Assembly: GCA_947626285.1 (NCBI GenBank)
Contig: CANQRR010000012.1
Span: 1 to 64,000, forward strand
Length of the DNA: 64,000 nt
Source: an uncultured Lachnospiraceae bacterium
GTDB taxonomy: Bacteria; Bacillota; Clostridia; Lachnospirales; Lachnospiraceae
Direction of reading: 5' to 3'
Below the pieces are notes generated by a model. That model was given only the letters and a program-made list of their open reading frames with translations, was not told the origin of the DNA and made no database searches. The position numbers and the translations under genes were made by a program. Below, piece by piece: positions 1-64,000 of this stretch; the first letter of the stretch is position 1, and each line of letters begins with the position of its first letter.

Positions 1-752
1 TTCTGCTCAGCGCCACGATAATGGTCTGCTATTTTCCGGATAACCGTATCCGCATAGTCTTTATATGTCGGGGGATCTCTGAACTGTTCCTTCAGTTCCG
101 GCTCAAGATCCCCGAACATTCCGCTCCCGATATCTATATATTCCAGAGGATAGCTGAAGCATGAACCCACAACTGCAAGAAGCTTGTCCGCCCTGGTTTT
201 CCAAGCCTCCAGCCCGCGGGCCCTGCTGATGTGGAAATGTATCCCGTTTACCGAAATGTTCGGTTCCCGGTCCAGCATATCCACCGCCTTCTTAAAGTCC
301 CCATTTTCCAGATCAAACCCAAATCTCGAATGAAGTTCGTTTCCTATATCAAAGTTTACCCGTACCGCCACTTTGAAATTCTGTCCCCGGTTCCGCTTTG
401 CAAGGGATATCGTCCGCATAAGATCCAGCCGGTTATCTATATGCAGATGCCCTCCGGAGAGAAGGCATTCCTCAAGCATCTTCCCCTTTCCAGGACCATT
501 ATATAAAATCCGGTCATCAGGAAATCCCAGTCTTCGTGCCAGCTGGTATTCCATATCCGAAACAACTTCCGCATAGCCACCCAGCTCCTTTACAATTCCG
601 CATACGGCGGGTGTATAGTTTGTCTTGAAGGAATACGCGATCCGATAATATGGATAGACTGCTTTGAATGTGTCTTCCAGCTCATGATAATTCTCTATAA
701 ATTGGTCTGCATAGAACACATAGTATGGGGTTTTTAATCCGGCTGTGAGCAT
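1..752 (-). CDS. PLP-dependent decarboxylase, LysA/diaminopimelate decarboxylase-like (3' end cut by window edge)
   Basis: Minus-strand reading from ATG at 752 gives MLTAGLKTPYYVFYADQFIENYHELEDTFKAVYPYYRIAYSFKTNY..., typical of the fold-III PLP barrel (YSFKTN Lys motif, GIHFHI). Open to the window start, so absent from the ORF track. Confidence 0.75.
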   Translation of the reverse strand, partial: MLTAGLKTPYYVFYADQFIENYHELEDTFKAVYPYYRIAYSFKTNYTPAVCGIVKELGGYAEVVSDMEYQLARRLGFPDDRILYNGPGKGKMLEECLLSGGHLHIDNRLDLMRTISLAKRNRGQNFKVAVRVNFDIGNELHSRFGFDLENGDFKKAVDMLDREPNISVNGIHFHISRARGLEAWKTRADKLLAVVGSCFSYPLEYIDIGSGMFGDLEPELKEQFRDPPTYKDYADTVIRKIADHYRGAEQ

Positions 753-801
753 AGTAACCCTGTCCCTATTCCCAGTTTCTGTATCCTTTTGCGTTTATTG
801 T

Positions 802-2398
802 TTATCGTTTCGCCATCATTACCGGGCATGCCCATACCGAAAGGAGAACTCCTGCAACAACAATTCCAAGCAAAACGGTTAATTTTAAATAGGTCCTTGT
901 TTTCCTGACCTCAATAACATCCTTTTCCTCTTCAGGAATGAGAAACAGCTGTTTTCTGGCATTTTTCTCTTCTTCTGTTACACTGGTCATCATAGAGCCC
1001 GTCACCAGTGCAATTATATTCACAACGATACCCACAACTGTCGGGTCCAAAAAGACCGGCAATGCTGCCCCTGTCAGGGATGTATAGAGTTTCACAGAAA
1101 AGCAGGCGATAAACCCGGCGAGCATACCGCAGAACGCCCCTGTTTTGGTTACACGTTTACTTAGGATACTCGCTACAGCTACTGGCATCCAGGAACTTGC
1201 CACAATGGATCCGCCAAAAAACATGATCCAAAAAATCTGCGGCGGATTAAATATCGCAAGCAACAGCACAAGCACACTCACTACTGTCATGGTGATCCGC
1301 CCGATCCGAATGGTGTTACCCTTTCCTTTGCATATATCATTGGCAACTGAGGAGCCAATCAACGACAGAAACGTTGTTGCGGAGGATATCCCGGCTGCCA
1401 GGACACCTGTCAGCATTACGATCCCAAGTCCCTTTGGAAGGACATTCATCGAAGCCCATATTAAAACATGAGATGCCGATCCCAAATTGGGATTCAGCAG
1501 GTTCACAGTTACGGCCGACATTCCGACCAGAAGTTCCAGAAAGAAAATGCCCAATGCCGAATATAAAGAAGAGCGCACTACCACATGCTCATTTTTTGCC
1601 ATCAGATATCTGCTTGACTGCCACGGACCTACCATGCATACAGACATCCATACGATCCCATATACGATTCCCCACACGACATTCGTAGCCCCGTTTGAAT
1701 ATAAGTAGTTTGTGTTCCCGCCCCAGGAGAGAAGTCCGGTTTTGTCCCCCCCCCTGTACATAATTTACGAGCCTGTCAACGATGCTGAACCAGCCGCCTG
1801 CCCGATTTGTTATAAGCAATGCCCCCACTATCAAGCCAATGGTAAAAAAAGCAAACATAATCGTGTCTGTGATAAGCACCCCTGCTGCGCCAGATGTGAC
1901 TGATACAAGTAAAAAAACAACCAGCGCAAGGAAAATGCACAGGTTGTAATCGACCCCGGTGACAACGTTCATAAGGGTTCCGATTCCCTGCATGATCGAC
2001 AGCAGGTAAACAGTCATTGTGACAATGGCAGTAACTGTAGCAAGTTTTCTCATTCTTTCCGAACAGAACCGTTTCCCAAAAAATTCAGGAATGGTCAGAA
2101 CTTTGCTCCTTCTCAGGTATCTTCCAAAGAAAACAGCACCGTATATATAGCCTGTCACCTGCATGGTAGCAAGTATCGTCATGGGGGAAAACAATCCACT
2201 GTAATACTCCCCCGCATCCCCCATAAACATGCCTGTACTTGCATAAGACGCAATCATAGAACCTACAATCAAAAGCAATGGGGCTCTTCTTCCAGCCACA
2301 TAAAAGTCGTTAGCATCCTTCACTTTCCTGCTGATCAGGAATCCAGCAACAATATAAATCAGAAAGGATACACACATACCCATAAAATAAATATTCAT
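802..2398 (-). pseudogene. Sodium:solute symporter (SSS family), frameshifted at a G(9) tract
   Basis: N-terminal ORF 1589..2398 and C-terminal ORF 802..1761 together form one SSS transporter. They are joined at C(9) on the + strand, 1746..1754. Eight Gs would give the continuous reading NYVQGGDKTGLLSWGG. Confidence 0.8.
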
Positions 2399-2499
2399 TA
2401 CATCTTCTCCCTGTCCTCATCCCTACCCATATATACATAACAAATTATTCCGGATACCATCACCCAAATTCCCAATCCAACCGCCAGTACCGCTTCCAT
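2398..2499 (-). CDS. 33-aa single-TM peptide, candidate symporter small accessory protein
   Basis: MEAVLAVGLGIWVMVSGIICYVYMGRDEDREKM; its TAA overlaps the symporter ATG (TAATG), implying translational coupling. Not in the ORF track because of length. Confidence 0.6.
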   Translation of the reverse strand: MEAVLAVGLGIWVMVSGIICYVYMGRDEDREKM

Positions 2500-2519
2500 T
2501 GCTAATCATACCGCCTTTC

Positions 2520-3647
2520 TTAATGCCGCATTCTTGTGAGCTTATACCACATAAATGAAAAGAATGGAAAGTAATCTTTCCGTCCCCGATAAAGCTTCGC
2601 GTTCACATTTTTGTATTGTTTCATCCATTCCTTATGGCTGAGCATGCCTGTTTTAACCCTTACATCATAATCAAAGCATTCTGCCATCGTTGTAAAACCA
2701 TCCGGAATTTTCTTGTAACAGTCTTCCGGAATTTTACCCTGTAACATGGCTTCACACCATAGGGTCACATCAGGCATTCCCGCAACCGTAGTAGACCACC
2801 CATTTACAGTGTTTCGAAAATTGATTTCAAGGAAATACAGCTTTCCATCTTCACTGACCATAAATTCAAACTCAAAGATTCCCTCAAAACCGATTTCTGA
2901 TATCATTGCGGAGGCTTTCCGGATAAACTCCCGATCTTCAACATTTTTGTTAACCCAAAATGGGGCGTATTTATCCGGAATATGGTAAACCTCATTATTT
3001 TGCATACTAAAAAATACATCCTGTCCGTGTTTCACACTGAATCCTTCATATGACTGCTCATCCGTCTTTTGGATATATTCCTGTAGCAAAATTGATGCAC
3101 TATGGATATTCTTATAAGCCTCTCTTAATTCTTCTTCATTGTTACAGACAAACACTATATTTTTCCATTCCAGTCCAAAGGAATTGATCGCTTTTGTGAT
3201 CACCGGATACTTAATGTCATTTGGGATTTCTCCCGTTTGAACCTTCCATGTCCTTGGAATTGAAAAGCCATGTTTGACCGCCAGAGCACAAATCTCATCT
3301 TTATTCATATATTTCCTGATATTCCCCGCTGCCCCAGCATTATAAAATATAAAGTAATCTTTCAGCTCATCATAATGCTTGTCCAGCGTCATGACCGTCA
3401 CGTCATCACCTGTCAGGATGAAAGATTTTTCCCCATTTTTTCGAGCAAACTTTGATAATATCAGTTCTATCCCTGCTTCCGGATTATCAACATAGTACTT
3501 TTCTTTTACATACCTGCTTCTGCCTACCAGGCGCGGCTCACTTTTTACAACCACAACAATCGGTCGAATTCCAGCTTCCCCCAACGTTCGAACAATCCCT
3601 AACGGATTGTAATGATCTTTGCTCACAAAAACTATATATTTACGCAT
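2520..3647 (-). CDS. ATP-grasp domain protein (carboxylate-amine ligase-like)
   Basis: 375 aa; MRKYIVFVSKDHYNPLGIVRTLGEAG... with ATP-grasp features (LLQEYI, FEFEFMVSEDGKLYFLEINFRN). Confidence 0.8.
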   Translation of the reverse strand: MRKYIVFVSKDHYNPLGIVRTLGEAGIRPIVVVVKSEPRLVGRSRYVKEKYYVDNPEAGIELILSKFARKNGEKSFILTGDDVTVMTLDKHYDELKDYFIFYNAGAAGNIRKYMNKDEICALAVKHGFSIPRTWKVQTGEIPNDIKYPVITKAINSFGLEWKNIVFVCNNEEELREAYKNIHSASILLQEYIQKTDEQSYEGFSVKHGQDVFFSMQNNEVYHIPDKYAPFWVNKNVEDREFIRKASAMISEIGFEGIFEFEFMVSEDGKLYFLEINFRNTVNGWSTTVAGMPDVTLWCEAMLQGKIPEDCYKKIPDGFTTMAECFDYDVRVKTGMLSHKEWMKQYKNVNAKLYRGRKDYFPFFSFMWYKLTRMRH

Positions 3648-3678
3648 CCCGTATCCCTTAATTCCCTTATTATTTCGC

Positions 3679-4329
3679 TTATCTTGTTTCCCACTCCCTT
3701 ATGACTGCTTCAGGAATGTCTATTGTCTCCCTGTACCTATTAAGATGTGGGCGGTCATCCGCGCCATAATCCGTTTTCAGCCTGTCTGATAATATTTTAA
3801 ACGTAGACAAAACCACTCTGACATCCATAAGGAATGTCACATGCTCCGCATAATAGATCTCATACTTAAACTGGGTCTCCCAGTCACATGTGGCTGTCCC
3901 GCCCACCCCGTCAGGCGGGATCAGCCCTCCACGGACCTGGTGGCGTTTTCTTTCTTCCGGGTAGAAATACGGTCCATAATAAGTCGGAAGCGGACGCGGC
4001 CCCACAAAGGACATATCCCCTTTTAGAATGGAGAAAAGTTCAGGAAGTTCGTCTAAAGAAGAGGATCTCAATAAAATGCCAAACTTCGTAAGACGGTCCT
4101 TCTCCGGTAATAAATTCCCGTTCTCGTCTTTTGCGTCTGTCATCGACCTGAATTTATAAAGCGTAAATGCTTTTTCATCTTTACCAATTCTCCGCTGGCT
4201 GAACAGTATAGGGGAGCCCATGTTCCAAAAAACGCAGATGCCAAGTACGACATACACCGGAAGCAGAACCAAAATCGCAACCAGGGATATCACGATGTCA
4301 AACAGCCGCTTTATATATTTCCGGTACAT
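3679..4329 (-). CDS. Polyprenyl-phosphate sugar-1-phosphate transferase (PglC/WcaJ-type catalytic domain)
   Basis: LFDIVISLVAILVLLPVYVVLG, QRRIGKDEKAFTLYKFRSM, LDELPELFSILKGDMSFVGPRPL. Confidence 0.93.
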   Translation of the reverse strand: MYRKYIKRLFDIVISLVAILVLLPVYVVLGICVFWNMGSPILFSQRRIGKDEKAFTLYKFRSMTDAKDENGNLLPEKDRLTKFGILLRSSSLDELPELFSILKGDMSFVGPRPLPTYYGPYFYPEERKRHQVRGGLIPPDGVGGTATCDWETQFKYEIYYAEHVTFLMDVRVVLSTFKILSDRLKTDYGADDRPHLNRYRETIDIPEAVIREWETR

Positions 4330-4354
4330 CTCTTCTCCTCATCCGGCGGTCAGC

Positions 4355-5026
4355 CTATAACGCGCTGAACACACACTCAAATGCTTCCGCGTAATCGCAG
4401 CCGGCTTCTGCCCCTCGGTAGGCCGCAAGACCGGTGATTGCTTCCTCGGAGCGCGGATGCGGGTATTTACGCATAACGCCTGTATACGCGGCCAGGGCGT
4501 TAAGTTTTATATCCAGGCCCCTTTTCCCGATCTCCACAAAATAGTTTGGCAGGAAACGGTTTGCTGAGGAATTCAAGGACCACTCCGTACTCGATGGGAC
4601 CTCCATATACATCAAAAGTTTCAAGGCCGGAACGCCTTCCTTCCGCTGGAACAATCTGGAGGCTGCCTGGGCTGCCCTGCTTGTTTCCTGATGGTCTATG
4701 TTCGTATCGGAAGGATGATGGGTAACGATCCCTTCCGCCTGCCATTCCTCTATGCAGGATTCAATGAATCTCACCAGATCCAGGTGCGGGACCGTGTTCA
4801 TTTTGATATTTGGGAAATCCGCATGATATACCTTAGCGATCCCCAGCAGGGACATCGCTTTCGCCTCATCTTCCTGCAAAGTCGCCGAGAGATTTTGCCT
4901 GGCTGCCGCATGTCCACTCATGACGGCAATCGCCACCTTGTGTCCCTGTTCAATGAGCTTGCGTATGGTCGCACCGGCCCCTAAAACTTCGTCATCCGGA
5001 TGCGCTACTACTATCAGATAATTCAT
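4355..5026 (-). CDS. PIG-L family (LmbE-like) deacetylase
   Basis: MNYLIVVAHPDDEVLGAGATIRKL: PIG-L AHPDDE motif. RBS AAAGGAA before ATG at 5026. Confidence 0.93.
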   Translation of the reverse strand: MNYLIVVAHPDDEVLGAGATIRKLIEQGHKVAIAVMSGHAAARQNLSATLQEDEAKAMSLLGIAKVYHADFPNIKMNTVPHLDLVRFIESCIEEWQAEGIVTHHPSDTNIDHQETSRAAQAASRLFQRKEGVPALKLLMYMEVPSSTEWSLNSSANRFLPNYFVEIGKRGLDIKLNALAAYTGVMRKYPHPRSEEAITGLAAYRGAEAGCDYAEAFECVFSAL

Positions 5027-5097
5027 AGCCAGATTCCTTTCAATCAATTAGAAGCCCCAAAATGTCAGCCTTTCTTTTTGAAATGAATTTTCCCACT

Positions 5098-5790
5098 CTA
5101 CGCCGACGCATAGCCTCTCTGCACTTTGTTCTCCTGCGGGACCACCGCCACATGCCTCAGGACCCGGTACACATTCTTCCCGGTCTCGTCCTTCGTGATC
5201 TCCAGCACGCCGTAGTGCCCTGTCCCCGGCGGCGGTGCGATGACTGCTTTCCCGTGATAGAGCATCTCCACGTCCACATCATCCTTCACCAGTATCCCCA
5301 GCGGCAGCACCGTGTCCTCGCCCCAGAGTTCCCTGCGGACTTTGGCGAAACGACTGGCGAAACGGACCCTCTCGACACCGTCCAGAAGGTATTCCAGGGG
5401 ACCGTAGACCCGGTAACTGTCCCCCTCCGCCGTCTCACGGATCATGTAGGAGACCGGCACGGTATGGTCCTTCCCTGAGATCACCTCAAGGAGCTGCGCA
5501 TCCTGCTCCGGCAGCGGGAACATGCTCAGGTAGCCTGTCGAGATCAGTTTCCATATGGCCGGGATCTTCTCCAACCGCCGAAAAAGCGGCTCCGTGTCCC
5601 TGCAGGTCAGGAAGACGCAACCGGGAAACAAAACCTCCGGTTCGATCCGGTTCAGCTGCTGTTTCCGCAGGTTCCGCTCGTTATAGATGACGAAAACGTC
5701 ATCATACAGAAAAGGCGGAACAGTGCGCCGTATCTCCTTCACCAGCGCTTCCTCTCCGCCATACCATGTCTTCAGTTTGTACCAGAGCAT
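5098..5790 (-). CDS. loaP: NusG-paralog antiterminator, LoaP-like
   Basis: MLWYKLKTWYGGEEALVKEIRR...FPGCVFLTC...(NGN) plus C-terminal KOW-like part. RBS GGAAGGAGG before ATG 5790. First gene of a leftward sugar/biosynthetic operon. A standard nusG is separately present at 26904. Confidence 0.75.
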   Translation of the reverse strand: MLWYKLKTWYGGEEALVKEIRRTVPPFLYDDVFVIYNERNLRKQQLNRIEPEVLFPGCVFLTCRDTEPLFRRLEKIPAIWKLISTGYLSMFPLPEQDAQLLEVISGKDHTVPVSYMIRETAEGDSYRVYGPLEYLLDGVERVRFASRFAKVRRELWGEDTVLPLGILVKDDVDVEMLYHGKAVIAPPPGTGHYGVLEITKDETGKNVYRVLRHVAVVPQENKVQRGYASA

Positions 5791-5980
5791 CCGATTGCCT
5801 CCTTCCATCCGGCCTGATGCCTGTAAATCCCTGTAAATCTTTACAAATTTATGCAAATATCTGTAGCACAACACAGCCACCGTCCAATACCGCTCTCCTG
5901 TCCTGAAACGGTCATTAGGGGTAGGCTCCGCCATTCCGTCCCGTCCTTCCGGTCGGCTCGGATGCCTGCTGCCCCATGAA

Positions 5981-6018
5981 ATATGCCGGAGCGTTACATA
6001 AAAACTTGTCCGGCATAT
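5981..6018 (-). promoter_or_regulatory. Leader-RNA hairpin upstream of loaP
   Basis: Perfect 10-bp inverted repeat ATATGCCGGA (5981-5990) / TCCGGCATAT (6009-6018) with an 18-nt loop. Confidence 0.5.
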
Positions 6019-6135
6019 GCGGTGGCCGCTATGACCCCTTTCCGAAAAACGTCGCCTCTGGGCTCACGTATCCCATCCAGGTTTTCATCTGATAAAACAA
6101 TCGTCCGGCTGTCAGGAAATACTGATGATAGAGTG

Positions 6136-6365
6136 TGTCGTAGAGTTGGATACTCTACGACATTCTTCATTTAAATACATGGCCGCAAACCTACATAAAT
6201 ACGTACTTCTATATGAAAAATGGATTCGTGAACCCGGCGTTTTCTACAAAGTATAAGGAGATGTTTTTCGGCGAATAATATTGACAAAATGCGCATTCTT
6301 TTGTACAATGCCTATGATAAATGTTTCGGCAATAAGAATGTCGTAGAGTATCCAACTCTACGACA
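6136..6365. repeat. Candidate invertible promoter segment with 32-bp perfect inverted repeats
   Basis: TGTCGTAGAGTTGGATACTCTACGACATTCTT at 6136-6167; its exact reverse complement at 6334-6365. Each copy has 10-bp palindromic arms GTCGTAGAGT/ACTCTACGAC around asymmetric core TGGAT. Confidence 0.8.
6281..6309 (+). promoter_or_regulatory. Sigma-A promoter inside the inverted-repeat segment, pointing right
   Basis: TTGACA (6281-6286), 17-bp spacer, TACAAT (6304-6309). Confidence 0.75.
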
Positions 6366-6391
6366 TTTTGCGTTTCCGTGTGCCTTTGTGC

Positions 6392-6419
6392 TTGACTTTG
6401 TTTCCCAATATTATATAAT
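6392..6419 (+). promoter_or_regulatory. Fixed sigma-A promoter outside the inverted-repeat segment
   Basis: TTGACT (6392-6397), 16-bp spacer, TATAAT (6414-6419), ahead of the SGNH gene. Confidence 0.65.
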
Positions 6420-6476
6420 ATTATTTTATGGTGATTTAGATAGAATGAATCGGATTCACAGGAGATAATGCCAACC

Positions 6477-7529
6477 ATGAAACCACAAAAGCGCAGACGC
6501 AAAAGAAGGCGGGACAGACTCGTCCTGAACCTTTTGATCCTAGTCACTCTGGTGCTTGTCGTCTTCGAGGGGAAACTGATCTACACGATGTTCACTCATC
6601 GTTCCTCTTTGACGGAAGCGCGTGCCACGAATTCTTCCGGCACGGCGGTCTCGTCCGGCGGTTCGGTCGTGGAGTCTGAGCCGGAGCGCCGTCAGCCCGC
6701 GGTCTCTCTTCCGGAAGTCACGGACGGCGCGTACGGAGAGATGGTGCTTGCCGGCCTTCCGGAGAAGCTGAGCGCGACGGTTCGCGAGACGGAGCCTGAG
6801 ACATTGCCTACCGTTTCGGATCCGGACAGCCCGGCGATCGTCCCGAAGTCGGATACTTCCGTCGACGATTCCTATTTCGCGGATGCCGTGTTCATCGGCG
6901 ATTCCCGGATGGAGGGCTTCCGCAATGCATCCGGCATCACACAGGGGCGCTTCTTCACGAGCGTGGGCATGTCCCTCTCTTCGATGAAGAGCGATCCGGT
7001 TATTTCTACTCCGGATGGCAATATCACGGTTGCCGCCGCGCTCTCTGGCGGCAGTTACCGCAAAATCTACATCATGCTCGGCACCAACGATCTGGGCGAG
7101 TACAACTGGGATTCATTCCGGGAAGGGTTTATCGCGACTATGGACCGCTTTCGGGAGATCCAGCCGGATGCGATCATCTACGTGTGCAGTGTGATCTATG
7201 TAGACGAGTCGCGCGCGGCCTCCACAGAATATGTCAACAACGCAAACGTCGACAAGATCAATTCGATCCTGCTGGACATCTGTGAGGAAGAAGACTACTA
7301 CTATCTTGACCTCAACGAGATCCTGTCCAACGGCTACGGTTCGCTGATCGACGGGGCTTCCAGCGACGGGGTCCATCTGTACGCGGAATATTGCGAGCAG
7401 ATGCTCAACTACCTGAAGAGCCATTACATAGAGGTGCCGGAGTCCGACGAACCGGAAAGCGGTGGTGTGACTGCCGCCGAGACGGAGTCCGAATCAGAGA
7501 CAGACGGCGCGGGCGGCAGCGAAGCATGA
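6477..7529 (+). CDS. SGNH/GDSL hydrolase family membrane-anchored protein
   Basis: N-terminal TM segment after a KR-rich stretch; FIGDSRMEGF, MLGTNDLG, DGVHLYAEY blocks. RBS AGGAGA fits ATG 6477 better than ATG 6468. Confidence 0.8.
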   Translation: MKPQKRRRKRRRDRLVLNLLILVTLVLVVFEGKLIYTMFTHRSSLTEARATNSSGTAVSSGGSVVESEPERRQPAVSLPEVTDGAYGEMVLAGLPEKLSATVRETEPETLPTVSDPDSPAIVPKSDTSVDDSYFADAVFIGDSRMEGFRNASGITQGRFFTSVGMSLSSMKSDPVISTPDGNITVAAALSGGSYRKIYIMLGTNDLGEYNWDSFREGFIATMDRFREIQPDAIIYVCSVIYVDESRAASTEYVNNANVDKINSILLDICEEEDYYYLDLNEILSNGYGSLIDGASSDGVHLYAEYCEQMLNYLKSHYIEVPESDEPESGGVTAAETESESETDGAGGSEA

Positions 7530-7585
7530 GCAATAAGATATATCTGAGGCTGCCGCTTTGTATGAATGAAGGGAGATAAATAATT

Positions 7586-8053
7586 ATGAAGAAAATGACA
7601 CTATTCCTCTGCGCGGCGGTTGCGGCGCTCAGCCTGACGGCTTGCGGAGGCAAGAAAGAAAAAGAAGTATCGGTCGATGTGCCGAAGCTCGCAGACGAGC
7701 TCTTGGGTACCGTCACCTCCGATCAGCTCACGGAGACGGCGTCGGATATGCTTGCGTCGATCTACTTCTATGAGCCGGACGATGTCGCGTCTGCCGTGGC
7801 TTACGCGAGCTCCGGGGCGACCGCCTGTGAGGTGGCTGTGATTCAGTCGAAGGACTCCGGAAACACAGATGAGATCGAGAAGCTGTTTCAGACCAGAGTC
7901 GACAATCAGTCCGCGCTGTACGCCTCCTACAATGAGGGTGAGGTCGCGAAGCTCGACGACGCGATCATCGAGAGCGCCGGTGCCTACACAGTGCTTTGCG
8001 TCTGCGACGATCCGGATGCGGCGAAAAAGATCCTTGAGGGCTACGGATTCTGA
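7586..8053 (+). CDS. DUF4358-like lipoprotein
   Basis: Lipobox LSLTACGG; small secreted protein directly after the SGNH gene, an arrangement familiar in Lachnospiraceae. Confidence 0.6.
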   Translation: MKKMTLFLCAAVAALSLTACGGKKEKEVSVDVPKLADELLGTVTSDQLTETASDMLASIYFYEPDDVASAVAYASSGATACEVAVIQSKDSGNTDEIEKLFQTRVDNQSALYASYNEGEVAKLDDAIIESAGAYTVLCVCDDPDAAKKILEGYGF

Positions 8054-8146
8054 TATCGGCAGTATTTCAGAGAAAGAGCGCGTCACATATTTGTTTGGGA
8101 ATGGTACCGGGCAGATACGCGGCGCGCTTTTCTTTACGGTTTCCGA

Positions 8147-9043
8147 TTACAGTATCAAAAGCTTTCTCAAGTCCGGAATTCCCCAGCCTTGCCGGTTTTT
8201 CGGCAGTCTGAGGTCGACCGCCGCTTCCCTCAGCCGCATCTTCACCTGCACATTGGTCAGATATGGTTCCTGCTCCAGCAGCAGCGCAATGCAGCCGCTC
8301 ACTGCGGGCGCCGCCATCGAAGTCCCGCTTTTGCGCGCATAATACTGTCCCTGCCGCCAGCGCGCGGAACAGGAGACGATATTCGTGCCCGGCGCGACAA
8401 GCTCCGGCTTGCAGACGCATTCCTGTGTCGGCCCGCAGCCGGAATAATTGGCGTTTACGTTTCCCTGCCGGCGCCAGAACTGATTTGAGGAGCCGACCGT
8501 GATCACTTTCCTGCTGTTGCCGGGCGCGGTAATACTCATCGGTCCCGGTCCCATGTTTCCCGCCGCTGCCACGACGACCAGTCCGCTGTCCCAGGCGCGC
8601 TCCACATAATCCACGAGCAGCCTGGATCCCTCGTCGTCCTCTCCTCTTGTCGTCCCCGCCGATATGTTCATGATGCGGATATGATAGCGTTCCCTGTTGG
8701 CGATCACCCACTCGATTCCCCGGAAGATATCGATGAGACTCCCCTGCCCTTTGCTGTCCAACACTTTGACATGAAGCAGATTGCACTCCGGCGCGATCCC
8801 GCAATATCTCCCCATTGAGCTTCTTCCATCTCCGCCCAGTATTCCGCTGACATGGCTCCCGTGCGACGCGTCGTCGTAGCATTCTGTCCTTCCGTGTATC
8901 ATATCCACAAATCCTACAATACGATCCGCGTAGTCCGGATGTCTGCAGACTCCGGAATCCAACACCGCAACCGTAATTCCCCGTCCCGTGATTCCTGCCT
9001 TGTGGATCTCGTCCGCATGAAGCTTCGCTCTGACATGATCCAT
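8147..9043 (-). CDS. S8 family (subtilisin-like) peptidase
   Basis: Asp VAVLDSGVCRHPDY, His HGSHVSGILGG, Ser GTSMAAPAVSG. Confidence 0.93.
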   Translation of the reverse strand: MDHVRAKLHADEIHKAGITGRGITVAVLDSGVCRHPDYADRIVGFVDMIHGRTECYDDASHGSHVSGILGGDGRSSMGRYCGIAPECNLLHVKVLDSKGQGSLIDIFRGIEWVIANRERYHIRIMNISAGTTRGEDDEGSRLLVDYVERAWDSGLVVVAAAGNMGPGPMSITAPGNSRKVITVGSSNQFWRRQGNVNANYSGCGPTQECVCKPELVAPGTNIVSCSARWRQGQYYARKSGTSMAAPAVSGCIALLLEQEPYLTNVQVKMRLREAAVDLRLPKNRQGWGIPDLRKLLIL

Positions 9044-9172
9044 AATACTGCCCTCCCGCTATCAGGATATGCACAAAAAGCATGGGCGTGCAAAAAAGGA
9101 CATCCCTCCGGCCATTTGGCTTTTGGGACATCCTCGCAGTCGGTCCTGTTCTTTTCGAAAGCTCTCCCATCG

Positions 9173-10366
9173 TCAGTCTTCCAGATTCTGACACAGGGTG
9201 ATTACCAGCACGTCGTCCACGGACGGGTTTCTGACAAAGTAGTCTGTTGTCTCAACCCTTCGATAGATTCCATCGTCCCCTCTCTGGCGCGTAATGATGC
9301 GAACCCACTTCTCCCCGCGTCCATACGCATCCAACAGATTGCTGATGCTGAACGTATCCCGGAAAAGCTGCTGATCCTCCGGCGCCATCGTCGACGCTCC
9401 ATGCTCGATCAACTCCGAAAACACGCCGGTAGACGGGCAGGACTGGCTTGTGAAATTCTCGTAGGCCATCATATAGAAACTGTTCCTTGTCAAATTCGAA
9501 AAAATCACCAGCGGATAGCGGATAAAAACCGCATCCATCAGCAGCTGCAGCGCGCTCGAAGGCGGCTGGATCACAAGGATGTCCTCCGGCTCCTCCAGAG
9601 CCTTACGCTTCTCACAGACCTTCCAGAACTCCTCCTCCGGCATCGGTTTCGCGAACAGAAACCCCTGGATGACCTTGCAGCCGCAGGTGCGCAGGAAGCC
9701 AAGCTGTTCCCTCGTCTCCACACCCTCCGCCACCGTCGTCAGCTTCAGACGATGCGCAAAGGTAAAGATGCTTTCGAGCACAATGCGCTCTTTCTCGTCC
9801 TCACAGTTCCTGCTCAGCAGAGATTTATCGATCTTGAGCGTGTCCATCGCAATGTCCTTCACAAAGCTCAGTGTAGAAAGTCCACTTCCGAAATCGTCCA
9901 GCGCCACGGGAAAGCCGGCGTCCCGCGCTCCCCGGACGAGATCCGCGATCCGCTCCCCATGATCCACCAGCGCGGACTCTGTGATCTCGACAACCAGAAG
10001 GCTGTGCTTCACCCCATATTCATCCACCGTCGCGCAGAGCCTTTGTACAAAATCCGTCTCCTCTACATGCCAGCGAGAGAAATTGACCGAGATCGGGAAC
10101 TGCCGTATCCCCTGCTCGCCTTGCCTGCGCAGGAGCGCGCACGCCTGCCTGCAGATATGCCAGTCAAGCTCCGTGATCGCGCTTGACTCCTCCAGCACCG
10201 GAACGAATTCTCCCGGTGAAACCAGCGCACCGTCCGGCTTCACCCAGCGCGCCAGCGCTTCCGCGCCCCTCAGCTTGTTCGTCAGCGCGTCATACTGCGG
10301 CTGATAGTACGCTCTTATCTCCCCCTCATTGATCGCATTCAGAATCTCCGGAACCGTATACGCCAT
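9173..10366 (-). CDS. EAL-domain cyclic-di-GMP phosphodiesterase with C-terminal sensor-like region
   Basis: YQPQYDALTNKLRGAEALARW, SVNFSRWH, LVVEITESALVDH, LDDFGSGLSTLSFVKD, KIDKSLL, VAEGVET. Confidence 0.92.
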   Translation of the reverse strand: MAYTVPEILNAINEGEIRAYYQPQYDALTNKLRGAEALARWVKPDGALVSPGEFVPVLEESSAITELDWHICRQACALLRRQGEQGIRQFPISVNFSRWHVEETDFVQRLCATVDEYGVKHSLLVVEITESALVDHGERIADLVRGARDAGFPVALDDFGSGLSTLSFVKDIAMDTLKIDKSLLSRNCEDEKERIVLESIFTFAHRLKLTTVAEGVETREQLGFLRTCGCKVIQGFLFAKPMPEEEFWKVCEKRKALEEPEDILVIQPPSSALQLLMDAVFIRYPLVIFSNLTRNSFYMMAYENFTSQSCPSTGVFSELIEHGASTMAPEDQQLFRDTFSISNLLDAYGRGEKWVRIITRQRGDDGIYRRVETTDYFVRNPSVDDVLVITLCQNLED

Positions 10367-10486
10367 AAAACACCATCCCCCAATATCGTCTTGTCCTCTG
10401 TGCAGAGTACGCACATTTGCATTATTGTATCAGAAAAAAGAGGGGGCTACAAGAAAAAATCCTGTTTAATTCACTAAGTATACCGG

Positions 10487-10645
10487 ACGCCCTCACAGGG
10501 ATTGGTCAATGCCACGGCAAACTCAGCTCTCGCACGAGTGCAGACACGCAACGGTGCATAAGCTCGCTAGCGCTTGCTAAGCACCGGCGGCTGCACACGG
10601 TTTGCCTTTGGCATTGCCAATCACCTGCACGGGCTGTTCTGAACG
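10487..10645 (+). repeat. Dispersed structured repeat family A, copy 1
   Basis: Similar to the reverse complement of about 14860..15010. Long stem 10507-10522 (CAATGCCACGGCAAAC) with 10600-10616 (GTTTGCCTTTGGCATTG). Confidence 0.7.
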
Positions 10646-10699
10646 AAAGCTCAAAAATAGGACTGGCGTGAACCACATAAGTATGATAGAATGGACTTT

Positions 10700-10715
10700 A
10701 ATGCGTCAACGCATT
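10700..10715. promoter_or_regulatory. Palindromic operator-like site upstream of the ydiB-like/TRAP operon
   Basis: AATGCGT-CA-ACGCATT, 7-bp perfect arms, 80 bp before the ATG. Confidence 0.4.
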
Positions 10716-10795
10716 TATGTGATAAAGAATCGAACAGAGGAATGCGGCGGCGCAAGTACATATTTCAGAAAGAAGAACTGAAAGGATGAACTGTC

Positions 10796-11674
10796 ATGAG
10801 TGAACGAATCACAGGACATACGGAGCTGCTGACTTTGATGGCGTACCCGATCCGGCATTCGCAGTCCCCGGCCATGCACAACGAGGCGGCCGCCTATCTG
10901 GGGCTCGACTACGCCTACCTCTGCTTCGACGTCGACCAGAGCAATCTTAAGGAGGCGATCGCGGCGATGCGCGCGCTGAAGGTTCGCGGGGGAAACCTCT
11001 CGATGCCGAACAAGATCGCAGTCATCCCCTATCTCGACAAGCTCTCGGAACAGGCGCAGATGTGCGGGGCCGTTAACACGATCGTCAACGACGACGGTGT
11101 GCTGACCGGGCACATCACCGATGGAATCGGCTACATGCGCTCCCTGAAGGACAACGGCGTCGATGTGATCGGCAAAAAGATCACGATCGTCGGCTGCGGC
11201 GGTGCCGGAAAGGCGATGATGGTGCAGGCCGCGCTCGACGGCGTGGCGGAGCTGTCCGTCTTCAACCGCCGCGACGAATTTCATCAGCGCGGCATCGACA
11301 CCGTCGAGATGCTGAACGACAAGACAGACTGCAAAGCCAGCTTCTACGATCTCGAGGACCTGGATCGTCTGAAGGCGGAGATTGCTGACAGCGTGCTGCT
11401 CGCCAACGCGACGAGCCTCGGCATGAAGCCGCAGGAGGGGTTGACGTACATACCAGACGCGAGCTTTTTCCGCCCGAATCTGATCGTGACCGACGCGATC
11501 TACGCCCCGGAGGAGACCGAGCTTTTGCGCATGGCGCGCGAGGCCGGCTGCCGCACGATGAACGGCCGCGGCATGATGCTCTTCCAGGGCGCGGCGTCCT
11601 TCAAGCTCTGGACCGGTCAGGACATGCCGATCGAACACATGAAGGAAGTGCTGGGAATCCATTATGATCTGTGA
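10796..11674 (+). CDS. Quinate/shikimate dehydrogenase, AroE/YdiB family
   Basis: MAYPIRHSQSPAMHN, NLSMPNK (YdiB-like variant), GAVNTIVNDDG, GCGGAGKAM. Confidence 0.9.
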   Translation: MSERITGHTELLTLMAYPIRHSQSPAMHNEAAAYLGLDYAYLCFDVDQSNLKEAIAAMRALKVRGGNLSMPNKIAVIPYLDKLSEQAQMCGAVNTIVNDDGVLTGHITDGIGYMRSLKDNGVDVIGKKITIVGCGGAGKAMMVQAALDGVAELSVFNRRDEFHQRGIDTVEMLNDKTDCKASFYDLEDLDRLKAEIADSVLLANATSLGMKPQEGLTYIPDASFFRPNLIVTDAIYAPEETELLRMAREAGCRTMNGRGMMLFQGAASFKLWTGQDMPIEHMKEVLGIHYDL

Positions 11675-11784
11675 CCTGAAAAATGGTCTTTGGTTTCGCA
11701 GGAGAGGCACATTAGAATATGGTCTGTCCATTTGTGTGAATCCCTAGCGCTGTATTAAATAAAGAAAAAAAGGAGAATAAGTGT

Positions 11785-12273
11785 ATGAAATTTCTGAAAT
11801 GGCTCGACGACAACCTGGAGGAAACGATCCTGATCCTCCTGCTGATCTGCATGGTCGTCATCATGGGAATGCAGATCGTGGCGCGCTACGCGCTCAACAC
11901 TTCGCTGAGCTGGTCGGAGGAGCTGACCCAGTACCTCTTTGTCTGGTCGGTGTTCTTAAGCATCAGCTACTGCGTGAAAAAACGTATATCGATCAAAATC
12001 GAACAATTCCTGAATATCCTGCCCAAGAAAGGGCAGACCGGGCTGCGCCTGTTGCGTCATACGCTGGTGTTTATCTTCTGCCTGATCATGATTCCGTACT
12101 GCGTGACCTATGTGCGCCAGGCCATAGACCTGCAGGCGACCAGCGCCGCTTTGCACATCCCGATGTATTTCATCCAGTCGGCACCGCTTGTCGGTTTCCT
12201 GCTGCTGACCGTGCGCGTCTTCCAGGCGTGGCTGCGCGAGGCGAAAAATATGTTCGGAGGTAAGAAGTCATGA
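11785..12273 (+). CDS. dctQ: TRAP transporter small permease (DctQ)
   Basis: Four-TM small protein with ARYALNTSLSWSEELTQYLFVW, typical of DctQ; followed by dctM. Confidence 0.9.
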   Translation: MKFLKWLDDNLEETILILLLICMVVIMGMQIVARYALNTSLSWSEELTQYLFVWSVFLSISYCVKKRISIKIEQFLNILPKKGQTGLRLLRHTLVFIFCLIMIPYCVTYVRQAIDLQATSAALHIPMYFIQSAPLVGFLLLTVRVFQAWLREAKNMFGGKKS

Positions 12274-13556
12274 CCTTATTTATTATGATCATTTTTGTGG
12301 TTCTGCTGCTTCTGGCCGTCCCGGTCGGACTGTCGGTCGGCATCGCCAGCATGATGCCAAGCCTCCTGTCGGACTCTTTCACCGTCAGCGGCGTCTACAT
12401 CCTGCGCTCGGCGCTCGGAGGCGTGAACTCCTATCCGCTGCTCGCGATCCCGATGTTCGTGCTCTCGGGCATCATCATGTCAAAGGGCGGCGTGTCGAAG
12501 AAGCTCTTTGAAGTGTTCAGCTACTTTGTCGGCAGGCACACCGCAGGCATTCCCTGCGCCGTCGTCATCACCTGCCTGTTCTTCGGCGCGATCTCCGGAT
12601 CGGCCCCGGCGACCGTCGCGGCCGTCGGCAGCATGACGATCCCGCTGATGCTGGACATGGGCTACGACAAGAAATTCAGCGTGGCGCTCGTCGCCGTGGC
12701 GGGCGGCTTGGGCGTCATCATTCCGCCGAGCATTCCGTTCATCCTGTACGCGCAGGCGACCGGCGCATCCGTCAGCGACATGTTCATCGCAGGCATTATT
12801 CCCGGCATCCTGATCGCCGTCATCCTGATGGGCTACGCGTACTATCACTGCAAAAAGCACGGCGAGGATAAGGAAAAGATCGAGGCGATCGTCGGCGAGC
12901 TTCACAGCCGTGGTTTCCGTAAGGTCTTCTTCTCCAGCTTCTTCGCGCTGCTGACTCCGGTGATCATTCTGGGCTGCATCTACTCCGGAGTGACTTCCCC
13001 GACCGAGGCCGCCGTGATCGCGGTCTTCTACTCGCTGATTATCAGCGTATTCGTATATAAGACGCTGAAACCGCACGATCTCTGGGGCGTGCTGCGCGAG
13101 GCGGTGCGAACCTTCTGTCCGATCCTGTTCATCCTCGCGGCGTCCGTCGCGTTCTCGCGCATCCTGACGCTGATGCACGTGCCGCAGACCGTTTCTGCCT
13201 GGATGACCAGTGCGTTCACGACGCGCTTCACCATTCTGCTCGTCATCAACCTGCTTCTGCTGATCGTCGGCATGGTCATGGACACCAGTCCGGCCATCCT
13301 GATCCTCGCGCCGATCCTGATGCCGATCGTCGCCTCCTACGGTGTGGACGCGGTACACTTCGGCATCCTCATGGTCGTCAACCTGGCGATTGGTTTCGTC
13401 ACGCCGCCGATCGGCGTCAATCTCTTCGTGGCGAGTTCAATGTCCAAGGTACCGGTCATGGAGATCGCGAAAAAGGCGCTCCCGATGATCATTCTGTTTC
13501 TGATCGCCCAGCTGCTGATCACGTACATTCCGCAGATCAGCCTGGCGCTGGTATAA
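12270..13556 (+). CDS. dctM: TRAP transporter large permease (DctM)
   Basis: 428-aa polytopic protein; FFGAISGSAPATVAAVG, GGLGVIIPPSIPFILYA, LNVNLAIGFVTPPIGVNLFVAS-like block. Confidence 0.93.
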   Translation: MTLFIMIIFVVLLLLAVPVGLSVGIASMMPSLLSDSFTVSGVYILRSALGGVNSYPLLAIPMFVLSGIIMSKGGVSKKLFEVFSYFVGRHTAGIPCAVVITCLFFGAISGSAPATVAAVGSMTIPLMLDMGYDKKFSVALVAVAGGLGVIIPPSIPFILYAQATGASVSDMFIAGIIPGILIAVILMGYAYYHCKKHGEDKEKIEAIVGELHSRGFRKVFFSSFFALLTPVIILGCIYSGVTSPTEAAVIAVFYSLIISVFVYKTLKPHDLWGVLREAVRTFCPILFILAASVAFSRILTLMHVPQTVSAWMTSAFTTRFTILLVINLLLLIVGMVMDTSPAILILAPILMPIVASYGVDAVHFGILMVVNLAIGFVTPPIGVNLFVASSMSKVPVMEIAKKALPMIILFLIAQLLITYIPQISLALV

Positions 13557-13568
13557 GGGGGTGGGGAT

Positions 13569-14588
13569 ATGAAGATGGTGAAAAGAAGAGCTCTCCTGCT
13601 CGCCGTACTCGCTGCCGGTATGATGCTGCTCGGCGGTTGTCAGGAAAAGGGACAGACCTACGCCTGGGTGTTGGCGACCGCCAGCCCGGAGGACACCGTG
13701 ACCCAGCTCTACGCGAAGAAATTCGCGGAGGAGGTGAACCGACTCTCGAACGGCGAGATGAGCGTCGAAGTCTACGCGAACAGCTCCCTTGGAGGCGACA
13801 CTGAGCTTCTCGAGAGCGTGATGTGCGGTGATATTCCATTCGTCGTGCAGAACACGGCCCCGCAGGTCAGTTACCTACCGCGCCTGTGCCTCTTTGACCT
13901 GCCCTGCGTCTTCAGCGACATCACTGAACTGCATGAGGTGTTGGACAACGAGGCGTTCATGGAGAAAGTGCGCGCGATCTACGCGGAGAAGGGCATCGAC
14001 CTGCTCGGCATGAGCGATCAGAACTTCCGCGTCATGACCTCAAATGTCAACATCGAGGATCTCTCCGATTTCTCGGGCGTCAAGATCCGCACGATGGAGA
14101 ATTCCTACCACATGGCCTTCTGGAACGCGATCGGCGCGAACCCGACCCCAATGGCCTTCTCCGAAGTCTACATCGGTCTCCAGCAGAACACGATTGACGC
14201 GCAGGAGAACCCGTACGAGGTCGTCGTCTCAAACAAATTTTACGAGCAGCAGGACTACGTCGTACAGACGAACCACCTGCCGCACCTGCTGACGCTGATC
14301 ACGAATCAGGACTTCATGGCCGGTCTCTCCGAGGAACAGCAATCCATCATCCGCGAAGCCGCCGCGACCGCCGGGGACTATTCCCGCGAGCAGGCGCTTG
14401 AGCGCGCCAACGACCGCATCGCGATCTGCGAGGAGGGTGGCGCAAAGATCGTGGAGCTCTCTGATGAGCTGCGCGCCCAGATGCGCGAAGCTTCGGATCA
14501 GCTGTACGAACAGATTCGGCAGGCCGTCGGGGACGACGAATTGTACGAGATGTATGTAGGCGACGCGGCTTCAGATACATCTGAATGA
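13569..14588 (+). CDS. dctP: TRAP transporter substrate-binding protein (DctP)
   Basis: Lipobox LLGGCQEKG; FAEEVNRLSNGEMSVEVYANSSLGGDTELLESV; ENSYHMAFWNAIGANPTPMAFSEVYIGLQQNTIDAQENP. Confidence 0.93.
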   Translation: MKMVKRRALLLAVLAAGMMLLGGCQEKGQTYAWVLATASPEDTVTQLYAKKFAEEVNRLSNGEMSVEVYANSSLGGDTELLESVMCGDIPFVVQNTAPQVSYLPRLCLFDLPCVFSDITELHEVLDNEAFMEKVRAIYAEKGIDLLGMSDQNFRVMTSNVNIEDLSDFSGVKIRTMENSYHMAFWNAIGANPTPMAFSEVYIGLQQNTIDAQENPYEVVVSNKFYEQQDYVVQTNHLPHLLTLITNQDFMAGLSEEQQSIIREAAATAGDYSREQALERANDRIAICEEGGAKIVELSDELRAQMREASDQLYEQIRQAVGDDELYEMYVGDAASDTSE

Positions 14589-14670
14589 TTGCGGATTTTC
14601 CGATTTCCTATTGAGTTCCCGGCAAATATCATATATACTCGTGTTTAGTGAACTTCGTATGTTGTATCCG

Positions 14671-14801
14671 GACAGAACCGCACGGTACCCTTCCTGGGAA
14701 CTTTCCCGGCAAAACTGTAGATACATGTTGGGAAGCGGAAAACTTTCTTTTTTCAGTTTGTGCCGGAAAAGCCCCGGAAATCCCTGCGGTTCCTGTCTAC
14801 G
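14671..14801 (+). repeat. Dispersed structured repeat family B, copy 1
   Basis: GACAGAACCGCACGGTACCCTTCCTGGGAACTTTCCCGGCAAAACTGTAGATAC...CAGTTTGTGCCGGAAAAGCCCCGGAAATCCCTGCGGTTCCTGTCTACG; near-identical in reverse complement at 37074..37204. Confidence 0.85.
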
Positions 14802-14859
14802 GCTGCAGTACACGATACACTGCCTTCCGCCATAAGTAGTGCATTTCAAGCAGAAATGG

Positions 14860-15010
14860 ACAGCCCGTGCAGTGGGTTGCAATGCCTAAGGTAAACCGTA
14901 GAGGTCCGCCGGTACTTAGCGAATGCGCAGCATGAGCTTAGTTCCGCTGCGTGACCGTAACGAACGGAAGTGCGTTTACCGTGGCATTGACAATCCCTGC
15001 AAGGGCGTTC
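14860..15010 (-). repeat. Dispersed structured repeat family A, copy 2
   Basis: Stem 14880-14896 (CAATGCCTAAGGTAAAC) with 14974-14989 (GTTTACCGTGGCATTG); homologous to 10487..10645. Confidence 0.7.
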
Positions 15011-15047
15011 GGTGAAGTTCACTAAACACGAAGAAAGGAAGTACGAT

Positions 15048-17459
15048 ATGAAATACGGATATTTTGACGACGCAAATCGCGAGTATGTCATCGACCGCCC
15101 GGATACCCCGGCGCCGTGGGCGAACTACCTCGGCTCTCCGGAGTACGGCGCAATCATCTCCAACAACGCGGGCGGCTACAGCTTTGCCAAATCCGGCGCG
15201 AACGGCCGCATTCTGCGCTATGTGTTCAACAATTTCGACCAGCCCGGACGCTATATCTACCTCCGGGACGACGACAGCAAAGATTTCTGGTCCGCCTCCT
15301 GGCAGCCGGTCGGAAAAGATCTGGCGCAGTACAAGAGCGAATGTCGCCACGGCATGGGTTACACCCGCATGATCGCGGACTACAGCGGGATCCACTCCGA
15401 AGCGCTCTACCACGTGCCGCTCGGCAAGACTTATGAGGTGTGGGCGCTCACGGTGAAGAACGACTCCGACCGCCCGCGCAGCCTCACGCTGACCGGATAC
15501 GCGGAGTTCACCAACCACAGCAATTACGAGCAGGATCTCGTAAACCTGCAGTACTCGCTGTTCATCACCCGCACGATGTTCAAAGACAATTTCATCCTGC
15601 AGCAGATCCACGGCAACCTGGCGGAGTCTCTCGGCGACGAGCGCGCGGAGGGCGACAATATCATGGAGCGCTTCTTCGGCCTTGCCGGAGCGCCGGTCTC
15701 CTCCTACTGCGGAGACAAAGAGCTCTTCCTCGGCCGCTACCACGGTTACGGGGATCCGCAGGGCGTCATCGCAGGCGGCCTCGGGAACGCGGACAGCTAC
15801 AATGAAAACTCCTGCGGCGGACTCTCCTGCAAGCTCACGCTCTCTCCGGGCGAGTCGAAGACGGTCGCTTTCCTGCTCGGGGCAAAGACCGCGTCCGAAG
15901 CGGCGTCGATCCTGAGCGCGTACGCGGACCCGGCCGGGACGGCTGAGAGGGAATTGTCTGAGCTGAAAGCGGACTGGTACGCGAAGATGGACCATCTGAA
16001 GATCCATACGCCAAGTCCGGAGTTCAACACAATGATCAACACCTGGAACGCGTACAACTGCTTTATGACCTTCATCTGGTCGCGCGCGGCCTCTCTCATC
16101 TACTGCGGCCTGCGCAACGGTTTCGGCTATCGCGACACCGTACAGGACATCCAAGGCATCATCCACCTCGAGCCGGAGATGGCTGCGAAACAGATCCGTT
16201 TCATGCTCTCCGCCCAGGTGGACAACGGCGGCGGTCTTCCGCTCGTGAAATACACGCACAATCCGGGACATGAGGACACGCCGGACGACGCCTCCTACGT
16301 GAAGGAGACCGGACATCCGGCTTACCGCGCGGACGACGCGCTCTGGCTTTTCCCGACCGTCTACAAATATATCGCGGAATCCGGAAATCTCGCGTTTCTC
16401 GACGAAGTCATCCCCTTCGCGAACCGCGACGAGGGAACCGTCTACGAGCATCTGAAGCGCGCGCTGAAGTTCTCCTTCGACCATCTCGGAACGCACGGAA
16501 TGCCGGCGGGGCTGCACGCGGACTGGAACGACTGCCTGCGCCTCGGCGCGAACGGGGAGTCAACCTTCGTGGCGATGCAGTTCTATTACGCGATGACGAT
16601 CCTCAAACTCTTTGCCGCGCATAAAAATGACAGTGAATACATTGCCTTCCTCGACGGAAAGCAAAAAGAGCTCGGCGAAAAACTTCAGAATCTCTGCTGG
16701 GACAAAGACCGCTTCATCCGCGGCTTCATGGAGGACGGCACGCGCATCGGCGATTCCTCCGACCCGGAGGCAAACATGTGGCTGAATCCGCAGAGCTGGT
16801 CCGTCATCAGCGGCCTGGCCACGCCGGAGCAGGCGGACCAGGCTCTGGAAAAAGTCCATGAGCGTCTGAACACGCCTTACGGCGCGATCATCATGGATCC
16901 GCCTTACCATGTGCATTCGTTCGACGGCGCGCTCATGGTGATCTTCAATCAGGGCGTCAAGGAGAACGCCGGCATCTTCTCGCAGACGCAGGGCTGGCTG
17001 ATCCTCGCGGAGGCGCTGCGCGGACACGGCGAGCGCGCGTTTGAATACTTCATGGAGAACGCCCCGGCCGCGATGAACGACCGCGCGGAGATCCGCCATC
17101 TGGAGCCGTACTGCTACGGGCAGTTTACGGAGGGCAAGCACAGCGAACATCCGGGCCGCTCGCACGTCCACTGGCTGACCGGCACCGCATCGACCGTCAT
17201 GGTCGGCTGCGTCGAGGGCATCCTGGGTCTTCGCCCGGACCTCGACGGACTGCGCCTGGCTCCGTCCATCCCAAAGAGCTGGAAGCAGTTCGAGATGGAG
17301 AAGGACTTCCGCGGCAAACACCTTCATATCCGCGTCGAGAACCCGGACGGCAGAGAATCCGGCTATACACGTTTGACCCTGAACGGGCAGGAGCTTCCGG
17401 AGAACTATATCCCGGCGGATCTGCTGCAGGCAGAGAACGAGATCATGCTGGTACTATAG
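15048..17459 (+). CDS. GH94 family glycoside phosphorylase (cellobiose/chitobiose phosphorylase-like)
   Basis: MKYGYFDDANREYVIDRPDTPAPWANYLGS, GFGYRDTVQD, DWNDCL, TGTASTVM. RBS AGAAAGGAAG favours ATG 15048 over 15012. Confidence 0.92.
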   Translation: MKYGYFDDANREYVIDRPDTPAPWANYLGSPEYGAIISNNAGGYSFAKSGANGRILRYVFNNFDQPGRYIYLRDDDSKDFWSASWQPVGKDLAQYKSECRHGMGYTRMIADYSGIHSEALYHVPLGKTYEVWALTVKNDSDRPRSLTLTGYAEFTNHSNYEQDLVNLQYSLFITRTMFKDNFILQQIHGNLAESLGDERAEGDNIMERFFGLAGAPVSSYCGDKELFLGRYHGYGDPQGVIAGGLGNADSYNENSCGGLSCKLTLSPGESKTVAFLLGAKTASEAASILSAYADPAGTAERELSELKADWYAKMDHLKIHTPSPEFNTMINTWNAYNCFMTFIWSRAASLIYCGLRNGFGYRDTVQDIQGIIHLEPEMAAKQIRFMLSAQVDNGGGLPLVKYTHNPGHEDTPDDASYVKETGHPAYRADDALWLFPTVYKYIAESGNLAFLDEVIPFANRDEGTVYEHLKRALKFSFDHLGTHGMPAGLHADWNDCLRLGANGESTFVAMQFYYAMTILKLFAAHKNDSEYIAFLDGKQKELGEKLQNLCWDKDRFIRGFMEDGTRIGDSSDPEANMWLNPQSWSVISGLATPEQADQALEKVHERLNTPYGAIIMDPPYHVHSFDGALMVIFNQGVKENAGIFSQTQGWLILAEALRGHGERAFEYFMENAPAAMNDRAEIRHLEPYCYGQFTEGKHSEHPGRSHVHWLTGTASTVMVGCVEGILGLRPDLDGLRLAPSIPKSWKQFEMEKDFRGKHLHIRVENPDGRESGYTRLTLNGQELPENYIPADLLQAENEIMLVL

Positions 17460-17526
17460 ATCCGTGTTTAGCGCGTAAACAATGAGCCGTGCAAATAATT
17501 ATGTTTTATATGCTATTGATACTCTT

Positions 17527-17560
17527 AAAAAGACCGCTGCAGATTCGCAACGGTCTTTTC
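17527..17560. terminator. Bidirectional rho-independent terminator
   Basis: AAAAAGACCG...CGGTCTTTT stem after GH94. Confidence 0.8.
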
Positions 17561-17645
17561 GTAATTGTCCCGTGATCCGGGTTATGCTTTTGTCTTGTGC
17601 ATGACTCCTTTTCAGTATTCTGCCACGTCAGCAACAGGATCCTCC

Positions 17646-17783
17646 TCAATGACAATGCCCTCCGCAGTGCTTGCAGTCGCCGCCGCACTGCAGGGATTTG
17701 CCCGCCTTCTTATCTTTCACCATGCTGCGGACCGCGAGCCCGACAGCCGCCAGAACCACCACAAGTACGATCGCGGTTCCCAT
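17646..17783 (-). CDS. FeoB-associated Cys-rich membrane protein
   Basis: MGTAIVLVVVLAAVGLAVRSMVKDKKAGKSLQCGGDCKHCGGHCH: TM helix plus CxxxCxxCxxxC tail, just downstream of feoB. Confidence 0.85.
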   Translation of the reverse strand: MGTAIVLVVVLAAVGLAVRSMVKDKKAGKSLQCGGDCKHCGGHCH

Positions 17784-17889
17784 AAGCACGCCTCCTTTTC
17801 ATGCGCCATGCGCCTAATCTCACTTTTGTTGCAGCGTTCTCCGCCCGGCATGCAAATCTGCACCGTTCGAATTCCACCTTCTGCCTCTT

Positions 17890-20043
17890 CTATTTTGCCC
17901 TCGCCATACCTTTTACATTCATCTTTAATGTAGTGCTCTCCTTGTACGGGCGGAACAGCAGGTAGAGGAAGCCGATCACAAGCAGGATCGCGACCACGGT
18001 CCAGATGCCGAAACCGGCGCCCGTGAAAAGGTTGCCGAGCTGATAAACGCACAGGGAAACGACATACGCGAGCAGACACTGATAGCCGATCGCAAACCAG
18101 AACCATTTGATGTTGTTCATCTCACGCTTGATCGCGCCCATCGCCGCGAAGCACGGCGCGCACAGCAGGTTGAACACAAGGAAGGAATACGCCGCGATCG
18201 CAGTCATGCTGCCGGCGAGCGCGCCCCAGATCTCCGCGCCGTCGTCTGCCACCTCGGCGAAGCCGAACAGGATGCCGAAGGTGCCGACCACGTTCTCCTT
18301 TGCGATCAGGCCGGTGACCGCCGCGACGGCCATCTTCCAGTCGCCCCAGCCAAGCGGGATGAAGAGCCACGCGATCGCGTTTCCGATCGTCGCCAGGATG
18401 CTGCTGTCCAGCTGCTCCGCCTCCAGCATGCAGAACTTGCCGTCGATCCAGCCGAAACCCTGCAGGAACCAGAGCACGATCGTGGATAACAAGATGATTG
18501 TACCAGCTTTTTTGATAAATGACCAGCCTCTTTCCCACATACTTCTTAGAACGTTGCCGACGGTCGGCATATGGTAGGCCGGAAGCTCCATGACGAACGG
18601 GGCCGGATCCCCCGCGAACATCTTCGTCTTCTTCAGGATGATGCCGGAGCAGATGATTGCCGCGATCCCCACGAAGTACGCGCTCGGGGATACCCACCAC
18701 GCGCCGCCGAAGAGCGCGCCCGCGATCAGCGCGATAATCGGTAGCTTCGCCCCGCAGGGGATAAACGTCGTCGTCATGATCGTCATCTTGCGGTCTCTGT
18801 CGTTCTCGATCGTCCTCGAGGCCATGACGCCCGGGACGCCGCAGCCCGTGCCGATCAGCATCGGGATGAAAGACTTACCGGACAGGCCGAATTTGCGGAA
18901 GATACGGTCCATGATGAACGCGACGCGCGCCATATAGCCGCAGGACTCCAGAAACGCCAGAAACAGAAACAGCACCAGCATCTGCGGCACGAAGCCGAGC
19001 ACCGCGCCGACGCCCGCCACGATGCCGTCCAGAATCAGGGACTGCAGCCAGCCCGCGCAGTGAATGCTCACCAGGAAGCTCTCGATCGCCGGTGGGATGA
19101 TCTCGCCGAAGAGTACGTCGTTCGTCCAGTCAGTCACGATCGCGCCGACCGTCGTCACGGACACATAGTACACGATAAACATGACTACCGCGAAGATCGG
19201 CAGCGCCAGAAAACGGTTCGTCACGATGCGGTCGATCTTATCCGACGTCGTCATCGCGCCCTTTTTGCCCTTCTTAAGGCAATCGCCGATGATCGACGAT
19301 ATGTACACGTAGCGCTCGTTGGTGATGATGCTCTCGGTGTCATCGTCAAACTTGTCTTCCAGCGCCGCGATCTGCGCGCTCACATCCGGCACGCTGCTCA
19401 TCATCGCGCCGATCTTGTCGTCCTTCTCCAGCAGCTTAATCGCGAAGAACCGCTTCTGCTCTTCCGGCACATCAGAGCCGAGCATCGCCTCGACGTCGCG
19501 GATCGCGTTCTCCACCTCCGGCGCGAACTCGTGCACCGGAGCCGCTGCCTGCCTCCGATTCGCGAGCGTCACAGCCTTCTCCGCCGCCTGCAGCACACCC
19601 GTGCCCTTGAGCGCGGAGATTTCCACAGCCTCGCAGCCGAGCTTCTGGCTGAGCTTTTCAATGTTGATCTTATCGCCGCTCTTCGCGACGACGTCCATCA
19701 TATTCACCGCCATGACGACCGGGATCCCGAGCTCCATGAGCTGCGTCGTCAGGTAAAGGTTCCGCTCGATGTTCGTGCCGTCCACAATATTCAGGATCGC
19801 GTCCGGGCGCTCCCCGATCAGATAATTCCTGGCGACCACTTCCTCCAGCGTGTACGGAGAGAGTGAGTAGATACCCGGAAGGTCCATGATCGCGACATCC
19901 TTGTGCCCTTTGAGCTTGCCCTCCTTCTTCTCCACCGTTACGCCCGGCCAGTTTCCAACAAACTGATTGGAACCGGTCAGCGCGTTGAACAGTGTCGTCT
20001 TGCCACTGTTTGGATTTCCTGCAAGTGCGATTCTAACTGACAT
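17890..20043 (-). CDS. feoB: Ferrous iron transporter B
   Basis: MSVRIALAGNPNSGKTTLFNALTGSNQFVGNWPGVTVEKKEG; DLPGIYSLSP; NMMD; gate motifs. Confidence 0.97.
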   Translation of the reverse strand: MSVRIALAGNPNSGKTTLFNALTGSNQFVGNWPGVTVEKKEGKLKGHKDVAIMDLPGIYSLSPYTLEEVVARNYLIGERPDAILNIVDGTNIERNLYLTTQLMELGIPVVMAVNMMDVVAKSGDKINIEKLSQKLGCEAVEISALKGTGVLQAAEKAVTLANRRQAAAPVHEFAPEVENAIRDVEAMLGSDVPEEQKRFFAIKLLEKDDKIGAMMSSVPDVSAQIAALEDKFDDDTESIITNERYVYISSIIGDCLKKGKKGAMTTSDKIDRIVTNRFLALPIFAVVMFIVYYVSVTTVGAIVTDWTNDVLFGEIIPPAIESFLVSIHCAGWLQSLILDGIVAGVGAVLGFVPQMLVLFLFLAFLESCGYMARVAFIMDRIFRKFGLSGKSFIPMLIGTGCGVPGVMASRTIENDRDRKMTIMTTTFIPCGAKLPIIALIAGALFGGAWWVSPSAYFVGIAAIICSGIILKKTKMFAGDPAPFVMELPAYHMPTVGNVLRSMWERGWSFIKKAGTIILLSTIVLWFLQGFGWIDGKFCMLEAEQLDSSILATIGNAIAWLFIPLGWGDWKMAVAAVTGLIAKENVVGTFGILFGFAEVADDGAEIWGALAGSMTAIAAYSFLVFNLLCAPCFAAMGAIKREMNNIKWFWFAIGYQCLLAYVVSLCVYQLGNLFTGAGFGIWTVVAILLVIGFLYLLFRPYKESTTLKMNVKGMARAK

Positions 20044-20173
20044 TTTCCTGTCTCCTCCTGTTTTGGCGGTCATATGTGTCTCCGCCTTTTTCTATACTTC
20101 AGTTCGATTAATGACTCGCGGAACGAAGCTTAACGGTTTCATTCCGGCTTTTATTTGTCGCAACTTATTTTTA

Positions 20174-20187
20174 TTAGTTGCAACTAA
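20174..20187. promoter_or_regulatory. DtxR/MntR-like operator between feoA and feoB
   Basis: TTAGTTGCAACTAA, fully self-complementary 14-mer. Confidence 0.55.
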
Positions 20188-20210
20188 TCCATGTGTAAAA
20201 AAATATGCGC

Positions 20211-20432
20211 TTACTCCACCGCGATCATCTCGGCGTCCGCCTTGCGCAGCGACAGCTCATATCCTCTGACCGTCACCTCGACCGGATCCCCGAGCGGCGC
20301 GACCTTGCGCACGAATACTTCCACGCCCTTCGTGATCCCCATATCCATGATCCGTCTCTTCACCGGCCCGTCCCCGGTCAGCCTCGCGACCTTCACGGTC
20401 TGCCCGCAGGCCACTTCCCGCAATGTTTTCAT
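20211..20432 (-). CDS. feoA: FeoA family protein
   Basis: MKTLREVACGQTVKVARLTGDGPVKRRIMDMGITKGVEVFVRKVAPLGDPVEVTVRGYELSLRKADAEMIAVE. Confidence 0.93.
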   Translation of the reverse strand: MKTLREVACGQTVKVARLTGDGPVKRRIMDMGITKGVEVFVRKVAPLGDPVEVTVRGYELSLRKADAEMIAVE

Positions 20433-20509
20433 AATGTCCTCCATTCTCTCCGAACCTGATAAACCGACCCGGATCTCCCGGGTGGCTTCGGATATCGCGT
20501 CTTACAGTC

Positions 20510-20719
20510 TCAGACAATGATCTTGTTCGCCATGTCCCTGCCGATCGCCACACGCGAATCCTTCACATTGACGATCAGACTGCCGCCCGTCTCTGAGACG
20601 ACCGTCACCATTCCGCCTGTGACAAAGCCGAGATTCTCCAGAAATTTTCTCGTCTCCTCCTTGCCTCCGACTTTCTTGATCACGTTTTCCTTTCCGGCGC
20701 TTGCCATTGACAACGGCAT
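20510..20719 (-). CDS. feoA: Second FeoA family protein
   Basis: FLENLGFVTGGMVTVVSETGGSLIVNVKDSRVAIGRDMANKIIV; RBS GGAGGAGG places the start at 20719. Confidence 0.9.
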   Translation of the reverse strand: MPLSMASAGKENVIKKVGGKEETRKFLENLGFVTGGMVTVVSETGGSLIVNVKDSRVAIGRDMANKIIV

Positions 20720-20781
20720 ACCATCGACCTCCTCCGCAAAACATCCGTCTTTCTTTTCGGAATGATTGTATTTTTCCATTG

Positions 20782-20840
20782 GTTAGTATATTCTAACATA
20801 TATTAGTTGTCAAGAACTTTTTTAAGTTATTCCTAACTTA
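20782..20840 (-). promoter_or_regulatory. feo promoter with two DtxR-like palindromes
   Basis: Minus-strand TTGACA (20808-20813), 17 bp, TATACT (20785-20790). GTTAGTATATTCTAAC (20782-20797) covers the -10; TAAGTTA-TTCC-TAACTTA lies at 20823-20840. Confidence 0.7.
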
Positions 20841-20959
20841 TTTTTGGCGGAATTTTTCATACAAAGAGATAGAAGTTCCGGATATTTTCAGTTTTATGCT
20901 TTGCGTTTTTCTTTCCTTATGGTATAATAAACCAAAAAACAGGAAGAGAGGTGCGAACT

Positions 20960-21325
20960 ATGGCGACCAACGAATCTGCGGAAAACTATCTGGAAACGAT
21001 CCTGATCCTGAGCCAGCGGCTTCCGGTCGTGCGCTCCGTGGACATCGCGACCGAACTTGGTTTCAAAAAACCCAGCGTCAGCATCGCGATGAAAAATCTG
21101 CGCGAAAAAAAGCATATCACCGTGTCAGATTCCGGCTACATCTCTCTCACTGAGTCCGGACGTGCGATCGCCGAGGAGATCTACGAGCGCCATCAGCTTC
21201 TTTCTTCTTGGCTGACCGCTCTCGGCGTAGACCCGCAGATCGCCTCTGAGGACGCATGCAAGATGGAGCATGTCATCAGCCGCGAGAGCTTTGAAGCGAT
21301 CAAGCGTCATGTCCGCGGATTCTGA
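20960..21325 (+). CDS. DtxR/MntR family metal-dependent transcriptional regulator
   Basis: ESAENYLETILILSQRLPVVRSVDIATELGFKKPSVSIAMKNLREKKHITV; divergent from the feo operon. Confidence 0.92.
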   Translation: MATNESAENYLETILILSQRLPVVRSVDIATELGFKKPSVSIAMKNLREKKHITVSDSGYISLTESGRAIAEEIYERHQLLSSWLTALGVDPQIASEDACKMEHVISRESFEAIKRHVRGF

Positions 21326-21463
21326 TATTTAATATTACGCTCATCTCCAAAACAGCCGCTGCGAGACATTGCAGTGGCTGTTTTGATTTCTCTCTGCTTC
21401 TTTTCCTGCTCTGATCGGCATAAAATGTAAAAAATCTCTGCCCTTTCGCGGATTGGAACTCCT

Positions 21464-23182
21464 ATGTCTCAGAAGATCATTGCAGCGCAGACGCCCGATA
21501 CTTCCCCGATCCTCTCGGAAGATTATTCCGATATCATTTTCCGTTACCAGACCACCCCGGAAGCTCTGCTCACAGAGCTGGCTTCGTACTCTCCTCAGCT
21601 TGTCGACATCCGGTACGGCATCCTTCACGCGCCGCTCTCCGAACATCTCGCAACGGTCGAGGAGCTCGGCTACTCCGGCGTCCCAAAACTCTTCACCTCG
21701 ATCGACACTGTCAGTCTGGAAGCCTCCGGCATTTTCCCCGCGCAGCTCCAGCCTTATCTGGATCTGTCGGGCAAAGGTGTCCTCATCGGCTTTCTGGACT
21801 CCGGCATCGACTACACGCATCCCGCGTTTCGCAACGCGGACGGGACAACGCGGATCGCGCGGATCTGGGATCAGACCGACCAGACCGGAACACCGCCGAA
21901 TGGGTTTTCTTACGGAAGCGAATACACGGACGACCTGCTGAATCAGGCCTTGTTCTCCGGGGATCCGTACGCGCTCGTGCCGGAACGCGATGAGTCGGGA
22001 CATGGCAGCTCGATCGCCGGGATCGCCTGCGGCAGCGCAGACGACAACGCGGACTTCAGCGGGGCAGCGCCGGAGGCCCGGATCGTCTTCGTCCGTCTCA
22101 AACAGGCAAAACAATACCTGCGCGACTACTTCCTGATTCCCGAAAGCGCGACCGTCTATCAGGAGACGGATCTGATGCTGGGCGTGCGCTATCTGGTCGA
22201 AGTCTCCAGAGAACTCCGCATGCCGCTCGTCATCTGCATCTCTGTCGGAACAAACCAGGGCAGCCACAGCGGAACCACCCCGCTCGAGGAGGTGCTGACC
22301 TCCGCACAGCTCAACACGGGGATCTGCGTCGTCGCCGGCAGCGGAAACGAGGCCGGAAGAGGGCATCATTTTCAGGGACAGCTCGCCCGGGCAGAGGACT
22401 CTGCGGAGGTGGAGCTTCTCATTGACCAGGAGACGCGCGGGTTTGCGATCGAATTCTGGGCGGACGCGCCGGAACTTTACAGCGTCGGCTTCACCTCGCC
22501 GCTCGGCGAGACCATCCAGCCGATACAGCCCCGCAGCGGCACAACACGTGAATTTGACTTTCTCCTGGAATACAGCAGGATCACACTGACTTACACAATC
22601 GTAGAGATGCTCAGCGGCGCGCAGCTCGCGCTGCTTCGTTTTGTAGATCCCACGCCCGGTATCTGGCGCATCCGCATCGTCAGCAAGAGCTTCGTAAACG
22701 GGATCTTCCATCTGTGGCTCCCGGTCACCGGCCTTGTGGATCCGGAGATTCGTTTCTATGCGCCCAGCTCCGACGTCACGCTTGTCGTCCCCTCCTGCGC
22801 TTCTTCCGTGATCACGGTCGGAACCTATAATGCCTACAACAACAGTCTGTTCATCCACTCGGGTCGAGGCTACACGAGAAACGGGCTGATCAAACCGGAT
22901 TTCGCGGCTCCGGGCATCGATCTGACTGCCCCTGAATCCGGCGGAGGTTACATGACGCGCAGCGGTTCCTGTGCTGCCTCCGCGCTCACAGCCGGAGCCG
23001 CCGCCCTGCTCGTGGAGGCCGGTCTGCGCCAGCAGCGTCCGCGCTACTTTACGACGCAGGAACTTCTGAGCCTGTTCCTCCGGGGTGCGGAGAGAAACGG
23101 CAGTGCCAGCTACCCGAACCGTGAGTGGGGATACGGCACAATGAATGTGTACGGTGTCTTTGAGTCGTTCCTTCGCTCTTGA
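21464..23182 (+). CDS. S8 family (subtilase, Csp-like) protein with Cys at the nucleophile position
   Basis: Asp IGFLDSGIDYTHPAF, His DESGHGSSIAGIA, but SGSCAASALTAG where SGTSMAAP is expected. Confidence 0.88.
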   Translation: MSQKIIAAQTPDTSPILSEDYSDIIFRYQTTPEALLTELASYSPQLVDIRYGILHAPLSEHLATVEELGYSGVPKLFTSIDTVSLEASGIFPAQLQPYLDLSGKGVLIGFLDSGIDYTHPAFRNADGTTRIARIWDQTDQTGTPPNGFSYGSEYTDDLLNQALFSGDPYALVPERDESGHGSSIAGIACGSADDNADFSGAAPEARIVFVRLKQAKQYLRDYFLIPESATVYQETDLMLGVRYLVEVSRELRMPLVICISVGTNQGSHSGTTPLEEVLTSAQLNTGICVVAGSGNEAGRGHHFQGQLARAEDSAEVELLIDQETRGFAIEFWADAPELYSVGFTSPLGETIQPIQPRSGTTREFDFLLEYSRITLTYTIVEMLSGAQLALLRFVDPTPGIWRIRIVSKSFVNGIFHLWLPVTGLVDPEIRFYAPSSDVTLVVPSCASSVITVGTYNAYNNSLFIHSGRGYTRNGLIKPDFAAPGIDLTAPESGGGYMTRSGSCAASALTAGAAALLVEAGLRQQRPRYFTTQELLSLFLRGAERNGSASYPNREWGYGTMNVYGVFESFLRS

Positions 23183-23309
23183 TCCCTGACGCATCCGGCC
23201 GGCTTCTCCCCGCCTGTATCCGAACGTCCCCGGTCCTCCCCTGTTTTCGTAACACTTGCCCTCCGGACGCATATGATACACTGTAAATGAAAAAAACGGA
23301 GGGTACAAA

Positions 23310-23561
23310 ATGAGCGATTTAGCAGCAACAAACTGTGGATGTGAGGGCATCAATTCCTGCTCCCTGATCTGGATCATCCTCCTGCTCAACTGCTTCTGCG
23401 GAGGAAACAACGGTACGTCCCTGCTGAGCGGCAACGGCGGCGGATGCGGCAACGACAGCTGCCTGATCATTCTCCTGCTTCTGCTCTGCGGCGGATGCGG
23501 CGGCAACGGCAACAACGGCTCTTTCTTCAACAACGGAAACGGCTGTGGATGCGGATGCTGA
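23310..23561 (+). CDS. Small Cys/Gly/Asn-rich protein with two hydrophobic repeats
   Basis: MSDLAATNCGCEGINSCSLIWIILLLNCFCGGNNG...NDSCLIILLLLLCGGCGGNGNNG...CGCGC. RBS and terminator present. Confidence 0.7.
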   Translation: MSDLAATNCGCEGINSCSLIWIILLLNCFCGGNNGTSLLSGNGGGCGNDSCLIILLLLLCGGCGGNGNNGSFFNNGNGCGCGC

Positions 23562-23571
23562 TGTTTTCAAA

Positions 23572-23605
23572 AATTTGGGGCGTGGCCTTTCGCCACGCCC
23601 CGTTT
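23572..23605 (+). terminator. Rho-independent terminator
   Basis: GGGGCGTGGC-CTTTC-GCCACGCCCCGTTTTC. Confidence 0.85.
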
Positions 23606-23635
23606 TCTGTTCTCACCTCATATTTCGGATCACCA

Positions 23636-23806
23636 TTATCCTGCGTCTGTTCCCGGCTGTCGTTCCTCATATCCCGAATTCCGAATCCATCCGGCCTGCC
23701 GCTCTGTTTGTCGTATCGCTTGTTCTTCCCTCTTTTTCTTCCGCCGCATACAGTCCTCATCTATCTCATAGAACGCGTTCCCGTCGATCACGATTCGCGA
23801 TGCCAT
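23636..23806 (-). CDS. Small hypothetical protein
   Basis: MASRIVIDGNAFYEIDEDCMRRKKKREEQAIRQ... coding-like; start at ATG 23806. Confidence 0.5.
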   Translation of the reverse strand: MASRIVIDGNAFYEIDEDCMRRKKKREEQAIRQTERQAGWIRNSGYEERQPGTDAG

Positions 23807-23931
23807 CTGTAATCGCCCCTTTCTGTAACCAAATGCGGATAGCCGAGGCCATCCTAATATAAAATATTCACCCGGCATATTTCTGTTGCCCGGCACATAC
23901 ACATAAATAAAAAGGGTAAGGATAGGACTCT

Positions 23932-24210
23932 ATGAATGACGATTCCTGGATGAATAACCCCGCCCTCGGGGGAATCGACCCGGCCAAACTGCAGATGCTC
24001 TCCACACTCGCCTCGCAGGCGCAGGGAAAGAACCAGAATGAACTGCTTCCGTTTCTGATGGCTGCCATGTCGCAGTCGCAGTCAAACCATATGTCGTTCA
24101 ACTCGGCGGAGACCGAAGCCATCATCAGCGTGATGAAGATGGGAAAATCACCCCAACAGATCCAACAGATCGACCGGATGATCGCGATGGTGAATAGCTT
24201 CAAAAGATAA
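23932..24210 (+). CDS. Hypothetical protein, 92 aa, spore-former type
   Basis: MNDDSWMNNPALGGIDPAKLQMLSTLASQAQGKNQNELLPFLMAAMSQSQ... Confidence 0.6.
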   Translation: MNDDSWMNNPALGGIDPAKLQMLSTLASQAQGKNQNELLPFLMAAMSQSQSNHMSFNSAETEAIISVMKMGKSPQQIQQIDRMIAMVNSFKR

Positions 24211-24288
24211 GCAGACTGAGTGCACCGCGGCTACTCGTGAAATGCTCCGCATTTCCCTCGTGCGCGTTGCACCTTCACAAATCCAAAA

Positions 24289-24331
24289 TAAACGGGGATT
24301 TCCGCGAGCGGAATCCCCGTTTATTTTGTCT
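24289..24331. terminator. Strong bidirectional terminator between convergent genes
   Basis: AAAATAAACGGGGATTTCCGCgagcGGAATCCCCGTTTATTTT. Confidence 0.9.
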
Positions 24332-24353
24332 TTGCTCAGTCTGCTTATCGCGA

Positions 24354-24731
24354 CTACTTCAATGTAACCTTCGCGCCCTCTGCCTCGAGCTTCGTCTTCA
24401 GCTCGTCTGCCTCTGCCTTGGAAGCGCCCTCCTTGATCACCTTCGGAGCGTTGTCTACGACGTCCTTCGCTTCCTTCAGGCCAAGGCCGGTCGCCTCACG
24501 GACAACCTTGATGACCTTAACCTTGTTCGGGCCTACCTCGGTGAGCTCTACGTCGAACTCATCCTTCTCCTCAGCTGCCTCAGCCGGAGCTGCGCCTGCC
24601 GCCGCTACTACGACGCCTGCTGCTGCGGATACGCCGAACTCTTCCTCACATGCCTTCACGAGCTCATTCAACTCGAGAACGGATAACTCTTTGATCGCTT
24701 CGATAAACTCAGCTGTCGTCATCTTTGCCAT
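24354..24731 (-). CDS. rplL: 50S ribosomal protein L7/L12
   Basis: [38 protein letters not shown]...[31 protein letters not shown]. Confidence 0.98.
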
Positions 24732-24784
24732 TTTATTTTCCTCCTATTGATAATTTGTTTTCTGTTTGCTCTGCTTACTCTGGT

Positions 24785-25405
24785 TTACTCTGCCTCTGTC
24801 GGCGCTTCTGCAACTTCTGCCTTTGGCTCTTCCGCTGCTTCCGCCTTCGGCTCTTCTGTCGCCTCAGCCTCAGCCTTTACCGGCTCCTCCGCCTGCTCAG
24901 ACTTCTCTGCGCTCTCCGGACGATCCGGCAACTCAGCGATCTGACTAAGCACACGCGCGAAATTCGAGATCGGGGACTTCATGCTGCCAAGCAATCTGCC
25001 GAGCAGTACCTCTCTCGACGGGATATCCGCCAGAGCCGTGATCGCCTTCTCGTCGTAGTAACCTCCCTCGACAATGCCAGCCAGAACCTTCAGCGTCGGA
25101 ACCTTCTTCATGTACTTGGAAAGGATCCTCGCCGGGGCCGTCGCATCGTCTTTGGAGATCGCGATCGCGTTCGGGCCTTCCAGATGCTTCGTCAGCGGCT
25201 CGCAGTCCGTGCCCTGGAACGCGAAGTTCATCATCGTGTTCTTGTAGACCTTGTAGATGATGCCTGCTTCTCTCAGTTCCTTACGAAGCTCGGTGTCTGC
25301 TTCAACCGTGATTCCGCTGTAGTGGATCAGAACAACAGACTGTGCGTCCTTGATGTTCTCTGAGATCTCCTCCACGATCGGTTTCTTCAGTTCAACCTTA
25401 GCCAT
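24785..25405 (-). CDS. rplJ: 50S ribosomal protein L10 with acidic Ala/Glu C-terminal extension
   Basis: MAKVELKKPIVEEISENIKDAQSVVLIHYSGITVEADTELRKELREAGIIYKVYKNTMMNFA. Confidence 0.97.
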   Translation of the reverse strand: MAKVELKKPIVEEISENIKDAQSVVLIHYSGITVEADTELRKELREAGIIYKVYKNTMMNFAFQGTDCEPLTKHLEGPNAIAISKDDATAPARILSKYMKKVPTLKVLAGIVEGGYYDEKAITALADIPSREVLLGRLLGSMKSPISNFARVLSQIAELPDRPESAEKSEQAEEPVKAEAEATEEPKAEAAEEPKAEVAEAPTEAE

Positions 25406-25454
25406 GAAATGGTGCACCTCCTTATAGATTTGTGTACCGCCGGACGGACCAGAT

Positions 25455-25568
25455 GAAAAACCCCTCTGTCACGCAGACAGGGGGCATAAAAATCATGCTT
25501 GCGATTCATCCTCCTCGGCAGGCGATTTCTCATTATACCTCGCGGCACCTGCTGTCTACGGCAGTCAT
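25455..25568 (-). ncRNA. L10 leader (r-protein autoregulatory mRNA leader) with terminator-like hairpin
   Basis: Minus strand CCGTAGACAGCAGGTGCC...AATCGCCTGCCGAGGAGG, then CCCCCTGTCTGCGTGACAGAGGGGTTTTTC, between rplA and rplJ. Confidence 0.85.
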
Positions 25569-25615
25569 CTTTGATAAAATAGCATATCGACAAATGGATG
25601 TCAAGAAATTTCTTC

Positions 25616-26308
25616 TTATGAGAACTTGAGCGGATTCAGCTTCACGCCCGGTCCCATGGTCGGCGCAACGGTGACGCTCCTGAGGAACTGTCCCTTCACC
25701 GCCGACGGTCTCGCCTTGACGATCGCCTCGATCAGCGTCTGGAAGTTATCCGTGAGCTGCTCTTCCGTAAAGGAAGCCTTGCCGATCGGCACATGGATGA
25801 TGTTGGTCTTATCCAGACGGTACTCAATCTTACCTGCCTTGATGTCGTTGACCGCCTTCGTCACGTCCATCGTGACGGTGCCGGCCTTCGGGTTCGGCAT
25901 CAGGCCCTTCGGTCCGAGCACACGGCCCAGACGTCCGACAACGCCCATCATGTCCGGCGTGGCGACGACTACGTCGAAATCCAGCCAGCCTTCGTTTTGA
26001 ATCTTCGGAACCAGCTCCTCAGCGCCGACGTAATCCGCGCCTGCCGCCTGAGCCTCGTCCGCCTTCGCGTTCTTCGCGAACACGAGTACACGCACTTTCT
26101 TGCCGGTGCCGTGCGGGAGCACGACCGCGCCGCGGATCTGCTGGTCCGCGTGACGTCCGTCACAGCCTGTGCGGATGTGAACCTCGATCGTCTCGTCAAA
26201 CTTCGCGACTGCTGACTTCTTCGCCAGCGCGATTCCTTCGTTTACATCATAGAGGACTGTGCGGTCGATCGCCTTCGCAGCCTCTGCATATTTTTTGCCT
26301 CTCTTCAT
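25616..26308 (-). CDS. rplA: 50S ribosomal protein L1
   Basis: [70 protein letters not shown]. Confidence 0.98.
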
Positions 26309-26378
26309 ATGAAATAACCTCCTGGTGGTGTTTGCGGGGATTGCCCTCCCACTTTGTTATTGTTTACTGAAAGATCTT

Positions 26379-26804
26379 CTACTCCTCTACCGTAATGCCC
26401 ATGCTTCTCGCGGTGCCCGCGATCATGCTCATCGCTGCCTCAATGCTGCCCGCGTTGAGATCCGGCATCTTCATCTCCGCGATCTCACGAACCTTGTCCT
26501 TGGAGATCGTCGCTACCTTCGTCTTGTTCGGCGTACCGGAACCGGACTTGATGTTGCACGCCTTCTTCAGCAGAACCGCTGCCGGCGGCGTCTTCGTGAT
26601 GAAGCTGAAGCTTCTGTCCGCGTAGACCGTGATCACGACCGGGATGATCAGATCGCCCTTGTCCGCGGTCCTCGCGTTGAACTCTTTCGTAAACTGAACA
26701 ATGTTCACACCATGCTGGCCAAGAGCCGGGCCAACCGGCGGCGCCGGCGTAGCTTTGCCGGCCGGAATCTGTAATTTAATATAACCTGCTACCTTTTTTG
26801 CCAT
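26379..26804 (-). CDS. rplK: 50S ribosomal protein L11
   Basis: [46 protein letters not shown]. Confidence 0.98.
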
Positions 26805-26903
26805 GTCAGGCACCTCCTATGTGGTAATGTCGGGAGTGCTTCCCTCCCACGCTCCGCGGAGCCTTCGCCGCGGGAATCTGCTTGTTAGCTGTTGTCCATT
26901 GCC

Positions 26904-27419
26904 TTATAACTTTCGAATCTCGGCGAAGCTGATCTCTACCGGCGTCTCGCGCCCGAACAGCTCGACATTGATCGTGACGCTCTGCTTGCCCGCGTTGACC
27001 GCCTGGATCACGCCCATGGTGTCCTTCCAGACGCCACCGACCACGGTGACGGAATCTCCCACTTCGAAGTCCACCGTGACGTTGCTCGTCTGGATGCCAA
27101 GGTTGAACATCTCCAGATCCGTGAGCGGCACCGGCTTGGATCCCGGTCCCACAAATCCGGTGACGCCGCGCGTGTTTCGCACGACATACCAGGTGTCGTC
27201 GTTCATAATCATGTTGATCAGGACATAACCCGGGAACAGCTTCTTCTGAACCGTCTTGCGAACGCCGTTCTTCAGCTCGATCACGTCCTGGAGCGGCACG
27301 CGCACTTCCAGAATCTGATCCTCCAGATGGCGGTTCTCGATCGTCTTTTCGATGTTCGCTTTTACTTTGTTCTCATAACCTGAATAGGTATGCGCTACAT
27401 ACCAGTTAGCTTCTGCCAT
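26904..27419 (-). CDS. nusG: Transcription termination/antitermination factor NusG
   Basis: NWYVAHTYSGYENKVKANIEKTIENR; LFPGYVLINMIMNDDTWYVVRNTRGVTGFVG. Confidence 0.98.
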   Translation of the reverse strand: MAEANWYVAHTYSGYENKVKANIEKTIENRHLEDQILEVRVPLQDVIELKNGVRKTVQKKLFPGYVLINMIMNDDTWYVVRNTRGVTGFVGPGSKPVPLTDLEMFNLGIQTSNVTVDFEVGDSVTVVGGVWKDTMGVIQAVNAGKQSVTINVELFGRETPVEISFAEIRKL

Positions 27420-27435
27420 ACGATCACCCTTGTCC

Positions 27436-27642
27436 TCAGAAATGGATGTTTACCAGAATATCCACAAAATGCTGGAAAATAAAATCCAGGATCGCAATGA
27501 TCATTCCAAGTACGATAGAAACGGCAACTACAGCACCGGTCTGCTTCGCGAGCGATTTCCGATCCGGCCATATGATCTTCTTAAACTCGGCCTTGAGGCC
27601 ATCGAACCAGCTCTTCTGATTCTTCTCAACTTTCTCTGCCAT
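27436..27642 (-). CDS. secE: Preprotein translocase SecE
   Basis: WFDGLKAEFKKIIWPDRKSLAKQTGAVVAVSIVLGMIIAILDFIFQ, directly upstream of nusG. Confidence 0.96.
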   Translation of the reverse strand: MAEKVEKNQKSWFDGLKAEFKKIIWPDRKSLAKQTGAVVAVSIVLGMIIAILDFIFQHFVDILVNIHF

Positions 27643-27672
27643 ATCTTCACTTCCTTTGCACGAATCTACCGG

Positions 27673-27822
27673 TTACTTCGTTTCCTTGTGTAACGTGTGT
27701 GTCCTGCAGAACCGACAATACTTCTTCGTCTCCATTCTGTCAGGGTGGTTCTTTTTCTCTTTCGTCATGTTGTAATTACGCTGCTTGCACTCCGTGCACG
27801 CCAATGTGATTCTTACACGCAC
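27673..27822 (-). CDS. rpmG: 50S ribosomal protein L33
   Basis: GTG start, (M)[48 protein letters not shown]; not in the ORF track. Confidence 0.93.
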
Positions 27823-27972
27823 AACTCCCACCTCACCTTCCTAAATTAGTATACGTCTGTAAAAATCAGTGCGGCTTTTTAGACACAAAAAAAAAGCCTG
27901 CTTCCATACGCCTGTTCAGTGTACCATACCGGAATATGGAAAGTCAAGCCCTTTCTTAAATTTAAAGCCCAG

Positions 27973-28455
27973 TCACAGATAGAAAAATTCGTACTTCACC
28001 TGCATGTCCTCCCCGGTCGTCACCACCGCATAGCTTTGCCGGTGATCCTCCTGCCGCGGAAACGACAGGCTCCCCGGATTCAGCAGCGTGACCTCCTCGT
28101 CGCTCTGATCCAGAAGCGGCCGGTGCGTATGCCCGAACATGGCGATGCCGCAGCCGTTCGCCTTGGCCTCCTCGATCAGGTCCCGCGTACCGACCGACAC
28201 GTAGTAATAGTGTCCGTGCGTGATCAGAATGCGCAGTCCCCCGATCTCAACGATCTGGGTCAGCGGCAGCCTGGAAAAGAAATCACAGTTCCCCGCCACC
28301 ATGAACAGCGGACATCGCGCCATCTCCTGAATGCGCGCCTCCCCGCCCTCGTAATCGCCCAGATGGATCAGGCAGTCCGGCATTCCGGTATCCTGCAGCA
28401 CCCGCTCCAGATCCTCCTCATGACCATGCGTATCGCTCACAACCAGAATTCTCAT
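27973..28455 (-). CDS. YfcE/MJ0936-type metallophosphoesterase
   Basis: MRILVVSDTHGHEEDLERVL...LIHLGDYEGG, VAGNCDFFS, ITHGHYYYV, FGHTHRPL. Confidence 0.93.
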   Translation of the reverse strand: MRILVVSDTHGHEEDLERVLQDTGMPDCLIHLGDYEGGEARIQEMARCPLFMVAGNCDFFSRLPLTQIVEIGGLRILITHGHYYYVSVGTRDLIEEAKANGCGIAMFGHTHRPLLDQSDEEVTLLNPGSLSFPRQEDHRQSYAVVTTGEDMQVKYEFFYL

Positions 28456-28563
28456 TCGTCTCCGCTCTCCCTCGTCTCATCCGCGCCTCTTTGCGCCACT
28501 TTTCTTATGCGTCTTGTCTTTTCACGGCCTTTATTCTTCTGTGTCACATCTTTTCACAGCGCT

Positions 28564-29169
28564 TCATTTTTCACCCAACACCGCTCTCAGCTTCTCTCTC
28601 ATGCCCCGCAGGGCTTTGCCGCGGTGGCTCAGCTCGTTCTTCTTCTCCGGTGAGATCTCCGCCGAAGTGCAGCCGTATTCCGGCAAGAAAAAGATCGGAT
28701 CGTAGCCGAAACCGTTCTCTCCCCTGATCGCATAGCCGATCCGCCCCTCCATCGTGCCGAGGCTCGTCAAAATCTCTCCGCCCGGCAGCGCGCAGGCGAT
28801 CGCGCAGACAAAGCGCGCGCTGCGCTTCTCGTCCGGCACACCCTCCAATTTCTCAAGCAGTGCGGTATTCTTCACATCGTACGAAGTGCTCTCACCCATG
28901 AAACGCGCGGAATAAATGCCCGGCGCGCCATCCAGATAGTCGATCTGCAGTCCGGAGTCGTCCGCCAGCACCGCCTCGCCGGTGAGCTTCATGACGGTCT
29001 TCGCCTTAATGACCGCGTTCTCCTCGAAACTCTTTCCGTCCTCCACGATCTCCGCCTGGATCCCGGCCTCTCTCATGGAAACGATCGGAATACCGATATC
29101 CGCCAGGATCATACGGATCTCCCGCATCTTATCCTCATTGCCGGTCGCAAAAATGATGCGTTCTATCAT
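28564..29169 (-). CDS. rdgB: XTP/dITP diphosphatase (RdgB/HAM1)
   Basis: IIFATGNEDKMREIRMIL, VLADDSGLQIDYLDGAPGIYSARFMGE, GENGFGYDPIFFLPEYG. Confidence 0.95.
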   Translation of the reverse strand: MIERIIFATGNEDKMREIRMILADIGIPIVSMREAGIQAEIVEDGKSFEENAVIKAKTVMKLTGEAVLADDSGLQIDYLDGAPGIYSARFMGESTSYDVKNTALLEKLEGVPDEKRSARFVCAIACALPGGEILTSLGTMEGRIGYAIRGENGFGYDPIFFLPEYGCTSAEISPEKKNELSHRGKALRGMREKLRAVLGEK

Positions 29170-29337
29170 ATCTGACTGTCCGTCCTTTCGTCCGCGCCGC
29201 CGCAAACAGCGCTCCGGCTGTGACCACGGCTTCTTCTGCGATTCTATCATATCCCTCCGCTGTCTGTAAATCACATTTCACGCACATTTTCATATTTCCT
29301 GCCTGCTTCGCGTACACCTCTCCTGTCCGGTGGCGGT

Positions 29338-30954
29338 CTACTTTGTATACGCCTTCAGGCATACGTTCGTCCCGAAGCGCTCCTGCGTGTTCTCCCAGAG
29401 CTCCCCATACTGGCTGAGATAGCTCTCCTTCCCCTCGGTCGTCACGTTCTGAGTGTACTTGTCCGCGCGATACTCCACTGCCACAGGTTCGTCCGCCCCG
29501 GGCGTTGTGAGCTTCACGATCACGGCAAAGCGCTCTCCGTTCGCAAGAGGCTGCGGCTCATTCAGGTCGATCGTGTAATAACCCGCGTTTTTCAGTTCTC
29601 CTTTCTGCAGATATTCTCTTTCAGAAAAATCGGTCTCGTCCTGAAAATCGTGTACAAGAGATATCTCATAGGAAGTATCCGGTCCGACCGCGTAAAAGCC
29701 GACCGCCGCCAGCTGTTCCCCGGCCTCTGTACCGCTCAGGCTCCCGCTGTCCGCCAACAATTCGCCGGATGGCACGGACAGCTCCCCCGCCGTCTCATTA
29801 GGCGCTTCGTTCGCCTGCGCGCCTTCCATGTCAGACGCTTCGTTCATCTTTGCGTCTCTCAGGTCAGCCGTTCCATCCCCTGCTGCCGTGTAAATGTTCG
29901 CGCACCAACAGCTCTCGTCCGCATAGCCCTGCCGTCCCTGCCAGCCGCAGTCGTCGTACTGATAGATCTTCGCGTAATTGTCCGCCGGCTCGATCCGCGT
30001 ATAGCACACACAGGTCTTCGCTATATTCGGATCCGCGTAGGACACGTAAAAAATCCCGTCCTCTCCGAATCCGTCCTCCCAGGTATTCTGACAAATATAC
30101 GCGCCATCCTGATCCGGGGTCTCCGAAAACAGAAAGCGGGAATAATCGTCGTCCCAGCCAAGAATCACGACGTCGTGGTTCGGCGCCTGCTCATCCGGGC
30201 AGAAATACGCCCTCGTCCTGTCGTTGTAATAAAACGCAGTCTCCTGTCCTGCCGAATCGCGCGCTCCGTCAGCAGCGCAGTCAGTCTGCGCCTCTGTCTC
30301 GGAAGGGATCGAAGTGTTGTCCTGCCGCGCGCTTCGCTTCATATAGAGCGATGTCTGCACCGCGCCGTATTCTCGGATCGCGGTTTTGATGATCCCCGGC
30401 TTCGCGTCCTCGAGCAGCTGGATCTCCTGTACATGCACCGCGGACGTAAGTCCGTCCGGCGAAGCGCCGTCCCCATAGGGGTCTTCCTCCTCGGTCACGG
30501 GACCCTGCCAGCCGCTTAAGTAAGCCATTGTCATCAGGTAATCCCCACCCTCGTCAATATCTATGGTAAACGCGTTCTTCCTCGTCATGTGATCCGCTGA
30601 AAAGACAAGCTTCTGTTCGGGCAATAGCGCCGCCTCAAGCGCGGAGACCGCGGCAAACGCCCAGCAGGTCTCATCGCTGCCCTGCCGCCGCACCGTCGGC
30701 TTCTTTCCATAGTCCCCGGCGTACCAGCGCGCAGGCAGCCGCTCCGCGCGAATCCCTGCCAACCCGGCTCCCAGAGCTGCGTCCCAGGTCGTCGTTTCAT
30801 ATTCTGCTTCACACAGGCTGTCCCCGGCGTCCTCCGCAGCCTCTATTCGTTCTGCCTGGGCACCCCCTGCAAAAAGCAATCCTGCCAAAATACCCGCCGT
30901 CAATACGGGCGGAAGCGCCTCCCGCAGCCGGACTGCTCGTCTCCATCGTTTCAT
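29338..30954 (-). CDS. Secreted papain-like (C1) cysteine peptidase with lectin-like domain
   Basis: Signal peptide; GSDETCWAFAAVSALEAALL (Cys), NHDVVILGWDDDYS (His), QNTWEDGFGEDGIFYVSY (Asn). Confidence 0.88.
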   Translation of the reverse strand: MKRWRRAVRLREALPPVLTAGILAGLLFAGGAQAERIEAAEDAGDSLCEAEYETTTWDAALGAGLAGIRAERLPARWYAGDYGKKPTVRRQGSDETCWAFAAVSALEAALLPEQKLVFSADHMTRKNAFTIDIDEGGDYLMTMAYLSGWQGPVTEEEDPYGDGASPDGLTSAVHVQEIQLLEDAKPGIIKTAIREYGAVQTSLYMKRSARQDNTSIPSETEAQTDCAADGARDSAGQETAFYYNDRTRAYFCPDEQAPNHDVVILGWDDDYSRFLFSETPDQDGAYICQNTWEDGFGEDGIFYVSYADPNIAKTCVCYTRIEPADNYAKIYQYDDCGWQGRQGYADESCWCANIYTAAGDGTADLRDAKMNEASDMEGAQANEAPNETAGELSVPSGELLADSGSLSGTEAGEQLAAVGFYAVGPDTSYEISLVHDFQDETDFSEREYLQKGELKNAGYYTIDLNEPQPLANGERFAVIVKLTTPGADEPVAVEYRADKYTQNVTTEGKESYLSQYGELWENTQERFGTNVCLKAYTK

Positions 30955-30961
30955 TTTGATC

Positions 30962-32119
30962 CTACCGCCCCGTATCTCTTTTCGGCGGCCGCGGCCCCGG
31001 GAACTGATAGAAGTAGGTCTTTATCATTCCGTTGTAGATCTTCCGGTTCCGCTCCGCCTTTTTGCCTATGTATTTTTCCGCCTCGTCATAGGAGGTGATC
31101 ACATACTCTGACCAGGAATCGAGCCTTGCGAACGCCTGTCCTATCTCGCGGTACAGCGCCGGAAGGCTCTCCCGCTCCTCGATGCGCTCGCCGTAAGGCG
31201 GATTCGTGATGATGAATCCGTATTTCCTCGAATGGCTCAGCTCACTGACCGGCCGCTGCTGGAAATGGATCAACTGCTCCACCCCTGCAAGCCGGGCATT
31301 CTCGCGCGCCGCTTTCACCACTTCCCCGTCGATGTCGTAGCCCTGAATATCCGTCTGTACCGAAAGGTCGATAAGATCCTGCGCCTCCTCTACGGCATTG
31401 TACCAGGTTTTGCGAGGAATCAGCTTGTCCCATTTCTCCGCTAGGAAAGAACGGTTCATGCCCGGCGCGATGTTGGCCGCCATCAATGCAGCCTCGATCG
31501 GAAAGGTCCCGCTTCCGCAGAACGGATCAACCAGGATTCGGTCTTTTTTCCAAGGCGTCAGCTGGATCAGCGCGGCGGCAAGCGTCTCGGAGATCGGCGC
31601 CTTCGCGGTCAGTTTCCGGTATCCGCGCTTGTGCAGGGATTCCCCCGTCGTGTCCAGCCCGATCACCGCCTCGTCCTTCATGAGAAAGATGCGGAGCGGA
31701 TAACTCGCCCCGCTCTCCTCAAACCAGCTCACGCCGTAGACGTCCTTCAGCCGCTCCACGATTGCCTTCTTCACGATCGACTGGATGTCGGACGGACTGA
31801 ACAATTTGCTCTTCACGGAGGTCGCCTTCGTCACCCAGAATTTTGCGTCGATTGGCAGATATCGCTCCCACTCCAATGCCTTCACCCGCTCAAACAACTC
31901 GTCGAAGGTCTCCGCGTGGACAGCTCCGACCTTGAGCAGGATCCGCTCAGCGGAGCGCAGGAACACATTGGCGATCGCAATTGCCTCTGCATCCCCGAGG
32001 AAAGCGACACGCCCGTCCTCCACGCCGCTGATCTCGTAGCCCAGATCCAGAATCTCCCGCTTCAGCACCGCCTCCAGCCCGAAGTGGCACGGCGCGATCA
32101 GCTCAAACATCTCTCTCAT
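30962..32119 (-). CDS. THUMP-domain class I SAM-dependent RNA methyltransferase (RlmL N-terminal/YpsC-like)
   Basis: DPFCGSGTFPIEAALMAANIAPG, GYDIDGEVVKAARENA, IITNPPYGERI. Confidence 0.93.
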   Translation of the reverse strand: MREMFELIAPCHFGLEAVLKREILDLGYEISGVEDGRVAFLGDAEAIAIANVFLRSAERILLKVGAVHAETFDELFERVKALEWERYLPIDAKFWVTKATSVKSKLFSPSDIQSIVKKAIVERLKDVYGVSWFEESGASYPLRIFLMKDEAVIGLDTTGESLHKRGYRKLTAKAPISETLAAALIQLTPWKKDRILVDPFCGSGTFPIEAALMAANIAPGMNRSFLAEKWDKLIPRKTWYNAVEEAQDLIDLSVQTDIQGYDIDGEVVKAARENARLAGVEQLIHFQQRPVSELSHSRKYGFIITNPPYGERIEERESLPALYREIGQAFARLDSWSEYVITSYDEAEKYIGKKAERNRKIYNGMIKTYFYQFPGPRPPKRDTGR

Positions 32120-32183
32120 GACGACTTCCTCTCCGTTTTCTGTTCCGACAGACCTCTTTTCTCCTGCCCGCCGGTTGTAGTTT

Positions 32184-32495
32184 CTATCTTAATGCCCGCC
32201 CGCAGCTCTTGTCAATATCTTTGTATGCCCGATAGCCTCCTACCACGCTCTTTGCGTGGTAGCCGTGCCGCTCCAGTTCCCGGGCGACAGCCATACTGAG
32301 CGCGCCCCGGTCACAATACAGGATCACGGTCTCCCCGCACCTACCGGCAAGTTCCGCGTGAAACTTCCCCTGCGGCACGTTGACAGCGCCCCGGACGTGA
32401 TCCCGCCGGAATTCATCCTGTGAACGCAGATCTATAATAAGGTACTTTCCCTCACGGGCGTACCGTTCCAGCTCTTTTGCCGAGATGGCCTCCAT
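32184..32495 (-). CDS. Rhodanese-like domain protein
   Basis: LIIDLRSQDEFRRDHVRGAVNVPQGKF...VILYCDRGALSMAVARELERHGY. Confidence 0.9.
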   Translation of the reverse strand: MEAISAKELERYAREGKYLIIDLRSQDEFRRDHVRGAVNVPQGKFHAELAGRCGETVILYCDRGALSMAVARELERHGYHAKSVVGGYRAYKDIDKSCGRALR

Positions 32496-32669
32496 AACGC
32501 ATCAATCCCCTTTTTTCTATCATATGAATCAGCTGCTAAAAGGTCCTGCGTTCTCATCCGTTCCACTCAGCCGCACGCAACGCAAAAAGGGACGCCGCGC
32601 GCCCCTTTCTGTCTTTGCACCTCTTCTTCATCTCCGCCTTCAGGCCGGAGAACCCGCGTGCTTTCGCAA

Positions 32670-32837
32670 TCAATACTCGGACTTTGACTCGTCGCTGCAG
32701 TTGTCGCAGTTCTTCGCGTTCTTGCTGGAAGAATTAGAGGAATTCGTATTCGATGCATTCTTCGCTTTATTCTGTGACTGTGAATTCTTGCTGTTTGAAG
32801 AGCTCTGGCTCTCCGCGTTGTTCGTATTCTTCGCCAT
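32670..32837 (-). CDS. 55-aa Asn/Ser/Lys-rich small protein
   Basis: MAKNTNNAESQSSSNSKNSQSQNKAKNASNTNSSNSSSKNAKNCDNCSDESKSEY; RBS GGAGGC. Confidence 0.55.
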   Translation of the reverse strand: MAKNTNNAESQSSSNSKNSQSQNKAKNASNTNSSNSSSKNAKNCDNCSDESKSEY

Positions 32838-33141
32838 GATAATAGCCTCCTGTGTCTTGGTTTTTTGTTGCAAAATTAGTATTCCAATATTTTTTAAAAA
32901 TATGTATTGCAATTTTTTGGAAACTATATTATAATCCTATCTGTAAAAAGAATTTACCCTTCAAAACAATTTTTTTTACAAACCCCTTATTAATTATTTA
33001 TACTCCCCTCGAAACAGTCGGTAGCTCCCCTACCGGCTGTTTCACTTTCTATTGATAATTATTCAGCCGAAAACAAACAGAATCCGTACACTCGGGCGCG
33101 CAGCGCTCTTGATGAAACAGGGAAAGCCCGCCGGTCAAACA

Positions 33142-33187
33142 AAAAGGCCGGGGTGAGACCGCCTCCCGGCTGCCTCACCCCGGCCTT
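33142..33187. terminator. Rho-independent terminator
   Basis: AAAGGCCGGGGTGAG...CTCACCCCGGCCTTT. Confidence 0.85.
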
Positions 33188-33205
33188 TCTTTCTCTCCGT
33201 CACAT

Positions 33206-34387
33206 TTACTCGGCATCCTCACCGTATACAAACTCATGCAGCTTCTCGATCGTCGGCTCCCAGTCAGGTACAAGCATGCCCTGGCCATTTACATCGATCA
33301 CATCATACATGTTGTCGTACGGGATTCGATCCGTCTCCACCTTATACTGCAGCATATCCGGAAGCTCGGAGAGCATGCCCCAGATCTCCGTCTCCGGGAT
33401 GTTCGTCGTCACATACTCCAGAATGCCTTTCATCTTCTCGCTCATCTGTGCCACGGACATCTGCTTCACCTCGGTGAGCAGCTGCTGCAGCAGATAGCGC
33501 TGGCGCTCCGTGCGCTGATAATCGGAATTTCCTACCCAGCGGTTACGGCAGTAGGCTACGGCCTGCACGCCGTCGCAGTAAAGGCTGCCGCCCTCATCGG
33601 GTACGAAATGCGGCTCCGGATCGATCTTGAGCTGGCGCTTGCACATGTCGTCGATGTAGCCGTTCATGACCTCCGCCTCCGCGGCCGTGACATCCAGGGA
33701 TACGCCGCCGATCAGATCGATGATGTCCACCAGGTTCCAGAAATCTACCGCAATATAGCGGTCCACTTTTATCTTGTATGTGTCAGTCACTGTCTGGCAA
33801 AGCAGCGGACCTGCCCCGCGCGCGTAAGCATTATTCAGCTTCTGATACCCGACGCCCGGAATATCCACGTAGGTATCGCGCATCAGGGATACCATCGAGA
33901 CCCTGTCATTTTCCTTGTCGATAGACACGAGGATCATGCTGTCCGAATTGCCGTTCCAGGTCTGGTCCTGTCTGTCCACACCCACCAAAAGCACATTGTA
34001 GACATCCTCGTCCGACACGGTCTTGCGATTCGCGAGGCTGCTCATGCGGTCATGAATGCTGTCGAGCTCATCCGAGCTCACCTTCTTCGTGACTCCCAGC
34101 TGCTCGTCCGGTGTCATCGTCTCCTCTTCCATCTGCTCCACGACGTGCTCCGGAAGCGCCTCTACTGTATTCACTTCCTCGTCCGCCACGTAATTGATGT
34201 TGCTGTAGAGGTCGTGTCCCAGTTTATAGATCAGACCTCCGCTTATGCCGACGATCGCCAGCACAACGCAAAGACTGATGCCGAATACCTTCTTCATGTT
34301 CATTCCGGTCTTTTTCGGGCTCTCAGCACTGCGGCGGCTCCCATTGTTTGCGTACGGATTTGGTCGGTTTCTTCTGTTCTCTGCCAT
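33206..34387 (-). CDS. LytR-CpsA-Psr (LCP) family protein
   Basis: NVLLVGVDRQDQTWNGNSDSMILVSIDKENDRVSMVSLMRDTYVDIPGVGYQKLNNAYARG; DGVQAVAYCRNR. Confidence 0.95.
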   Translation of the reverse strand: MAENRRNRPNPYANNGSRRSAESPKKTGMNMKKVFGISLCVVLAIVGISGGLIYKLGHDLYSNINYVADEEVNTVEALPEHVVEQMEEETMTPDEQLGVTKKVSSDELDSIHDRMSSLANRKTVSDEDVYNVLLVGVDRQDQTWNGNSDSMILVSIDKENDRVSMVSLMRDTYVDIPGVGYQKLNNAYARGAGPLLCQTVTDTYKIKVDRYIAVDFWNLVDIIDLIGGVSLDVTAAEAEVMNGYIDDMCKRQLKIDPEPHFVPDEGGSLYCDGVQAVAYCRNRWVGNSDYQRTERQRYLLQQLLTEVKQMSVAQMSEKMKGILEYVTTNIPETEIWGMLSELPDMLQYKVETDRIPYDNMYDVIDVNGQGMLVPDWEPTIEKLHEFVYGEDAE

Positions 34388-34524
34388 TTCGTAATCCCTC
34401 CTGATCTCTGTAGCTCTATTTCTATGATTACCCATTCCCGCATCATTATTACCAGAATTGCCAGACTAATTTTTACCATCAAGATGAAAAAAGCTTTCCA
34501 AGCGACTTGACTTGGAAAGCTCAG

Positions 34525-34608
34525 TGCGGAGAAAGGGACTTGAACCCTCACGATATTGCTACCACAGGCACCTGAAGCCTGCGCGTCTGCCAATTCCGCC
34601 ATCTCCGC
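34525..34608 (-). tRNA. tRNA-Leu, anticodon CAG
   Basis: GCGGAGA...TCTCCGC acceptor; anticodon stem-loop CAGGC-TTCAGGT-GCCTG; long variable arm; GGTTCAAGTCC T arm; CCA not encoded. Confidence 0.93.
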
Positions 34609-34801
34609 AGATTAGTAAGTCTCGCAACTCATGTCGATAATGATACTATATGCCATCTCAAATGTCAATAGATTTTTCTGGATTTTTGCGCTGACTTGAT
34701 ACGCACTGGCATATATCACCACATCGTCAGATAAACAGAATAATTTTTCAAAAACATAAAAAAATCCCCGAAAACTTAATGCTTCCAGGGATTCTCAAAC
34801 G

Positions 34802-34885
34802 TGCGGAAGATGGGACTTGAACCCACACGGTGTGACCACCACAAGATCCTTAGTCTTGCTCGTCTGCCAATTCCGACACTTCCGC
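34802..34885 (-). tRNA. tRNA-Leu, anticodon AAG
   Basis: GCGGAAG...CTTCCGC acceptor; anticodon stem-loop CAAGA-CTAAGGA-TCTTG; class II variable arm. Confidence 0.9.
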
Positions 34886-34958
34886 GAACAAATGGAATTA
34901 TAGCAAAGAATATAGGAGAAGTCAACACCAAATTTGAAAGGGCAGGCGCGGGCCAATT

Positions 34959-35909
34959 TTATTCCGACAACGCGATATTCAGCCCTTCCGAGATCGTGAA
35001 GCTCAGGTATTTCACCGTCTCGTCGATGTCTTTTGGAGTCACAAACATCGTATTTAAATGCGGGGAGATCAGTTCGCGGATCATCTGATGTTTCTCTGCC
35101 TGATCCAGTGTGCCGAGCGTCCCGCCAAGGCGCTGCATGCTCGCGCTGCGGTCCATCTCGGTCACCAGCTCCTCCATCGTATCGTTCACGATCGTAGCGG
35201 CGTCCACGACGGTCGGGACGCCGACCGCGATCACCGGCACGCCCAGCGTCTCCTCGTTGATCGCGTTGCGGTGGTTGCCGACGCCGGAACCCGGGTTGAT
35301 CCCCGTGTCCGTGATCTGAATCGTGCGGTTTAAGCGTTTCGTGCTGCGCGCCGCAAGCGCGTCGATCGCGATCACCGCCTCCGGAGCTGTCTCCTCCACG
35401 ACTCCCCGGATGATCTCAAGCGTCTCCATGCCGGTCTGCGCCATCACGCCCGGCACGATCGCGCTGATCTCGCCGGATTTCCCGGAGTCCCCCGGCATCT
35501 GTCCGTACTCTTTGATCATGTGGCGCGTGATGTGCAGATTGCCGACCACGTCCGGCCCAAGCGCGTCCGGTGTCACCTCACGGTTGCCAAGTCCGACCAC
35601 AAGCACCGATCTCCTGCGGTCGCCCAAAATCCGGCACAAGTGCTTCGCAAGCTCCTCCGAGATCTCCCGGTGATAGCCTTCGTCCGGCGTCGACATGTTC
35701 GGCGCCTCGATCGTGATGTACGTTCCCACCGGTTTTCCCATCGCCTTTGCGCCGTTCTCCGTCTCGATCCGCACGGTCGTCGTATAGATCTCGCGCTTCG
35801 TGTCTTTCTCCTCCTCCACCTTGACGCCCCGGATCCGTACATCGTCCGCCTCATAGCTCTCCCTCGCCTCGAGCGCCAGGTCTGTCCGTATCTGAAAATT
35901 CCCCATCAT
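34959..35909 (-). CDS. gpr: GPR endopeptidase (germination protease)
   Basis: FQIRTDLALEARE, VLVVGLGNREVTPDALGP, AIDALAARSTKRLNRTIQITDTGINPGSGVGNHR. Confidence 0.96.
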   Translation of the reverse strand: MMGNFQIRTDLALEARESYEADDVRIRGVKVEEEKDTKREIYTTTVRIETENGAKAMGKPVGTYITIEAPNMSTPDEGYHREISEELAKHLCRILGDRRRSVLVVGLGNREVTPDALGPDVVGNLHITRHMIKEYGQMPGDSGKSGEISAIVPGVMAQTGMETLEIIRGVVEETAPEAVIAIDALAARSTKRLNRTIQITDTGINPGSGVGNHRNAINEETLGVPVIAVGVPTVVDAATIVNDTMEELVTEMDRSASMQRLGGTLGTLDQAEKHQMIRELISPHLNTMFVTPKDIDETVKYLSFTISEGLNIALSE

Positions 35910-36078
35910 AGCAGCTCTCCTTCGTACCTTATTGGCTTATTTTTTGCAAGTTTTTCGGAAATATGTATTGACAGAAAACTTAGATTGGAATAAGATATAT
36001 GAGTATGTTTACAGGAAACGACCGTGTCCGTTTTTAATGAAACAAAACATAACTCTATAAGGTTTGGAGGTGTATACG

Positions 36079-36342
36079 TTGGCAAACATTAAATCCGCAA
36101 AGAAGAGAATTCTGGTGTCCAAGACCAGGAACGAGCGTAATAAGTCTATCAAGTCCGCTGTCAAGACTGCGATCAAGAAGGTAGAGGCTGCTGTCGCTGC
36201 GAAGGACAAGGCCGCTGCCGAGGCAGCTCTGCTGGCTGCCACATCCACGATCGACAAGGCTGCGAAGAAGGGTGTGTACCACAAGAACAACGCAGCGAGA
36301 AAAGTTTCACGTCTGGCAAAGGCAGTCAACACACTGGCATAA
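36079..36342 (+). CDS. rpsT: 30S ribosomal protein S20 (TTG start)
   Basis: (M)ANIKSAKKRILVSKTRNERNKSIKSAVKTAIKKVEAAV; RBS GGAGG at 36066. Confidence 0.96.
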   Translation: MANIKSAKKRILVSKTRNERNKSIKSAVKTAIKKVEAAVAAKDKAAAEAALLAATSTIDKAAKKGVYHKNNAARKVSRLAKAVNTLA

Positions 36343-36359
36343 AATAAATATACGAATAC

Positions 36360-36397
36360 GAAAAGCAGCTGATACCGTCATGTCAGCTGCTTTTTTT
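36360..36397 (+). terminator. Rho-independent terminator after rpsT
   Basis: AAAAGCAGCTGA...TCAGCTGCTTTTTTT. Confidence 0.85.
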
Positions 36398-36439
36398 GTG
36401 CTTGCATATTTGTGTCTGAATGGACCGCGTGCCGCCTGT

Positions 36440-37036
36440 CTACTCGGCTTCCAGTCCGCAAAGTTCCTCGATCTCCGCCCAGATTTCTTCCCGGCCCTGC
36501 TTTGTGACCGCGGAATACGGCAAAACCTTCGTCCAGGGGCGCGTGTGAAGTCCCTCACGGATCAGCTTCAATTGTTTCTGGATCTGGCTGCGGTTGATCT
36601 TGTCCATCTTTGTCGCAATGATGATCGGCTCGTAGCCGTTGCCGCAGATCCACTCGTACATCGTCCGGTCATTCGCGCCCGGCTCGTGGCGGATGTCCAC
36701 CAGGAGAAACACGGCGCGCAGCTGCTTTGAGCCGTGCAGATAGCGCTCGATCAGCTTCCCCCACTTCTCCTTCTCGCTCTGGGAGACCTTCGCGTATCCG
36801 TAGCCCGGCAGGTCTACCAGATACAGCGTGTCGTTGACATTATAAAAATTGATTGTCTGCGTCTTGCCCGGCTGCGCGCTCGTGCGCGCCAGCGCCTTGC
36901 GGTTCATCAGCCCGTTGATCAGCGAAGATTTCCCGACGTTCGACTTCCCGGCGAACGCCACCTCCGCCCTCGTATTCTCCGGCAACACACTCGTGACGCC
37001 GCAGACCGTCTCCAAGCTTACGTGCCTTATTATCAT
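36440..37036 (-). CDS. engB: Ribosome biogenesis GTPase YihA/YsxC (EngB)
   Basis: EVAFAGKSNVGKSSLINGLMNRK, TINFYNVNDTLYLVDLPGYGYAKV. Confidence 0.96.
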   Translation of the reverse strand: MIIRHVSLETVCGVTSVLPENTRAEVAFAGKSNVGKSSLINGLMNRKALARTSAQPGKTQTINFYNVNDTLYLVDLPGYGYAKVSQSEKEKWGKLIERYLHGSKQLRAVFLLVDIRHEPGANDRTMYEWICGNGYEPIIIATKMDKINRSQIQKQLKLIREGLHTRPWTKVLPYSAVTKQGREEIWAEIEELCGLEAE

Positions 37037-37052
37037 GGATCTGCCTCCAATC

Positions 37053-37221
37053 CGTGTTTAGTGTATCACATTCGTAGACAGGAACCGCAGGGATTTCCGG
37101 GGCTTTTCCGGCACAAACTGAAAAAAGATAATCTTCCGTTTTTCAATACGTATCTACAGTTTTGCCGGGAAAGTTCCCAGGAAGGGTACCGTGCGGTTCC
37201 GTCCGATGTTCGCTAAGCACG
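37053..37221 (-). repeat. Dispersed structured repeat family B, copy 2, with related terminal inverted repeats
   Basis: Core 37074..37204 matches the reverse complement of 14671..14801; outer ends CGTGTTTAGTG (37053-37063) and CGCTAAGCACG (37211-37221). Confidence 0.85.
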
Positions 37222-39540
37222 AACTGCGAGCGCCACCTCAAGCACCTCCGGCATCGTCCTGACATACACCAGCTCCATGCCCTCCGTGACTTCCTTGTCG
37301 ATCTCCGCGATGTCCGCGCGGTTCTCCTCCGGCACGATCACAGTCGTGATCCCGGCCTGCTTCGCCGCAAGCAGCTTCTCCTTGAGGCCGCCGATCGCCA
37401 GCACCCTGCCGCGCAGCGTGATCTCCCCGGTCATCGCGACATCGGCGCGCACCGGAATCTGCACGACCGCAGACAGAATGGCAGTCGCCATCGTGATGCC
37501 CGCGGAAGGGCCGTCCTTCGGAACCGCGCCCTCCGGAATATGAACGTGTATATCATTCTTCGCAAAGAACTCCGCGTCTATGTCATACTGCTCTCCCAGC
37601 GAACGGACGTAGCTGACCGCCGCCTGCGCTGATTCCTTCATCACGTCGCCAAGCTGCCCGGTCAATACAAGCTCGCCCTTGCCGGGCATCGTGTTCACCT
37701 CGATCTCAAGCGTGTCGCCGCCGACGCTGGTCCACGCGAGGCCGCGCACGATCCCAATCTCGTTCTGCGCGTTTTTCTTCTGATACGTATAGCGCTTCCG
37801 GCCCAGATATTTCTCCAGATTCTTCCCGGACACGCGCACGCTCTTCGATCCGTCCTCAAGGATCTCCCGCGCCGCTTTCCGGCAGATCTGTCCGATCCTG
37901 CGCTCCAGCTGCCGCACGCCGGCCTCCTTTGTGTAGCCGCTGATGATCCCCTCAAGCGCCGGCTTCGTGATCTCAAGCTGGCTCTTCTTCAGTCCATTTC
38001 GCTCGATCTGTTTTTTCAGAAGATGTCTTTTCGCAATGTGAAGCTTCTCATTCGCCGTGTAGCCGCTGATCTCGATCACTTCCATGCGGTCAAGCAGCGG
38101 GCGCGGGATCGTCTGTGTGTCGTTGGCCGTCGCGATAAACAGCACCTCGGACAGATCGATCGGGAGCTCCACGTAATGATCGCGGAACTTGCAGTTCTGC
38201 TCGGAGTCAAATACCTCCAGCAGCGCCGCGGAAGTGTCTCCCCTGTAATCGCTGCTGACTTTGTCCACTTCGTCGATCAGCATCAGCGGATTCTTCACGC
38301 CCGCCTGCCGCATACCGGCCGCGATACGCCCCGGCATCGCCCCGACGTAGGTCCTTCTGTGCCCGCGGATCTCCGCCTCGTCCCGCACGCCGCCCAGGCT
38401 GATGCGGACGTATTTCTTGTCCAACGCACGCGCGATGGAACGCGCGACCGACGTCTTGCCTGTGCCGGGCGGTCCGACCAGACAGAGGATCGGGCTGTCG
38501 CCCTTCTTCGTGAGGCTCCGGACCGCAAGGAACTCCAGCACGCGCTCTTTCACCTTCTCAAGCCCGTAGTGGTCCTCGTCAAGGATCTTCGCGGCGCGCT
38601 TCAGATCGTGGCTGTCCTCCGACACCTTATCCCACGGCAGCTCCAGCAGAGTCTCGATGTAATTGCGCTGCACCGCGCTCTCGGCTGAACTTCCGCCAAG
38701 TCCTCTCAGGCGCTGCACTTCCTTGTGGATCTTCTCCTTGACCTCATCGGACGCGCAGAGCTGCTCTGCCTGCTCGTCGTATCCGTTCGCGTCTGAGAGC
38801 TGCGTGTCCTCCCCAAGCTCCTCCTGGATCAGCTTGGCCTGCTCGCGCAGGACATACTCCCTCTGGTTCTTGTCCACGCGCTCCCGGACCTTCTGCTGGA
38901 TCTCTCCCTGGATCTGGATGACTTCCATCTCCCGGACCAGCATCGTGCAGAGCCGCTCATAGCGCTCCACCATGTCCTCCGCCTCCAGAAGCGCCTGCCG
39001 CTGTTCGCAGCGCAGCGGCAGATGCACGCACGCCGCCATCGTCAGCTTTTCAAAATCGCCAAGCTCCAGAAGCTGGCGAAGCATCTCCTTGCCGAATTTC
39101 TGGTTGAGCTGACTGTAGCGCTTCAGAAGCTCCTCAAGTCCCCGCGTCATCGCCAGCCTGGTGATCTCGTCATATTCAACCTCCCGCTCGCGTGCGAAAT
39201 CCACGCTCGCGTGCAGGTAGCCATCGTAATCTTCCACACCGATCAGCCTGCCGCGCTCGACGCCTTCCACCATCACGCGCACAATGTTTTTTGGCAGCTT
39301 CGCCACGTTCCGGATCCGCGCCGAAACGCCAAAGTTGTATAAATTTCGCAAACCCGGATTGTTGTCATCCGGGTTTTGCTGCGTCACCAAAAATATCATC
39401 TGATCTTCCGCCATCGCGGCCTCGACCGCCTTGATGGACTTGTCTCTGCTGATATCAAAATGTAATACCATCGTCGGCAGAACCGTCAGTCCCCGCATCG
39501 GTATCACCGGTATTGTCCTTTTCATTTTGTTCTCATTCAC
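37213..39540 (-). CDS. lon: ATP-dependent protease Lon
   Basis: [67 protein letters not shown]. Confidence 0.98.
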
Positions 39541-39567
39541 CTCTGTGTCAGCACCTGTAAATGTCCG

Positions 39568-40854
<1,287 letters not shown>

Positions 40855-40924
40855 ATTTACACTCCTTTTATAATTGCTGTCTTCGGAACCGCGCCACCCT
40901 TGCACAGCCCACCGTTTTCGCAGA

Positions 40925-41506
40925 TTATCTCGGCAGAACGATCTCGTCGATCAGCCCATACGCTTTCGCTTCCTCCGCCGTCATCCAGCGGTCTCTCTCC
41001 GTGTCCGCCGCGATCACCTCAAGCGGCTGTCCGGTGTTTTCCGCCAACATCTCATTCAATTTCTTCTTGGTCCGGAGAATCTGGTCGGCGACGATCTTGA
41101 TGTCGGTCGCCTGTCCCTGCGCGCCGCCGGACGGCTGGTGGATCATCACCTCCGCGTTCGGAAGCGCAAAACGCTTGCCCTTTGCGCCGCCCGCAAGCAG
41201 AAACGCGCCCATGCTCGCCGCCATGCCCATGCAGATCGTAGACACATCGCATTTCACATAATGCATCGTGTCGTAGATCGCCATACCGGCGGTAACGGAA
41301 CCGCCCGGGCTGTTGATGTAGAGTTGAATATCCTTGTTCGGATCCTCGGATTCCAGGAACAACAGCTGCGCAACCACCAGATTCGCGCTGACATCCGTCA
41401 CTTCCTCCCCAAGAAATACGATACGGTCCTTCAGCAGTCTCGAATAGATGTCGTAAGACCGCTCTCCTCTGCCTGTCTGCTCAATGACCATTGGCACTAA
41501 ACTCAT
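40925..41506 (-). CDS. clpP: ATP-dependent Clp protease proteolytic subunit ClpP
   Basis: [63 protein letters not shown]. Confidence 0.98.
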
Positions 41507-41535
41507 GTCATTCGCCTCCCCTGCAAAACTGTTCG

Positions 41536-42822
41536 TTATACTTCCTTCGCCGCGTCTGTGACCAGATCAACTGCCGCCTGAATCGCCAGATCGTTCTTCA
41601 TCTGCTCTTTCTCATAGTCCCCCATGATCTCTTTCAGCTTGTCGGTCTCCATCTTGTAGGACTCCGCCATCTTCGCGATCTCCTCGTCCAGACGTTCGTC
41701 GCTGATCTCGATGCCCTCCGCCTTCGCGATCGCCTCAAGCACAAGGCTGTTCTGGATGCGCTTGACTGCCTCCGGCTTCATCTGATCCAGCATCTGCTCC
41801 GGCGTCTGTCCGGAGAACTGCATATACTGCTGCACAGAAAGTCCTTGGGACTCGATCCTTCTCGTGAAATCGTCCGCCATCCGGCGCACCTGCTCGTCGA
41901 CCATGGCGTCCGGAATCTCCATCGAAGCGTTCGCAACGGCCTTCTCGACGACCTTGTTCTGCTTCTCATTCTTCGCATCCTGCGTCTTCTTCTCCAGAAG
42001 CTTCGCGCGGATGTCGTCCTTGTACTCGGCAAGCGTGTCAAACTCAGAGACATCCTGCGCGAACTCGTCGTCCAGCTCCGGAAGCTCCTTCACACGGATC
42101 TCCTTGACTTTGCACTTGAACACCGCCGGCTTGCCCTGCAGCTCTTCCGCCTGGTAATTCTCCGGGAACGTCACGTTGACCTCGACGTCCTCGCCGATCT
42201 TCGCTCCGACCAGCTGCTCCTCGAAGCCCGGAATGAAGCTGCCCGAACCGATCGTCAACGGGTAGTCCTCGCCCTTGCCGCCCGCGAACGCCTCTCCGTC
42301 CACGAATCCCTCAAAATCAAGCTTGATCATATCGCCGTCCTGCACCGCGCGGTCGTCGATGTCGATCATGCGGGAATTATTCTCTCTCTCCCTCTCGATC
42401 TCTTTGTCCACTTCCTCCTCGGAGACGGACACTTCCGTCTTCTCCACCTCAAGGCCCTTGTACTCGCCAAGCGTGACCGCCGGCTTCAGCGCGACCTCAG
42501 CCGTGAAGATGAACGGCTTACCTTCCTCGATCTGCACCACATCGATCTGCGGCTGGGAGACGATCTCCTCCCCGCACTCGTCCGCTGCCTTCGAATAGGC
42601 CCCCGGAATCAGCTCGTTCGCCGCATCCTCATAGAAAATACCCGCGCCGTACATTTTCTCGATCATCTTGCGCGGAGCTTTGCCCCTCCGAAAACCCGGG
42701 AGCGTGATCTTTCCTTTATTCTTCTGATACGCTTTGTCCATTGCGGCGTCAAATTCCTCCGCGGAAACCTCAATCGTAAGCTTTGCCATGTTCTTTTCCA
42801 GCTTCTCTACCTGTACACTCAT
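41536..42822 (-). CDS. tig: Trigger factor
   Basis: [59 protein letters not shown]. Confidence 0.97.
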
Positions 42823-42932
42823 GGTACTGAACTCCTCCTTCAATTCTGTTTGCTCTGGAACCTTCTTTTTCGTTCTTCTCGTTCACAGCGATTAAATTAG
42901 TATAGCACAGTACGCCTGAAAAGGCTAGTATT

Positions 42933-43493
42933 TTATTTGTTTCCTGTAAAAACGATCTTCTCGGACAGCGCGTCCGCCGACGCACGGTCTTTCATCTGCG
43001 CGACCAGCTCCAGTCCGAACGGGATGGCCGTCCCCATGCCGCGGCTCGTAATGACGTTCCCGGACACCACGACCGGGTCCATGGATACCTCCGCCCCGAT
43101 CAGCTGATCCTCGAAGCCCGGATAGCACGCGGCGCGCCTGCCTTTTAATATCCCCAGCCCGCCAAGCACGCTCGGCGCCGCGCAGATCGCCGCCACCTTC
43201 TTCCCGGAGGATGCAGCCGCCTCCTGAAGCAGCTTCCCCAGCGTCTCATTCGCCGCAAGCCGCTTCGTCCCCGGCATGCCTCCCGGCAGTACGTACAGCT
43301 CCGCCCCGGAGTCGTCCATATCCTCAAACAGAACGTCCGCGTGAACCGTGATCCCGTGACTGCCCTGTACCTCGATCGACCCGCTGACTGCTACCATCTG
43401 TGTCTCTATCCCCGCCCGGCGAAGAAGATCCACCACGGTCAGCCCCTCGATCTCCTCAAATCCGTTCGCCAGAAAAACCAATGCCTTGCCCAT
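42933..43493 (-). CDS. DJ-1/PfpI family protein
   Basis: ALVFLANGFEEIEGLTVVDLLRRAGIE; AAICAAPSVLG. Confidence 0.93.
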   Translation of the reverse strand: MGKALVFLANGFEEIEGLTVVDLLRRAGIETQMVAVSGSIEVQGSHGITVHADVLFEDMDDSGAELYVLPGGMPGTKRLAANETLGKLLQEAAASSGKKVAAICAAPSVLGGLGILKGRRAACYPGFEDQLIGAEVSMDPVVVSGNVITSRGMGTAIPFGLELVAQMKDRASADALSEKIVFTGNK

Positions 43494-43628
43494 ATTTCTT
43501 CCTCCCTTTCAAAGGATACTCTCAATCGCCTACAGTTTACCAGAGACTTCCCCGAAAATCAATATCTTTTCCTCTTTCACACTTCTCCGGATTGTGATAT
43601 GATTTTATTCGAAAGGAGGAACTACATC

Positions 43629-44105
43629 ATGGAAATCGAACGCAAATTTCTGATCTGCCGCCTGCCCGACGCTCTGGACGGATATCCGTGCCACCAGATT
43701 GAACAGGCATATCTGTGCACGAATCCGGTCGTCCGCGTGCGCAGACAGGACGATCGCTTCATCCTGACCTACAAGGGACAGGGGATGATGGCGCGCGAAG
43801 AATACAATCTTCCGCTCACGCAGACGGGATATCTCCATCTTCTGGGCAAGGCGGATGGAAACGTCATCACAAAAAAAAGATACGTCATCCCGCTTGCTTC
43901 CGATCTGAAAGCGGAACTCGATATCTTTGAAGGAAAATTCACCGGGCTGCGCCTCGTGGAAGTGGAATTCCCGGATGAGCAGACCGCGAACAGCTTCACC
44001 GCGCCGGATTGGTTCGGCGAGGATGTCACTTATTCGGGGGCATATCACAATTCTGTGCTCAGCACTCTGGAGCGTTTTGACCCTGCATCCTACCCTCAGC
44101 TCTGA
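43629..44105 (+). CDS. CYTH domain protein (triphosphatase-like)
   Basis: MEIERKFLI N-terminus, EQAYL, VRVRRQDDRFILTYKGQG. Confidence 0.92.
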   Translation: MEIERKFLICRLPDALDGYPCHQIEQAYLCTNPVVRVRRQDDRFILTYKGQGMMAREEYNLPLTQTGYLHLLGKADGNVITKKRYVIPLASDLKAELDIFEGKFTGLRLVEVEFPDEQTANSFTAPDWFGEDVTYSGAYHNSVLSTLERFDPASYPQL

Positions 44106-44353
44106 GCCCGCTCCTGCTTTTGTTCCCTGTCAGCCCCCGTTTTCAATCCCTGTGTCCCGATCTGCTTCCAGATCGCCTGCAGCAGGTCATCTGTCCCATC
44201 CGGATCCTCCGGGATCGGAATCTGCTTTTTGTTCAGGCGGGCCTCATAGCGATCCGCCTTCCATATTTCTATTTTAAGCAGACATCTTGCCACCATACGT
44301 TGCAATTTTGACGTGCTCTTTGCATGCTTCAACCCGTATTCCAGGAAATCCAT
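44096..44353 (-). CDS. Hypothetical protein, 85 aa
   Basis: MDFLEYGLKHAKSTSKLQRMVARCLLKIEIWKADRYEARLNKKQIP... Confidence 0.5.
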   Translation of the reverse strand: MDFLEYGLKHAKSTSKLQRMVARCLLKIEIWKADRYEARLNKKQIPIPEDPDGTDDLLQAIWKQIGTQGLKTGADREQKQERAQS

Positions 44354-44437
44354 CGAATCACCCCGATTGTCCTCTTTAATTTTGTAACATTTTGTTGCAT
44401 TTAACTGGTCGGAGTATTCATATTGTTGCATATGAGG

Positions 44438-44463
44438 AATTTCCTGTCGGAAATTGCTATAAT
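44438..44463 (+). promoter_or_regulatory. XRE gene promoter with overlapping palindrome
   Basis: AATTTCC-TGTC-GGAAATT (44438-44455) next to extended -10 TGCTATAAT (-10 at 44458-44463). Confidence 0.5.
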
Positions 44464-44490
44464 GAATCAAATCTATGGAGGGATCGTACA

Positions 44491-44829
44491 ATGAAACAGA
44501 CTGTTTTTTCTTCTACCATCCGCACGCTCAGGAAAAAGGCCGGGTTCACACAGGCGGACGTGAGCAACAAACTGAATATCCAAAGACAGACTTACTGCAA
44601 TTACGAAAACGCATGCCGCACTCCTCCACTCGAGATCATCGTCGCCCTTGCGAATCTCTATCAGGTATCGGTCGATTATCTCGTGCTCGGGGCAAAGGCC
44701 GTCCAAGCCAGATCGTCAAAGGCCATCCTGAAGGATAAGCTGTTTGACGAATTCTCCTCCCTGTCGAAGAGCGGGCAGAGAGAAGTCCTTGACTTCATCC
44801 GTTTCAAAAAGTATCTTCAGACCGAATGA
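44491..44829 (+). CDS. XRE-family transcriptional regulator
   Basis: TIRTLRKKAGFTQADVSNKLNIQRQTYCNYENACRTPPLEIIVALANLYQVSVDYLV. Confidence 0.92.
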   Translation: MKQTVFSSTIRTLRKKAGFTQADVSNKLNIQRQTYCNYENACRTPPLEIIVALANLYQVSVDYLVLGAKAVQARSSKAILKDKLFDEFSSLSKSGQREVLDFIRFKKYLQTE

Positions 44830-44995
44830 TTTTATACGGTCTACACTTTTCTACATTGCGTTTGCCTGTTCTGCCTTGCTATTATATCATCTGTATTTTT
44901 TACAGGCAATGTTTTCCATTGCAAATGCAATGACACGTTTTGTTTCGTTTTTCTTCTGGAAATACTAAACTAGTAGTATTAAAGGAGGAGACGAA

Positions 44996-45229
44996 ATGAC
45001 AAGCAGACGTGAGGACCAATATCGACAGCTCGGGCTTACCATTGCATATTATCGAAAGCTTCGCGGTCTGACCCAGATGCAGCTTGCAGAAGGCGTGAAT
45101 CTGAGCCGGACGCATATCAGCAATCTCGAAGCGCCTAATATGCCGACCTCGATCTCACTGGAAAAGCTTTTTGACATCGCAGATATCCTGGAGGTTCCAA
45201 TCAGCAGGCTGTTCGAATTTAAGGAATGA
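44996..45229 (+). CDS. XRE-family transcriptional regulator
   Basis: GLTIAYYRKLRGLTQMQLAEGVNLSRTHISNLEAPN...EKLFDIADILEVPISRLFEF. Confidence 0.92.
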   Translation: MTSRREDQYRQLGLTIAYYRKLRGLTQMQLAEGVNLSRTHISNLEAPNMPTSISLEKLFDIADILEVPISRLFEFKE

Positions 45230-45245
45230 TCTTTCATGCAGAAAG

Positions 45246-45293
45246 AGGGCGTTCCTCAGGTTTTTCTTCGACCCGGGGAACGCCCTCTTATTA
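45246..45293. terminator. Rho-independent terminator
   Basis: GAGGGCGTTCC...GGAACGCCCTCTTATT. Confidence 0.8.
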
Positions 45294-45309
45294 TGTATTC
45301 AGCGTTCTG

Positions 45310-46287
45310 TCACTTGATCAGACTTATGATGTAACTGTATAATCCGCTGTACTCTTCGATCGTATAATGTACGCCGTCGGACGTCTGAAATCCTTTCTTC
45401 GCCAGATAGTTGTACGTATTCAGGAATCTGCTCTTCCCGACCCCGGCGCGCAGCTTCTTATTGAAGGCGATGATCTGCTTGTTCGTAACCGTGTATCCGT
45501 GCTGAGCCTCGACCTGCTCATCGACCGGATTGACCGATTCCACATAGAAGCGCGTATTCGGGTACATACTGATCAGTTTCTTGTAATAGGAAATGTACTT
45601 CTGGACGTTCCCGAGATCGTTCACACCAAACGCAAGCACTACGCTCACATTCGGGTTCCCGTTCAGATAGCTCTGAAGCTCTGGGCCTGCCGTCGACTCC
45701 AGCCAGGAATATCCCATGTTTACCTTTGCAATGTACTTGGTGTCCGCAGGTGAAGCGGCCATCTGCATGCCTACGGTCCTGGAATCCCCGACAAAAATAT
45801 AGCTGCCGTTGAACGTTTTGCTTGTCTTTTTGCTGCTGGTCTGTTCCACCGCGCCCGTGCTGCCCAGATAATAAAATTTTCCGTTGTACTTGATCCAGAC
45901 ATTCTGCAGGCGCGCGCCCGTCTTGTCGACGTAATATTTCTTTCCGCCGCTCTTTACCCATTTGCCAATCTGCAGCTTCCCGTTGGACGCGGCATAATAC
46001 ATTTTGCCTTTATATTTGATCCAACCGGTCAGAACATATCCGCCCGTGTTGAAACGATAAATGCTGCCGCCGATCTTCCGCCATGCTTTTTTCGCATATG
46101 TTCCGTTTGCGTAGCGGTATCTCTTGCCTTTCGCGGTGGTCTTCCATTCTCCTCCTGTAACCGTCTTCGCCGATTGGACTACGTTCACGGCCGCTTTCGC
46201 CGGATGCGCCGCACCCGCAAAACAAAGAAAGCAGAACAGAAATGTGATCGCCAGCCGCCTGATCGATCTGCTGTTGATAACGCTCAC
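45310..46287 (-). CDS. Secreted SGNH hydrolase with N-terminal cell-wall-binding repeats
   Basis: GWIKYKGKMYYAASNGKLQIGKWVKSGGKKYYVDKTGARLQNVWIKYNGKFYYLGSTGAVE repeats; FVGDSRTVGMQM, AFGVNDLGNV, DGVHYTIEEY. Start codon uncertain (GTG near 46287). Confidence 0.85.
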   Translation of the reverse strand: MSVINSRSIRRLAITFLFCFLCFAGAAHPAKAAVNVVQSAKTVTGGEWKTTAKGKRYRYANGTYAKKAWRKIGGSIYRFNTGGYVLTGWIKYKGKMYYAASNGKLQIGKWVKSGGKKYYVDKTGARLQNVWIKYNGKFYYLGSTGAVEQTSSKKTSKTFNGSYIFVGDSRTVGMQMAASPADTKYIAKVNMGYSWLESTAGPELQSYLNGNPNVSVVLAFGVNDLGNVQKYISYYKKLISMYPNTRFYVESVNPVDEQVEAQHGYTVTNKQIIAFNKKLRAGVGKSRFLNTYNYLAKKGFQTSDGVHYTIEEYSGLYSYIISLIK

Positions 46288-46473
46288 CCCTTTATAGTGC
46301 TTATTGTGTATCACTTGTTTCCAAGTATATCCACTATACCCTATAAGTGACGTTTTGTCAAATCCGGGCTGTCGCTTTCTTTCGACACAGCACGGGGCAT
46401 ACACATCTGCCGCAACCCAGACAGGGTGCAGCGCTTCTTCAGCCGGCGGCGCAAAGTACCCTTTTTTTCATCC

Positions 46474-46734
46474 TTAAACCGCTGCGTCGTGGTGCAGATA
46501 TTTTTCACGCGTCGCCTGCCCGCCACGGATATGGCGTTCCGCCTTGTTCACATCCAGCACCTTGCGCACCTCCTGCGCCAACGCCGGATTGATCTGTGTC
46601 AGACGCTCCGAAACGTCCTTGTGCACCGTACTCTTGCTGACCCCAAACCGTTTCGCCGTCTCCCGCACGGTCGAATTGCTCTCGATAATGTAACCCGCTA
46701 TGTCGAGCACCCGCTCTTCTATATAATCTTTCAA
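46474..46734 (-). CDS. spoIIID: Sporulation transcriptional regulator SpoIIID
   Basis: (M)KDYIEERVLDIAGYIIESNSTVRETAKRFGVSKSTVHKDVSERLTQINPALAQEVRKVLDVNKAERHIRGGQATREKY; TTG start after GGGGGA. Confidence 0.95.
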   Translation of the reverse strand: MKDYIEERVLDIAGYIIESNSTVRETAKRFGVSKSTVHKDVSERLTQINPALAQEVRKVLDVNKAERHIRGGQATREKYLHHDAAV

Positions 46735-46902
46735 GGAAAAATCCCCCGAAGACACCGTTTTTACAGTGTATGCGGGGGATGGGATCGGTATGAATGGCAA
46801 CAGGGGCAAAAGTTTTCAACAACAAGTACCTGTTCTTCTATTGAACTCTACGCATCCGCATGCTATACTTTTTACAGAGATTTTTCTAAAGGAGGAACGA
46901 TT

Positions 46903-47730
46903 ATGCAACCTATCGCTTCACGCAATCGCAGACAATTATCTGTCCTGCTGCTTCTCATGTTTACACTGGTTCTCGCGTTCGGAACCCCTGCCCGGGCCGC
47001 GGATAAGGTACGTCTGAATACGAGCAAAAAAACGATCTGCATTGGCAAGTCGCTGAAGCTTCAAGTGAAGGGCGCATCCGGAAAGGTTACATGGGAATCC
47101 GGCGATCCGTCTGTCGCCAGTGTCAGCAGCAAAGGCAAGATAACCGCGAAAAAATCCGGAAAAACTACTGTTACGGCAAAAACCGGTCAGAAAAAGCTGG
47201 CGTGCGTCGTCACGGTCAAAAAGCACAGTTTTGTAAATGGCAAATGTCAGCTCTGCGGATCCACGGAGAAAGCAAAAAAGGAAAGCGCTTCGGCGCTTGT
47301 CCCGATCAAGGAGCTCGACAGATATTCCTATTTTCGGAAGTACATGACAGACGCTCAGTTCAAGAAAGCCTACAAGGCCGCGTCAAAGATCGTGAAACCG
47401 CTTTTAGGCAAGAGTAAGGAAGACCAGCTGCTCGGCATCGCAGTCGGACTCCGCGAGCTCTTTGACAGCAGTATGTCTTACTCGATGTCCGCCTCCCACT
47501 ATAACGATCCGTACGGATATCTTGTCCTGAAAAGCGCTTCCTGCGCCGGATGTGCAAGGGCGACCGGGCTGTGTCTGAACATGCTCGGCTTTAAATATGA
47601 GCATATCAACGAAAACAAGTATTCACATCAGTGGGCACGGGTAAAGCTCGGCAAAACCTATTGGATCTGCGACGCGTATGGACTTTACTGCGGACCGGAA
47701 CCGGCCGCGAAAAAGCATCCTTATTTCTGA
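46903..47730 (+). CDS. Secreted protein with Big_2-type Ig domain and transglutaminase-like domain
   Basis: Signal peptide; LNTSKKTICIGKSLKLQVKGASGKVTWESGDPSVASVSSKGKITAKKSGKTTVTA; C-H-D candidates SCAGCARATGLC, HQWARV, WICDAYG. Confidence 0.85.
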   Translation: MQPIASRNRRQLSVLLLLMFTLVLAFGTPARAADKVRLNTSKKTICIGKSLKLQVKGASGKVTWESGDPSVASVSSKGKITAKKSGKTTVTAKTGQKKLACVVTVKKHSFVNGKCQLCGSTEKAKKESASALVPIKELDRYSYFRKYMTDAQFKKAYKAASKIVKPLLGKSKEDQLLGIAVGLRELFDSSMSYSMSASHYNDPYGYLVLKSASCAGCARATGLCLNMLGFKYEHINENKYSHQWARVKLGKTYWICDAYGLYCGPEPAAKKHPYF

Positions 47731-47784
47731 TCTTTACACAGTTTGAAGCGCTAAAAAAGAGGCTGTCGGCAGCCTCTTTTTTGC

Positions 47785-48189
47785 TTATAATACGGTAAAC
47801 CCTTTGGCGCTCAGGCAATCCTCCACTTCCGTCGGATCCTCGACGTGAAGCACCATGATCGGGCTCGCCTTTTCACGGTCAAACGAAAGATAGAGGTAAT
47901 CCACGCTGATGTTGCTCTCGTCGAGCGCCTCCAGCAAACGGTTCAGCGCGCCGACCCGATCCTCGCACTCCACACCCAGCACATCCGTCAGCTTGCAGAT
48001 GTATCCGGCATCCGTAAGCACACCCATCGTTTTCTTCGGATCGCTCACCAGCATGCGGATAATGCCGTACTCCGCGCTGTCGTTCGTGACAGACCCAAGT
48101 ATATTGATATCGTTCTCAGCTAAAATATTTGTGATCCTGTGCATCGCGCCTTTCTGATTCTCGGCAAAAATTGCAATCTGTTCTAACAT
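47785..48189 (-). CDS. ACT-domain protein (tandem ACT)
   Basis: MLEQIAIFAENQKGAMHRITNILAENDINILGSVTNDSAEYGIIRMLVSD...VECEDRVGALNRLLEALDESNISVDYLYLSF. Confidence 0.88.
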   Translation of the reverse strand: MLEQIAIFAENQKGAMHRITNILAENDINILGSVTNDSAEYGIIRMLVSDPKKTMGVLTDAGYICKLTDVLGVECEDRVGALNRLLEALDESNISVDYLYLSFDREKASPIMVLHVEDPTEVEDCLSAKGFTVL

Positions 48190-48301
48190 GATCGTCCTCC
48201 CGGCTGTTGTATCATCCTCTGACTACTCCCGGAATCCGCCCCGGGAATTTGTCCAACGGGACTATTATAGAATAACTCCTGCAATTTTGCCACACAAAAT
48301 T

Positions 48302-48766
48302 TTAAAATTTTGCTGAATCGTTCTGCGCGGCAACGTCGTTCCTGAGGATCTTATAGAGAATGTGATACAACGCCTCAGCATCCTCCCTTTCAAGATCGAC
48401 GCAGCGAACAATCTTTTCCGGCACTTCGACTGCTTTGTCCCTGAGCCGTTCTCCGGCTTCCGTGATCGATACGACCAGATTTCTCTCGTCCTCCTCTGAG
48501 CGTCTGCGGCTCAAAAGTCCCTTCGCCTCCATCTTCTTGAGAAGCGGCGTCAGGGTGCCGGAATCCAGGAACAGAGCGTTGCCGAGCTCCTTGGACGTCA
48601 ACGTTTTCTTTTCCCACAAAACCATCATCGTGATGTACTGCGTATAGGTCAGATCCAGCTCATCCAGAAACGGCTTGTACTGCTTAATGATCTCCCTGGA
48701 ACACGCATAAAGCGGGAAACAAAGCTGGTTCTCCAGTTTCAATGCATCATATTTTGTATTATTCAT
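48302..48766 (-). CDS. MarR family regulator, OhrR-like
   Basis: LENQLCFPLYACSREIIKQYKPFLDELDLTYTQYITMMVLWE with the N-terminal LCF Cys typical of OhrR. Confidence 0.88.
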   Translation of the reverse strand: MNNTKYDALKLENQLCFPLYACSREIIKQYKPFLDELDLTYTQYITMMVLWEKKTLTSKELGNALFLDSGTLTPLLKKMEAKGLLSRRRSEEDERNLVVSITEAGERLRDKAVEVPEKIVRCVDLEREDAEALYHILYKILRNDVAAQNDSAKF

Positions 48767-49036
48767 CTTGCACTCCCTGCCGGTACGGCGCTTTCCTTTG
48801 TAATGAATCGTCATAATTCTATCACAATCCAGGGGATACTGCAAGTAAATTGCAACAATCTTAAGACAATTTTGCGATTTTATTTTTCAGCAGCTATTTG
48901 TAATTCCGATTTTGCGCAATAAATGCAAGACGTACGAACCTTTGAATTTTCTGCTTGCCCCAGCGCATAGACTTCATGTATAATAGACAGCGTATGCGGA
49001 TCCGCACATGATTCGCTGGAGGAAAGGAGCTTACTT

Positions 49037-49513
49037 ATGCTGAATTATCTGCTGGTATTCTTTATCTCTATGGTGCCGCTCATCGAGCTGCGTGGAGCGA
49101 TCCCTGTCGGCATACTGCGCGGACTGCCCTTGATACAGACTTACGTTATCGCGATCCTGGGGAACATGATCCCGGTACCGTTCATCTATCTCTTTGCCCG
49201 CACCGTGTTGAACTGGGGCAAGGACAAACCGGTCATCGGCAAGCTCTTCACGTTCTGCCTTGAGAAGGGCGAAAAGGGAGGACAAAAGCTCCAGGCGAGC
49301 GCCGGGCGCGGCCTCTTTGTCGCGCTCCTGCTCTTCGTCGGCATCCCGCTTCCGGGCACCGGCGCGTGGACCGGCACGCTCGCGGCCAGCATCCTGAACA
49401 TGGATTTCAAGTCCAGCGTGATCGCGGTCATGCTCGGCGTGCTGCTCGCTGGACTGATCATGGGCGCGGCAAGCGCGGGACTCTTTGGCGCGTTCGGCGC
49501 GATCTTAAGTTGA
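49037..49513 (+). CDS. Small multidrug export protein (COG2426-like)
   Basis: LVFFISMVPLIELRGAIPVGILRGLPLIQTYVIAILGNMIPVPFIYLF; GIPLPGTGAWTGTLAASIL. Confidence 0.88.
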   Translation: MLNYLLVFFISMVPLIELRGAIPVGILRGLPLIQTYVIAILGNMIPVPFIYLFARTVLNWGKDKPVIGKLFTFCLEKGEKGGQKLQASAGRGLFVALLLFVGIPLPGTGAWTGTLAASILNMDFKSSVIAVMLGVLLAGLIMGAASAGLFGAFGAILS

Positions 49514-49670
49514 TTTTGCGCAGATTATTTTAAAAAACGTAAAGGCAGGGTGTCGATGCCCCTGCCTTTTTCGACCTCTAAATTCCCTTTCTATGTCGCC
49601 GCCAGCTTATTCCGCCGGTTTTTTCCGTTCGGTTTCCGCTGCTTTTTCTCAAAACTTTCCCTTTTGATTC

Positions 49671-51029
49671 CTACTGCTTTTCCACTATTTTTCCCAATTT
49701 CCGGTACACCGTGAAATACATCGTCGTGAAGCACGCGACGCCGCCGACCACGTTCGAGATCGGCTCAGCCAGAAAAATGCCCGCCACGCTGTCTGTCATC
49801 AAGCGCGGGAGTAAGACCGTCAGAGGCAATACAATGACCACCTTGCGGAACAGTGAAAAGAAAATCGCCTGCTTCGATTTCCCAAGCGCCGTGAACACAG
49901 ACTGTCCGGAGAACTGAAACAGCATGAAGACAAAGCCCGCGAAATACAGATGCACGGAGCGCACGCCCGCCTCGATCATCTCTGCGTTGTTGGTAAACAG
50001 GGACAGAAACGGCTTCGGAAACAGCACCAGCAAGCCCCACGCGGCGACCGTGTACAGCGCGCCTGTCGCGGACATAAAACGGATGCCCTTTCGTATCCGT
50101 TCATACTGTCTCGCCCCGTAGTTGAAGCCGAGCACCGGCTGCGAGCCCTGCGTGATCCCCATGACCGGCATGCTCAGGATCTCACGGATCGAGTTCAGCA
50201 CCGTCATGATCCCGATGTACAGATCTCCGCCGTAAATACTCAGCATCGCGTTGCACGCGATCTGCGAGACACAGTTCGTCGCCTGCATGATGAAACCGGC
50301 CGTGCCGAGCGTCGTAATGTCTCGCACCAGAGGCCACTCCAGGCGGAAGTATTCCTTTCTCAGCTTCAGTATCGCCTTTTTCCCCATCAAAAATCGCAAA
50401 ACCCAGATCGCGGAGATGATCTGCGCCGCCACCGTCGCGATCGCCGCGCCCTCGATTCCCATGCCGAAGCCGAAGATCAGGATCGGGTCGAGGATCAGAT
50501 TGATCAGCGCGCCCAGAAGCGTCGTCCCCATCGCGATCCGCGGAAAACCCTGAGACGTGATAAAGTTGTTCATCCCGTTTCCCAGCATGAAAAACACCGT
50601 GCCGAGCAGGTAGATCATCAGATAAGTATTCGCGTAGGGATAGGTGGCGTCGCTCGCGCCCAGCATGTACAGGACCGGCCGCTTCAACACATAGCACAGC
50701 GCCATGATCATGAACGATGTGAAGAACAGAAGCGTCGCCGAGTTCCCCATGATCTTCTCCGCCTGCTCCGTCTTCCCGGCGCCCCTCGCGATTGAGCACA
50801 GCGGCGCGCCGCCCATTCCATAGAGGTTCGTAAACGCGTTGATCAGCGACACGATTGGGAAGACAAGGCCGATCCCAGTCAGCGCGAGGCCGTCCGATCC
50901 GGGCAGATGGCCGATGTAGATCCGATCCACGATATTGTAGAGAAGCTGCAGGATCTGCGCGATCATCAGCGGCACCGCCTGCATCATGATGTGTCTGCTC
51001 ACGCTGCCCTGTGAAAAATCATGCTCCAA
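49671..51029 (-). CDS. MATE family efflux transporter (probable TTG start)
   Basis: IAQILQLLYNIVDRIYIGHLPGSDGLALTGIGLVFPIVSLINAFTNLYGMGGAPL. Confidence 0.93.
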   Translation of the reverse strand: MEHDFSQGSVSRHIMMQAVPLMIAQILQLLYNIVDRIYIGHLPGSDGLALTGIGLVFPIVSLINAFTNLYGMGGAPLCSIARGAGKTEQAEKIMGNSATLLFFTSFMIMALCYVLKRPVLYMLGASDATYPYANTYLMIYLLGTVFFMLGNGMNNFITSQGFPRIAMGTTLLGALINLILDPILIFGFGMGIEGAAIATVAAQIISAIWVLRFLMGKKAILKLRKEYFRLEWPLVRDITTLGTAGFIMQATNCVSQIACNAMLSIYGGDLYIGIMTVLNSIREILSMPVMGITQGSQPVLGFNYGARQYERIRKGIRFMSATGALYTVAAWGLLVLFPKPFLSLFTNNAEMIEAGVRSVHLYFAGFVFMLFQFSGQSVFTALGKSKQAIFFSLFRKVVIVLPLTVLLPRLMTDSVAGIFLAEPISNVVGGVACFTTMYFTVYRKLGKIVEKQ

Positions 51030-51042
51030 AAATACCGCCTCC

Positions 51043-51399
51043 TCAGAATCGAAACTTCTTCCACTGGAACCGCTCCATGTCGACATGTCCGTCCTTGAAC
51101 TCCACGCCCTCGGCCTCCAAAAGCGTGATCTGCCGGTTCTCCCCACCGAACGCAAACGCGCGCGACACCTCGCCGAACCGGTTCACCACGCGGTGACAGG
51201 GAATATGCGCCGGATCCGGGTTGACGTGCAGCGCGTAACCGACGACGCGCGAGAGCCTGCGGTTTCCGACAAGCCCCGCGATCTGCCCGTAGGTCGCCAC
51301 GTTCCCGCGCGGGATCTGCCGCACGACGTCGTAAATCGCGTCAAAGGTATTGCCGCTCTTTGGCTCCGGTTTTTTCTCTTCAAATTCTTCCCACTGCAT
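51043..51399 (-). CDS. MGMT family protein (6-O-methylguanine DNA methyltransferase, DNA-binding domain)
   Basis: TFDAIYDVVRQIPRGNVATYGQIAGLVGNRRLSRVVGYALHVNPDPAHIPCHRVVNRFGEVS (PCHR). Confidence 0.93.
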   Translation of the reverse strand: MQWEEFEEKKPEPKSGNTFDAIYDVVRQIPRGNVATYGQIAGLVGNRRLSRVVGYALHVNPDPAHIPCHRVVNRFGEVSRAFAFGGENRQITLLEAEGVEFKDGHVDMERFQWKKFRF

Positions 51400-51543
51400 C
51401 TTTCTGCACTCCCGTTCGTTTCATCCAGACAAACCGATTCATCATCGACTGATCGGATAGATCCATACTCTGTCTCAGATTTCGTTATCATTATATGGTC
51501 GGCCAAAATGATTGTCAAGAAAACCGCACAGCAATGATTTAAC

Positions 51544-51572
51544 TTGACACAGTGAAAAAGCAGGCGTAAACT
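51544..51572 (+). promoter_or_regulatory. Sigma-A promoter for ilvE
   Basis: TTGACA (51544-51549), 17 bp, TAAACT (51567-51572). Confidence 0.6.
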
Positions 51573-51662
51573 ACAGATAATCATTTTGATCGCGGCGTCA
51601 CAAAAGCTGTTTCTCTGGTTGTCGCGATACTCCATATACCAATCAAAGAGGAGGAATCTGCA

Positions 51663-52688
51663 ATGGAAAAGAAAAACATCGACTGGGCAAACCTCGGTTT
51701 CGGCTATGTACAGACCGACAAGAGATTTGTCGCAAACTATAAAGACGGGGCGTGGGACGAGGGCGGCCTCATCTCCGACGCGACCGTGACGATCACTGAG
51801 TGCGCGGGCGTGCTCCAGTACGCGCAGACCTGCTTCGAGGGCATGAAGGCCTACACGACCGAGGACGGACACATCGTGACCTTCCGCCCGGATCTCAACG
51901 CGGAGCGCATGGAGAACTCCTGCAAGCGCCTGGAGATGCCGGTCTACCCGCAGGACAAATTTGTGGACGCGGTCGTTCAGACGGTCGCGGCCAACGAAGC
52001 GTACGTGCCGCCCTACGGCTCCGGCGCCACACTCTATGTTCGTCCGTACATGTTCGGCAGCGACGCCGTCATCGGCGTAAAGCCGTCCAGCGAATACCAG
52101 TTCCGCGTGTTCACGACTCCGGTCGGCCCGTACTTCAAGGGCGGCGTGAAGCCGCTGACTATCCGCGTCTGCGACTACGACCGCGCGGCGCCGCATGGCA
52201 CCGGCCACATCAAGGCAGGCCTGAACTACGCGATGAGCCTCTACGCAATCATGGATGCGCACCGTCAGGGTTACGATGAGAACATGTACCTCGACGCAGC
52301 CACCCGCACGAAGGTCGAGGAGACCGGCGGCGCGAACTTCCTCTTCGTGACGAAGGACAACAAGGTCGTGACGCCAAAGTCGAACAGCATCCTGCCGTCC
52401 ATCACCCGCCGTTCCCTGCTCGTCGTGGCGAAGGAATATCTGGGGCTCGAGGTCGAGGAGCGCGAGGTATTCTTCGACGAGGTCAAGGACTTCGCGGAGT
52501 GCGGCCTGTGCGGCACCGCGGCCGTCATCTCCCCGGTCGGAAAGATCGTCGACCACGGCAAGGAGATCTGCCTGCCGAGCGGAATGACCGAGATGGGTCC
52601 GACCACGAAGAAACTCTACGACACGCTGACCGGCATCCAGATGGGACGCATCGAGGCGCCGAAGGGCTGGATCAAGGTCATCAAATAG
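51663..52688 (+). CDS. ilvE: Branched-chain amino acid aminotransferase
   Basis: 341 aa; LQYAQTCFEGMKAYTTEDG, LYVRPYMFGSD, GLNYAMSLYA, EETGGANFLFV, GTAAVISPVG. Confidence 0.95.
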   Translation: MEKKNIDWANLGFGYVQTDKRFVANYKDGAWDEGGLISDATVTITECAGVLQYAQTCFEGMKAYTTEDGHIVTFRPDLNAERMENSCKRLEMPVYPQDKFVDAVVQTVAANEAYVPPYGSGATLYVRPYMFGSDAVIGVKPSSEYQFRVFTTPVGPYFKGGVKPLTIRVCDYDRAAPHGTGHIKAGLNYAMSLYAIMDAHRQGYDENMYLDAATRTKVEETGGANFLFVTKDNKVVTPKSNSILPSITRRSLLVVAKEYLGLEVEEREVFFDEVKDFAECGLCGTAAVISPVGKIVDHGKEICLPSGMTEMGPTTKKLYDTLTGIQMGRIEAPKGWIKVIK

Positions 52689-52819
52689 GCCCCGCGATTC
52701 AAAAAATATGCGTCTTGCGCCGCAGAGCGCAGGACAGACAAATACCCGGGAAGGACGGTACAACGCCTTTCCGGGTATTTCTTTTGTTTGTCGTCACGAT
52801 ATAAGAATGATCTGCGCCT

Positions 52820-54436
52820 TTACTTTCCCAAAGCCTGCAGCCTCGCCTCGATCGCCCTCCCGCTCTCCTCAAACAAAAGTTCCCTGTTGTAGCGGTAATA
52901 ACGCTCGCACTCGTACTCCTGCAGGAAACGCACGCTGTAAGGATCTCGGTTCAGCTCCGTGACGAAGATGACCATCTCCTGCCCCGCGGAAAACGCTGCC
53001 TCCAGAAAATCAAACACGTGCTCCAACATTGCCCCGGCATCGGCTAGCTCCTGTTCCAGCGTGTCCTGCTCCCCATCGAACCATTCCCGAATGCTGGAAA
53101 ACGCCGTCTCGCCGTCCTGTACGTCCTCCTTTCGCAGTTTCCGCTGATACTGCTCCAACAGCTCCGTCACCCGGCGACGCGTCTGCTCCTCCTGCCTTGT
53201 CAGGAGCTCCGCCGTCTTTCTTCGCTCGGTCTCCGCCTGGAACTTGGCAAGCGCGGCACTTAGAACCCCGTCTGCGTCAAAAGGTTCCGCAACATCTATC
53301 GTTTCGGTGTACATTCTTCCGTCCGCAAGACCTGTTGGCTCTCCATCGTCTGCCTGCAGGTTCACTCCTGTCAACTCACTGTCTCCTTCTCCGGCAAGCA
53401 GCTGTGGTTTCAGTTTCTTCAATTCTTCATACAGCAGCTCCGTCGCCTGCCCCGCACGCATCAGTTCCGCGAAACGGTTCCGGCAACGCCCGAGCAAAAG
53501 CCCGACCACACTCAGCCTCTCGTCAAACGGCGCATGTCCGGCCTTTTTGATCAGAACCGGATCGATTCGTCCCTCCAGCACTTCCTCGAGCTGATAGTCC
53601 ATCTGATATTTGCGGTACAGCTCCAGATAATTCGCGAAATCCTTCGCGATCGTCTCGTGCTGGATGTACTGCACGACCACCTCGCGGTCCATCTCCTTGC
53701 CAAGTTCATCGTAGACCGTGAGCATCTGCGAGAGATCCTCCCAGCCGCGCGGCGTAGCGAATTTCCTGCCGTCCACCGTCGTCTCCATCTTGTAGAAATG
53801 CGCCGTCCGCGTGTTCAGGTAGGAGATCACTGCCGGATGGAGTTGCTGCAGCTGCGCGTACTCCTTCCAGACCGCGAAATCCGGCTCCACCTCGATCTTC
53901 TTGACGCGATCCATCGTCACGACGTCGAACTCGCGCACCGACTTGTTGTACTCCGGCGGATTGCCCGCCGCCACGATGATCCAGCCCTGCGGGATCGCAT
54001 GGCTCCCGAAGGTCTTACACTGCAGAAACTGCAGCATCGCCGGGGCGAGCGTCTCCGACACGCAGTTGATCTCGTCGATAAACAGAATGCCCTCCGAGAG
54101 CCCGGTTTTCTCCATCTTCTCATAGAGCGACGCCACGATCTCGCTCATCGTGTACTCGGTCACCGTGTACTCCCGCCCGCCGAAGCTCTGTTTCGAGACG
54201 AAAGGCAATCCGATCGCGCTCTGCCTTGTGTGGTGCGTAATCGTGTAAGCCACCAGCGCGATCCCGCACTCCTTCGCGATCTGCTCCATGATCTGCGTCT
54301 TGCCGATGCCCGGCGCGCCCAAAAGCAGCACCGGCCGCTGCCGGATCTGCGGGATAACATATTCCCCGTATTCATCCTTCAAAAGATACGCCTCGATCGT
54401 ATCCTTGATCTCCTGTTTCGCTCTCTTAATGTTCAT
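52820..54436 (-). CDS. MoxR-type AAA ATPase
   Basis: VLLLGAPGIGKTQIMEQIAKECG (Walker A), GILFIDEINCV (Walker B), WIIVAAGNPPEYN (sensor 1). Confidence 0.9.
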   Translation of the reverse strand: MNIKRAKQEIKDTIEAYLLKDEYGEYVIPQIRQRPVLLLGAPGIGKTQIMEQIAKECGIALVAYTITHHTRQSAIGLPFVSKQSFGGREYTVTEYTMSEIVASLYEKMEKTGLSEGILFIDEINCVSETLAPAMLQFLQCKTFGSHAIPQGWIIVAAGNPPEYNKSVREFDVVTMDRVKKIEVEPDFAVWKEYAQLQQLHPAVISYLNTRTAHFYKMETTVDGRKFATPRGWEDLSQMLTVYDELGKEMDREVVVQYIQHETIAKDFANYLELYRKYQMDYQLEEVLEGRIDPVLIKKAGHAPFDERLSVVGLLLGRCRNRFAELMRAGQATELLYEELKKLKPQLLAGEGDSELTGVNLQADDGEPTGLADGRMYTETIDVAEPFDADGVLSAALAKFQAETERRKTAELLTRQEEQTRRRVTELLEQYQRKLRKEDVQDGETAFSSIREWFDGEQDTLEQELADAGAMLEHVFDFLEAAFSAGQEMVIFVTELNRDPYSVRFLQEYECERYYRYNRELLFEESGRAIEARLQALGK

Positions 54437-54586
54437 CTCTGCTCTCCACCGCCTACTCTTTTTCAACCCGACATTTCTATCCGGCTTTCATTCGTACAGT
54501 TTTTAGCGACAGACATTCCTGCCCGGCTTTCATCCGTACAGCCGTTTGATGCCAGACATTTTCCAATCTGTTTTCTGTTCTGCCGC

Positions 54587-55951
54587 TCAAATCATTCTGA
54601 TTTCTTCCCGCGTCATCAGTTCCTCTTCCCCGATGATCAGCTTGATCGCCCAGGGCGGCACGTCCACGTCCCGATAATCTTCTTTCATAAACACAAATGC
54701 CGTCTCATAGGGCGGTTTCTTCACCGGAAATATCCCGTATCCGTCCGTGAAATAGATCAGCCCGCGCAGCTTTGTAAAGCAATGCTGCCGCAGCAGCTCC
54801 TGCACCCGCACGAACGCCGGGCGGAAGTCCGTCCCGCCAAAACCTCGCACCGTGAAATGCTCCAGGTAATCCTGCATCTCCTCGCGGCTCGTCACCAGCA
54901 CATCCTCCTGCACCCGGTCGTCGCACTGCAGGATATGCACATGGATCTTGCGGAAAAAGCCCTCCGACTCGCTCAGCACGCTGTAGGTCTCCTCCAGGAA
55001 GCGCCGGATCAGCTCTCCCCTGCACGACATCGACGTGTCCACGACGATTACGAAGTCCTCGACCTTCTGCACTTCCTTTGTCTCCAGCGGCTCGATCAGC
55101 GGCATGTTCCCGTACAGCTCCATGCCGTAATGGTAGAAAATATAGTCGAACGAATCCGGATCGACCTGCATCTCCTCCTTCAGCACAGAAAACTTCCGCA
55201 GGAACTCCCGGTAATCATAACGCCTGCGGTTCGCGGCGCTGAGTTGCTCTTCCAGATTTTTCGTATCTCCTGAAGCTTCCTTTGAGAAGGTCTCCAGCTC
55301 CGTCTGCATCCGGTCGCGGATATCGTCCCACTTCTGTCGCTGCGGATTTGGGCTCTTCTTCTGGTCTTCATTATCCCAATATCGGTGGTCATCCACGAGA
55401 AATTCTCGCTTCCACGCGTCGAGTTGCGCCTGCACCGGGTGCATCCGGCACAAAAAACGGTAAACACGCTCGGCGGTGACGACCGCTCGGCTGCCTTTTT
55501 CTGCCGCCTGTAAACCATCTCCACTTTCCAATACCCGATACAATTCCCGCCTCAGCGAAGACTTCGGCCGATGCACCGCCTTCACGTACAGTCCGTCGAT
55601 CACGTACTCCGTCGCAACATCACAGGCGAGATTCCAGTATTCCCCGTCGCGCTCCCCTCGGTTCCACAGATGGGAGAACAGGCAGTGCACGACGCTGTGC
55701 AGATACTGGCGGTTCACACTCTGCCGTCCCTTCCGGAACAGCGTCACCAGCGCGTCCGGCTGAAAGTACAGAACGCTCCCGTCCGTCCCCGTCCCTGCGA
55801 TCTGTGCGTCCGGCAAAAAAGCGAGCGACGAGAGCGCCACGTCCAGAAAACGCATATTCAGATACAACTCGTTCCGGGCGTTGCGCAGAATGTCCGTCGC
55901 TATCTCAACAAAATCGAGCGTCTGTACGCGCTCCTCATAGATCGGATTCAT
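54587..55951 (-). CDS. VWA-containing, DUF2201-like putative metallopeptidase partner of the MoxR ATPase
   Basis: HSVVHCLFSHLWNR N-terminal motif; MIDAS FVIVVDTSMSCRGE, FGGTDFRPAF, YFTDGYG. Confidence 0.85.
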   Translation of the reverse strand: MNPIYEERVQTLDFVEIATDILRNARNELYLNMRFLDVALSSLAFLPDAQIAGTGTDGSVLYFQPDALVTLFRKGRQSVNRQYLHSVVHCLFSHLWNRGERDGEYWNLACDVATEYVIDGLYVKAVHRPKSSLRRELYRVLESGDGLQAAEKGSRAVVTAERVYRFLCRMHPVQAQLDAWKREFLVDDHRYWDNEDQKKSPNPQRQKWDDIRDRMQTELETFSKEASGDTKNLEEQLSAANRRRYDYREFLRKFSVLKEEMQVDPDSFDYIFYHYGMELYGNMPLIEPLETKEVQKVEDFVIVVDTSMSCRGELIRRFLEETYSVLSESEGFFRKIHVHILQCDDRVQEDVLVTSREEMQDYLEHFTVRGFGGTDFRPAFVRVQELLRQHCFTKLRGLIYFTDGYGIFPVKKPPYETAFVFMKEDYRDVDVPPWAIKLIIGEEELMTREEIRMI

Positions 55952-56089
55952 AGAAGTCCCCATTTTTTCAGGCCACATAATGGATCAAAGCTCTTTTCTG
56001 TACAGCAAAAACCCGCGCTTCTTGCTGTTTTACACAACATTATAGCACGGGCTTTTTCTGAATTCTACTTTTATTTGGGCAGCCGTCCT

Positions 56090-56419
56090 TTACGTCCAGA
56101 TCCGAAGCAGGAACAGGATCAGCAGACCGAGCCCCACGATAAACGCCAGAGCGATGAGCAGCGCAGCTTTCAGCGCGCCGAGCACATACATGCGGCGCTC
56201 CTGCGGGGTCAGCAGATCCGGCTGCTCCCAAGGACGCTCCTCCCTCGCACCGGCCGAATCCTCCGAGAACAAATCCTTAGACTCTCCCTGCCTCGAAAAA
56301 GTGTTCTGTGCGGACCCCGGTCTTCGGAACCGGAACAGGTTCGGACCCTCGACCGCGCTCATATCCGCGATCGTTCGTCCGTCGTCCTCCACGATCTCTC
56401 TATGCAGCTTTACACTCAA
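56090..56419 (-). CDS. Small membrane protein, hypothetical
   Basis: 109 aa with C-terminal TM GALKAALLIALAFIVGLGLLILFLL; same strand as neighbours. Confidence 0.5.
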   Translation of the reverse strand: MSVKLHREIVEDDGRTIADMSAVEGPNLFRFRRPGSAQNTFSRQGESKDLFSEDSAGAREERPWEQPDLLTPQERRMYVLGALKAALLIALAFIVGLGLLILFLLRIWT

Positions 56420-56578
56420 ATCCCTTTCCCTCCTGCTTTCCTCATCACTGCCACCTCACAGGCCCTCCAGCTTTCGGACAATCCAGCTCTCTTTTCCCCA
56501 TCACTGCCGCCTCGCAGACCCTCCGTTCTTCGAACTGTTCGGCTTTTCTCTCTCATCACTGCCATCCCACAGGCTCTC

Positions 56579-57637
56579 TCACTTGTCGTACAGGTGGCAG
56601 ACCACGTAATGTCCCGGCTCCACCTCGCGCTGCACCGGAGCCTCCTCCTTACAGCGCTGCGTGCAGTTCGCGCAGCGGGTGTGGAACTTGCAGCCTGTCG
56701 GCGGATTTGCTGGGGACGGGATCGATCCCTCGAGCACGATACGGTTCATCTTCGCGTTCGGATCCGGAACCGGGATCGCCGAGAACAGCGCCTTCGTGTA
56801 CGGATGCAACGGATTCCGGAAAATATCCTCCGTCCTTCCGTACTCCACGAGATTGCCGAGGTACATGACGCCCACCGTGTCGGAGATATGCTCCACGACC
56901 GACAGGTCGTGCGAGATGAACAGGTAGGTCAGCTTGTACTGCTCCTGCAGCTCCTTTAAAAGGTTGATGATCTGCGCCTGGATCGAGACGTCGAGTGCCG
57001 ACACCGGCTCGTCGCAGACCACGAACTCCGGGTTGAGCGCCAGTGCGCGCGCGATACAGATACGCTGTCTCTGGCCGCCGGAGAACTCGTGCGGGTAGCG
57101 CTCCTTGTGAAACGGCTGCAGGCCGCAGTTGTCCATTACTTTATCAATATAGTCATTGAACTCCGCTTTCGACACCAGATTGTGCTCGCGCACCGCCTCG
57201 CCGATGATCTCGCCGACCGGAAGACGAGGGGAAAGACTCGAGAACGGATCCTGGAAGATGATCTGCATTTTCGTGCGCATCGAGCGCATCTCCTTGTTGG
57301 ACAGATCGTACACTTCCCTGCCGTTAAAGAGCACCTGGCCGCCGGTCTTCTCGCCGGACAAGCGCAGGATCGTCCGCCCCGTCGTCGTCTTGCCGCAGCC
57401 AGACTCGCCCACAAGCCCCATCGTCGTGCCGCGCTTCAGATTGAAGGTGACGCCGTCCACCGCCTTCACCTGTCCGACCGTGCGAGACATCATACCGCCC
57501 TTGATCGGGAAATATTTCTTTAATTCATTCACCATCAGGATATACTGAGGGTCGTAAGTCACGGGCGTATATTCAGCCCTGTCTTTCGGATCGGACCCAG
57601 GGATCTTTTCACCTGCCGCACCATTTTTTCTGCTCAT
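56579..57637 (-). CDS. oppF: Oligopeptide ABC transporter ATPase (OppF-like)
   Basis: [72 protein letters not shown]. Confidence 0.95.
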
Positions 57638-58797
57638 GATACGTCCCCTCCTTCCTGATTCTTTATTTCATAATAGCGATAGCAGGACACCTTATGCGTC
57701 GGGGAGATGCTCACCTCGCACGGGTACTCGCCGCCGCACTTCTCCACGCACATCTCGCAGCGGTCCTTGAAATAGCAGTAGTCCGGCATGTTGACCGGAT
57801 TCGGCACCTTGCCCGGAATAGAATACAGCTTATCCACCTGCCTGCCGACCACCGGCTTCGACGCCATCAGCCCAATCGTGTACGGGTGCGCCGGGTGGTA
57901 GAAAATATCTTCCGCCGTGCCCTTCTCCACGATGCGCCCCGCGTACATGACTACCACGTAATCCGCCATCTCCGCGATCACGCCCAGATCGTGCGTGATG
58001 AACATGATCGAGGAATTGATCTTGTCCTTCAGGCTGCGCAGCAGGTCGAGCACCTGCGCCTGTATCGTCACGTCCAGCGCCGTCGTCGGTTCGTCCGCGA
58101 TGATCACCCTCGGATTGCACGCGAGCGCCATCGCGATGCAGACGCGCTGGCGCATACCGCCCGAGAGCTCATGCGGAAACATCTGATAGACGCCCTCGCT
58201 GTTCGCGATGCCGACCATCTCCAGAAGCTCGATCGTGCGCTTCTTCATGTCCTCCCTGCTCTTTCCCTCTCCGTCGTGCAGCTCGATCACCTCGTTGATC
58301 TGATCTCCGATGCGGAACACCGGATTCAGGGAGGTCATCGGCTCCTGAAAGATCATGGATACAAAATTTCCTCTCAGGTGCTGCACCGCCTCATAGGGCA
58401 TCTTCGCCACGTCCACGGCTTTGTCTCCCAGGTTCAGACGGATCTCGCCCTCCACGATCTGGCCCTGCGGCCGCTGCAAAAGCTGCATCAGAGACAGGCT
58501 TGTCACAGACTTGCCGCAGCCGGACTCGCCCACCACGCCGACCGTTTTGCCGATTGGCACCTCGTAGCTTACGCCGTCCACGCTCTTGACCGTGCCCGCG
58601 TCCGTGAAGAAATAGGTGTGCAGGTTATCAAACTCCACCGCGTTGTTCGGATCGTGCATCTTCGTCAGATATTCGCTCTCCGGCACTTTTTTGCGCTTGC
58701 GTTTCTTTTCGAGTTCATTTGTGATCTTGCGGTTTTCGCGTGAGATCCGTCTCGCTTCTTTCCCGGAAAGATATCCTTCCGCTTTTCTCTTCGCCAT
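57634..58797 (-). CDS. oppD: Oligopeptide ABC transporter ATPase (OppD-like)
   Basis: [58 protein letters not shown]; Cys cluster at C-terminus. Confidence 0.95.
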   Translation of the reverse strand: MAKRKAEGYLSGKEARRISRENRKITNELEKKRKRKKVPESEYLTKMHDPNNAVEFDNLHTYFFTDAGTVKSVDGVSYEVPIGKTVGVVGESGCGKSVTSLSLMQLLQRPQGQIVEGEIRLNLGDKAVDVAKMPYEAVQHLRGNFVSMIFQEPMTSLNPVFRIGDQINEVIELHDGEGKSREDMKKRTIELLEMVGIANSEGVYQMFPHELSGGMRQRVCIAMALACNPRVIIADEPTTALDVTIQAQVLDLLRSLKDKINSSIMFITHDLGVIAEMADYVVVMYAGRIVEKGTAEDIFYHPAHPYTIGLMASKPVVGRQVDKLYSIPGKVPNPVNMPDYCYFKDRCEMCVEKCGGEYPCEVSISPTHKVSCYRYYEIKNQEGGDVS

Positions 58798-58812
58798 AAC
58801 GCCGCCTCCCTT

Positions 58813-60354
58813 CTACCGCTTCATCTTCGGGTCAAACGCGTCGCGCAGACCGTCGCCCACGAAGTTGAATCCAAGTACCGCGATCAGCAGGCAGATGCCG
58901 GCGGGTATCCAGATAAACCAGAATGTTGTCATGACATAGGAATTGTTCACGTCCGAGATAATGCTGCCCCAGGACGCGAACGGGAATTTCACACCGAGCC
59001 CAAGAAACGACAGTGTCGCCTCCGTGATGATCGTAGAGCCGAGCCCCATCGTGCAGATGACGATCAGCTGCGGGATCACGTTCGGGATCAAGTGCTTGAA
59101 GATACGCCTGGATACCCGAATGCCGCACGCCTCGGTCGCCGTCATAAATTCCTGCTCACGCAGGGACAGGATCTGTCCGCGCACCATACGCGCGATGCCC
59201 GGCCAGCCGAGGAAACCCAGGATCAGCATCAGGTACAGCATGCGGATCTGCGGATCCACACGCAGATTGTCCATCGCCGCGCCGAGGATGATGATGACCG
59301 GCATCGACGGGATACAGTAGAAAATATCGACGATACGCATGATCAGGTTGTCGACCCACTTGCCGAAATAGCCGGAAATACCGCCGAGAATGATCCCGAT
59401 GACTGTCTCGATGAACACGACGATAAAGCCGATCACCAGCGACACCCTGCCGCCGTACATCAGGCGTACCAGCATATCCATACCGTTCTTATCCGTGCCG
59501 AGCGGATGTTTCAGGGACGGCTGCCCGTAGGTATCGTACACATAGGATGGCGTCTTCTGCTGCACCGACCAGACCTTCGCCGTGGCGTCATAGGAGACCT
59601 TGTAGCTGCTCTCCACGCCCTCCTCGTCTGTGTAGGCAAACTCGCTGATGTCATCCTCCAGAGCCTCCTGGAGCTTTTCCTTGAAATCGCGGGTGATCGT
59701 GATGCCGTTCTCCTTCGGCGCCACCACGAAACGGCTGATGTAACCGATCACGGTCCCGTCCTGCGCAATGTTGCCCGCCTCGTCCACCGTGTAATCCGCG
59801 CCATCCGCCTCGAAATCACGCTCCCCGTTCACATACGCCTTTAACGCGCCGTACTTCACCGCGAACGCCGGCTCTTCCATGCCGTCCGCCGCGTTCACGA
59901 TGTCCTTGTAGGCGATTGCCAGCATCGTGCCGTCCGCCTTGCTGATGGAATAGAGATCCGGTCCTTCCTCCGTGAGTCTGTAATCCTCGTTCTTATAGGA
60001 ATATTCGGTCTCGCCCTTGCCCAGCGCCAGCAGGAACTGCGCCTGCAGGATCGTGGTAAATTCCTGCCCGTCCGCCACCGCGTAGCGGAGCTCGTCGTTC
60101 CGCGTGACGCCCACATATTCCTTGTCCAGGTAGGTGACCGTGTAGAACTGCTCCGCCTGCCCGTACGGCATCAGGAACCCTCCAACGAAGGAGAAGACGA
60201 ACATGACGATCAACATGACCAGACCCAGTACCGCCAGACGGTTGCGGAAAAAGCGTTTCACCACAAGCGCGCCCGGCGAGAGCACCTTCACACGGCGGTC
60301 GTCGTTCAAGGAGTACTGTTCTTCCGTCTGATTCTTTTGCTCTTCTGACATCAT
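58813..60354 (-). CDS. oppC: Oligopeptide ABC transporter permease (OppC-like) with large insertion after TM1
   Basis: C-terminal permease core HPLGTDKNGMDMLVRLMYGGRVSLVIGFIVVFIETVIG...; about 200 extra residues between TM1 and HPLGTD. Confidence 0.92.
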   Translation of the reverse strand: MMSEEQKNQTEEQYSLNDDRRVKVLSPGALVVKRFFRNRLAVLGLVMLIVMFVFSFVGGFLMPYGQAEQFYTVTYLDKEYVGVTRNDELRYAVADGQEFTTILQAQFLLALGKGETEYSYKNEDYRLTEEGPDLYSISKADGTMLAIAYKDIVNAADGMEEPAFAVKYGALKAYVNGERDFEADGADYTVDEAGNIAQDGTVIGYISRFVVAPKENGITITRDFKEKLQEALEDDISEFAYTDEEGVESSYKVSYDATAKVWSVQQKTPSYVYDTYGQPSLKHPLGTDKNGMDMLVRLMYGGRVSLVIGFIVVFIETVIGIILGGISGYFGKWVDNLIMRIVDIFYCIPSMPVIIILGAAMDNLRVDPQIRMLYLMLILGFLGWPGIARMVRGQILSLREQEFMTATEACGIRVSRRIFKHLIPNVIPQLIVICTMGLGSTIITEATLSFLGLGVKFPFASWGSIISDVNNSYVMTTFWFIWIPAGICLLIAVLGFNFVGDGLRDAFDPKMKR

Positions 60355-60366
60355 TCTCCCTCCTTC

Positions 60367-61353
60367 CTACGACAGGCGCACGCGCGGGTCCACCACCGCG
60401 TACAGAATATCCGAGATCAGGTTGCCCGCCAGCGTAAGCACCGCGATAAAGCTCAGGTAAAACATCGTAAACGGAATGTCGCCCGCCGTCATCGCCTGAT
60501 ACGAGGTGAAACCGATGCCCGGAATCGAAAACAGCGTCTCCGTGATGAGCGCGCCGGAAAACAGCCCCGGCAGAGATCCGCCCACGATCGTCACCAGCGG
60601 GATCAGGGTGTTGCGGAACGCGTGGTGGTAGATGACTTTGCCCTCGCTTAAGCCTTTCGCCCTGGCGGTGCGGATATAATCCGCGTTCAGGACCTCCAGC
60701 ATATTCGTCCGGGTGTAGCGCATCAGGGAGCCGACGGAGACGATCGTCAGCGTGGCGATCGGCAGCACCAGATGATTCGCCTGATCCAGGAACTTACCCA
60801 TCGCGTCGAGCTGCGCGAAGTTCCTGCCCACCATTCCATGAGTGTCGAACCAGCCCATTTTCACGGAAAAGATCAGCTTCAGGATCGTCGCAAAAAAGAA
60901 CGTCGGCAGAGAGATGCCGACCAGGGCGCTTGCCGAGATCGCGTAGTCCGCCTTGGAATACTGCTTCGTCGCCGCAACGACGCCCAGAGGGATCGCGATG
61001 ACAAGCTCCAGGACCAGCGAGATGGCTCCCATCACAAAGGACACGCCGATCACTTCCCGAAATTTCTGGATCACCGGGACGGTGAAACGCCAGCTGTCGC
61101 CGAAATTGCCGTGCGCAAAATCGGAGAGCCAGTGGAAATATCCGATGAGGATCGGCTGATCCAGCCCGTAAGACGCGTTCAGCTGCGCCACCCACTCCTC
61201 ATAAGGCTTTGCGCCCGGTTTGGAGGCGAGCTGCATCGCCATCGTCTCCACATAGCTCGCCGGAAGGCAACGGATCAGCGTATAGATCGTCAATGTGACA
61301 AAAAATAAAATAAAAATGGAGAATATAACGCGTTTGATGATATAATTTCTCAA
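60367..61353 (-). CDS. oppB: Oligopeptide ABC transporter permease (OppB-like), TTG start
   Basis: LRNYIIKRVIFSIFILFFVTLTIYTLIRCLPAS...TRTNMLEVLNADYIRTARAKGLSEGKVIYHHAFRN. Confidence 0.94.
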   Translation of the reverse strand: MRNYIIKRVIFSIFILFFVTLTIYTLIRCLPASYVETMAMQLASKPGAKPYEEWVAQLNASYGLDQPILIGYFHWLSDFAHGNFGDSWRFTVPVIQKFREVIGVSFVMGAISLVLELVIAIPLGVVAATKQYSKADYAISASALVGISLPTFFFATILKLIFSVKMGWFDTHGMVGRNFAQLDAMGKFLDQANHLVLPIATLTIVSVGSLMRYTRTNMLEVLNADYIRTARAKGLSEGKVIYHHAFRNTLIPLVTIVGGSLPGLFSGALITETLFSIPGIGFTSYQAMTAGDIPFTMFYLSFIAVLTLAGNLISDILYAVVDPRVRLS

Positions 61354-61457
61354 AGAAAACCCACCTCCCTCATCTGAAAAACGTAAAATAATAACGATAT
61401 TCCCCGCCTCCATAAGAGGCGGGGAACCTCGCTTGTCCTATTATCTTTTCTTCCCTG

Positions 61458-64000
61458 TCACTGAAGGAGTTCCAGGTTTTCCTTCTCAGCTTCCCATCCC
61501 CAGTACGGAGTCATGTCGCCCGGAAGGGAATCTACGTCCATACGCTCAGAGGAAACCACAAGCGCGTCGCTCCTCTGATAGATCGGGATCTCCACGCCAT
61601 AGTCCATGATGATCTCCATCGCAGCCTGATAGATCGACTTGCGATATGCCTGATCCGTGGACGCGCGTCCCGCCATGATCAGCTCGTCCAGCTCATCCGA
61701 CTTGATCTGGTAGTAGTTGGTCGAACCCTCCGAGTGATAGAGCTGGTACATATCGGGATCCGCCGTCGCCTGCCATGCCGCGCACCACATCTCCGCAATA
61801 CCGTTCTGATAGCTGGAGTACAGGTCGTTCGCGTTCGCGTAGTCCGTCACCGTCAGAGTGAATCCCACCGGCTCAAGCGCCTCCGCCACATTCTTCAGAA
61901 GCAGGAAACTCGGGTGGTCGCCGCTGCCGCCCGCGCCGATCACGCACTCATACTCGAGCTTCGCGCCCTCCGGAGCCGCAGTCAGCTTGCCGTCTTCTAC
62001 CGTATAGCCAGCCGCCTCGAAGAACCCAAGGGATGCCTCCAGCGCCGCCGCATACTTCTCTTCCGCCGTCATATCCGCCGTGTAGATCGGATTTCCGTCC
62101 ACGTCAACGGAGTACGCGATCTGATACCCATCGTCCGTGGTCTGCGGAGCAGCCCAGGAGGTGTTGGAGATCGGGTAGTTGATCACGGACGCCGTCGATC
62201 CATAGTAGGAATCGATCGCCTCATCGCGGTACACCGCGATCATCGTAGCGATCGCCTTGCGCAGATCCTTGGACTCCTCGGAGTACGGATCGTCTCCGAC
62301 CTTGATGTTGTTCGGGTTGATGCCGATGTAACCGTAGCCGAGGTAGTCGATCAGCTCGGTCGTGAGCACCGGTCCCTCAAAGTTGTCCCACTCGTCCTCG
62401 CTGAACCCGTTCTCCGCGGCGATCTGTTTCGCCACGTCAACCGAATAGCTCGGATCCGAAATGTCGAGCGTGCCCGCCACGATGCCGTTCACCTTGTCGC
62501 CTTCCGCAGACTCCAGGTAATTCAGGTGCGCGATCTTCGGCTCGCCCTTGTAGTAGTTCGGGTTCGCATCCATGTAGACCACGCCGTCTTTGTATTCTTT
62601 GAAAATGTACGGACCGCAGCCGAGCGGATCGGAGGTCTTCGCCCTCACGATGGAAAGGTCGCCCTTCTCAAATCCGAATTTGTTGTTCTCATAATCATAC
62701 AGGCTCTCGTCGCCGTAGTGATGCAGCGGAACGATCGGCAGACCCATCTGATAGATCGCCGTCGCGTCCAGCTCGGTGGTGGTGATGCGCAGCGTATAAT
62801 CGTCCACGCGCTCGATGCCGGAAACGTTCGGAGCGGTCTCCTCCGTCTCGACACCCTTGCTGTAAGCGTCATAGTCCTCCATCAGGTCGAACAGGGAGCT
62901 GCCCGCCGTCTCGGTGCCGCTCAGCGTCACATAGTCGCCCTCGTACTGCTCTACCATCGTGTTGAAGAAATCATCCACCGTGGCGTCTTCCTCGAGCTCA
63001 AATCCCCAGTTCGCCGCGCATGCCGCTACGGAATCGCCCTCCGCGTTGATGCCCGCCGCGATACAGTAGTCCACGATCTCCTGCGCGAACGCCGCGCCCG
63101 CTTGCTTCAGATCCGCCCAGAACGCGGTCTGCGTCTCTTCGTCCCAGTAGGTGAAATCTGTGTTGTCCTCGCCCGCGGCCGCGATCAGGTTGAACAGGGT
63201 GTCCATGCCGTTGCGGTACTCGTCCAGTCCCTCGATTGGAATCGAATACAGGGTATAGGATCCGTCGTAGGTCGGATCCAGATAGACATAGATGGCGAAG
63301 ATCACATCGTCGATGTCCGCAGGCGTGCCGTCGGAAAACTCGATGTCGTCGCGCATCTTCAGCTCATACGTAACGCTGCCGTCCTCATTCTCGGTAACGG
63401 TGACATCCGCCGCGCTATCGTACTCATAATCCGTGTCGTTGTAAGAGCGGGTCTCACCCTCGATACCGCTGTTGACCGGGTTGCCCACACGGTCCGTCAC
63501 CAGCAGATATTCCGTGAAAGTCTCCACGATGTCCATATCAGACACGCTTGAGCCGAAGAACGGAGAGAACTTGCCTTCCAGTCCCTGTTCTACCGACGCG
63601 ACCAGAGTGCTTTCCTCACGCTCAGCCGGAGTAACGTCTTCGCTCTCGTCCTCGGCAGCCGCCATTTCCGCAGCCGTCACATCGTCGCTGCCCTCGGTCA
63701 GCGCCTCGGTCTCTTCCTCCGCCAAAGCTTCAGTCTCAACTTCCGTCTCCTTCTCAGTCGAAGCTTCCGTCTCTTCCTCCGTCGGAGCCTCGGTCTCCTT
63801 TTCGGTCGGAGCTTCCGTCTCCTCCTCCGTCAGGGCTTCGGTCTCTTCCTTCTCCGCAAGCTCTGCAGCCGTGATGACAGCCGCCACATCAGACTCCGCT
63901 TCGCTTACCAGCTCAACCAGCTCGCTCTCTGCCTCCGCAACAACGATCTCCGCTGCCGTCAGAGCGGCTTCTGTCTGGGCTTCAGTCTCCTCTTCTGTCA
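61458..64000 (-). CDS. oppA: Oligopeptide ABC transporter substrate-binding protein (OppA-like, SBP family 5), 5' end beyond window
   Basis: SBP_bac_5 features ([26 protein letters not shown]...[33 protein letters not shown]). Frame stays open from 63887 to 64000. Confidence 0.93.

Follow-up and report, generated by a model that had tools for sequence, protein, structure and literature searches.

The stretch of Lachnospiraceae DNA analysed here (64,000 nt, hereafter the window) carries two 32-bp inverted repeats, at 6136 to 6167 (+ strand) and 6334 to 6365 (- strand), which enclose a 166-bp segment (6168 to 6333) without a recombinase gene inside. A repeat search of the window found the arms to be 100% complementary over 32 nt with 166 nt between them, and by our own arithmetic two perfectly matching 32-mers no more than 500 bp apart would arise by chance about 1e-12 times in 64 kb. 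Each repeat copy contains a putative recombination site of 11-5-11 palindromic design: TGTCGTAGAGT, the core TGGAT (6147 to 6151) and ACTCTACGACA at 6136 to 6162, and the inverse, with the core ATCCA at 6350 to 6354, at 6339 to 6365. Inside the segment a sigma-A-type promoter, TTGACA-17-TACAAT (6281 to 6309, + strand; 11 of 12 consensus matches), now reads away from the loaP-like gene described below (OFF), and a promoter scan found no left-reading promoter of comparable quality within the segment. A fixed promoter-like site, TTGACT-16-TATAAT (6392 to 6419, +), precedes the OFF-side neighbour, an SGNH/GDSL hydrolase gene (6468 to 7529, +). The original prediction, made from the bare sequence, had described the perfect repeat around 166 bp, its palindromic copies with the asymmetric core TGGAT, the rightward promoter without a leftward equal and a separate fixed promoter for the SGNH gene; the repeat search and the promoter scan recovered all of these. 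The window switch satisfies one criterion of an inverton, namely inverted repeats around a segment with an outward promoter.

To the left, all on the - strand, lie a gene for a LoaP-like NusG paralog of 230 aa identified by profile search (5098 to 5790), a PIG-L family deacetylase (4355 to 5047), a bacterial sugar transferase of the initiating glycosylphosphotransferase family (3679 to 4329), an ATP-grasp protein (2520 to 3647), a gene of the sodium:solute symporter family, interrupted by a frameshift in the assembly (802 to 2398), and an open frame truncated at the contig end (3 to 752), which by eye, without a profile search, resembles a PLP-dependent decarboxylase. The predicted arrangement, a loaP-led glycan operon on the left and the SGNH gene on the right, was thus borne out by profile searches. 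The symporter gene consists of two overlapping frames, while its paralog on contig C117 is intact (530 aa); the split may be a frameshift or an assembly error. As the NusG paralog scored 54.3 bits, below the curated NCBIfam LoaP cut-off of 125 bits, we regard it as divergent and call it LoaP-like only. It matched the NusG profile with E = 2.8e-8 and satisfies the sequence and fold criterion of the NusG family. NusG also ranks first for its AlphaFold model, a poor one that counts as weak support only, given a mean pLDDT of 51.

Between the switch and loaP we found a conserved structured leader RNA (65 nt; 6022 to 6085, -). Across an alignment of 17 loci it is conserved in the leader strand and has a predicted two-hairpin fold, with compensating changes in 4 of 16 pairs and a small covariation term; no UNCG tetraloop of the dfn type, the hairpin through which LoaP acts, was identified in this predicted fold. 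Rfam had no match for the leader; on the repeats its hits were spurious ones to miRNA hairpins, and in eleven related loci a tRNA was all that reached gathering level. A model of the leader detected 3 loci above noise in the same genome, all of them switch-linked, plus a weak match upstream of a diverged loaP on contig C20 (18.6 bits, E 0.53), and the leader was found in 3 of 250 genomes of the family. At the switches it precedes loaP. Neither this leader nor the T-run asymmetry described below was part of the original prediction. A second leader hairpin, ATATGCCGGA...TCCGGCATAT followed by TTTC (5981 to 6018, -; fold z = -3.1), has a function that can only be inferred; it may be the target of antitermination. 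LoaP-like proteins may recognise their operons by the leader RNA, which offers a concrete candidate mechanism.

The original prediction had proposed a search of the genome for further copies of the site, and such copies were present on three other contigs. The same 11-bp arms occur at 3 complete loci, namely the window, C11 (sites at 38353-38379 and 38557-38583) and C95 (535-559 and 795-819, one site with an altered arm), and at 1 contig-cut locus, C47, with a single site at the cut contig end; as a control, the reversed pattern was matched 0 times per strand for the 27-bp site and, in its looser form, 2 times per strand. A loaP-like gene adjoins the switch at C11 and C95 too, the one at C11 being 95% identical to that of the window; C95 begins within its loaP, the remainder of which appears to be on C117. 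The loaP-side flanks of C11 and the window are 94% identical, and their segments are 76.0% identical with one of them inverted and 57.5% otherwise. The orientation of the segment relative to loaP puts C11 in the ON state and the window switch, like C95, in the OFF state. Opposite orientations were therefore seen between paralogous loci of one genome, not within one locus; the OFF state predicted for this assembly stands, with paralogous switches occurring in both orientations. C47 is the ortholog of a locus in the wider survey, L026, which is OFF, and L040, an ortholog in another species, has the same orientation as the window, a point against the invertible reading.

An exact-pattern scan of a genome-contig database yielded 32 loci, mostly in Lachnospiraceae MAGs of the Lapin series. 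Allowing up to 3 mismatches, the pair search among fetched loci detected inverted pairs with a matching 5-bp core at 23 of them (C11 and C95 included), which makes 24 with the window; one further pair lies at G114:C21. The 11-bp arms are conserved across the site family, while the core is identical within a pair and varies between loci, so that all 24 listed cores differ from one another. A tyrosine-recombinase crossover region demands equal cores within a pair and different ones between loci; this pattern is the signature of such a region. Nearly every pair, in the window and the related loci alike, also holds a TTGACA-17-TAnnnT promoter, 29-37 bp from one repeat and pointing outward. The window switch is one of a family of putative switches in related bacteria. 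Two Clostridia loci whose sites have unmatched cores (L031 and L044) and a Gammaproteobacteria MAG with only one site (L032) were excluded, being either unrelated or fortuitous matches; no site was found in viral contigs.

Most switches face the leader, beyond which come one or two loaP-like genes and, where the sequence reaches, polysaccharide genes encoding glycosyltransferases, a nucleotidyltransferase, a CDP-glycerol glycerophosphotransferase or a sugar transferase. Tandem loaP-like genes were seen at L029, L030, L034, L035, L048 and L053; in these pairs the switch-proximal gene is ~34-39% and the second ~63-70% identical to the loaP-like gene of the window. Five other loci (L041, L036, L055, L051 and L038) carry the same site family; for three of them (L041, L051 and L038) no loaP leader was found, and these form a second target class near large surface-protein genes, as read by eye from the translations. 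Within the loaP class 4 switches are ON (C11, L024, L043 and L042) and the others OFF. The 4 ON loci all lie in different genomes, and we considered one ON switch per genome as a sign of mutual exclusion; this pattern is 54% likely by chance, and is therefore no evidence for it.

Eleven of the pairs enclose a tyrosine recombinase gene (345-428 aa), and their segments measure 1.2-1.4 kb. It is with these copies that the segment might be taken for a non-autonomous MITE with terminal inverted repeats, the recombinase-bearing copies being its autonomous parents. Dispersal of the copies, some with and some without the gene, would fit; nevertheless they share one and the same functional position, in most cases ahead of a loaP leader or close to the gene of a large surface protein, their core varies between loci yet matches within each, and each end is built as a site with two arms, which simple terminal repeats are not, all of which leaves this reading hardly tenable. 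The invertible promoter of the original prediction survives, given the cores, equal in the two sites of a pair and different from locus to locus, and the recombinase genes inside the repeats of relatives.

The closest solved relative is Tn1549 Int, with a homologous catalytic domain; the catalytic residues were checked by eye on the alignment of the C61 protein. Tn1549 Int acts on sites in which 11-bp arms flank a crossover region of 5-7 bp (PMC5871717), and this Tn916/Tn1549 geometry is met by the site family of the window. The genome to which the window belongs encodes two members of this recombinase clade, on C61 and C80, which cluster with the recombinases inside the pairs and separately from its other integrases; they are 41-42% identical to the recombinases inside GTCGTAGAGT sites, and none closer than about 42% to the latter was found in this genome. 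The C80 recombinase sits within its own 25-bp repeat, TTCGCAGAGT-CGGGC-ACTCTGCGAA, with slightly different sites, and no sites were seen near the C61 recombinase. Contigs C80 (L072:68-1611, G000:C80) and C59 (L088:69-541, G000:C59) share their first 67 bp, after which comes a TTCGCAGAGT-type site; between its sites C80 has the recombinase gene and C59 an apparent decayed remnant. Serine recombinases exist in this genome as well, none of them on site-bearing contigs. A search for recombinase genes of either type had been part of the proposal, and it points to the tyrosine type, with C61 and C80 as finds; the idea of a recombinase acting from elsewhere is supported, the segment having no such gene and two clade members being encoded elsewhere in the genome. 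Among other genomes, G269 has sites, recombinase and loaP-like gene, and G114 has sites, recombinase and leader-linked loaP-like genes; in G152, the only other member of the genus searched, there were no sites, no recombinase at E 1e-40 and no loaP-like gene, a joint absence in favour of the invertible promoter.

Without a close recombinase in the assembly, the switch could also be one that was formerly active and is now locked OFF here after loss of its recombinase, and the frameshifted symporter gene of the operon and the changed arm of one C95 site would be in keeping with such decay. We consider this improbable: both window sites are perfect and have retained their core, the genome has two recombinases of the right clade at other places, and the assembly, 97.6% complete, breaks at the fourth switch, so that the recombinase may simply be missing from it. 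The window segment can probably be flipped, aiming the promoter at or away from the loaP-like glycan cluster, although flipping in a population remains unseen.

Each copy of the repeat also folds strongly as an RNA hairpin. That of the right repeat (6337 to 6369, +; -17.8 kcal/mol), which is followed by a short T-run, is a possible terminator for the parked promoter. When the eight bases outside the repeat were compared at 18 loci, the loaP side had 0-3 T (one locus 5) and the other side 4-6 T (one locus 2), an asymmetry with a Wilcoxon p = 2.6e-4, although related loci among the 18 are not independent. As the right-hand tail in the window has four T only and was not flagged by a terminator scan with a 5-T threshold, termination there is inferred; the OFF-side hairpin and T-run may also work as a terminator. 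Strong hairpins and OFF-side T-runs are equally what one would see if the repeats were only terminators or attenuator hairpins around a segment that never inverts. Such hairpins, however, need not have locus-specific cores equal in two copies 180-1430 bp apart, need not enclose tyrosine recombinase genes and need not have between them a segment that occurs either way round within nearly identical flanks, and we regard a purely terminating role as very improbable.

The sites, the promoter, the leader, the paralogs in opposite orientation and the recombinases inside the repeats of relatives were all observed, and we hold it highly likely that the locus is an invertible promoter gating a LoaP-like glycan operon, with the recombinase supplied in trans. 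The acting enzyme is inferred to be a Tn916/Tn1549-type tyrosine recombinase from elsewhere in the genome, which would pair the two 27-bp sites and exchange strands across the core TGGAT, whereupon the segment would flip. In the current orientation the promoter would fire right through the right repeat, where transcription may stop at the hairpin and T-run (OFF); following the inferred inversion it would fire left through the other repeat, which has no T-run, and on into the leader, then the loaP-like gene and the glycan operon. There the LoaP-like protein, whose binding to the leader is likewise inferred, presumably keeps RNA polymerase going through the operon.

Several dispersed invertible promoters, each gating a glycan operon led by a NusG paralog, are likewise found in the Bacteroides Mpi/UpxY system. 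That system belongs to another phylum and uses other sites. Its invertase Mpi is a serine recombinase, unlike the enzymes inside the related sites, which are of the tyrosine type; the switch described here has a LoaP-like NusG paralog with a leader RNA of its own, and its recombinase is inferred to be of the tyrosine type. The best reading is that of phase-variable glycan operons under LoaP control, analogous to the Bacteroides system and not homologous with it. Phase variation of capsules governed by an antiterminator has been described in Bacteroidota; the same logic would here be built from other parts in Lachnospiraceae, which points to the combination of inversion switch and NusG paralog as a solution that recurs. 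In one survey, UpxY genes adjoin invertons in Bacteroidota, with enrichment near Bacteroidota-dominated groups, and a Clostridia inverton group (139) is linked to tyrosine recombinase group 35, has some segments of ~200 bp and a nearby tyrosine recombinase/integrase, and shifts orientation in culture (PMC11892184). Group 139 resembles the window switch in its Clostridia hosts, segment size and tyrosine recombinase; identity of the sites is untested, and LoaP goes unmentioned in that paper. In Eggerthella lenta, inversions of 1.9-2.0 Mb between 16-bp repeats reposition whole loaP/capsule clusters, and no recombinase gene was found adjoining the breakpoints (PMC13174815, preprint); this Gram-positive gut bacterium likewise combines DNA inversion with loaP and capsule clusters, but without a small promoter segment. 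The Tn916/Tn1549 family, matched in catalytic domain and site geometry, performs transposition, in contrast to the promoter inversion with fixed sites inferred here. In the literature searched we found no description of loaP-like operons with a conserved leader RNA being gated by small promoter invertons, and no related paper among the matches listed for the arm sequence.

More tentatively, and with considerable doubt, one might propose a Lachnospiraceae counterpart of capsule switching in Bacteroides, namely that a single tyrosine recombinase serves several LoaP-gated loci, that the 5-bp cores bar cross-locus recombination, that one operon is ON at a time and that different genera plugged unrelated inversion systems before the same leader module. 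Cores matched within and distinct between loci offer a ready test of how one recombinase could serve many loci without scrambling the genome. In other genera, at G111 and G114:C13, the leader precedes tandem loaP-like genes behind inverted repeats unrelated to those of the window (32 bp around 193 bp and 22 bp around 190 bp) with weaker promoter-like sites inside, which suggests that inversion switches of different origin were placed ahead of one leader-loaP module. The LoaP-leader modules behind these inverton-like repeats are L106 and L107 (G111:C7) and L105 (G114:C13).
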